Virus record (IMG/VR): IMGVR_UViG_3300033149_004812
Location: 1 to 28,805 of that record
DNA from: a virus
Reading direction: 5' to 3' (one strand)
Length of the DNA stretch: 28,805 nt
The notes beneath the pieces are model-generated. The model made no database searches and was not told the DNA's origin. It worked only from the letters and a program-made list of their open reading frames with translations. Numbering within the stretch: position 1 is the first letter of the stretch; each line of letters begins with the position of its first letter. The position numbers were made by a program, and so were the translations under genes. Positions 1-28,805 of the stretch are shown here, piece by piece.

Positions 1-91
1 CATTTGTAAATTTATTAGTTGTTCCTACAAATTCCATACTTACTTGTTCAAATATCTTATCTCCTTTTAAATCTTCTAATAAATCCTTCAT
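1..91 (-). CDS. Unidentified protein, 5' part only
   Basis: An open frame starts at an ATG at 91-89 and runs off the left window edge, giving about 30 residues beginning MKDLLEDLKGDKIFEQ. Its ATG overlaps the TGA stop of the upstream nuclease gene in an ATGA arrangement, the same translational coupling used repeatedly in this operon, and this is the main reason to believe it. The visible part is too short to assign a family. Its position right after a RecB/Cas4-like nuclease suggests the replication and recombination operon continues to the left. Confidence 0.55.
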   Translation of the reverse strand, partial: MKDLLEDLKGDKIFEQVSMEFVGTTNKFTN

Positions 92-810
92 TTTTTATTT
101 TCAATATAATGTTTTACTACTTTTGCTGCATCTTCTTCCATGTAATCCAACTTAATTCTTTTTCCTGGAGAATCTTTTGCTAAATGTAATAATTCTAAAC
201 TATCAATCTCATAATCTGGAAATACAGTTCTAATAAAATATCCATAAACACTTAGTTGTAGCTGATAATGCATTTCTTTACAATCATCTAAATGTTCTAT
301 TGGAGCATAACACATTTTACAACCAAAAGCTGTTCTTGGAATAGTTTTACAAGTTTTATGATCAACTATCTTAATTAATTTTGGATTATCTTTATGGACC
401 ATAATTAAATCTGCAGTTCCACATAATTTAGATTCTTCATGGAATACTCTCATTTCAGGGATTGCAATAATCCATCCTTCTTCTTTTAATTGATCTATTA
501 ATCTTATTCCTTCCATTAATTGAGGTTCTATGTGATTTACATCTATTGCATGCCCCATACAATGTAATTCTAATAATCTATGTATATAAGTTCCCCAAGG
601 AGCTGATACACTCCATTCACATAATAGTTTTGCTTTCTTGAAGTAATTTCCCCTTGACATTTTAGTAGAAATTAATTCAGCATTAAATTCTTCATGGTAT
701 TTTTTTAGGAATGTTGTTACACTCAAATATTGAATTTCTTCTATCCAATATTCATGTGGTTCTTCCAGAAATTTTATCTTATTGTGCATTGATTTTAATT
801 CTTCACTCAT
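88..810 (-). CDS. PD-(D/E)XK nuclease, RecB/Cas4-like
   Basis: Predicted viral nuclease of the PD-(D/E)XK superfamily, 240 aa. Visible motifs in order: an N-terminal SVTTFL segment (about residues 30-35) typical of phage nucleases of this group; GTYIHRLLE (73-81) with the His and Glu of the first motif; GTADLI with Asp134; IVDHKT with Asp150 and Lys152, the D-x-K core; and QLQLSVYGY (183-191), matching the QxxxY motif of RecB-like exonucleases. The likely role is DNA end resection or processing during viral replication or recombination, acting together with the Sak3 annealing protein encoded at 7335-8024. The start lies inside the end of the upstream 54-aa gene and the stop forms an ATGA overlap with the next gene, so it sits in a tight operon. 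The superfamily is secure; exonuclease versus endonuclease is not resolved. Confidence 0.85.
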   Translation of the reverse strand: MSEELKSMHNKIKFLEEPHEYWIEEIQYLSVTTFLKKYHEEFNAELISTKMSRGNYFKKAKLLCEWSVSAPWGTYIHRLLELHCMGHAIDVNHIEPQLMEGIRLIDQLKEEGWIIAIPEMRVFHEESKLCGTADLIMVHKDNPKLIKIVDHKTCKTIPRTAFGCKMCYAPIEHLDDCKEMHYQLQLSVYGYFIRTVFPDYEIDSLELLHLAKDSPGKRIKLDYMEEDAAKVVKHYIENKK

Positions 811-967
811 TTTTCTTAATTATAGTTATTTTTTCAGGATCTAATAACCTGTAACTCTTTTTATTTTTTTCAACATAAGCATTTCCATATAAACTTAGAT
901 CTATTTTTTGTAGATTTTCAAATTCTTCTTTTGATACTTCATGGCTGTTTTTATTCAGATATTTCAT
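803..967 (-). CDS. Small unidentified protein, 54 aa
   Basis: A 54-residue frame (MKYLNKNSHEVSKEEF...) ending KITIIKKNE. Its ATG (967-965) overlaps the stop of the upstream 55-aa gene as ATGA, and its own stop lies 8 bases inside the nuclease gene. Coupling at both ends makes it a convincing real gene despite its size. The protein is Lys/Glu-rich and soluble, with no Cys, membrane segment or recognisable motif. No function can be given. Confidence 0.6.
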   Translation of the reverse strand: MKYLNKNSHEVSKEEFENLQKIDLSLYGNAYVEKNKKSYRLLDPEKITIIKKNE

Positions 968-1131
968 AGTTCTTCAGTAATTCTTATTCCAAATTTTATA
1001 AATAATATAGTTACTCCTTTTTCAGTATAATCTGATTTAAGTATTTTATAATACTTAAAAAAATTCCATTTCCAATCTCTAAATACTTCTGTATCTATGG
1101 CTACAAATGGTTCTATTGCTTCATAACTCAT
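964..1131 (-). CDS. Small unidentified protein, 55 aa
   Basis: A 55-residue protein starting MSYEAIEPFVAIDTEVF. The frame is open further upstream, but ATG 1131-1129 is preferred because the longer version would overlap the YopX gene by about 50 bases for no reason, whereas this start gives an 11-base overlap. It has an aromatic stretch (DWKWNFFKYYKIL) and ends ITEEL. Its stop overlaps the next ATG as ATGA. Family not recognised. Confidence 0.6.
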   Translation of the reverse strand: MSYEAIEPFVAIDTEVFRDWKWNFFKYYKILKSDYTEKGVTILFIKFGIRITEEL

Positions 1132-1573
1132 TTTGTTTCTCCAGTAATTTTTTATCTTCATAAATATTTCCAATTACTTTAAATAAAGAAGTTTTACTTA
1201 AATTAGATTCAACAAAAACATTAGTTAATGGTTCAACTAATTCTTCCCTATCTTTTTTCAAAATATATTCGCTACTTTCATATATAGGTATAGTTTCCCA
1301 CATTCCAAACTTATATCTTATAAAACTTCTACTAAAAGTATTATCTTCGTGAGAATATTTAATAATATCTCCTTCATAAATCTCTTTATTGTTCTTATCT
1401 TTAAGTTCGATATACATTCCTACAGATTCAGGAATCACTTCAATGTCTCCATAAGTTTTATCTTTATTATTTATAGTTATCCAATATCTATCATCTGCTG
1501 TTTTGAAAAAATAACCGTAAACCCATTCATCATTATCTTTTCTTATACCTCTAAATTTTATTTCTCTACTCAT
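1121..1573 (-). CDS. yopX: YopX family protein
   Basis: A 150-aa protein matching the YopX family common in tailed phages. The N-terminus MSREIKFRGIRKDNDEWVYG is the family signature (REIKFRG followed by WVYGYF), then VGMYIELKDKNNKEIYEGDII in the middle and VIGNIYEDKKLLE near the end, all in the expected order and total length. I place the start at ATG 1573-1571; the frame is open about 20 codons further up, but those codons run into the upstream gene and the family begins at this Met. YopX proteins usually sit in early or accessory regions of phage genomes and their biochemical role is unknown. It lies in the operon driven from the leader at 1815-1871, directly after the 82-aa gene. Confidence 0.88.
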   Translation of the reverse strand: MSREIKFRGIRKDNDEWVYGYFFKTADDRYWITINNKDKTYGDIEVIPESVGMYIELKDKNNKEIYEGDIIKYSHEDNTFSRSFIRYKFGMWETIPIYESSEYILKKDREELVEPLTNVFVESNLSKTSLFKVIGNIYEDKKLLEKQNEL

Positions 1574-1814
1574 TTCTACACTCCTCAGCAATTGCTTTAG
1601 TATCAAATCTATTTTTAGGTTTTTTAACATAATCATTCTTAATCATGTAACCTAAACATTCAAGCACTCCCTCAAAAAATTCATATCTAGTTTCAACTTC
1701 CTTTTTAGTAAGTCCTGCTGCAACATGAGTATAATCACCAAATTTTATAGTAATATCCCATGTATCATTCTTTTCATAATATTTTTTATTTAATGTATAT
1801 AATTCTTTTTCCAT
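1566..1814 (-). CDS. 82-aa protein, first gene of a leader-controlled operon
   Basis: A soluble 82-residue protein (MEKELYTLNKKYYEKNDTWD...), rich in Lys, Glu and Tyr, with no family recognised. A beta-like start (WDITIKFGDYTHVAAGL) followed by helical stretches suggests a small alpha/beta fold. Its importance is positional: it is the first gene after promoter/leader copy 1, whose ribosome-binding site GGTGGTTTAATT lies right before the ATG, and it shares the opening ATGGAAAA with the genes at 3879 and 8163. The 3' end overlaps the YopX start by 8 bases. The three proteins led by this module do not otherwise resemble one another, so what is conserved is the control, not the product. Confidence 0.7.
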   Translation of the reverse strand: MEKELYTLNKKYYEKNDTWDITIKFGDYTHVAAGLTKKEVETRYEFFEGVLECLGYMIKNDYVKKPKNRFDTKAIAEECRNE

Positions 1815-1871
1815 AATTAAACCACCTTTGTAATTTATATCTATTTTTGTTTATATATAAACCTTTGTATT
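1815..1871 (-). promoter_or_regulatory. Archaeal-type promoter and 5' leader, copy 1
   Basis: Read on the minus strand: AAATACAAAGG, then TATA box TTTATATATAA (1861-1851), about 20 bases of AT-rich spacer, then TTACAAAGGTGGTTTAATT and the ATG at 1814. TATA centre to ATG is 42 bases, predicting transcription to start near 1831, just before the GGTGG ribosome-binding site. It is nearly identical to 3880-3937 and 8164-8220 in the TATA block and the leader block. The box lies inside the last codons of the upstream 81-aa gene. Confidence 0.8.
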
Positions 1872-2096
1872 TAATATAGGTTCATCTTCATTATCTAAGA
1901 ATTTTATTGGGAATTCTACCTTAGAAAATTTAATATTGTTTCCACAATAAACACATTCTTTATTTGTTTTATTAATAATATCAAAGAATTGTTCATAGAT
2001 TCCTTTACTGTCAGAGTTAGTATCAATGTTCCTTAAAGGTATTGATAAATTCCTATTACAAATGCCACAACGATAAAGATATAAAAAATCTGTCAT
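1851..2096 (-). CDS. Small zinc-ribbon-like protein, 81 aa
   Basis: An 81-residue protein with two CxxC knuckles, CGIC at residues 10-13 and CVYC at 48-51, as in small zinc ribbons that bind nucleic acid or stabilise a fold. The spacing of about 34 residues is wide but acceptable. No exact family is recognised. The end of the gene is unusual: the codons for the final KVYI and the stop are the TATA box TTTATATATAA of promoter copy 1, so coding and promoter functions are superimposed. It lies downstream of the candidate structured RNA at 2105-2407 and could be expressed by read-through from that transcript. Confidence 0.68.
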   Translation of the reverse strand: MTDFLYLYRCGICNRNLSIPLRNIDTNSDSKGIYEQFFDIINKTNKECVYCGNNIKFSKVEFPIKFLDNEDEPILNTKVYI

Positions 2097-2104
2097 AATA
2101 AAAT

Positions 2105-2407
2105 TACATTTTTAGAATTTTTAAATTTATGTTTTAATTTCAGAATTAGTTTTTTGACAAAAGAAGTGAATGGAGTTTTAATTCCAGTTCCAGATGATCA
2201 ATCCAAAACCGAACTTCAAACCCAGTTGCTAAACCTAAATATGTTCTGGTTTTAACACCTTTACATATTTACCTTAATATAAATATTAAGACTCGTGGGT
2301 GAGATTTCCTGCATCTATAGTAGCTTAATTTAGGAAAAATAAACACTCCTTTCGACCTCAACTTAAATAAACCATTAAACCGAAGTAGAATAGCTCAAGT
2401 GCCAAGA
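2105..2407 (-). ncRNA. Candidate structured non-coding RNA, about 300 nt
   Basis: No frame of useful length exists here on either strand. The region is less AT-biased than its surroundings and contains paired elements: inverted arms 2236-2244 and 2263-2271 (9 bp perfect); 2205-2214 with 2243-2253 (10 bp with one bulged base); and 2273-2280 with 2283-2290 (8 bp). The second pairing overlaps the first, so they form either a pseudoknot or alternative folds. A TATA box at 2437-2429 predicts a start near 2407. I checked for tRNA, RNase P and SRP RNA signatures and found none that fit. The 3' end is not defined; no clear terminator follows. An untranslated leader for the 81-aa gene is the main alternative. 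Confidence 0.45.
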
Positions 2408-2428
2408 TATTAAATTCACATTTTTAAT

Positions 2429-2447
2429 ATTTATAAACTTATGTATT
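2429..2447 (-). promoter_or_regulatory. TATA promoter for the 2105-2407 RNA
   Basis: Minus-strand AAATACATAAG followed by TTTATAAATATTAAA. The AAATACA element plus TATA box matches the pattern at the three leaders and at 20057 and 22651. It overlaps the stop codon of the upstream 108-aa gene. Expected start is about 26 bases downstream, near 2407. Confidence 0.6.
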
Positions 2448-2765
2448 TGCTTCTATTTTACTATCAGGATATTCATTACAAGCTTCTAATACTGCTTCTA
2501 CAAAAAGAACAAAATGTTCATACATTCCCCAACCATTTGGAGCATTAAATTCTTTAAACTTTTCGGGATTAGAGTTTAATCTTCCTAATCCTCCATTTAA
2601 TTTACCAATAATATCTCTTGCATAAATATAATTATTTTCTTTAGGTCTCCATAAAACTTCATATATTCCTGCTTCATCCGCCATTTTAGTTAAATTATGA
2701 GTAATATTTTTAGAGAATACTTCAGTATTGCAGCATCTACAATTTAAATCAAAATCTAATCCCAT
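2439..2765 (-). CDS. Conserved viral protein of unknown function, 108 aa
   Basis: A 108-residue protein resembling a family of hypothetical proteins I recall from many tailed phages: an N-terminal Cys-rich motif (LNCRCCNTEVF, Cys9, Cys11 and Cys12), then ITHNLTKMADEAGIYEVLWRP, then KLNGGLGRLNSNPEKFKEF, then APNGWGMYEHFVLFVEAVLEAC with a terminal YPDSKIE. The His/Asn-containing THNL segment and the NGWGxYEH block are the parts I regard as characteristic. The function of the family is unknown; the Cys cluster may bind a metal. It is followed immediately by the promoter of the structured RNA. Confidence 0.75.
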   Translation of the reverse strand: MGLDFDLNCRCCNTEVFSKNITHNLTKMADEAGIYEVLWRPKENNYIYARDIIGKLNGGLGRLNSNPEKFKEFNAPNGWGMYEHFVLFVEAVLEACNEYPDSKIEANT

Positions 2766-2766
2766 T

Positions 2767-2970
2767 TTATTCTAACACACCTTCAGCCATTAATTTATTT
2801 CCATCTAACCAAACTTTTGAAATAACTCCTAATTTTTCTGGAAGTTTAGATTCTGTAACTGAAACAGTCCTATCATATATTGGTTTTCCTATTGCTTTTT
2901 TCATATCTTCTTTTGATATGTTTTCTGATTCATCGAGAATCCTTAATACCATTGTAATTTTTTTATTCAT
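2767..2970 (-). CDS. Small unidentified protein, 67 aa
   Basis: A 67-residue protein (MNKKITMVLRILDESENISKED...) with a helical N-terminal half and a beta-hairpin-like end (LGVISKVWLDGNKLMAEGVLE). The end slightly resembles strand pairs in prohead-protease-type beta barrels, but it is too short to claim homology. Its ATG overlaps the stop of the upstream 92-aa gene as ATGA and its stop is one base from the next gene, so it belongs to the same polycistronic unit. Confidence 0.6.
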   Translation of the reverse strand: MNKKITMVLRILDESENISKEDMKKAIGKPIYDRTVSVTESKLPEKLGVISKVWLDGNKLMAEGVLE

Positions 2971-3245
2971 TTTTCTTTTGGAAGGGTTGCCAGGGAAACT
3001 TTTTCTTTTAGTTCCTCTATCTCTTTCAACATCAATTGTTGATTCTGAACTATCATTGGTAATACTTCACCTAATCTTCTAGTTAAAGGATCAATATTTT
3101 TTAATGTTTCTTTTGCTACATCTATTGTATTTGTTGCATTTAAATTAAGTTGCATAAAATCATTTCCTAACTGCATAATAACAGTTTGATTATTATTAGC
3201 CAATCTTTTTAACATATCTAATTCTACTCTAATTTCTTGATCCAT
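2967..3245 (-). CDS. Coiled-coil protein, 92 aa
   Basis: A 92-residue, almost entirely helical protein. Hydrophobic residues recur with heptad-like spacing from about residue 5 to 85 (VELDMLKRL, VIMQLGNDFMQL, MIVQNQQLMLKEIEELKEKV). No Cys and no membrane segment. Such small coiled-coil proteins in phage early regions are often adaptors or inhibitors, but nothing specific can be said. Coupled to the following gene by an ATGA overlap. Confidence 0.62.
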   Translation of the reverse strand: MDQEIRVELDMLKRLANNNQTVIMQLGNDFMQLNLNATNTIDVAKETLKNIDPLTRRLGEVLPMIVQNQQLMLKEIEELKEKVSLATLPKEK

Positions 3246-3247
3246 TT

Positions 3248-3490
3248 TTATAATCCAACCCCATCAATAATTAATTGAATATCATCTTGTATTGTATCTA
3301 AATCATCATTTAAAGTATCAAGTACATTTTCTTCTTCTTCAAATTTATCAATTTTTTCAGAGTTTTCATTCCTTTCTCTTTCAATATCACATCTATTTAC
3401 CACTTCTTCAGAAATATCACTAATTGTATTTCTAAAAAGTGTTATTTGTTTTTTGATTTCTCTTAAACTTTTTTTTTCACTATTTTTCAT
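3248..3490 (-). CDS. Acidic coiled-coil protein, 80 aa
   Basis: An 80-residue helical protein: a Lys/Arg-rich start (MKNSEKKSLREIKKQI), then a strongly acidic second half (EKIDKFEEEENVLDTLNDDLDTIQDD). Probable coiled coil. Two bases separate it from the next gene. It forms a run of tiny helical proteins with its neighbours at 2967-3245 and 3492-3698. Function unknown. Confidence 0.6.
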   Translation of the reverse strand: MKNSEKKSLREIKKQITLFRNTISDISEEVVNRCDIERERNENSEKIDKFEEEENVLDTLNDDLDTIQDDIQLIIDGVGL

Positions 3491-3491
3491 T

Positions 3492-3698
3492 TTAATATTG
3501 TGGAAGTTTTAAATTCTTCCAAATTTTATTCATATCTTTTATAATTAAATTTAATTTTCTAGTTGATTTTACATTAACTATTTTATATATATAACTCTCC
3601 ATTGCATCAGCATCAATAGCAGATGCTTTTTCAGATGCAGCATATATTAATTGATTTGTTTCTATTTTATTATAAAATAATCTAGTTTTTCTTATCAT
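3492..3698 (-). CDS. Small basic protein, 68 aa
   Basis: A 68-residue basic protein (MIRKTRLFYNKIETNQLIYAASEKASAID...), with Lys/Arg at both ends and an acidic patch in the middle. Helical and soluble, no recognised domain. It lies one base downstream of the 59-aa membrane protein gene and is probably translated by coupling from it. Confidence 0.55.
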   Translation of the reverse strand: MIRKTRLFYNKIETNQLIYAASEKASAIDADAMESYIYKIVNVKSTRKLNLIIKDMNKIWKNLKLPQY

Positions 3699-3699
3699 T

Positions 3700-3879
3700 T
3701 TAAATCAAACTCCAAATCATTGTTCCAATACTTCCTATACTACATAAAGTATTAATATAAATGTTTGTCATAAAAAATACAAACCCTTTTTTTGCATTCC
3801 TCTTGAATACAACCTTAAATCTCTGTTTCCCTATCTCTAATAAATAAGGAGTAATATCGTTTTCATAATACTTTTCCAT
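3700..3879 (-). CDS. Small membrane protein, 59 aa, leader-controlled
   Basis: Starts MEKYYENDITPYLLEIGKQR at ATG 3879-3877. The frame is open about 44 codons further up, but those codons cover the promoter and leader, so they are excluded. A basic stretch (FKVVFKRNAKKG) is followed by a hydrophobic C-terminal segment (GFVFFMTNIYIN ... IGTMIWSLI) long enough for one transmembrane helix, suggesting a C-terminally anchored peptide facing the cytoplasm. It is the first gene behind promoter/leader copy 2 and lies directly downstream of the candidate antisense RNA. Small anchored proteins in this setting can modify the host membrane or exclude other viruses; that is a guess. Confidence 0.62.
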   Translation of the reverse strand: MEKYYENDITPYLLEIGKQRFKVVFKRNAKKGFVFFMTNIYINTLCSIGSIGTMIWSLI

Positions 3880-3937
3880 TGTTAAACCACCTTGTAAATA
3901 TATAATATATTTACTTATATATAAACCTTTGTATTTA
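3880..3937 (-). promoter_or_regulatory. Archaeal-type promoter and 5' leader, copy 2
   Basis: Minus strand: AAATACAAAGG, TATA box TTTATATATAA (3925-3915), spacer, then TTTACAAGGTGGTTTAACA and the ATG at 3879. TATA centre to ATG is 41 bases, as in the other two copies. The spacer contains a 9-bp inverted repeat (GTAAATATA and TATATTTAC) ending just before the predicted start site near 3894. Ribosome-binding site GGTGG at 3891-3887. This copy matches the candidate antisense RNA over 12 contiguous bases. Confidence 0.82.
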
Positions 3938-4022
3938 GAGAATATTATTATAATTGTTTTGGAATTTATGTTGTTAAAATAAGTCTTATAAAATCTTGCT
4001 GTGAAGCTCATTTATAAGATTA

Positions 4023-4093
4023 ATACAGAGTTCTATCTAAACGGTGGTTTAACATAGAAACAAATTTTAGAACAAAAATGTTGTCTCTGTATA
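4023..4093 (-). ncRNA. Candidate antisense RNA against GGTGG leaders, about 70 nt
   Basis: The ends are closed by a perfect 8-bp stem (AUACAGAG at 4092-4085 with CUCUGUAU at 4030-4023). Inside are a short AACA/UGUU hairpin and a long one at 4061-4030 of about 13 bp with a CACC loop. The 5' side and loop of the long hairpin read 5'-GUUAAACCACC (4053-4043), the exact complement of GGUGGUUUAAC in leader copies 2 and 3, and of copy 1 with one G-U pair. The predicted transcription start from the TATA box at 4124-4115 falls at the first base of the closing stem. No frame is encoded. It is not a tRNA: arms and loops do not fit. The 3' end is inferred from the stem only. Confidence 0.6.
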
Positions 4094-4114
4094 GTAAAGT
4101 ATATATGTAAGTTA

Positions 4115-4130
4115 CTTTATAAAGTTATTT
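4115..4130 (-). promoter_or_regulatory. TATA promoter of the candidate antisense RNA
   Basis: Minus strand AAATAACTTTATAAAG. The 15-base string AAATAACTTTATAAA also occurs at 18512-18498 in front of the tail-terminator gene. TATA centre near 4119 places the start at about 4093, at the base of the RNA's closing stem. The box overlaps the last codons of the upstream 89-aa gene. Confidence 0.68.
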
Positions 4131-4398
4131 ATTCAGATTCTGAAACATTTTCAGATTCTGATTCAGATTCGACATTACTAGTATCTTCCTCTGCTTTAAC
4201 TTCATCAAACACTCCATTAAATTCTTCAATCAAACTATTAATTTGATGTAATTTTTCAAGAACATCTTTTTTTTGATTTACTAAATTATCATACTCAGTT
4301 TTAGCATTTGCTAATTGATTATCGTCTAAAGGAGTAATAAGTATTTCTTTTCGGCAAACTATGCCTTCTTCGTTTGTTATTAATGAATTATTTTCCAT
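4129..4398 (-). CDS. Coiled-coil protein with acidic Ser/Glu tail, 89 aa
   Basis: An 89-residue protein with a central helical region (about 27-65, LANAKTEYDNLVNQKKDVLEKLHQINSLIEEF read in pieces) that should form a coiled coil, and a highly acidic C-terminus built from Ser-Glu repeats (SESESE then SESE). Acidic tails of this type mimic DNA or keep small proteins soluble. The DNA encoding the tail is a short imperfect repeat of a TCAGATTC-like unit. No family recognised. Upstream of its ATG there is a TATA-like box near 4440 and a 16-base inverted repeat at 4405-4420. Confidence 0.62.
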   Translation of the reverse strand: MENNSLITNEEGIVCRKEILITPLDDNQLANAKTEYDNLVNQKKDVLEKLHQINSLIEEFNGVFDEVKAEEDTSNVESESESENVSESE

Positions 4399-4517
4399 TG
4401 TAATAAAAATCTGGATTTTTATATTTATAATTGTTTCGGCTTTATAAATAAATAATCCTCTCCTGTATTGCTTTAAAAGGGGTTTTTAAGTAATTCGGAT
4501 TTTTAAAAATCTGCCGT
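4399..4517 (-). other. Intergenic region with inverted repeats and TATA-like box
   Basis: This 119-base gap has no gene. It holds a palindrome GATTTTTAAAAATC at 4498-4511, an imperfect hairpin around the CCCC/GGGG block near 4475-4490 that could act as a terminator for the preceding minus-strand operon, a TATA-like TTATTTATAAAG near 4440, and the inverted repeat AAAAATC-TG-GATTTTT at 4405-4420 just before the next ATG. I read it as an operon boundary. Confidence 0.4.
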
Positions 4518-4667
4518 TTATTGCAATTGATAAAATACTTCTAAAGTTTGTTTTTCTTTATCAAATTGAATTAATTTAATCTCAATAAATATTTTCTTAT
4601 TAAGCCAATCTCTTAAATCACACATTTTAGTAAACTTTTCAGTTTTGTAAATATTATTAGTTATCAT
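4518..4667 (-). CDS. Small unidentified protein, 49 aa
   Basis: A 49-residue frame, MITNNIYKTEKFTKMCDLRD..., ending EVFYQLQ. It has an alternating hydrophobic pattern in the second half (IFIEIKLIQF) suggesting beta strands, and one Cys. It is the last gene before the operon boundary at 4399-4517. Codon use resembles its neighbours. No family recognised. Confidence 0.5.
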   Translation of the reverse strand: MITNNIYKTEKFTKMCDLRDWLNKKIFIEIKLIQFDKEKQTLEVFYQLQ

Positions 4668-4721
4668 CTTTCTTAATTATCCTACTTTTTTCCATTTTGT
4701 TTTAGTTTAAATTATTGTAGA

Positions 4722-4862
4722 TTAATCCTCTCTCAAAATTTTAGAGGTTTCAATATTTTTTAATATTGTTATCTTTTCTTTTTCAGTTATCAAGTATGCT
4801 TCATATAAAGTATACATAGCATTTTTACACTCACTTTTTGTTAAATCAATTTTGTTTGTCAT
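4722..4862 (-). CDS. Small unidentified protein, 46 aa
   Basis: A 46-residue helical frame, MTNKIDLTKSECKNAMYTLY..., ending KILRED. It is separated from the genes on either side by about 20 and 54 bases. The downstream spacer contains CTACAATAATTTA, and CTACAATAATTTA recurs before the 68-aa gene at 5090, so a small shared spacer element may exist. No family recognised. Confidence 0.5.
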   Translation of the reverse strand: MTNKIDLTKSECKNAMYTLYEAYLITEKEKITILKNIETSKILRED

Positions 4863-4883
4863 TTGTCTTATATAATAATTGTA

Positions 4884-5090
4884 CTATTTAAATTCTCCAA
4901 ATATTTCTTTTATTTTATCATCAATTAGATCCCTATCTTTACAAGGAATATTTGAATCATATTCTAACCAATTATTAAATTTAAAAACTGCTTCTCCTAT
5001 TTCATTTTCAATTCTAATTAAATGTAATAATACATTTTCATTTTTTGTGATTTGTTGTCTTATTTCAATTTTTTCTTTTAAATTTTTCAT
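4884..5090 (-). CDS. Small helical protein, 68 aa
   Basis: A 68-residue protein with charged helices (MKNLKEKIEIRQQITKNENV...), a tryptophan-containing middle (FNNWLEYDSNIPCKDRDLID) and an acidic end. A frame of similar length exists on the plus strand of the same DNA, but the minus-strand reading fits the operon, codon use and charge pattern. Function unknown. Confidence 0.55.
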   Translation of the reverse strand: MKNLKEKIEIRQQITKNENVLLHLIRIENEIGEAVFKFNNWLEYDSNIPCKDRDLIDDKIKEIFGEFK

Positions 5091-5109
5091 TTTCTAAATT
5101 ATTGTAGGT

Positions 5110-5367
5110 TTATTTGTTTTTTAATCTCCAAAACATATTTTTCCCCATATCTTCTCTGATCTCCATTTCAACTTTATCTTCTTCAACTAAAATTTCTAAA
5201 TGTTTTTTAACAGAATGGCCTGTGGAGTATATTCCAGCTTCAGTTGATTTTTTTACTAAAAAATTAGTACTTTTCCAATCAGTCTCAACCAATTCTAAAA
5301 CATCTTCAGTTCTATTTCTTTTTGTTATTTTTTTATGTTTGTAACCTTTTTTAACTCCTTTCATCAT
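5110..5367 (-). CDS. Winged-helix DNA-binding protein, 85 aa
   Basis: An 85-residue basic protein with the layout of a winged helix-turn-helix: a Lys/Arg-rich N-terminus (KKGYKHKKITKRNRTE), first helix VLELVETDW, helix-turn-helix around STEAGIYSTGHSVKKHLEILVEEDKV where the second helix would be the recognition helix, then a wing ending MFWRLKNK. Likely a transcriptional regulator of viral or host genes. Two ATGs lie in tandem at 5367 and 5364; either overlaps the stop of the upstream DUF2829-like gene. The fold is inferred from pattern only. Confidence 0.6.
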   Translation of the reverse strand: MMKGVKKGYKHKKITKRNRTEDVLELVETDWKSTNFLVKKSTEAGIYSTGHSVKKHLEILVEEDKVEMEIREDMGKNMFWRLKNK

Positions 5368-5780
5368 TTAAACTCCTCATTAAATACATAATCAAACCAA
5401 TCTTCAGGTATATCTGAGGGTTCAGCTAATGTAAGGTTATCATCATTAAACTCTTTTATTCTTTCTTTAATACCCTTTTTTAATTTTTCTTTAATAATTT
5501 CTAAATAACTTTCCATAATAAATCTAACTGAAGGTTGTAAATCTCTGAGTGATCTTTGTTGTATTTCACTAGCAGTAAGAACTTCTATAGGTTCTTCATA
5601 AATTTCCCAATTTGTTGAGTCAATATCAATTAAATCTAATTTTGGGTTACTATCCATATTTTTTCCTTTGATTTTATGTATTATAATTTCATTATTTCCT
5701 AATATTAAATAAAAATTATCGCACCTTTTTACTTTCCTTCCTTCTTTCATCCACTCAACTGCTTGTTTAAAATCTGCCAT
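5364..5780 (-). CDS. DUF2829/Tad2-like protein with helical extension
   Basis: A 138-residue protein. The first 70 or so residues follow the pattern of the DUF2829 group: DFKQAVEWMKEGRKVKR (the family has F-x-x-A...G-K-K-V-x-R), then beta strands FYLILGNNEIIIHK, then DSTNWEIYEEP, equivalent to the DW-x-V/I-x-E closing motif. DUF2829 includes Tad2, which sequesters the signalling nucleotide of the Thoeris defence. The second half (about 70-138) is a charged helical extension not expected in the short family members. Whether this protein binds a nucleotide is untested; many DUF2829 relatives have no known role. It overlaps the following regulator gene by ATGATG coupling. Confidence 0.55.
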   Translation of the reverse strand: MADFKQAVEWMKEGRKVKRCDNFYLILGNNEIIIHKIKGKNMDSNPKLDLIDIDSTNWEIYEEPIEVLTASEIQQRSLRDLQPSVRFIMESYLEIIKEKLKKGIKERIKEFNDDNLTLAEPSDIPEDWFDYVFNEEFK

Positions 5781-5781
5781 T

Positions 5782-6042
5782 TTATTCTAATAACAACCTC
5801 ACCAGTTCAGTCTTATCTTTTCCACTTAATTTAGTGCCTTCAAGAGCATAATCTATTATTTTTTGTTGTTTTGTGGTCTTATCTTCATATTTACTAAAAA
5901 GTACTCTTAATTTATGTACTACTTCTTTACTTGCAACTTCATCAGTTGTTCCCAAAGGATTTTTATTAAATATTTCTTCTATCCAGTTGATACATTGATT
6001 AGCTCCCATATCATTTACATTGATTTTTACTTTCTCTACCAT
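5782..6042 (-). CDS. Unidentified helical protein, 86 aa
   Basis: An 86-residue soluble protein, MVEKVKINVNDMGANQCINW..., with a Cys18 and a predominantly helical pattern (WIEEIFNK, KEVVHKLRVLFSKYE, QQKIIDYALEG, KDKTELVRLLLE). No motif recognised. Two bases separate it from the genes on each side, so it is part of the continuous early operon. Confidence 0.58.
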   Translation of the reverse strand: MVEKVKINVNDMGANQCINWIEEIFNKNPLGTTDEVASKEVVHKLRVLFSKYEDKTTKQQKIIDYALEGTKLSGKDKTELVRLLLE

Positions 6043-6044
6043 TT

Positions 6045-6323
6045 TTATTCTTTTAATTTATAATAACATTTTCCAGGGAAAAAATTTCCACATCCAATTC
6101 TTACTCCTGCTGGTTTTTTATATTTTTCCCACATTCCTTTAGTTCTAAATCCTATAACTAAGTATCCTTCTTGTTTTAATACAGATAAATTATTTTTAAT
6201 TGTACTAACTGCAAAACTTTTGAAGGAATTATGAGTTTTTAATACTTCAGCAGTAACCATTCCTGGTGCTGGTTTAAAGTAATTTATCATAAGTTCTCTA
6301 CAAGTAATAGTTTTAGCAGCCAT
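6045..6323 (-). CDS. Winged-helix protein, 92 aa
   Basis: Starts MAAKTITCRELMINYFKPAP at ATG 6323-6321; a longer frame exists but this start has a GGGGGA ribosome-binding site 5-10 bases upstream and overlaps the SWIM gene by only 11 bases. The pattern is a winged helix: CRELMINYFKPAPGMVTAEVLKTH (first helices), FAVSTIKNNLSVLKQEGYLVI (recognition helix and strand), then a wing GMWEKYKKP. It ends with a Gly/Cys-containing segment (IGCGNFFPGKCYYKL). Likely a DNA-binding regulator. Confidence 0.58.
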   Translation of the reverse strand: MAAKTITCRELMINYFKPAPGMVTAEVLKTHNSFKSFAVSTIKNNLSVLKQEGYLVIGFRTKGMWEKYKKPAGVRIGCGNFFPGKCYYKLKE

Positions 6324-6594
6324 TTTGTCCCCCTGAAACTTCTTTCCAGAAATCATTCTTATTCTTAATCAATAACACTCCTAAAGCATGAGAACAGAGT
6401 TTTCTATCTAGCCCTTTTTTCAGATTAATTTGAGACCATTTACAGCCACAAACTGGACCTCTTTTATTATCCCACTTGATTTTATGTTTATATACATCAT
6501 CCTCAGTAGTTGGTTCGGTAAAATAAGTTCCATTCTTTACTTCAAATTCCATATTAATTGCTTTTTCGATTGTTGCTTCTGAGTATTTATTCAT
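6313..6594 (-). CDS. SWIM-type zinc finger protein, 93 aa
   Basis: A 93-residue protein whose centre is a SWIM zinc finger: Cys49-x-Cys51, about 15 residues, Cys67-x-His69 (VCGCKWSQ ... RKLCSHALGVLL). The following LGVLL helix is also typical. SWIM domains bind DNA or protein and occur in recombination accessory factors such as the Rad51-regulating Shu complex, as well as in transposases and kinases. Here it lies four genes downstream of a Sak3 annealing protein, so a role in recombination or replication is plausible. The whole protein is little more than the finger. Eight bases overlap with the upstream gene and eleven with the downstream one. Confidence 0.75.
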   Translation of the reverse strand: MNKYSEATIEKAINMEFEVKNGTYFTEPTTEDDVYKHKIKWDNKRGPVCGCKWSQINLKKGLDRKLCSHALGVLLIKNKNDFWKEVSGGQNGC

Positions 6595-6910
6595 CTTTTT
6601 CCTCTGGTTTTTCGATTGTATAACCTTGATTTTCTAAAATTTCTTTCATCTTATCTAATCTTTTTTGTTTAATAATTTCTGATTCTTCTCTAGTAATTAA
6701 ATTCTTATTGAATTCAACATCTTCCATATCAACTCCATCTCTCCAATCTTCTATGAAAATTTCTTGAGGAATTGTAGCAGTTCCAAAACATTTATCAGCA
6801 ACATTTACTGTTAATTTAACAATAATCTCTCCCCTTTTTATACTAGGTAGATTTTTATTTATTCTATCAACTTTATTTCTGTTTACGACTAAATATACTA
6901 TTTCTCTCAT
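6587..6910 (-). CDS. Unidentified protein, 107 aa
   Basis: A 107-residue protein: a beta-rich first half (MREIVYLVVNRNKVDR, GEIIVKLTVNVADKCF), an acidic middle (FIEDWRDGVDMEDVEF) and a charged helical end. The pattern IPQEIFIEDW resembles a short strand-helix capping segment, but no family is recognised. Coupled to the upstream gene by an ATGA overlap. Its place between a recombination protein and a SWIM protein suggests a replication accessory role, as inference only. Confidence 0.58.
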   Translation of the reverse strand: MREIVYLVVNRNKVDRINKNLPSIKRGEIIVKLTVNVADKCFGTATIPQEIFIEDWRDGVDMEDVEFNKNLITREESEIIKQKRLDKMKEILENQGYTIEKPEEKDE

Positions 6911-7338
6911 TTTAAATTTACCTTCCTTTTAAGAGTGATCTTTTTAGCTCCCAGCTTAGTAAAATCATCATAATTTTCCATTGATTTAATATAATTCTGA
7001 ACTTTTTTATAATCCAAATCTTGAACCATAAATTCATTTTGCATATTTTTTTCAAAAATATATTTATTTGCTTTTTCCTTATCAAATAATTTACTTGATT
7101 TGAATTCTAAAGTGAATCTATCATTATCTACTGATTCTTCATTAGAAATATTTCTAATTTTTTTATCATATAATTTTTGAACTATATCCAATTCTTTTTT
7201 AATTTGATTCAAATATAAATATACATCAAATAAATTTTCTTCATCATATAGATCCAGGCCTTTAGCCAATTCTCCTAATTGATCAACTATTCTTTCTTTT
7301 TTGATAAATTCTTGAGGAATTAAATTAATTTCTTTCAT
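6907..7338 (-). CDS. Unidentified helical protein next to annealing protein, 143 aa
   Basis: A 143-residue protein with a long helical N-terminal half (residues 10-70, acidic with regular leucines) and a basic C-terminus (DDFTKLGAKKITLKRKVNLK). The layout, a helical region followed by a segment ending in a basic G-A-K-x-x-x-x-K motif, is reminiscent of the Gp157-type proteins that accompany phage annealing proteins, but the match is weak. It overlaps the Sak3 gene stop by ATGA, so both are made together. A partner for annealing is plausible. Confidence 0.55.
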   Translation of the reverse strand: MKEINLIPQEFIKKERIVDQLGELAKGLDLYDEENLFDVYLYLNQIKKELDIVQKLYDKKIRNISNEESVDNDRFTLEFKSSKLFDKEKANKYIFEKNMQNEFMVQDLDYKKVQNYIKSMENYDDFTKLGAKKITLKRKVNLK

Positions 7339-8024
7339 TTCTTACTCTCCTCAGGTAAATCTTCACCAGCATAAATATATAATCCTAATCCATGAAATGC
7401 TAATGCCTTAGTCATACACCTTTTAATTGCTTTATTAATATCGAACACATTTAATTTGATTCCTATAATTGCTTTATTATTAAAATCTAATACTGGATAG
7501 TTTTCAATATGTTCAATTCCTGCAATAGTAACTCCAACTTTAACAAAAGCTCCAATATCATCCATAATAAAAGCAGGAAAACCTTCAGTATTTTCATAAA
7601 CTTTAAATGTTGATTCTGGATAAATACTTTTAACTTCACTCCATGCTTCAGTCCAAGAAACATAATTATATCTTCCTTTTTTTGAAATATTACATTCAAT
7701 ACTGTTTAATGTACTAAATACAGATTCTTTTAATTTTACTTCTGATTTAACCTTTTTAATTTCAGGTTTTTTTACTTCAGGTTTAGAATCATAAGATTTT
7801 AAATTACTTTTTGTAGCAGTTACAGCTTTCTTTTTTGCATAAAGACACATATTGGTCTCATCATTATACATTATATAGTATTCTACTCCTGCTTCCAATC
7901 CTTTAGGATTATATTTTTTTACAGCATCAGTTAATTCAAGTTTTGAAGTTTTTCCATTAGCTTCAACTTCTATTATTTCTGTAGTACTACTTTTACAAAG
8001 TACATTACCTTTAATTTCAGTCAT
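7335..8024 (-). CDS. Sak3/DUF1071 single-strand annealing protein
   Basis: A 229-aa protein whose C-terminal part (about 103-229) matches the DUF1071/Sak3 family of single-strand DNA annealing proteins (Rad52-like superfamily): VFSTLNSIECNISKKGRYNYVSWTEAWSEVKSIYP, read as F-x-x-L-N ... Y-x-S-W-x-x-A-W, then a beta region FPAFIMDDIGAFVKVGVTI, and the signature end FDINKAIKRCMTKALAFHGLGLYIYAGEDLP. Such proteins pair complementary strands during viral recombination and replication. The first 70 or so residues are extra: a small beta-rich segment (NVLCKSSTTEIIEVEANGK ... YYIMYNDETNMCLYAKKK) joined by a Lys/Pro-rich linker, possibly an OB- or SH3-like nucleic-acid-binding module. It is the second gene behind leader copy 3. 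Confidence 0.88.
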   Translation of the reverse strand: MTEIKGNVLCKSSTTEIIEVEANGKTSKLELTDAVKKYNPKGLEAGVEYYIMYNDETNMCLYAKKKAVTATKSNLKSYDSKPEVKKPEIKKVKSEVKLKESVFSTLNSIECNISKKGRYNYVSWTEAWSEVKSIYPESTFKVYENTEGFPAFIMDDIGAFVKVGVTIAGIEHIENYPVLDFNNKAIIGIKLNVFDINKAIKRCMTKALAFHGLGLYIYAGEDLPEESKK

Positions 8025-8025
8025 T

Positions 8026-8163
8026 TTATATTATCCAACTCCCATCCCAAGATACTGCTTTTGTAGCAATATCAGCAGCATAAAATGCTCTACACTTTTC
8101 TTTTCTAGGAGACATTTTTTTTAAAATATCTTCTACACTTTGATAATCTTCATTATTTTCCAT
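8026..8163 (-). CDS. Leader-controlled small protein, 45 aa
   Basis: A 45-residue frame, MENNEDYQSVEDILKKMSPR..., ending SWDGSWII. It is the first gene behind promoter/leader copy 3 and carries the shared opening ATGGAAAA; its stop is just two bases before the Sak3 start codon. It could be a real peptide or mainly a device that couples leader control to the downstream recombination operon. An acidic first half and basic middle are visible; no family recognised. Confidence 0.6.
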   Translation of the reverse strand: MENNEDYQSVEDILKKMSPRKEKCRAFYAADIATKAVSWDGSWII

Positions 8164-8220
8164 AGTTAAACCACCTTGTAATTATTATAAGTTTATAGTT
8201 ATATATAAACCTTTGTATTT
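8164..8220 (-). promoter_or_regulatory. Archaeal-type promoter and 5' leader, copy 3
   Basis: Minus strand: AAATACAAAGG, TATA box TTTATATATAA (8209-8199), spacer, ATTACAAGGTGGTTTAACT, ATG at 8163. TATA centre to ATG is 41 bases. It drives the early operon with the Sak3 protein. The GGTGGTTTAAC block (8175-8165) is perfectly complementary to the candidate antisense RNA. The upstream end overlaps the stop codon of the 316-aa gene. Confidence 0.82.
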
Positions 8221-9169
8221 ATCCTAAATTATTTAGGAAATTCATACCTTCATTAAATATTTTATCTTTTTCAACTTGATTAATATTTACTCCTTGCATT
8301 ATTAATAATTCTCTATGACCTCTAACATTTAATTCTTTTTCATGCTCTAATTTAATCTTTTCTTCTTTTTTTGATATTTTGAATTGACTCTTGCCTTCAG
8401 AATTAGTAAATGTTTGATTATCTTTAACAACAAATTCAGTTAAGTTAGAAATTTCTGCTGAATTTAAATTAGAATAAATTCCATTATAACATTTCTTTTT
8501 ATTTTTTAATTCTTCTTTAACTTCCTGGATCAACATTAATTCAGAATTTTTATCATTCAAAACAAGATCAGTTCCAGTTGATTGGGACATTTTTACTTGT
8601 TTTACTGCAACTAATAGATCTATCTTTTTTTTAGTATCTTTTTCAATTATATCTCCATTCGGAAATTTAACTATTCTAAAATAATTATCTTTTTCTTCTG
8701 AGATTATTTTTTGTTTTACTGTTCTAAAACTTTTACTCCATTTCATTAATTGTTGGACTAAATCATATAGTCCTTGATTTGCTCCAATATTTTTTAGAAT
8801 ATTTGTTACAATTTTTTTCCATTTAGTTTTTCCAGCTGGAGTAATTATATATACTTTAGGATTTTGAGAATAAATTTTTGTAAAATCTGGAGTTATACTC
8901 ATTATTGCTTCTTGCATATTACTTGATAATTCACTTAATAATCTAAAACTTACCAATCCTAATTCATTTAATTTCTCAGCATATTTCTGGATCTGGCCCT
9001 TAGTTAAATTATGTTGTTTTATTAATTGCCAATCAAAAGCAAAATCATTGAAATGTAATGTCAGAAACATTTTAGAACATTGAAAATCTTTTGTAATATC
9101 ATCAATGGACCAGAGTTTATTCTTTTCATGTTTGAACTGTTGAAATTTTCTTGTTTTATAAAAGCTCAT
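8219..9169 (-). CDS. Winged-helix protein, possible replication initiator, 316 aa
   Basis: I start it at MSFYKTRKFQQFKHEK (ATG 9169); eight more codons are open but would lengthen the overlap with the previous gene. An N-terminal region of about 120 residues looks like one or two winged helices: LWSIDDITKDFQCS, then LIKQHNLTKGQIQKYAEKLN and ELGLVSFRLL, followed by a wing VYIITPAGKTKW. The rest is long, charged and probably helical (Lys/Glu-rich 190-300). Family not recognised. The gene follows the candidate origin region and another small winged-helix-like gene, the usual place for a replication initiator or master regulator, but no helicase or nuclease motif is present. Confidence 0.5.
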   Translation of the reverse strand: MSFYKTRKFQQFKHEKNKLWSIDDITKDFQCSKMFLTLHFNDFAFDWQLIKQHNLTKGQIQKYAEKLNELGLVSFRLLSELSSNMQEAIMSITPDFTKIYSQNPKVYIITPAGKTKWKKIVTNILKNIGANQGLYDLVQQLMKWSKSFRTVKQKIISEEKDNYFRIVKFPNGDIIEKDTKKKIDLLVAVKQVKMSQSTGTDLVLNDKNSELMLIQEVKEELKNKKKCYNGIYSNLNSAEISNLTEFVVKDNQTFTNSEGKSQFKISKKEEKIKLEHEKELNVRGHRELLIMQGVNINQVEKDKIFNEGMNFLNNLG

Positions 9170-9590
9170 TTTTATAATCCTCATATTCTTCAATTAAATA
9201 ATCTTTAACTATATCTAAATTCAAAAAATCACTTCCCTTTTTAGTTAGTCTGAAAAAATTAGTTTTGTTTGCTATATAATCATTATAAACTTCTGATACT
9301 TGAACAAATATATCTTCTGGAGGTTCAATTATTTCTAAAAAATTATTAGCACACAATACATTTATGAAATGTCTAAAACAACTTGTAGTCATATGTTCCT
9401 TGACCATTCCTTGAATTAAATATCCATTCGTTTGTAAATTAATAAATAATTTTGCAATATTTTCTTTTTGGATCAGTTCTAAATAATAACCAAACTCTTT
9501 ATGTTTTTTACTCAGTAAATTTAATTTTTTACTGCTCCTTTGTCTTTCATCAGATTTGATATGTTCTCTTATAAATTCATTGGATTTCAT
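9156..9590 (-). CDS. Winged-helix-like protein, 144 aa
   Basis: Begins MKSNEFIREHIKSDERQRSS at ATG 9590-9588, preceded at 8 bases by a GGAG ribosome-binding site; a TTG start 12 bases up is less likely. Pattern: basic N-terminus (RQRSSKKLNLLSKKHKE), helices IAKLFINLQTNGYLIQGMVKEH, HFINVLCANNFLEIIEPP (recognition-helix-like, then strand), and a turn NKTNFFRLTKKGSDFL that reads as a wing; FxLTxKGxxFL is common in MarR/archaeal winged-helix proteins. Likely a DNA-binding protein, possibly autoregulating the adjacent intergenic region. Confidence 0.55.
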   Translation of the reverse strand: MKSNEFIREHIKSDERQRSSKKLNLLSKKHKEFGYYLELIQKENIAKLFINLQTNGYLIQGMVKEHMTTSCFRHFINVLCANNFLEIIEPPEDIFVQVSEVYNDYIANKTNFFRLTKKGSDFLNLDIVKDYLIEEYEDYKNELL

Positions 9591-9880
9591 TGTTGTCTCC
9601 AAATTAAAATAAAAATCTTTATAAAGAATAGAATATAGTAATAAGTATCATAGATCCTAATTCTTTCGGAGTTCCCCAACTCCTCAAACTTTTTTTTAAT
9701 TTAATAATAATATTATTATTATCTTTTATAATCTTTTCTATAATTATTAAGTAATGAATATTAAGTTAGTTGTTATGTTGCTGTCGTTAGCATTAGCATA
9801 ACTCTTTTTATATATATATATAATATAAAGCTTATACTCATAAATGTTTTTTTGTATTTTTTAGAATTTTAGAAAATTAG

Positions 9881-9899
9881 TTTATAAAACTATGTATTT
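9881..9899 (-). promoter_or_regulatory. TATA promoter inside the intergenic region
   Basis: Minus strand AAATACATAGTTTTATAAAC, an AAATACA element followed by a TATA box as at 2447-2429. The predicted start is near 9860, well upstream of the 144-aa gene. It could make a long leader for the 9590/9169 genes or an untranslated RNA across the possible origin. Confidence 0.45.
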
Positions 9900-9922
9900 A
9901 TTATGTAATATATAAGAATTTC

Positions 9923-9957
9923 AAAAAGGGGGAAAAGTTTAAAAACCACCTTTTTTT
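9923..9957. terminator. Bidirectional hairpin terminator, end of virion operon
   Basis: Arms AAAAAGG-G-GG (9923-9932) and CC-A-CCTTTTT (9947-9955) form a stem of 9 pairs with one G-A mismatch. On each strand the 3' arm ends in at least five T. On the minus strand this lies about 100 bases past the last virion gene. The A-side arm contains GGTGG on the minus strand, so the plus-strand reading would also be complementary to the three early leaders. Confidence 0.5.
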
Positions 9958-10061
9958 GTTTTAATATCAAATACCCATACAAAAAATGAGTTAGCATATC
10001 ACCCAAAATTAATTGGGTATAAATATATTGTATTTTTATTATTTAAATATTTTTAGTACAA

Positions 10062-10469
10062 CTAACCAAGACCAAATGTTGATAATCCTACTTTTAATAG
10101 ATCCATAAATGTATCAATTTTAATTTTTCCATAAATAAACAATCCTAATGAAGTTAAACCTAGCCCAATCCCAAACACAATCTGTATTAATCTAAACTTT
10201 TTACTATGTTTAATATATTTACTTAACTCTGATGAAATAGTGTCTATTTTTGCTCCTAAATCATTATTCGTAACATTTTCTAATTTGTTTGAAATATCAT
10301 ATTCTTCTTCCTTAGTTTTTAGAAAAGATATATTATTTTTATTTCTCTCATCAATATATTCATCTATATATGAATTAAACTCAGCTTTCTTTGAACTAAT
10401 TAAAGATGTTGCTGCTTTTTTTACTTTGTTAGCATGATATTGCCGTTTGCATTTATTTTTATTTACCAT
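10062..10469 (-). CDS. Coiled-coil membrane protein, 135 aa
   Basis: A 135-residue protein with a basic N-terminus (KNKCKRQYHANKVKKAA), a long helical, probably coiled-coil middle (25-90) and a hydrophobic segment FRLIQIVFGIGLGLTSLGLFIYG (about 93-115) forming one membrane helix, then an amphipathic end FMDLLKVGLSTFGLG. This resembles small phage holin-like or membrane-fusion accessory proteins with a single C-terminal anchor. It is the last gene of the virion operon, where lysis genes often lie, and follows another small membrane protein. No lysis function is proven. Confidence 0.6.
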   Translation of the reverse strand: MVNKNKCKRQYHANKVKKAATSLISSKKAEFNSYIDEYIDERNKNNISFLKTKEEEYDISNKLENVTNNDLGAKIDTISSELSKYIKHSKKFRLIQIVFGIGLGLTSLGLFIYGKIKIDTFMDLLKVGLSTFGLG

Positions 10470-10471
10470 TT

Positions 10472-10810
10472 TTAATCTAAATCAAATATAACATTTCTGT
10501 TGATCCATAAATAATAAGGAGAACTAATTAGTAATACAATATAAAAAATCATAATTATTCCAATTCCTCCCCATCTGAGATTTTTAAAACATCTAGTAAT
10601 TCCCAAAACTAAAAATACCAAATCATACATTATTTTCATTATTAATCTTACAACTTGATTTCTCTCTGCAAATATCATAGAATAATGTACATCATGCTTT
10701 GCTGCAGTAAAATTAATATCTGGCTGTTTTTTAAAAATATGTTTAGTCCAGGTCTTTTGGTATTCAGTACTACCAATATAATTATTATATTTATTAAATT
10801 TGAATTCCAT
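10472..10810 (-). CDS. Phospholipase A2-like motif membrane protein, 112 aa
   Basis: The first 50 residues carry a pattern like the short phospholipase A2 domain of parvovirus VP1: NNYIG (10-13, position of the YxGxG calcium loop, here without the second Gly) and DINFTAAKHDVHY (31-43), fitting D-x-x-A-x-x-H-D-x-x-Y with His39-Asp40 as the catalytic pair. Two membrane helices follow (about 55-75 and 81-103). An enzyme that attacks lipids tethered to the membrane would fit entry or lysis of an archaeal host, whose lipids are ether-linked, so the actual substrate would have to differ. With only the core motif visible, homology is tentative. A leaderless transcript is predicted from the TATA at 10831-10845. 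Confidence 0.5.
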   Translation of the reverse strand: MEFKFNKYNNYIGSTEYQKTWTKHIFKKQPDINFTAAKHDVHYSMIFAERNQVVRLIMKIMYDLVFLVLGITRCFKNLRWGGIGIIMIFYIVLLISSPYYLWINRNVIFDLD

Positions 10811-10830
10811 TTAATATATTATAACAATTA

Positions 10831-10845
10831 TTATTTATATACTTT
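10831..10845 (-). promoter_or_regulatory. TATA promoter of the two membrane-protein genes
   Basis: Minus strand AGTATATAAATAATAA directly after the upstream stop codon. TATA centre to the ATG at 10810 is about 27 bases, so the mRNA would begin at or next to the start codon (leaderless). This would let the membrane proteins be expressed apart from the fibre genes. Confidence 0.5.
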
Positions 10846-10846
10846 A

Positions 10847-11119
10847 TTATTCTGTTGGTGGTTCTTCAATCGGATCAACCATATCATTTAAAGCAGTTTC
10901 TCCAAGTAAATTTCTAATTTGAGAATCATAACTCTCATATTCAAGAGTTACTTTTGTGATGTGATATATTTGAGTTTGGTTTGGTTCATAACCTATACTT
11001 AACCATTCCTCTTGACAATCTCTAATCTCTTTCATTTGTCTCAATAATTGGAATTGTTTTCCAATATTGCCTTTAAATACTCTTTTTAATACTTTTTGAT
11101 AAATATCGTTTGTTGCCAT
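10847..11119 (-). CDS. Unidentified late protein, 90 aa
   Basis: A 90-residue protein, MATNDIYQKVLKRVFKGNIG..., with a helical first part, a beta-like stretch (IYHITKVTLEYESYDSQI) and an acidic Pro-rich tail (VDPIEEPPTE). It immediately follows the fibre gene, one base apart. It may be a fibre chaperone or small virion component; the sequence gives no direct sign. Confidence 0.55.
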   Translation of the reverse strand: MATNDIYQKVLKRVFKGNIGKQFQLLRQMKEIRDCQEEWLSIGYEPNQTQIYHITKVTLEYESYDSQIRNLLGETALNDMVDPIEEPPTE

Positions 11120-11120
11120 T

Positions 11121-12614
11121 TTATATTATTTTACAACCCCATGCTTTTGCTTTTGGAGTTGCTTGTGTATTGGTTGTTGAAATTTTATGTTTAATTGTAA
11201 TAGGACCATCAGTTAAAGCTCCTCTTGGTTTAATATCAGTTTTGTTTGTAGTTTTATCAATTGGAAAATTAATTGTGGTTACTCCATCAGTAACATCAAA
11301 ACTTGCTCCAGTTAAATCAGGGTCTGCAGTTGTCCCAGGTATAATTTTAAGACTCACATAATTTCCTAATCTTACAGTTGATTCACTCCCACTATATAAA
11401 CCTTTTGTAATATCTATATTTGTTTTAATTATTGGAAATGTTGCATTTACAGAATTATATCTACTACTACCAGATGTTGTTCTTTTAGATGAAACCCAAT
11501 AATACTCATCTGCTTTTAAATAAACCATATTAAATAAAGCATTATAAGGACCCCAAATTAAATCATTTGCAGCTTGTTTCACACCAGTATCAATCAACTC
11601 TGCTGAACTAAATGATTCTCCTTTATATACTTGAAAAGTATCCATAAGATAACAATTCTCATCCATTGCTGCAGCAAATAAAAAACAATCAACTTTTGGT
11701 TTAAATTGGAATCCAAATTTATTTGTATTATTTAAATTAGTATTTAAATTTACTCCGTGTGCTTCGGTGTCTGGAGTATTATCTGATACACCAGAAGTTG
11801 GAAATTCAGCATCATTATATAAACAAATACTTTCACTCTCACTATTTAATTCAACAGTATTAGTATCACAAACTACTTCTTTATCAGTAGTATATTCAAA
11901 ATCATGTTCTAATTCATACCACTCACACCTGTGTGGAACTCCAGACCCTGAACTTGTTGAACTTGTGGAGCATTTAATAGCCACCCCTTGAACAGTAGCA
12001 TTTAAATTATATACACCAGCATAAAAAACTCCAGGTCCTGCAACTCCTAAATTATTTGCTAAGGTTGCCACAGAACTCCAAATAGAACCATTATATGTCA
12101 TTAATTCTATTCTCCCTCCTTCATCATAACTTCCATTATCAACATAAGCACTTGCAATTACTTTCACATTTCCTACTAATCTTTCAGAAAATGTTTTACC
12201 TAATGTTTTATTAGTAGAACTAACACTAACAACATTAGTATATGCTATTGTAGATAAATTACGATCAAAAGCATAGCTTGGATTACTCACAGAATTTGGA
12301 TCATAAGTAGTATCATCAGCTGAGGATGTATAAGGTAAAACATAACCATCAGTATCAAATACAGCTGTTGAACTTCCAGTGTTTACTGTGTCATTAAGTC
12401 CAGTTGAATCTGTATATTCATCTGCTGCCATAGTCCCACCATTAGTAAATATATTATTATCTTTCAAATTTTTTAAAGCTAATTCAGCAAAACCTGTGTT
12501 AGCTTCATCTGCTTTATCTATTGTAGCATCAAAAGTATCATTTAAATCTGATAGTGGTTTCAAACCTTCTTCCACCCAATTAGTACCTCCTAATTTCGTA
12601 TTTCTTATTGCCAT
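11121..12614 (-). CDS. Probable tail fibre / receptor-binding protein, 497 aa
   Basis: A 497-aa protein rich in Ser, Thr, Asn and Gly, with low-complexity stretches typical of virion appendages. The N-terminus (MAIRNTKLGGTNWVEEGLKPLSDLND) looks like a short attachment helix region shared with baseplate-bound fibres. Residues about 95-240 read like a discoidin-type beta sandwich (NPSYAFDRNLSTIAYTNV ... WSSVATL), a fold used for carbohydrate binding; a second beta-rich domain (about 290-430, FGFQFKPKVDCFLFAAAMDE, ELIDTGVK) resembles carbohydrate-binding jelly rolls. The C-terminus ends KAWGCKII. Likely host recognition. It has its own promoter in the gap at 12636-12660. Confidence 0.68.
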   Translation of the reverse strand: MAIRNTKLGGTNWVEEGLKPLSDLNDTFDATIDKADEANTGFAELALKNLKDNNIFTNGGTMAADEYTDSTGLNDTVNTGSSTAVFDTDGYVLPYTSSADDTTYDPNSVSNPSYAFDRNLSTIAYTNVVSVSSTNKTLGKTFSERLVGNVKVIASAYVDNGSYDEGGRIELMTYNGSIWSSVATLANNLGVAGPGVFYAGVYNLNATVQGVAIKCSTSSTSSGSGVPHRCEWYELEHDFEYTTDKEVVCDTNTVELNSESESICLYNDAEFPTSGVSDNTPDTEAHGVNLNTNLNNTNKFGFQFKPKVDCFLFAAAMDENCYLMDTFQVYKGESFSSAELIDTGVKQAANDLIWGPYNALFNMVYLKADEYYWVSSKRTTSGSSRYNSVNATFPIIKTNIDITKGLYSGSESTVRLGNYVSLKIIPGTTADPDLTGASFDVTDGVTTINFPIDKTTNKTDIKPRGALTDGPITIKHKISTTNTQATPKAKAWGCKII

Positions 12615-12635
12615 ATTTTATTTCTCATTTTTATT

Positions 12636-12660
12636 ATTTTTAAATGTATTTATACATTGA
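12636..12660 (-). promoter_or_regulatory. Late promoter in front of the fibre gene
   Basis: Minus strand TATAAATACATTTAAAAATAA. It shares ATAAATACATTTA with the promoters at 20074-20096 and 22681-22707. If TTTAAAAAT is the TATA box the transcript is nearly leaderless at ATG 12614; if TATAAATA is used there are about 10 leader bases. Part of it encodes the last residues of the upstream gene. Confidence 0.58.
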
Positions 12661-13021
12661 CTAAATCTGTTTTAACTAATATAGTTCCTAACAATTCATC
12701 ATCAGAAGTTTTATTTAGTACATTATCAAGTACCAAAGCTCCTGCCATATCTCCTCCTGAACTTGCATTAAACAAACCCATTTCATACACATCAACTCCA
12801 TTTAATTGAAATAAAGATAATCTATAAGTGAATGTATATGTTTTATTTATTGTGTCTTTAGTTTTTGTTAAAACTTCAATTCTCAATAATTCATTATTTA
12901 ATGAAGTTTGTGATTCTTGAGGATCTGTTGAATCACCACCAAAAGCTATATGAGTTACATCATCAAAAGCATCAAGGTTTCCTGTTTTTCCAATATTTAA
13001 AGTATAATTTTGCATTACCAT
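12650..13021 (-). CDS. Collar-fibre-domain protein, 123 aa
   Basis: A 123-residue beta-rich protein matching the phage tail-collar fibre N-terminal pattern: VTHIAFGGDSTDPQESQTSLNNELLR, a middle IEVLTKT...YTFTYRLSLF, then VYEMGLFNASSGGDMAGALV. The family has a-x-G-d-G ... t-x-L-x-n-E-x-x-R ... E-x-G-L-f-d. The same domain forms the C-terminus of the next protein upstream (baseplate hub, 13024-14850), so this looks like a detached duplicate. Probably an adaptor that connects the fibre to the baseplate. Confidence 0.68.
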   Translation of the reverse strand: MVMQNYTLNIGKTGNLDAFDDVTHIAFGGDSTDPQESQTSLNNELLRIEVLTKTKDTINKTYTFTYRLSLFQLNGVDVYEMGLFNASSGGDMAGALVLDNVLNKTSDDELLGTILVKTDLVNV

Positions 13022-13023
13022 TT

Positions 13024-14850
13024 TTATAAGTCCTTATTTAATGAAGTTACAGTTGTAACATTACTCAATCTAATTTCAGTATTACCATCTTTAGCAACTA
13101 CAGTAGTTAAATTATGATAATACATATTCCCACTACTTGCAGCATCAAAACCAGCCATTTCATAAACAGTATTACCATTATTTTCAGTAATATCAAGAAC
13201 TGCTTTTTGAGTTATGATTAATCCTGTTCTAGTAATTGTAGATGCTTTTCTATAAGTTTCATTGTTCATTGTAATATTAGTTACAACTGGAGTAGTATTA
13301 TCATCACCAACTGCTAAATGTGTAATATTAGTTAATAATAAATTAACAAAATTATCTTTAGCAATATCTTGATATGTTGTTGTAATTACTGCTGTATTTG
13401 TAGTAATTGGTTGAGAACCACCAACAGTATATCCTGTCTCTCTCATAACTGGTCCAGTCCCATCTTCTTTCATTTGGTTTCTTATTCCTGCTGAATTTTC
13501 TTCCAAATAAAATGTATCACTATCAAAAGTTCTAAGTTCAAGATCTGTTACATCCAGATCAAATTGAAGTTCAACAGCATTGTATGTTTTAATTCCAAAT
13601 TGCAATAATTCTGCAGTAGTTATATGTTCTTCCAATTGTTTTAATCTGGTTTCTTGTTCAATACCTCTATTAAAACTAAATTCAGTATTTTCTCCAACAT
13701 GGATCATCAAACTTGCACCAGCTTCACCAAATTCTCTTACAACTCTTTTAATTATTAATGTTTTATTAACAAAGTTCCCATCAATTTTTCTAGTATTATC
13801 AATTACTTTAATACTATTATTGATTTTAAAATCGTTAATGTTAAGATTATTATATGAAACTACACCACTCACAAGAGGTTTTGAGAACTTATTTAAGTAA
13901 TCTGAAGCATAAGCTTCAACATCTTCAATATCTTTCAAATAATCCTTTTTAACTGTGTGTCTATGAAGATTACTTTTATCTGGTAAAATTATTTCACTAG
14001 ATTCGGTATATGTAATTTCCCTATCATAAGTATAGGTGATTAAAATATTATCAGTTCCAGTAGCTGGAGCAGAATTGAAAATGATTTTTTGAGTTTCTCT
14101 TGAAATGGAATAATCTCCTGTTTGTATTCCAGAAATTTCTGGTTTCAATTCTGTTCCTACCGGATGTTCTACTTTAATACTAACAAAAATATTTGCCAAT
14201 GAAAATTCTGTTTCAGAATTATCACCACTAAATGGTTCTTCAGTTTGGATAGTTTCAATATCTCCTTTAACTTTTACTTGAGTACATAAATTATCAGTAT
14301 CCAAATCCCAACCAGATTCAAGAGAACAATTTGATCCAATTGTTAGAGTAGTAGAATTTAAAGTCTCTCCAGCATATTCAAGATAATAATTTTTATCATT
14401 ATCAACTCTACTAACAGCACCAAGTACATTTAGCATATCATCAATAATATATTTTAATTTCTTATCTTTAGCAGGATACAATTTAACAGTAATTCCTGAA
14501 GTAATAGTACTATTATAAACAAGTCCAGCATATTCTACACAATACTGAATAATTCCTTCAGGAGAATAGTTCTCAAAATTTTTCTGAATTTCTATATCAG
14601 ATAACAATACATCATAACCAAAAGCAATAGTTTCTTTTAATAAATTATTATTAATACTTCTAATAAATCCTCCAAAAATTTTAGTATTTTGAACATCAAG
14701 TAATGAAATTTCATCCTTCATTTGAAGATTAAAAGCAGGAGATACATTAACATAAGAAAAATCAACAGAACTATTATTGATTTTATCTACCTTATTCCAT
14801 ACTGCTGTATCAGTATCATCAGTTCCTTTTTCTTTAATTGTTACTACCAT
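13024..14850 (-). CDS. Baseplate hub / tail protein with collar domain, 608 aa
   Basis: A 608-aa protein placed after the distal-tail protein, where the hub is expected. The N-terminal 400 residues follow the gpD/gp27 hub layout: IFGGFIRSINNNLLKETIAFGYDVLLSDIEI (a V-f-x-G-x-I strand pair then the YD element), ENYSPEGIIQYCVEYAGLVY, IIDDMLNVLGAV and later VSYNNLNINDFKINNSIKVID. A beta insertion lies at about 205-300 (EPFSGDNSETEFSLANIF, typical of hub-inserted Ig-like pieces). After a helical stretch (RLKQLEEHITTAELLQ) the C-terminal 110 residues are a collar-fibre domain, ITHLAVGDDNTTP ... VYEMAGFDAASSG. Likely the point where fibres join the tail. Confidence 0.72.
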   Translation of the reverse strand: MVVTIKEKGTDDTDTAVWNKVDKINNSSVDFSYVNVSPAFNLQMKDEISLLDVQNTKIFGGFIRSINNNLLKETIAFGYDVLLSDIEIQKNFENYSPEGIIQYCVEYAGLVYNSTITSGITVKLYPAKDKKLKYIIDDMLNVLGAVSRVDNDKNYYLEYAGETLNSTTLTIGSNCSLESGWDLDTDNLCTQVKVKGDIETIQTEEPFSGDNSETEFSLANIFVSIKVEHPVGTELKPEISGIQTGDYSISRETQKIIFNSAPATGTDNILITYTYDREITYTESSEIILPDKSNLHRHTVKKDYLKDIEDVEAYASDYLNKFSKPLVSGVVSYNNLNINDFKINNSIKVIDNTRKIDGNFVNKTLIIKRVVREFGEAGASLMIHVGENTEFSFNRGIEQETRLKQLEEHITTAELLQFGIKTYNAVELQFDLDVTDLELRTFDSDTFYLEENSAGIRNQMKEDGTGPVMRETGYTVGGSQPITTNTAVITTTYQDIAKDNFVNLLLTNITHLAVGDDNTTPVVTNITMNNETYRKASTITRTGLIITQKAVLDITENNGNTVYEMAGFDAASSGNMYYHNLTTVVAKDGNTEIRLSNVTTVTSLNKDL

Positions 14851-14854
14851 TTCT

Positions 14855-15349
14855 CTATGTCAAATAATTTAATGGATTCTTACCTGTTTTGAAAGAAAAT
14901 CTAACTGGAATTTCACCTGTATAATTTTCATTACTAATTGAACTCTGAACAGTACTCCAACCTTCATATGTCCTATCATTCCAATGTAAATATAATTCAT
15001 AACTTGCAGTTATTGCATAAGCTTCAGGAACTTCATAAATTTCATCAAAAATAAAATCCCATTGTTCCTTAATTGATCTAACATCAGTTTGATCTGTTTC
15101 AACTCCAGTAGTACTCACATCTACTGCAACTTGTGATGATTCTTCATGTAAAACTGCCATAACAGAAAAATCATCAGCATTACCTCCAGTTGGAATTAAT
15201 ATCCTTTTTGATGAATCTAAAGTAGGAATAGGAATATCTGCAGTAGGAATTCCTTTTGATCTATCCATTGGTTCAATATTAATGAATATTTTTCTACCTT
15301 CTTCATTAGCATCTGAATATTTTAATCTAATATAACTTTGACCTACCAT
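14855..15349 (-). CDS. Distal tail-like protein, 164 aa
   Basis: A 164-residue beta-rich protein directly after the tape measure, with its start overlapping the tape measure stop. It begins MVGQSYIRLKYSDANEEGRK and contains INIEPMDRSKGIP, a loop QTDVRSIKEQWDFIFDEIYEVP and a strand SYELYLHWNDRTYEGWSTVQSSI, with VRFSFKTGKNPLNYLT at the end. Length and place suit a distal tail or hub-adaptor protein of a siphovirus or myovirus tail. I recognise no exact family. Confidence 0.55.
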   Translation of the reverse strand: MVGQSYIRLKYSDANEEGRKIFINIEPMDRSKGIPTADIPIPTLDSSKRILIPTGGNADDFSVMAVLHEESSQVAVDVSTTGVETDQTDVRSIKEQWDFIFDEIYEVPEAYAITASYELYLHWNDRTYEGWSTVQSSISNENYTGEIPVRFSFKTGKNPLNYLT

Positions 15350-16218
15350 TATCTACTCAACCCCGTTAAATAATTAAATGCTCTAGCATCAGCTTCTTTA
15401 ATTGTGGTACTTTGTAATCTTGCAGCACCCAATTTTTCAGATTCTGTTAAAGCAGTTCCTTTGTAACTTGTAGCAAAACTAACTCTAGCAGATCTTGAAT
15501 CAGCATCAAGTTTTTCATTAGCCTCATCCATAGCTTTTTTCCAATTAATGAAAAAAGTTGTCATTGTGGAACTCAGTCCATCAAAAGCTGGAACAACATT
15601 ACTAGTAAAATCATCACTCATTAATCCTGTAAGTTCAGCTTTATCTCTTTGAAGTGCAAATTCAGCTAAATTTGTTTTTAATGTTTCCATTGCTAAAGCC
15701 TCAACTTGTGCCTGTTTTGCTTTTTGATATTCATCTTCAAGCATAAAACTCTCAGCCAATGCTTCACCAATTTCCATACCTTTAGCAATATTTTCATCCA
15801 TTATATCAGTTCTGAATCTACCAATTTCAACACCACTAACTCCTGGTAAAAAATTAATTAAAGCTTCAATACCTGTTAAAAATCCATTAGTAATTAATAC
15901 TGCTAAACCAACTAAACCACGGACTGGATCTTTAAAAAAATCAATCATTCCTTTTAGTCCAACCAAAACCAATAAATTTATCATCCCTAAAATTCCTGAT
16001 AATAAATCCACTATAACTTTCAAATTCATCAACAAAGCTATAATTCCAGTAGCTTTAAGTGCAGTAAATAAACCTTTACCAATCCCACTACTTAATTTTG
16101 ATGTGCCATTTGGACCTGCACCAACACCAGAATCAACCGTTCCAGCTCCTCCTTTACCAAACATATCAGTAAATCCTTTGGTATTAAAACCAACATCAAT
16201 ATTAAAATCATTGGCCAT
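15349..16218 (-). CDS. Tape measure protein, short, 289 aa
   Basis: It follows the tail assembly chaperone immediately (two bases), the invariant place of the tape measure. Gly/Ser-rich N-terminus (FGKGGAGTVDSGVGAG), a hydrophobic central part of about 45-130 (GLFTALKATGIIALLMNLKVIV, LGMINLLVLVGLKGMI, LVGLAVLITNGFLTG) that could cross the membrane during DNA delivery, then a long helical half (140-289) with Ala/Glu-rich heptads. At about 1.5 angstrom per residue this predicts a tail near 43 nm, which is short. Function is assigned from position and composition. Confidence 0.75.
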   Translation of the reverse strand: MANDFNIDVGFNTKGFTDMFGKGGAGTVDSGVGAGPNGTSKLSSGIGKGLFTALKATGIIALLMNLKVIVDLLSGILGMINLLVLVGLKGMIDFFKDPVRGLVGLAVLITNGFLTGIEALINFLPGVSGVEIGRFRTDIMDENIAKGMEIGEALAESFMLEDEYQKAKQAQVEALAMETLKTNLAEFALQRDKAELTGLMSDDFTSNVVPAFDGLSSTMTTFFINWKKAMDEANEKLDADSRSARVSFATSYKGTALTESEKLGAARLQSTTIKEADARAFNYLTGLSR

Positions 16219-16220
16219 TT

Positions 16221-16780
16221 TTAATTATTATTCATCTCCTCCATTTTATCTTTTTCATATTTTGCAATTTCTTCTCTTAAAAATTTGAATTTAATGGATA
16301 AATCCCAATCAAGTTCTTCCATCCCCAAATCTTGGAGAGAAAAACCATCTTTGACAAATCCATATAACTCTATAGCTTCTCCTACATCAGCATCAACCTT
16401 TACTGGTCTTCCTTTGCTTCTGATTGCTCTGATGTATTGGAATTTTTTGAGTTTTCACCCTCCTTAGATTCTTTACTTGTATATGCTTGTTTATTGAAAT
16501 ATTTATTATACAAATCTCCTTCAGTACTATCTAATTCCTCATATAATATTTGTCCTTGAAAAGCAATATCTAACATCCCTTTAATAATTTCATCATCATG
16601 TATTTCTACATCAGCAGTTTTATTATTACCTGTACCTATAACAACTCTTTTCCTATGAATTCTTGATAATTGGTTTTTTTCAGATAAAGTTACAGCAAAA
16701 ATATTGATTTCCTTTTCAGTACCATCAACCAAGATTACTTTTTCAGTTCCTAAAATTCTTCTTTTAATATTTTGATTCAC
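16221..16780 (-). CDS. Tail assembly chaperone, -1 frameshift product, 186 aa
   Basis: Downstream of the 126-aa frame, a second frame continues to 16221 without its own usable ATG and is closed upstream by a TGA 11 bases before the slippery site. It encodes 73 residues, FQYIRAIRSKGRPVKVDADV..., ending EEMNNN. Moving into it by a -1 shift at A-AAA-AAT (16448-16442) joins residue 113 of the first frame to these 73, giving 186 aa. This is the G / GT arrangement known from lambda-like tails, where the longer form recruits the tape measure. The extension is clearly coding (GEAIELYGFVKDGFSLQDLG) and ends two bases before the tape measure ATG. Confidence 0.75.
16400..16780 (-). CDS. Tail assembly chaperone, unshifted form, 126 aa
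   Basis: The gpG-like form: MNQNIKRRILGTEKVILVDG..., a beta-helical domain (about 1-105) with INIFAVTLSEKNQLSRIHRK and ADVEIHDDEIIKGMLDIAFQGQILYEELD, then a low-complexity acidic Ser/Glu tail (KESKEGENSKNSNTSEQSEAKEDQ read in parts) that is the region where the other frame overlaps. Its place between tail tube and tape measure is diagnostic for a tail assembly chaperone. It is expected to be the more abundant of the two products. Confidence 0.78.
   Translation of the reverse strand: MNQNIKRRILGTEKVILVDGTEKEINIFAVTLSEKNQLSRIHRKRVVIGTGNNKTADVEIHDDEIIKGMLDIAFQGQILYEELDSTEGDLYNKYFNKQAYTSKESKEGENSKNSNTSEQSEAKEDQ
16442..16465 (-). promoter_or_regulatory. Programmed -1 frameshift site with internal Shine-Dalgarno
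   Basis: Slippery heptamer A-AAA-AAT (16448-16442), in frame as TCA AAA AAT. Ten bases upstream lies AAGGAGGGTG (16465-16456), a strong Shine-Dalgarno-like sequence at the spacing that stimulates -1 shifting in bacterial dnaX. The -1 frame has a TGA stop 11 bases ahead of the heptamer, so it can only be entered near here. A downstream stimulatory structure was not identified by eye. Confidence 0.72.
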
Positions 16781-16781
16781 T

Positions 16782-17714
16782 TTATAACACTCCAGTAGTA
16801 CTTAAATCTAAAGCAACAACATCAACATCATAATTCTTAACATTATCAGCATCACCACTTAATGTCTTTCTAAACTTAGTATCTATACATCCAGTAATAG
16901 TCATACTATGAGCATCAGTATTAGCATCTACGAAGTTCAGAACAATATCAAAATCAGCTTTTAGTATATTTCCATTAACTCCTCCTAAAAAGTCTTCAAT
17001 TTCGTTTGTAGCATCTTCAATATCCATGTTTCCTGAAAAACTTGGAACAAATCCTGTCCTAGTAATTGAAGATATATAAAATTTACTATCTGCTGCAACA
17101 TTTTCAAAATTCCTTTTAGGTAAGGCTTTTAGATCCATATTAATTGTTGCACTATTAATTAATACACCATTTGTATTATAGGTTAAACTTCCATCAATAA
17201 ATGTTAAAGGATTTATTGTTGGTTGTGTATACTCTATTGATTCTGTGATTGTCTCAACTGACTTAGCAGTAAAAGGACAAGTAACTTCAACAATATTATC
17301 AGCATTAACTGTCATATTCATATTATTAAATGCCAAACCAGTAAGTTTAATTGCTTTTGTTCCATCATAATTTCCTTTCAATGACAAATATTCTGGAATG
17401 TCTTTTTGTGAGATAATTGTGTAATTTGAACCATTATCTGAATAACCTCCAGGACCATATCTTGTAAATTTAAAATCAGTTGGATTAAATGTAATCGTAC
17501 CTGTAACTTTTGTTAGCATTTGAATATTCTTCTGTGCTACATGGCCACCAGTTCCACCTTTCAATCCTTTAAATTGATTTACAACTCTATCTACTACTAC
17601 TTCAGCTGATACTAACCAACCAAAATCAGCAATATTATATGATACTGCTTCAGTATCAAAATCTGCTTGAGACCCTAATTTAATAGCATCTAAACTATAA
17701 CTTTTTCTTGCCAT
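16782..17714 (-). CDS. Major tail tube protein, 310 aa
   Basis: A beta-rich 310-aa protein between the tail terminator and the tail chaperone, the standard position of the tail tube subunit. It begins MARKSYSLDAIKLGSQADFD, has GWLVSAEVVVDRVVNQFKG, several long strand segments (TKVTGTITFNPTDFKFTRY, GLAFNNMNMTVNADNIVEVTCPF) and ends YDVDVVALDLSTTGVL. A repeated pattern of two similar halves, each with a strand pair followed by VTGTITF- or ITGCID-type turns, fits a doubled tube fold. No tail sheath gene lies next to it, so a non-contractile siphovirus tail is the better guess. Confidence 0.72.
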   Translation of the reverse strand: MARKSYSLDAIKLGSQADFDTEAVSYNIADFGWLVSAEVVVDRVVNQFKGLKGGTGGHVAQKNIQMLTKVTGTITFNPTDFKFTRYGPGGYSDNGSNYTIISQKDIPEYLSLKGNYDGTKAIKLTGLAFNNMNMTVNADNIVEVTCPFTAKSVETITESIEYTQPTINPLTFIDGSLTYNTNGVLINSATINMDLKALPKRNFENVAADSKFYISSITRTGFVPSFSGNMDIEDATNEIEDFLGGVNGNILKADFDIVLNFVDANTDAHSMTITGCIDTKFRKTLSGDADNVKNYDVDVVALDLSTTGVL

Positions 17715-17726
17715 TTTTATTTATTT

Positions 17727-18428
17727 TTATTCTTCTTTTTCAAATTCTAATGGTGCATTATATGACCATAAAATTTGGAATACGGTGTTATTTGTGTTTG
17801 GTGTTATTTCTTTAGGACTTGTACCTTTATAATCTAACACATTTAAATAATATAATTTTTTTCTATTGGAAAATAAAACATTATCCATTGCTTCATAATA
17901 AGAATCAATAGTTCCACTTTTGGAAAAAACTCCAAAACTAAATAAAACATTTTTTTGATATAATTTATGTTGCATATCTCTAGGATTACCTGGGATTCCA
18001 TCAATCTCAAATCCAATTCTAGGATATTTACTTGTTGTAACAAATTCTTGAGGAAAATCTGCATAAACTCTATCTCCTACTAGATTACTAGTTTTAGTAT
18101 CAATAGTTGTAGTATAATCATAAGTAATATCTACATCATCACCATTAATTAAATCTACTGTGAAATTTATTCTTTTAGATAAACTTGCAGCTTTTCCATA
18201 AATATTAATATTATAATCTTTACCATATACTAGAGTTGCAGCATTTTTAACAACACTTCTAATATTTTTTACTGGATCAACACCCAATTCCAGAAATGAA
18301 ACTGTGCTTGATACTGCAAAATTATCAGTATCTGTTGTAACACCTCTAACAGATTTTGTTATTATATCAGAATTTCTAAATAAATTCAATAATTCTTGTT
18401 TTATTTGTATTGTACTTAATACTCCCAT
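17727..18428 (-). CDS. Tail terminator / completion protein, 233 aa
   Basis: A 233-aa protein between the gp10-like gene and the tail tube. N-terminal helix IKQELLNLFRNSDIITKSVRG, then beta strands (DITYDYTTTIDTKTSNLVGD) and a C-terminal alpha/beta part starting YPRIGFEIDGIP with NVLFSFGVFSKSGTIDSYYEAMDNVLFSNRKKLYYLNVLDY, which has the strand-helix-strand layout of tail terminator proteins (lambda gpU type); the family usually has about 130-150 residues, so the N-terminal beta part is an extra. It has its own promoter at 18498-18512. Confidence 0.6.
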   Translation of the reverse strand: MGVLSTIQIKQELLNLFRNSDIITKSVRGVTTDTDNFAVSSTVSFLELGVDPVKNIRSVVKNAATLVYGKDYNINIYGKAASLSKRINFTVDLINGDDVDITYDYTTTIDTKTSNLVGDRVYADFPQEFVTTSKYPRIGFEIDGIPGNPRDMQHKLYQKNVLFSFGVFSKSGTIDSYYEAMDNVLFSNRKKLYYLNVLDYKGTSPKEITPNTNNTVFQILWSYNAPLEFEKEE

Positions 18429-18451
18429 TTTACCACTTGGTTTAGTTTTTA

Positions 18452-18512
18452 AGTCTAACTTTAGACTGTTTAACTAATTAAATTCTAGTCAATGGAATTT
18501 ATAAAGTTATTT
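18452..18512 (-). promoter_or_regulatory. Promoter and leader hairpin of the tail gene block
   Basis: TATA element AAATAACTTTATAAA (18512-18498) just after the gp10-like stop codon, with an expected start near 18476. The roughly 48-base leader holds the inverted repeat AGTCTAA (18452-18458) and TTAGACT (18461-18467). AAGTGGT lies 5-6 bases ahead of the ATG at 18428 and may be the ribosome-binding site. It would drive the tail genes as a unit. Confidence 0.55.
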
Positions 18513-18833
18513 GTTAGAATATTTTCTATCAGTAATTCTGAAAGCTTGTTTTAATAATTCTTCTCCTTTTGAATTTAAAATCCAATTAACAAAAGGCCTT
18601 GCTTTCATTTTGATAGTACCATCATGTACATATTTTGTATAAAATGGAGTTGTGTAACTCAATTTACTACCTTTATCAGTTCTAGTAAATTCATATGTTG
18701 CACCAAAAGTATCTCTCATGTGTCCTGTATCTTTAGGCACTAACTGACTTTTTCCAATTTCATTAGCTAAAAGAAAACCGAATAATTCAATAACATCTGC
18801 TATGAAATTATCCATATCTTTAGGCACTACCAT
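18507..18833 (-). CDS. HK97 gp10-like head-tail joining protein, 108 aa
   Basis: A 108-residue protein with the HK97-gp10 signature: a helix FIADVIELFGFLLANEIGKSQ, then VPKDTGHMRDTFGATYEF (equivalent of V-P-v-D-T-G-x-L-R), strand KLSYTTPFYTKYVHDGT (equivalent of p-Y-A-x-x-v-E-x-G) and KARPFVNWILNSKGEELLKQAF (a-R-P-F). These proteins complete the head-tail junction or tail end. Length and position fit. Confidence 0.85.
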   Translation of the reverse strand: MVVPKDMDNFIADVIELFGFLLANEIGKSQLVPKDTGHMRDTFGATYEFTRTDKGSKLSYTTPFYTKYVHDGTIKMKARPFVNWILNSKGEELLKQAFRITDRKYSNK

Positions 18834-18835
18834 TT

Positions 18836-19222
18836 TTAATTTTCAATTACAGTATCATGATCAAAGTAAGTTAGATCACAATAAAAATAAGGAGTATCAG
18901 CTCCAACAGTCCCAGTAATACTATTAGCTTTGATTTGAGCATTAACTACTTGAAATTGTTCTGTTGCAGTAACAATTACATCATAATCTTTAATATCTAA
19001 TGTTGTTGCTCCAAATAATTTTGCAGGAAAAATTTGTTTAATTCCATCTATTTCCTGATTGTTATTCAATTTATTTTTCACAATTACTACATTTTCAGTA
19101 GCTGGAGTCATAACATCATAATTTAATTCTAATTGACCAGCACTATTAAAATCTTGTTGAGGTCTTTTTCTAGTTACATCTTGGCCAAAATGTTTTCTTG
19201 CCAATTCCTGAACTGCTGTCAT
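18836..19222 (-). CDS. Head closure / stopper-like protein, 128 aa
   Basis: A 128-residue beta-rich protein located between the connector and the gp10-like protein, where the SPP1 gp16-type stopper is expected. Helical start MTAVQELARKHFGQDVTRKR, then NSAGQLELNYDVMTPATENVVIVKN, a loop QEIDGIKQIFPAKLFGATTLDIKDYDVIV and TEQFQVVNAQIK, typical of a small barrel with an inserted loop (the i-x-d-x-x-x-x-G-x-y-x-I pattern). Assignment rests on order plus fold-like pattern. Confidence 0.58.
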   Translation of the reverse strand: MTAVQELARKHFGQDVTRKRPQQDFNSAGQLELNYDVMTPATENVVIVKNKLNNNQEIDGIKQIFPAKLFGATTLDIKDYDVIVTATEQFQVVNAQIKANSITGTVGADTPYFYCDLTYFDHDTVIEN

Positions 19223-19223
19223 T

Positions 19224-20057
19224 TTATGCTATACTCACCACTCTACTCTGCAATAATTCCCATTGTTTGTCTCTTAATTTTTTTAATTCATCTACTGTTT
19301 TTGAAAAGTGTGGGTGAGGAACACCAAGATTTGTAGTAACTCCTTCAATAGAATAACTTGTATTAAAATTATAAGATCCACCAATAGCATTGACAGCAGA
19401 TGCAACTGCAGATTCATATAAAATATATTGTTTTAGCACTTCATTTGGCTTAATTTTAGTTAAAAGTGATCCAATTACATAATCATTTATCAAACTATCA
19501 AATACAATTACTGGAGCTCCAGATATATCTGTTACTTTAGCAACTTCAACACTACCTTCAAGATCTTCAAACATAAAATAATCATCAACAATCATATCTG
19601 CTGCATCACCAACATTTACACTAACATCAGATCCTGAAGTTACATCAGCAGTATCAATTTCTTTTATAACATCTTCATTCTTACTAATAAATGCATTAAG
19701 ATATTTTACTTTAACTCTTTCAGTTACAGATGTTGCAAATATTGCTTCACTTGAATTTGATTTAAAACTAATTAATCCTGCAATATAATTTAAGTAAATT
19801 GTTTTAGGATCAACTTCTCTAGTCCCAACTTTTACCGAGATTATTTTTAATGGGAATTTTCTCCTTAATTGTTGTTGCCTATTATTATCAGGTTTAATAA
19901 CATCAATATTAATTTTTGGAGTTATGTTAATTTTTAGAATATCTCTAGTGTTAGATTCTGTTAAATCTATTAGCTCTTGGATTGTCGAATCAGAAATAAT
20001 ATCATCCTGAATTCCTATTTTTGCTCTTACTTCTGCAATTGAAACTATACTTACCAT
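19224..20057 (-). CDS. Head-tail connector adaptor, gp6-like with inserted domain
   Basis: A 277-aa protein. The first helix pair (VRAKIGIQDDIISDSTIQELIDLTESNTRDIL) and the last ones (LKQYILYESAVASAVNAIGG, VDELKKLRDKQWELLQ) are typical of HK97 gp6-type adaptors that sit below the portal. The usual length is 100-200, and here the middle (about 60-205) holds strands, with a VTSGSDVSVNVGDAADMIVDDYFMF segment like the small barrel that phages insert in baseplate and neck proteins. The predicted mRNA is leaderless from the TATA at 20074-20096. Confidence 0.65.
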   Translation of the reverse strand: MVSIVSIAEVRAKIGIQDDIISDSTIQELIDLTESNTRDILKINITPKINIDVIKPDNNRQQQLRRKFPLKIISVKVGTREVDPKTIYLNYIAGLISFKSNSSEAIFATSVTERVKVKYLNAFISKNEDVIKEIDTADVTSGSDVSVNVGDAADMIVDDYFMFEDLEGSVEVAKVTDISGAPVIVFDSLINDYVIGSLLTKIKPNEVLKQYILYESAVASAVNAIGGSYNFNTSYSIEGVTTNLGVPHPHFSKTVDELKKLRDKQWELLQSRVVSIA

Positions 20058-20073
20058 AAGTATTTATCAAGAA

Positions 20074-20096
20074 TTATATTTATAAATGTATTTATT
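20074..20096 (-). promoter_or_regulatory. Late promoter of the neck gene block
   Basis: Minus strand AATAAATACATTTATAAATA followed by TAA. AAATACA sits directly upstream of the TATA box TTTATAAATA. TATA centre to ATG 20057 is about 25 bases, so the transcript should be leaderless. A 19-base identity with 22685-22703 is visible. Confidence 0.65.
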
Positions 20097-20104
20097 AAAA
20101 AAAT

Positions 20105-20281
20105 TTATTCAGATTTACTAAAACCTGAACTTTTTTTTCTTACTGCATATGTACCAATTCCGAATTTACTTCTTCCTGTACATACATATTCAGTATCTTT
20201 TTCATCCTTATCCATGATGCCTTGTTTTCCTTTTGTTTCAAAGGGTTTCTCTACTTTTTGGAAATTTAAATTTTTTGCCAC
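20105..20281 (-). CDS. Small late protein, 58 aa, GTG start
   Basis: A 58-residue frame starting at GTG 20281-20279, three bases after the decoration gene's stop, and ending KKSSGFSKSE. A later ATG would leave only 36 residues and lose the good coding part (NLNFQKVEKPFETKGKQG). It contains a YVCTGRSKFGIGTYAVRKK stretch with one Cys. Lysine-rich and small; perhaps a capsid-associated or head-joining peptide. No family recognised. Confidence 0.5.
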   Translation of the reverse strand: MAKNLNFQKVEKPFETKGKQGIMDKDEKDTEYVCTGRSKFGIGTYAVRKKSSGFSKSE

Positions 20282-20284
20282 TTT

Positions 20285-20548
20285 CTATCTATATGTAATT
20301 TTTCCTCTAACACTTCCAGTAGTTGCACTTGTTAAAGTGATTTCTTTTCCTGAAATTGTGTAGGGTTCAGCCACTCCTGTAGCTGCAATTCTCAAATCTG
20401 CATCTAAAACTTCAACTGCATCAGTTATTGTAATAGTATCATTTTGAGCTGCTTTTGTGGTAGATCTTAAACTACCTAATTTATCTCCTTCACTAGATGC
20501 ACCACCAACTGGGGCAAATCTATTTAGAGTAACATCAATATTAGCCAT
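20285..20548 (-). CDS. Probable head decoration protein, 87 aa
   Basis: An 87-residue beta-rich protein right after the major capsid protein. MANIDVTLNRFAPVGGASSE..., then DTITITDAVEVLDADLRIAAT, then ISGKEITLTSATTGSVRGKITYR. A small Gly/Ser/Thr-rich protein in this place is generally a capsid decoration or cement protein, lambda gpD-like in role though not in sequence. Separate from the capsid gene by 25 bases with no distinct promoter. Confidence 0.58.
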   Translation of the reverse strand: MANIDVTLNRFAPVGGASSEGDKLGSLRSTTKAAQNDTITITDAVEVLDADLRIAATGVAEPYTISGKEITLTSATTGSVRGKITYR

Positions 20549-20573
20549 TTTTTATTTTATTAAAAAAATATTC

Positions 20574-21710
20574 TTAAAGAATATTAATAATACTGGAATT
20601 GAATTGTTCAGCTCTAGTAATTAGAGTTAAATATTCTTTCATAAAGAACTCATCATTATCAGTTCTTTTTCCTAATTTCTCCATAACCATATCTTGAAGA
20701 ACTCTCATTTCCCAAACACTCATATCCAAGAAATAAATACTTCCATTAGTTGCAGTATTATCTAAGAATCTTGAAGCGATCATTGAAATATTTCCAGACA
20801 TTGTGTTGAATGAAATTGCAGCAAATCCAAATTCAGTTAAGAAACTTGGTTGTAAGAATCCAATTTTATCAGACACTAAGTTTAGTAATTGATTATAAGC
20901 ACCAATAGAAGCAAAAGCCATATTTGGTAATCCACCATCTGCAACAGCCAAACCAACAGATGTATTAATATCACTTAAAGCAATTCCTGCTCCAACTTTA
21001 TCAATAGTGTTAGTTGTTCCCATTAATGTAACAATTCCATCAAATTCTTTAACATCAACACCAGTATCTCCATTAAAGATCAAAGATTCTTCAAATTCTT
21101 TCAATGCTCTTGCTGCAGTCATAGTATTTAAACCAATTCCATCAGCTCCTGCTCTGTCTCCAAAGTTACCTGAGATTCCATTACCTTCTCCACCTTGAGA
21201 TGGTTCAAATCCAGTTAAATTGAAACTAGGAATAGCTATTTTAGCTTGACCAGTTGTTTTTCCTCTTGAGTAAATATATTTCATATTTGCTACACCTGGA
21301 GCTACAGCTGGAGTATCAGTTCCTGCAGTTAAAGCATCTCCTTCATCTCCTGCATAAGCAGTTTGTTTAGCAGTAATTTGATCAAATTGAAAGATTGTAC
21401 TTTTTGTTGCTACTCTAGGCATCAATACAGTTGCTGGAGTTTGTTTCCTTGACAAATCAGTTATATTTAAATCAAAAAATGCTGGCATTAATGTTTGATT
21501 AGTTGCACCTGCACCACCAGTTGTAGTAGTTAAGGATTTTAATTCTTCAACATAAGCTGCTTTCATTGATTTAAGTTCATCAACTTTATATCCAGTACCA
21601 TAATAAAATCCACAAGGATCTTGGTAAAGTGTTTTATCTTCCATCTTACCAAACGATTTTAAAAAAAGTTGGTTAGCATCTACTCCAGTTAATATTCCTG
21701 CATTAGTCAT
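20574..21710 (-). CDS. Major capsid protein, HK97 fold, 378 aa
   Basis: A 378-aa protein between the prohead protease and the decoration protein, the normal location for the capsid subunit. N-terminal helix-rich segment MTNAGILTGVDANQLFLKSF..., a linker, then the core: LSRKQTPATVLMPRVATKSTIFQFDQIT (N-terminal arm and E-loop strand), AGDEGDALTAGTDTPAVA, KYIYSRGKTTGQAKIAIPS, spine-helix-like TAARALKEFEESLIFNGD, DINTSVGLAVADGGLPNMAFAS in the peripheral domain and ITRAEQFNSSIINIL at the end. The family is clear; a maturation cleavage in the N-terminal part is likely given the adjacent protease but no site can be fixed. Confidence 0.85.
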   Translation of the reverse strand: MTNAGILTGVDANQLFLKSFGKMEDKTLYQDPCGFYYGTGYKVDELKSMKAAYVEELKSLTTTTGGAGATNQTLMPAFFDLNITDLSRKQTPATVLMPRVATKSTIFQFDQITAKQTAYAGDEGDALTAGTDTPAVAPGVANMKYIYSRGKTTGQAKIAIPSFNLTGFEPSQGGEGNGISGNFGDRAGADGIGLNTMTAARALKEFEESLIFNGDTGVDVKEFDGIVTLMGTTNTIDKVGAGIALSDINTSVGLAVADGGLPNMAFASIGAYNQLLNLVSDKIGFLQPSFLTEFGFAAISFNTMSGNISMIASRFLDNTATNGSIYFLDMSVWEMRVLQDMVMEKLGKRTDNDEFFMKEYLTLITRAEQFNSSIINIL

Positions 21711-21712
21711 TT

Positions 21713-22651
21713 TTAATTCATTAATGTGAACAAATTCACATCTTCATTTTTAATTTCAGCTGCAGCATTTCCTGCAGGTGCTTTGTGAATTCCTTTAGAT
21801 TTTAATTCTGATAGTGTTGTTTCTAATGTTTCTACTTTAGATTTTAATTCTGTAACTTCTTTCAAAGATTCAGTATTTTTTTCTAATTGAGATTTCAATT
21901 CAGCAACACCAAGGGCTTCAAATTTTCCATCAACTTTAGTAGTTGATTCCTCTAACTGAGATTTTAATTCAGCGATAACTGTATCCTTTGATTCCAAATT
22001 AGATTTTAATTCAGTCATGGATTCAGTCAAATTTTTTATTTGTTCTTCTTGTTCCATTTTTTTAATGTAAGATTTTAAAGATACTTGAAAACCTGCATCA
22101 TCATTAACTGGTACACCAGTCATTCCAATGTTTCTGATTACAACATCATCTAAAATTCTTGTTTTAACTCCATCTACCACATCTATAAATCCATCAATTA
22201 CTTTATATGCAATTGAAAAAGAATGTAAATAATTGTTTTTGATTGATCTTTTTATACTTTCATATAAAGGGTGATCTTCATTAACAGTTGCTTTTACTTT
22301 AGTTTTAGTGATACCATCAACTCTAACTAATTCAACATCATCAATTAAAGCTACAGGAATTTTATTTAATATAACTCCAGTAGTTTTTAGTGGATCATTC
22401 TTGTCCCTTTCGTAACTTTCGTGATCCAAATCCATAGTAACATGAGTACCATTTTTGATTCTTTCTTTAATTTGAGATACTAAACTTAATTGTCCCTTTT
22501 CAGAAACAATATCATTATTAGAATCTTTTTTAGTAGTAGAAATAAAACCTTCTAAATGAAGCTTTTTTTCAGACTTCAATTCAGTTTCAGAGAGTTTAAA
22601 CTCAGCTGAAGAATATACACAGTTTTGTTTTTCTTTTATATCTATAACCAT
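21713..22651 (-). CDS. Prohead protease with C-terminal scaffold-like coiled coil
   Basis: A 312-aa protein. Residues about 25-185 match the HK97 (S78) prohead protease pattern: LEGFISTTKKDSNNDIVSEKG, THVTMDLDHES with catalytic His77, HPLYESIKRSIKNN, and YLHSFSIAYKV with the nucleophile Ser146 (or Ser144), then VIRNIGMTGVPVNDDA. Residues about 190-285 are a Leu/Glu/Lys coiled coil repeating ELKSQLE or ELKSK-type heptads, characteristic of an internal scaffold. No separate scaffold gene occurs, so protease and scaffold look fused. Promoter at 22681-22707. Confidence 0.87.
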   Translation of the reverse strand: MVIDIKEKQNCVYSSAEFKLSETELKSEKKLHLEGFISTTKKDSNNDIVSEKGQLSLVSQIKERIKNGTHVTMDLDHESYERDKNDPLKTTGVILNKIPVALIDDVELVRVDGITKTKVKATVNEDHPLYESIKRSIKNNYLHSFSIAYKVIDGFIDVVDGVKTRILDDVVIRNIGMTGVPVNDDAGFQVSLKSYIKKMEQEEQIKNLTESMTELKSNLESKDTVIAELKSQLEESTTKVDGKFEALGVAELKSQLEKNTESLKEVTELKSKVETLETTLSELKSKGIHKAPAGNAAAEIKNEDVNLFTLMN

Positions 22652-22680
22652 TTTAAATGTGGTTACTTAAAATATAATTT

Positions 22681-22707
22681 TTATTATTTATAAATGTATT
22701 TATAAAT
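22681..22707 (-). promoter_or_regulatory. Late promoter of the capsid gene block
   Basis: Minus strand contains two TATA boxes, TTTATAAATA, separated by CA, in AAATACATTTATAAATAA; the whole reads as an inverted repeat centred on the ACAT. The inner box at about 22690 predicts a start near 22664 and a 13-base leader. Shares 19 bases with the promoter at 20074-20096. Confidence 0.62.
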
Positions 22708-23336
22708 TACTCAAAGACATAGATTGGAATTTCTCTATCATTTGGTCTATTAGGAGGTATCAAATAACTGTAATTTTTCTTTTTATATGTGAATTCAAAA
22801 TTATCATCAATTGGTATTGCTTTTTCAGGTGATCCATACTTTCTCATAGCAACTTTACTATCCTCACCTTGCCTTGAATCTGGAACATCATTTAGATATT
22901 TTTTAATAGCACCTAATCTTTTTGCAGTATTAAATGCACTATTATTTAATACTCTTGAACTTTCTGTTCTAGCAATAGTATTGAATCTATTTTTATAATT
23001 AAAATGATCAGAATTTTCTTCATCAAATATTCCTTTAATCATTTTAGCTAAATCTTTATTACTTCCTCTTTGCGAAGTATTATCTAAAATTGCATTATTA
23101 ACTCTTTTTGAAATATCTTTGTTGGCATCAGTAACATTTAACTCAAATAATTCCATCAAACTATCAACATCTTTTTTACTCAAGTTCATAGGATTTAAAT
23201 TAGTTTTTTTTCCCTGGTCCTTGGCCATGTTAATAGAAATTTTATTTCCTAAAGTTAATTCTATTTTCAATGCATCAAGAAATTTCTTCTTAAATTTTTT
23301 CCAAATATCAGCAAAATAATCTTCCTTTTTTTTCAT
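22707..23336 (-). CDS. Mu gpF / SPP1 gp7-like minor head protein, 209 aa
   Basis: A 209-aa protein with the phage Mu-F pattern in its second half: FNTIARTESSRVLNNSAFNTAKRLG (I-A-R-T-E-x-x-R-x-x-N), KKYLNDVPDSRQGEDS (the usual w-x-s-x-x-D-x-R-t-x-x-x-H, here without the His), and FTYKKKNYSYLIPPNRPNDREIP (P-P-x-h-P-x-C-R, here Asn-Arg in place of the usual residues). Basic N-terminal region with long helices. These proteins enter the head with the portal and are injected or assist assembly. ATGA overlap with the preceding 57-aa gene. Confidence 0.8.
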   Translation of the reverse strand: MKKKEDYFADIWKKFKKKFLDALKIELTLGNKISINMAKDQGKKTNLNPMNLSKKDVDSLMELFELNVTDANKDISKRVNNAILDNTSQRGSNKDLAKMIKGIFDEENSDHFNYKNRFNTIARTESSRVLNNSAFNTAKRLGAIKKYLNDVPDSRQGEDSKVAMRKYGSPEKAIPIDDNFEFTYKKKNYSYLIPPNRPNDREIPIYVFE

Positions 23337-23506
23337 TCTTTAGATAATTCACCAGTCCTAACATTAACTGCAGAAACATATTCACCCATAACCTGTTCTA
23401 ACGGAGTTTTTATATTATTTGATTTTACTTCAGTTTTATTTTTCTTGTCTCCAAGAACAATATCATTATTTCCTTCATCATGCCAATTTTTCATTTTATT
23501 TTCCAT
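23333..23506 (-). CDS. Small protein between portal and minor head gene, 57 aa
   Basis: A 57-residue frame, MENKMKNWHDEGNNDIVLGD..., ending VNVRTGELSKE. Its start lies one base after the portal stop and its stop overlaps the minor head protein ATG (ATGA). It is charged and soluble. Both junctions suggest a real coupled gene. Family unrecognised; the end GEYVSAVNVRTGELS reads like a short beta hairpin. Confidence 0.58.
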   Translation of the reverse strand: MENKMKNWHDEGNNDIVLGDKKNKTEVKSNNIKTPLEQVMGEYVSAVNVRTGELSKE

Positions 23507-23507
23507 T

Positions 23508-26108
23508 TTAAAAAAACACTCCTTCTAATAATTTTAATCTTTTTTCATAATCTTTATTATTTTTTTCTTCCATATCAAAATTATAGGTTTTACTACTTAA
23601 TATGTGTTGTGTATTATCATTATGTCTTTTGGCATTAATTATTCTTAAATCTTCCGCCATAACTTCATTTAAATGTACTCTCTCATTATTTCCTGAATGT
23701 TCTACTGCTAAATCCAAATAAGGAATCATTTTTGAATCTTGGGATTCCAAACTTGCACCACCAACAAATCCAAATTTTTCAAAAACCATTAAATGGCCAT
23801 TTTCATGTAAAATAGTTTTTCTTTTCCAATCATTATGATTCAAACTTTCTATTTCTTCTTTGAATTTTTCACCATATTTTTCAGATCTAACAAAATCAAT
23901 ATATCCTTCAAATCTATTCTTTGAAAAACCATCATCAGCACAAATATAAATATTTTTATCTTTATCTCCTGGAACTACAAAAGCATTAGAATTATTTAAT
24001 CTATTATTTAAATATTTGGGATCGCCAATTAATTTATAATCAAATTTGTTAATACTTTCTTTAACTATCACAATTTCTTCATTTGTTGCTTTTTTACCTT
24101 CAACATATTCAATTCCTGTAAATTTAACTTCATTTCCTTCTTTAGTTATAATGACATGATTTTCTTCAATTCTATTTTCTGAAATTTTTGGTTCTTTTTT
24201 TTTAGCTCCATCATATTCATATTGATAATTACCAGCACTTCCTGTTCTTTTAGTATATTTGTGCTTCAACTCAATTAATTCATCCAATTCTGCCTTCTCA
24301 TCATCCTTAACATATGCTTTAATAACTTTGAGAACTTGAGATAAACTTAATTTATCAACTTTTTCTTCAGATTCTATTGCTTCTTTTAATTCAACTTCTT
24401 CACATCCTTTAGTTTCTTCATCAGAATTATTTATCTCAATTCCTGCAGCTTGAGCTTGAGCTTCCTCCAAAGTATCATAAGTTCCAATAACTTGTTTTTC
24501 AGATTTATCTAGTACTACAAATTTATTTCCAGAACGAACTATTGATTTTAATTCATTACTTTTAACTTCTTCTTTATTATTTGGTTTAGCATTATTCTGA
24601 TTTGAATTATTTTTAGAATCACCATTATTTTCTGGAGAATTATTATTTACTTCTTGTTCATTCCCTAATTTCTCCATATCTTTTTCATGTTGTTCATCTT
24701 GAGATTTTTTTAAGATCTCAACATCAATATCAAATTCTTCAGCTATCATTTCAGGAGTTTTAATCCCCATCCTTAATTCTTGCTCTGCAATATCTAATTT
24801 TTGTTTAAATGCATCAGGATCAGAATCATCAAATTTAAATTCAAATAAATCTCCATTCTCAAACTCAGTTAAAATATTTCTAGTAAAATTATATTCTAAT
24901 AAATTCATATAAGGAGTATATCCTTTTCTTAATGCATTTCTAGTTTGAGTGTCTCCAGTTGATCTATTTGAAGTTTCAGTATCTCCCATTTCATCAGGAC
25001 TTAAACCAAACATTTGCCATAATAATCTAATAAACCATTTGGCTTGAGTAATAATTTCTAAATCTTTACTTGTGAAATTAATTGGAATAAATTCAACATT
25101 ATCTGAACTTACTGCTGGTAGATTATGACCAATCCTACGACTGATACCAAAATTATTATCAGTAATCTGCATTTTATTCTGTAATTTTTCTTTAACAGAA
25201 TTTAAAGTATCCTCATCAGCTCCAGCAACTTTAATAATTCCTTCAGGAGTATTTCCATTCAAGAAATAATCTAAATTATATTTTCCTCCAAAAATTAAAC
25301 TCATTGCAGTATCCACACTTGCTTGAACTGGAGATCCATAAGAATAAACTCCACCAGGTGATGGATTTTTTTGTAAATAAACTAACTCTCTTTTACCAAA
25401 AGCAATTGGTGCTGATGCATTACTAAAATTAGAATATTGAAAATAAGCTGCGGTATCATTATAAATTGTTTTGAATTGAGTTTGAATTCCATTTAATTTA
25501 ATTTTTTCCTGTTCGGTCATATCTCTATTTTGAGGAATTTCAAAAGAAGTATTAAACTGATCTAAAATTAAATCAGATCTTTCATTAAAAGTATTATAAA
25601 TATCAGGATTTTTAGTGATAGTTCCACCATCAATTGCTTTCATTTCAACCATTTCACCAAACATATTGAAAACTTTAACAATCACTCCAGAATCTAAAAC
25701 TATTGTATCTAATAAAATTTGTCTTACAAAATCTTCAAAACCAATATTCATAGAATTAGGATTTTTGAAAAATTCTATCATTGCTCTCCTTTTAGTTTCA
25801 AGTTCCTTGGTCATCTCAACACCTTCTTTAGGTGAAATGTCCCACTTAGTTGTAACTATTTCATCAATAATCCTATTAATGATAGAATAAACATAAATAC
25901 TTCTTGAAATGTCCCTTATTAAAGGAATATTAATATTTCTAGGTAATCCAAATGGTGGCTTATATAAAAAATTAGTTAATCTATATTTGTGGATTGGTCC
26001 TGCTAAATGTCTCTCTTGTACTGTATCAACAATCGTACTAACTTCTTTAGTATTTAAGTGATTAGAATTTGATTTTAGTTCATTCCTATTTAAATCAGAT
26101 ATTGCCAT
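23508..26108 (-). CDS. Portal protein fused to zinc-metallopeptidase-like domain, 866 aa
   Basis: An 866-aa fusion. Residues about 1-480 are a siphovirus-type portal: SIYVYSIINRIIDEIVTTKWD, FVRQILLDTIVLDSGVIVKV, LVYLQKNPSPGGVYSYGSPV, LDYFLNGNTPEGIIKV, FIRLLWQMFGLSPDEMGDTE. Then an Asn/Gln-rich linker (about 490-520); a small domain 530-559 (FVVLDKSEKQVIGTYDTLEEAQAQ, the motif often found at capsid-protein ends); a KRTGSAGNYQYEYDG segment (620-634), common in phage head-associated effectors; and a C-terminal domain with HENGH at 768-772, an HExxH zinc site, followed by NEVMAEDLR with Glu815 or Glu819 as a possible third ligand. The portal function is certain; the domain's substrate is unknown. 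The gene is almost leaderless. Confidence 0.85.
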   Translation of the reverse strand: MAISDLNRNELKSNSNHLNTKEVSTIVDTVQERHLAGPIHKYRLTNFLYKPPFGLPRNINIPLIRDISRSIYVYSIINRIIDEIVTTKWDISPKEGVEMTKELETKRRAMIEFFKNPNSMNIGFEDFVRQILLDTIVLDSGVIVKVFNMFGEMVEMKAIDGGTITKNPDIYNTFNERSDLILDQFNTSFEIPQNRDMTEQEKIKLNGIQTQFKTIYNDTAAYFQYSNFSNASAPIAFGKRELVYLQKNPSPGGVYSYGSPVQASVDTAMSLIFGGKYNLDYFLNGNTPEGIIKVAGADEDTLNSVKEKLQNKMQITDNNFGISRRIGHNLPAVSSDNVEFIPINFTSKDLEIITQAKWFIRLLWQMFGLSPDEMGDTETSNRSTGDTQTRNALRKGYTPYMNLLEYNFTRNILTEFENGDLFEFKFDDSDPDAFKQKLDIAEQELRMGIKTPEMIAEEFDIDVEILKKSQDEQHEKDMEKLGNEQEVNNNSPENNGDSKNNSNQNNAKPNNKEEVKSNELKSIVRSGNKFVVLDKSEKQVIGTYDTLEEAQAQAAGIEINNSDEETKGCEEVELKEAIESEEKVDKLSLSQVLKVIKAYVKDDEKAELDELIELKHKYTKRTGSAGNYQYEYDGAKKKEPKISENRIEENHVIITKEGNEVKFTGIEYVEGKKATNEEIVIVKESINKFDYKLIGDPKYLNNRLNNSNAFVVPGDKDKNIYICADDGFSKNRFEGYIDFVRSEKYGEKFKEEIESLNHNDWKRKTILHENGHLMVFEKFGFVGGASLESQDSKMIPYLDLAVEHSGNNERVHLNEVMAEDLRIINAKRHNDNTQHILSSKTYNFDMEEKNNKDYEKRLKLLEGVFF

Positions 26109-26130
26109 ATAAAGAAATATTAATGTTTAA

Positions 26131-26140
26131 TATTTATAAA
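26131..26140 (-). promoter_or_regulatory. TATA promoter of the portal gene
   Basis: Minus strand AACCTTTATAAATATTAAAC. TATA centre near 26136 to the ATG at 26108 gives 28 bases, a nearly leaderless transcript. It lacks the AAATACA element seen at other sites. It lies in the 48-base gap behind the 149-aa gene. Confidence 0.52.
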
Positions 26141-26156
26141 GGTTATTAAAATAAGT

Positions 26157-26606
26157 TTATTTTAAACTTAAAAATTCTCCCATTTCCAATAATTCCATTA
26201 ATTTATCATGTTCTTCGGTAGTCAATCCTGATCCTGTTTGAATTACTTGTTTTCCTGCTGAATTATTAGTTGTTAATGAAACTTGATTGAAATTTTTCCT
26301 ATCTGAAATATTATTATTCCCACCAATTAATACTACTAAATATTGATCATCTTCAAAAGTAAAAGTATATGGTGGTAAATATTTAATTTTTCTTGAATAA
26401 AGAATTCCTGATAAAGTAGATTCAGTTTCATGGATATGGGTTTTAGGCCATGGCCTTCCATCAGGATTATCTTTTAAATCAATTATATCTAATCTCATTT
26501 GATCTACATCTAATTCATAAGCAGGGACAGGTACAGTTTGTATTTGATTCATGTAACTTTTAGGAATATATACAACTCCACTTACCCAATTTATTGAAAT
26601 AGCCAT
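26157..26606 (-). CDS. Conserved viral structural protein, 149 aa
   Basis: A 149-aa protein that I recognise as a family found in many tailed phages: INWVSGVVYIPKSYM, then YELDVDQMRLDIIDLKDNPDGRPWPKTHIHETESTL (family: L-d-x-D-x-f-R-l-x-l-x-D-L-e-D-s-x-x-G-i-x-x-P-x-T-H-x-H), YTFTFEDDQYLVVLIGGNNNISD and TNNSAGK near the end. It is normally encoded beside baseplate or appendage genes and its exact role is unknown. Here it follows the large structural gene, before the portal. Its predicted start is 32 bases after a terminator hairpin. Confidence 0.7.
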   Translation of the reverse strand: MAISINWVSGVVYIPKSYMNQIQTVPVPAYELDVDQMRLDIIDLKDNPDGRPWPKTHIHETESTLSGILYSRKIKYLPPYTFTFEDDQYLVVLIGGNNNISDRKNFNQVSLTTNNSAGKQVIQTGSGLTTEEHDKLMELLEMGEFLSLK

Positions 26607-26633
26607 TTTAATTTATACTAAATTATTATATTT

Positions 26634-26659
26634 AAAAAAGTGATGGTTTTAAGCATCAC
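26634..26659 (-). terminator. Hairpin plus T-run terminator after the large structural gene
   Basis: Minus strand: stem GTGATG (26659-26654), loop CTTAAAAC, stem CATCAC (26645-26640), then six T (26639-26634). It overlaps the stop codon of the large structural gene. It closes that transcription unit and explains why a fresh promoter is needed for the 149-aa gene and portal. Confidence 0.65.
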
Positions 26660-28805
26660 TTGTTCTTACAGCACCAACTGTAAATCCTGTTGAACCAAAT
26701 TCTGAGGTTGTAGGGAATGGTTTAATAGGCCCATTCTTGACTGCAGTATAACCATTTTGAACTTTGATTGCTACTTTAGTGCTTGGAGCACCATAAATAG
26801 CTGTGAAACTTAAACTTCCATCAGCTGTAGCTTCCTCATCAAGGAATGCTCTCATAACATTATTTCCTGCTGTTGCAGTACTTGGGGCAGTACCCACTAA
26901 AGTATAAGTATCATCTCCATTATGTGCTGAGTACTCCAATAAATCATAATTATTATCTGAGTCTCTTTCAATTCTCAAAAATCCTGCAGCAGGAGTATTT
27001 GTGGGAATATTTCCTGTTCCTACATCAACACTTGTTGAAACTCCACTAGTTAATCCTGTATTTAATGTTGCTTCATCAAAATCAGGTTCTGCATCACCAT
27101 TAACATCTGTTGAAGTTCCATCCCAAGGATAAACTGTTACAGTATCTCCTATTTTAAGTGATGTGATTACTCCTTGTTGATTATTAGGTGGTAATTGATT
27201 AACTCCTAGTAAGTTTGGTAAAATATCTCCTACAATTGCATCAGTTGAATCTATTGCAATTCCAAAATTAGTCTGAAAATTTGTACCAGTATAATTTCCT
27301 ATGAATTGATTGTTAATAGTCCTTGTAGCAGGAGTTCCATTAATCAAACAATTAGAATTACTTGTGCTTCCATAAATTTCTGAATCATCAATTGGAGTTG
27401 TTCCAGTTAATACTGAAACATACATATTTCCAGTAGTTCCATCATCATCTAAAGCAATTAAAGTACCAGTTCCTGCAGTTGTATTAGTTCCTACAGTAGC
27501 TAAAGTACCATCACCAGCAGATGTTAATCCAGTCATAGTTTCAGCTGCAGAAGGTAAATCATTACCATTCATATCAAATATTAATGTTCCTGTAGCACCA
27601 CCATCATCTTGGTAAATTAATCTTCCTCTTGAACCTCCTGAAAATGTAACCACTTCTCCAGTTGTAAGATTAGTTGTTTGACCTGTATAAGTCATAACTG
27701 TTCCCCAAACTAAAATTTCATCTTCTGAAAAATTAGCTGATTCTGCATCATAAGGGAAATTTAAATTCATACCATCAAAATAAGTAGCATCTCTACCAAA
27801 TAATGTTTCAGCAGTTCCTCTCCTTCCAACATATTTAGTTCTTTCATAAGTTTCTAATGAATTAGCAGAACCAAAATCAGTACTTAAACCAAAAGGAGTT
27901 GCTCCATTACCATTTCCATAATCAATTAATTGGTAACCTTCAGTAAATACAACAGTATTATAAGGTGCACCAGCAACAGTAGCTTCTGATGTTTGATTAT
28001 TTCCATCTGTTGATGAGAATAAAGCCAAAGCAGTAGTACCTAAACCTAAAGTTGTTCCTCCTATAAAGTAAGAATCTCCAAATTCTGCAAGTTTTCCTTT
28101 AATCCTTTTACCATCAAAATCAACACCATTTTCTCTAGTCTTAATCATAATTCTAACATTTCCTGCAACAGAATCTGGATTATAAGCATTCTTCCAATAA
28201 TCTGTAATAATTGCATCATCTTGAATTAAAATAGGTTGAGTATCTGCATTAGGTGATGTTACTTGAATATCAGCACCTGAATATAAAGTATCTCCACTAT
28301 CTTGACTTACTGAACCACCATACATATGTTGAATAACTTCATCACTATTATTCATATTACCTAATAGATTAATAATTTGATCTGTATCTTTACTTGAAGC
28401 AATAGGATCTACTCTTGATAAATCATCATCACCAGCAATATCTCCATTATCATTTAGATCTTGTAAAAGCCTGTGTTCATCATATGGTTTATAACTTCTA
28501 GGATGAATTATTCCATTAACTGTTCCATCTCCAATAATATCTCCAGTAAAAGTATCATCATCTACAGGTAATCCTTCATCAATATTTGAGATAAATCTAA
28601 CTGATAATTCACCATCAGCTCCAGCATCACTTTCAACTGTGATTACTTCAGCTGTTTGTCCTCCTGAAAATGTTAATATTTCTCCAGCAACTACATTACT
28701 TGTTTGACCATCAAAAAAGAATGAGTGTGTTGTTCCTAATGCTGGTCCAGTCCAAGTAATATCTCCTGATCCTGCAATTGCAACATCTTTTCTAAAATAT
28801 GCAGG
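26649..28805 (-). CDS. Large repeat-containing virion structural protein, incomplete
   Basis: The frame is open from the right edge (28805) through 718 codons to 26649. The only early Met (28355) is internal, not a start: the 150 codons before it are clearly coding (NGIIHPRSYKPYDEHRLLQD ... IASSKDTDQIINLLGN). The protein is rich in Gly, Thr, Asn and Asp with many short beta strands, typical of appendage or whisker proteins. A unit GEILTFSGGQTAEVITVESD ... DDDTFTG, near the left of the visible sequence, recurs as GEVVTFSGGSRGRLIYQDDG ... SAAETMTG later; further weaker copies (TLIALDDDGTTGNMYVSVLTG) follow. The family often adjoins the 149-aa protein in phages. Host surface binding is possible. 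Confidence 0.7.
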   Translation of the reverse strand, partial: PAYFRKDVAIAGSGDITWTGPALGTTHSFFFDGQTSNVVAGEILTFSGGQTAEVITVESDAGADGELSVRFISNIDEGLPVDDDTFTGDIIGDGTVNGIIHPRSYKPYDEHRLLQDLNDNGDIAGDDDLSRVDPIASSKDTDQIINLLGNMNNSDEVIQHMYGGSVSQDSGDTLYSGADIQVTSPNADTQPILIQDDAIITDYWKNAYNPDSVAGNVRIMIKTRENGVDFDGKRIKGKLAEFGDSYFIGGTTLGLGTTALALFSSTDGNNQTSEATVAGAPYNTVVFTEGYQLIDYGNGNGATPFGLSTDFGSANSLETYERTKYVGRRGTAETLFGRDATYFDGMNLNFPYDAESANFSEDEILVWGTVMTYTGQTTNLTTGEVVTFSGGSRGRLIYQDDGGATGTLIFDMNGNDLPSAAETMTGLTSAGDGTLATVGTNTTAGTGTLIALDDDGTTGNMYVSVLTGTTPIDDSEIYGSTSNSNCLINGTPATRTINNQFIGNYTGTNFQTNFGIAIDSTDAIVGDILPNLLGVNQLPPNNQQGVITSLKIGDTVTVYPWDGTSTDVNGDAEPDFDEATLNTGLTSGVSTSVDVGTGNIPTNTPAAGFLRIERDSDNNYDLLEYSAHNGDDTYTLVGTAPSTATAGNNVMRAFLDEEATADGSLSFTAIYGAPSTKVAIKVQNGYTAVKNGPIKPFPTTSEFGSTGFTVGAVRTSDA

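Follow-up and report, generated by a model that had tools for sequence, protein, structure and literature searches.

A folded noncoding element with an anti-Shine-Dalgarno loop, complementary to three early leaders, in a probably archaeal tailed virus: a candidate antisense RNA

On the minus strand of an IMG/VR virus record of 28,805 bases (GC 27.6%; the whole stretch that was analysed, hereafter "the window"), a noncoding segment of 70 nt can fold into a Y-shaped structure, one loop of which is complementary to the Shine-Dalgarno (SD) sequences in the leaders of three early operons. The folded element and its complementarity to the leaders are both confirmed. The best reading, which we consider probable, is that the element encodes an antisense RNA blocking SD sequences, in cis, in trans or both. 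Whether it does so as a trans-acting RNA of ~70 nt that shuts off all three early operons, as the earlier note had proposed, appears about evenly balanced from the sequence.

Nearly all genes of the window are located on the minus strand. Portal, HK97-type capsid protein, prohead protease and a YopX-like protein are encoded, as well as two recombination genes that matter below:

8024-7335: Sak single-strand annealing protein
810-88: exonuclease gene

No terminase was recognised among the window proteins searched. Genes overrun both ends of the window (26649-28805; 1-87), and the record is therefore a fragment. The leaderless structural genes (26108, 20057) exhibit TATA boxes of the type TTTATAWA ~30 nt 5' of their start codons, while genes with leaders carry SDs of the GGTG type. 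The virus is tailed and probably archaeal; the archaeal host is suggested by the TATA boxes, the start spacing and the GGTG-type SDs, not by a host match.

The element and the hairpin that follows it are located as follows:

4023-4092, minus strand: predicted 70-nt Y-shaped RNA (MFE -16.2 kcal/mol, z -3.53)
4043-4054, minus strand: anti-SD segment UGUUAAACCACC, with the CACC tetraloop at 4046-4043
3985-4020, minus strand: second short hairpin, CUUAUAAA/UUUUAUAAG, directly 3' of the Y and not followed by an oligo-T terminator

From 4092 to 4023 the minus strand reads AUACAGAG ACAACAUUUUUGUUCUAAAAUUUGU UUCUAUGUUAAACCACCGUUUAGAUAGAA CUCUGUAU, which folds into a closing stem (4092-4085/4030-4023), hairpin A (4084-4060) and the anti-SD hairpin B (4059-4031). 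The fold bears out the earlier description of a 70-nt region closed by an 8-bp stem, which is formed by AUACAGAG and CUCUGUAU. Hairpins A and B abut without a gap, the junction contains no unpaired bases, and apart from two bulges of one base each and the loops of the two hairpins, every nucleotide can pair. The CACC loop ascribed to the anti-SD hairpin is present, but the stem of this hairpin is 12 bp long instead of 13 bp; it includes a U-G pair and a single bulged G. None of 200 shuffled sequences was equally stable, and the plus strand folds less stably (-14.8 kcal/mol, z -2.77). The element resides in a noncoding gap of 249 nt within a compact genome. When the genome was tiled in segments of 72 nt and z was calculated for the most stable ones, the element was among the ten best of ~4,800 segments, and several coding segments matched or surpassed its z; the fold is therefore notable, not unique. 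A search of Rfam yielded no match to the element, only hits at chance level. Short ORFs within the element (≤11 codons) were considered and not credited.

The leaders matched by the loop belong to three near-copies of one promoter-leader module:

1815-1872, minus strand: module copy 1, preceding gene 1814-1566, which is followed by the YopX-like and exonuclease genes; 10-nt match plus a G-U pair
3880-3936, minus strand: module copy 2, AAATACAAAGGTTTATATATAA ... ACAAGGUGGUUUAACA, preceding gene 3879-3700; 12-nt match
8164-8220, minus strand: module copy 3, preceding gene 8163-8026; 11-nt match

Gene 8163-8026 is followed by sak, so that the annealing protein is indeed encoded in one of the target operons, as had been claimed. 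The module common to the starts 1814, 3879 and 8163 has the form AAATACAAAGGTTTATATATAA, 19 to 20 nt, ACAAGGTGGTTTAAC-N-ATGGAAAA. Each of the three early promoters has, 30 nt beyond the initial T of its TATA box, an A that follows TT; the predicted 5' UTRs are therefore ~16 nt long and read ACA(A)AGGUGGUUUAAC/U-N. The 11-nt stretch GUUAAACCACC of the hairpin, which includes the tetraloop CACC, can form a perfect duplex with the leader sequence GGUGGUUUAAC at 3891-3881 (extending to 12 nt) and at 8175-8165 (11 nt), and, if one G-U pair is allowed, with the leader at 1826-1816; apart from small details, coordinates and pairings had been given correctly in the earlier note. Put in terms of the leader, GGTGGTTTAAC occurs exactly at 3891-3881(-) and 8175-8165(-), and at 1826-1816(-) with one mismatch, which makes the G-U pair with the RNA. 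Its complement is found in this hairpin only. Given leaders that are near-copies with a 5' UTR of 16 nt, the RNA would therefore span almost the entire shared 5' UTR. Of note, the string AAATACAAAGG is present upstream of the TATA box in all three early modules; it may represent an operator or an activator site for early genes.

How much of this could arise by chance, i.e. from an AT-rich fold and an 11-nt match that have no common cause? The exact 11-mer is present three times in the window, in two leaders and once in antisense, while ~0.006 copies are expected on both strands from a Markov model. Shuffling, the check on complementary sites that had been suggested earlier, predicts 0.01 copies per window. 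In this genome of 28% GC, ~2% of all 70-nt segments reach an 11-nt complement to some leader, and complement length alone is weak evidence in AT-rich sequence. Just one other place reaches a 10-nt complement to all three leaders; as the leaders are copies of one module, the three matches amount to one coincidence, not three. When the 11-mer was kept fixed and its flanks were shuffled 3,000 times, an equally stable fold was obtained in 0.27% of cases and placement of CACC in a hairpin loop in 18.5%, and both together in 0.03% (1 of 3,000). Interaction free energies, calculated as the dimer ensemble minus the monomers, placed the three leaders at ranks 1-3 among 47 gene starts (-10.9, -9.9 and -8.9 kcal/mol), the remaining starts having a mean of -1.2 and a best value of -4.6 kcal/mol. 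Random 70-mers of the AT-rich genome reach or fall below the observed mean leader interaction energy in 15% of cases. Because RNAduplex predicts too many pairs in AT-rich RNA, its results for whole leaders were of no use. Finally, five noncoding gaps were compared with the 47 starts for complements of ≥9 nt containing ≥4 G/C; on the minus strand none emerged apart from those between this RNA and the three leaders, and complementarity to several ribosome-binding sites is thus well above background. Chance would gain from the fact that about ten segments per genome have z ≤ -3.9 and that the leader was picked because of its match. However, the 11-mer alone is expected only 0.006 times, and fold, loop position, promoter and noncoding location would have to coincide with it; we regard coincidence as very unlikely.

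The element is preceded by a promoter of its own:

4116-4130, minus strand: RNA promoter core AAATAACTTTATAAA, with the TATA box TTTATAAA at 4123-4116

A4092, the first base of the closing stem, lies 31 nt after the first T of this TATA box. For comparison, the distance from the first T is 30 nt to the start at the early promoters and 29-32 nt to the start codon at the two leaderless genes. From the spacing at the three early promoters the RNA is therefore predicted to start at 4093/4092, that is, with the first stem base. The previous proposal that the TATA box sets the start at this base fits, once the box is moved to the coordinates given here. TATA box and start placement thus agree with an sRNA that has its own promoter; at the 3' end no terminator was found. 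The 15-mer AAATAACTTTATAAA recurs only once, at 18512, upstream of gene 18428-17727 in the tail/structural region (expected 0.004), and AAATACAAAGG, present at the early promoters, is missing from that of the RNA. Since the promoter core is shared with a tail-region gene, late expression of the RNA is suggested. The copy at 18512 (-) is followed by a hairpin-like leader, AGTCTAA-AG-TTAGACTT, ahead of gene 18428-17727.

No oligo-T terminator is present between 4023 and the next gene, and the nearest target SD is located 130 nt downstream, at 3891. We also considered the fold of a transcript reading through from 4092 to 3840. In this predicted RNA the SD of gene 3879 is sequestered by the anti-SD with a pairing probability of 0.999, an extended hairpin A replaces the closing stem, and the fold reaches -46.4 kcal/mol as compared to -35.6 kcal/mol when the Y is kept, i.e. 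retention of the Y costs 10.8 kcal/mol. Gene 3879 would therefore be shut off in cis by such an RNA, whereas all three leaders could be reached by one that is short or has been processed. The Y might accordingly be no more than a cis-acting leader, the 5' end of a longer transcript running into operon 3879-2439, in which case gene 3879 would be silent on transcripts from the distal promoter and translated from those of the proximal one, and the other two operons would match solely via the common leader module. The missing terminator between 4023 and 3891 and the preference of the read-through RNA for the cis duplex speak in favor of this, as does the observation that the nearest leader has the longest match (12 nt) and is unique in allowing a longer inverted repeat, of 21 nt at 86%. 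On the other hand, gene 3879 has its own strong promoter and a 16-nt leader at 3925; the additional flank match lies outside the mRNA made from this proximal promoter, because that mRNA is predicted to start at ACAAGG; and the leaders of 8163 and 1814 are just as free to bind. Purely cis action therefore seems unlikely to us. As the anti-SD segment would also silence the SD of 3879 in read-through transcripts, action in cis and in trans are compatible with each other.

On the opposite strand the same region resembles the leader module itself:

4011-4056, plus strand: leader-module look-alike, with TATA TTTATAAG, 32 nt, GGTGGTTTAAC and no start codon

The element could thus be a functionless relic, a degenerate plus-strand inverted copy of the promoter-leader module whose antisense hairpin is incidental. 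Such an origin would account for the plus-strand TATA at nearly module spacing before GGTGGTTTAAC, an arrangement found at 1.2% of random positions, and for a degraded ATG-GAAA-like end on the plus strand. However, outside the 11-mer the flanks show no significant similarity (P ~0.06), the probability of an equally stable chance fold with the anti-SD in the loop is ~0.0003, and it is the minus strand that folds better and has the well-placed promoter. An inverted copy could equally be the origin of a working antisense RNA. An inverted leader duplication is a plausible birth of the RNA and alone would not explain the fold; a mere relic seems quite unlikely.

We also weighed whether the element mimics a solitary CRISPR repeat and acts as an RNA anti-CRISPR, by analogy with the Racrs, which are solitary viral repeats (PMC10651486). 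The plus-strand stretch 4030-4061, GTTCTATCTAAACGGTGGTTTAACATAGAAAC, does look repeat-like (GTT ... ATAGAAAC, with GTT and GAAAC ends), and the Rfam model CRISPR-DR43 can be aligned with it from end to end. The score of 17.2 bits (E 0.87 for 81 nt searched) falls so far short of the cut-off of 35, however, that it does not count as a match to a known repeat family. Moreover, a second repeat is absent, no such repeat was found in plasmid records, and the match to the leaders would be left unexplained. This explanation is extremely unlikely.

The preferred reading, an antisense RNA directed against SD sequences, builds on features read directly from the sequence, namely the fold, the complementarity, the common leaders, the TATA placement and the late-type promoter core. 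From these we infer that the virus would transcribe a noncoding RNA of ~70 nt from its own TATA promoter, probably late, with a 3' end predicted at the foot of the closing stem. In the cell, the CACC tetraloop would touch the SD GGUG in the near-identical 16-nt leaders of the three early mRNAs, whereupon the 5' arm of the hairpin (GUUAAAC) would unfold to give a duplex of 11-12 bp that reaches the start codon and leaves hardly any of the 5' UTR uncovered. A duplex over the 5' UTR would block ribosome loading, and the three early operons, which comprise recombination genes and small genes of no assigned function, would go off together as the structural genes come on. The complete scenario, an early-to-late switch of an archaeal virus in which a C4-like trans sRNA from a late promoter silences three operons with copied leaders and possibly descends from an inverted copy, is put forward tentatively.

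Protein scans of viral and genome contigs revealed no relatives of the virus in IMG/VR, GTDB genomes or phage records, and a scan with Sak retrieved only distant Sak relatives (about 40%). The hairpin core gave 22 hits in viral contigs, roughly the chance estimate, none of which had similar flanks or leaders. Pattern scans of viral and genome contigs did not detect the promoter-leader module. A relaxed leader scan returned 31 contigs with SD leaders, several of them archaeal-looking; none carried an antisense hairpin like that of the element, and the few antisense core matches (contigs L036 and L056) lie in sequence unlike it. Contigs L028 and L029 have only a 19-nt promoter string in common with the window. 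In L029, an unrelated tailed-virus contig of IMG/VR, this early promoter string is located at 8492-8510 before a small gene adjoining the terminase gene; capsid, portal and exonuclease of L029 are unrelated to those of the window by BLASTP. The shared string suggests a common host promoter type.

The closest known parallel is the C4 RNA of phages P1/P7, which has ~77 nt and three stems, is cut from a transcript also bearing its downstream target, and uses one of its loops to cover part of the target's ribosome-binding site (PMC5320573); c4, icd and ant are held in one operon (PMC8198154). Like C4, the element has ~70 nt and three stems and closely precedes a target encoded on the same strand, with a loop directed against the SD (12 nt, gene 3879, 130 nt downstream). 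The Rfam model of C4 gave no hit, neither at the gathering threshold in the window nor at E up to 5-10 in the element. Unlike C4, which has two target-binding loops, the element has one: only the CACC hairpin pairs, and the loop UGUUCU of hairpin A has no complement in the 16-nt leaders. It further differs by three predicted target leaders, by its probably archaeal virus and by its own promoter, which starts at the stem and would therefore make 5' processing dispensable.

In archaea, the Methanosarcina mazei sRNA154, sRNA41 and sRNA162 act in trans by masking ribosome-binding sites, sRNA154 via a loop, sRNA41 at several sites and sRNA162 in cis and in trans (PMC5867862, PMC3510493). These RNAs are host-encoded, respond to nitrogen or carbon, have unrelated sequences, and their targets do not share one copied viral leader. 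The archaeal tailed viruses phiH1 and HFTV1 encode antisense RNAs (PMC6210493, PMC12542753), which in HFTV1 are late and directed against early DNA-metabolism operons (PMC12542753). However, the HFTV1 RNAs arise from the strand opposite their target, while the compact element lies elsewhere on the same strand and matches three operons. The phiH1 antisense RNA reportedly likewise comes from the strand opposite its target. In halovirus HF2, one promoter sequence is repeated before several operons, with proven promoter activity, which resembles the three early modules described here; the abstract of that study reports long counter-transcripts and mentions no partner antisense hairpin (PMC8707807). 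In the open-access papers searched we found no description of a virus-encoded trans-acting sRNA regulon in archaea. As far as these papers go, the earlier view that such control is not described thus holds for a viral sRNA with several operons as targets, but not for its components, since archaeal anti-RBS sRNAs and archaeal virus antisense RNAs have been reported before; a single viral RNA directed at several leaders would be a novel variation on them. As to this regulon, the fold, the TATA box, the anti-SD loop and the three leaders stand, the leaders count as one module, and trans action is a prediction. If true, an archaeal virus would possess an sRNA with a defined multi-operon regulon. 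Phage immunity RNAs such as C4 would then have a counterpart in a second domain, and infection could be timed by compact means, with no need for a protein repressor. The exact 12-base pairing is easily testable, and the layout of a repeated leader plus one anti-leader hairpin is recognisable and can be searched for in other viral genomes.

Three further regions of the window deserve mention. An ORF-free gap of 342 nt at 2097-2438 (-) has its own TATA promoter near 2440 and is possibly an untranslated RNA or a leader; its stretch 2410-2200 folds no better than shuffled sequences (z -0.5). The noncoding gap of 459 nt at 9603-10061 contains an AT-dinucleotide run and, at 9955 (-), AAAAAGGTGGTTTTTAAAC, which partly resembles the early leaders; the gap is possibly an origin or a regulatory region. 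The neighbouring gene on the upstream side of the RNA codes at its end for an acidic tail of Ser-Glu repeats (4129-4167, minus strand); the DNA of this tail is strongly self-complementary.
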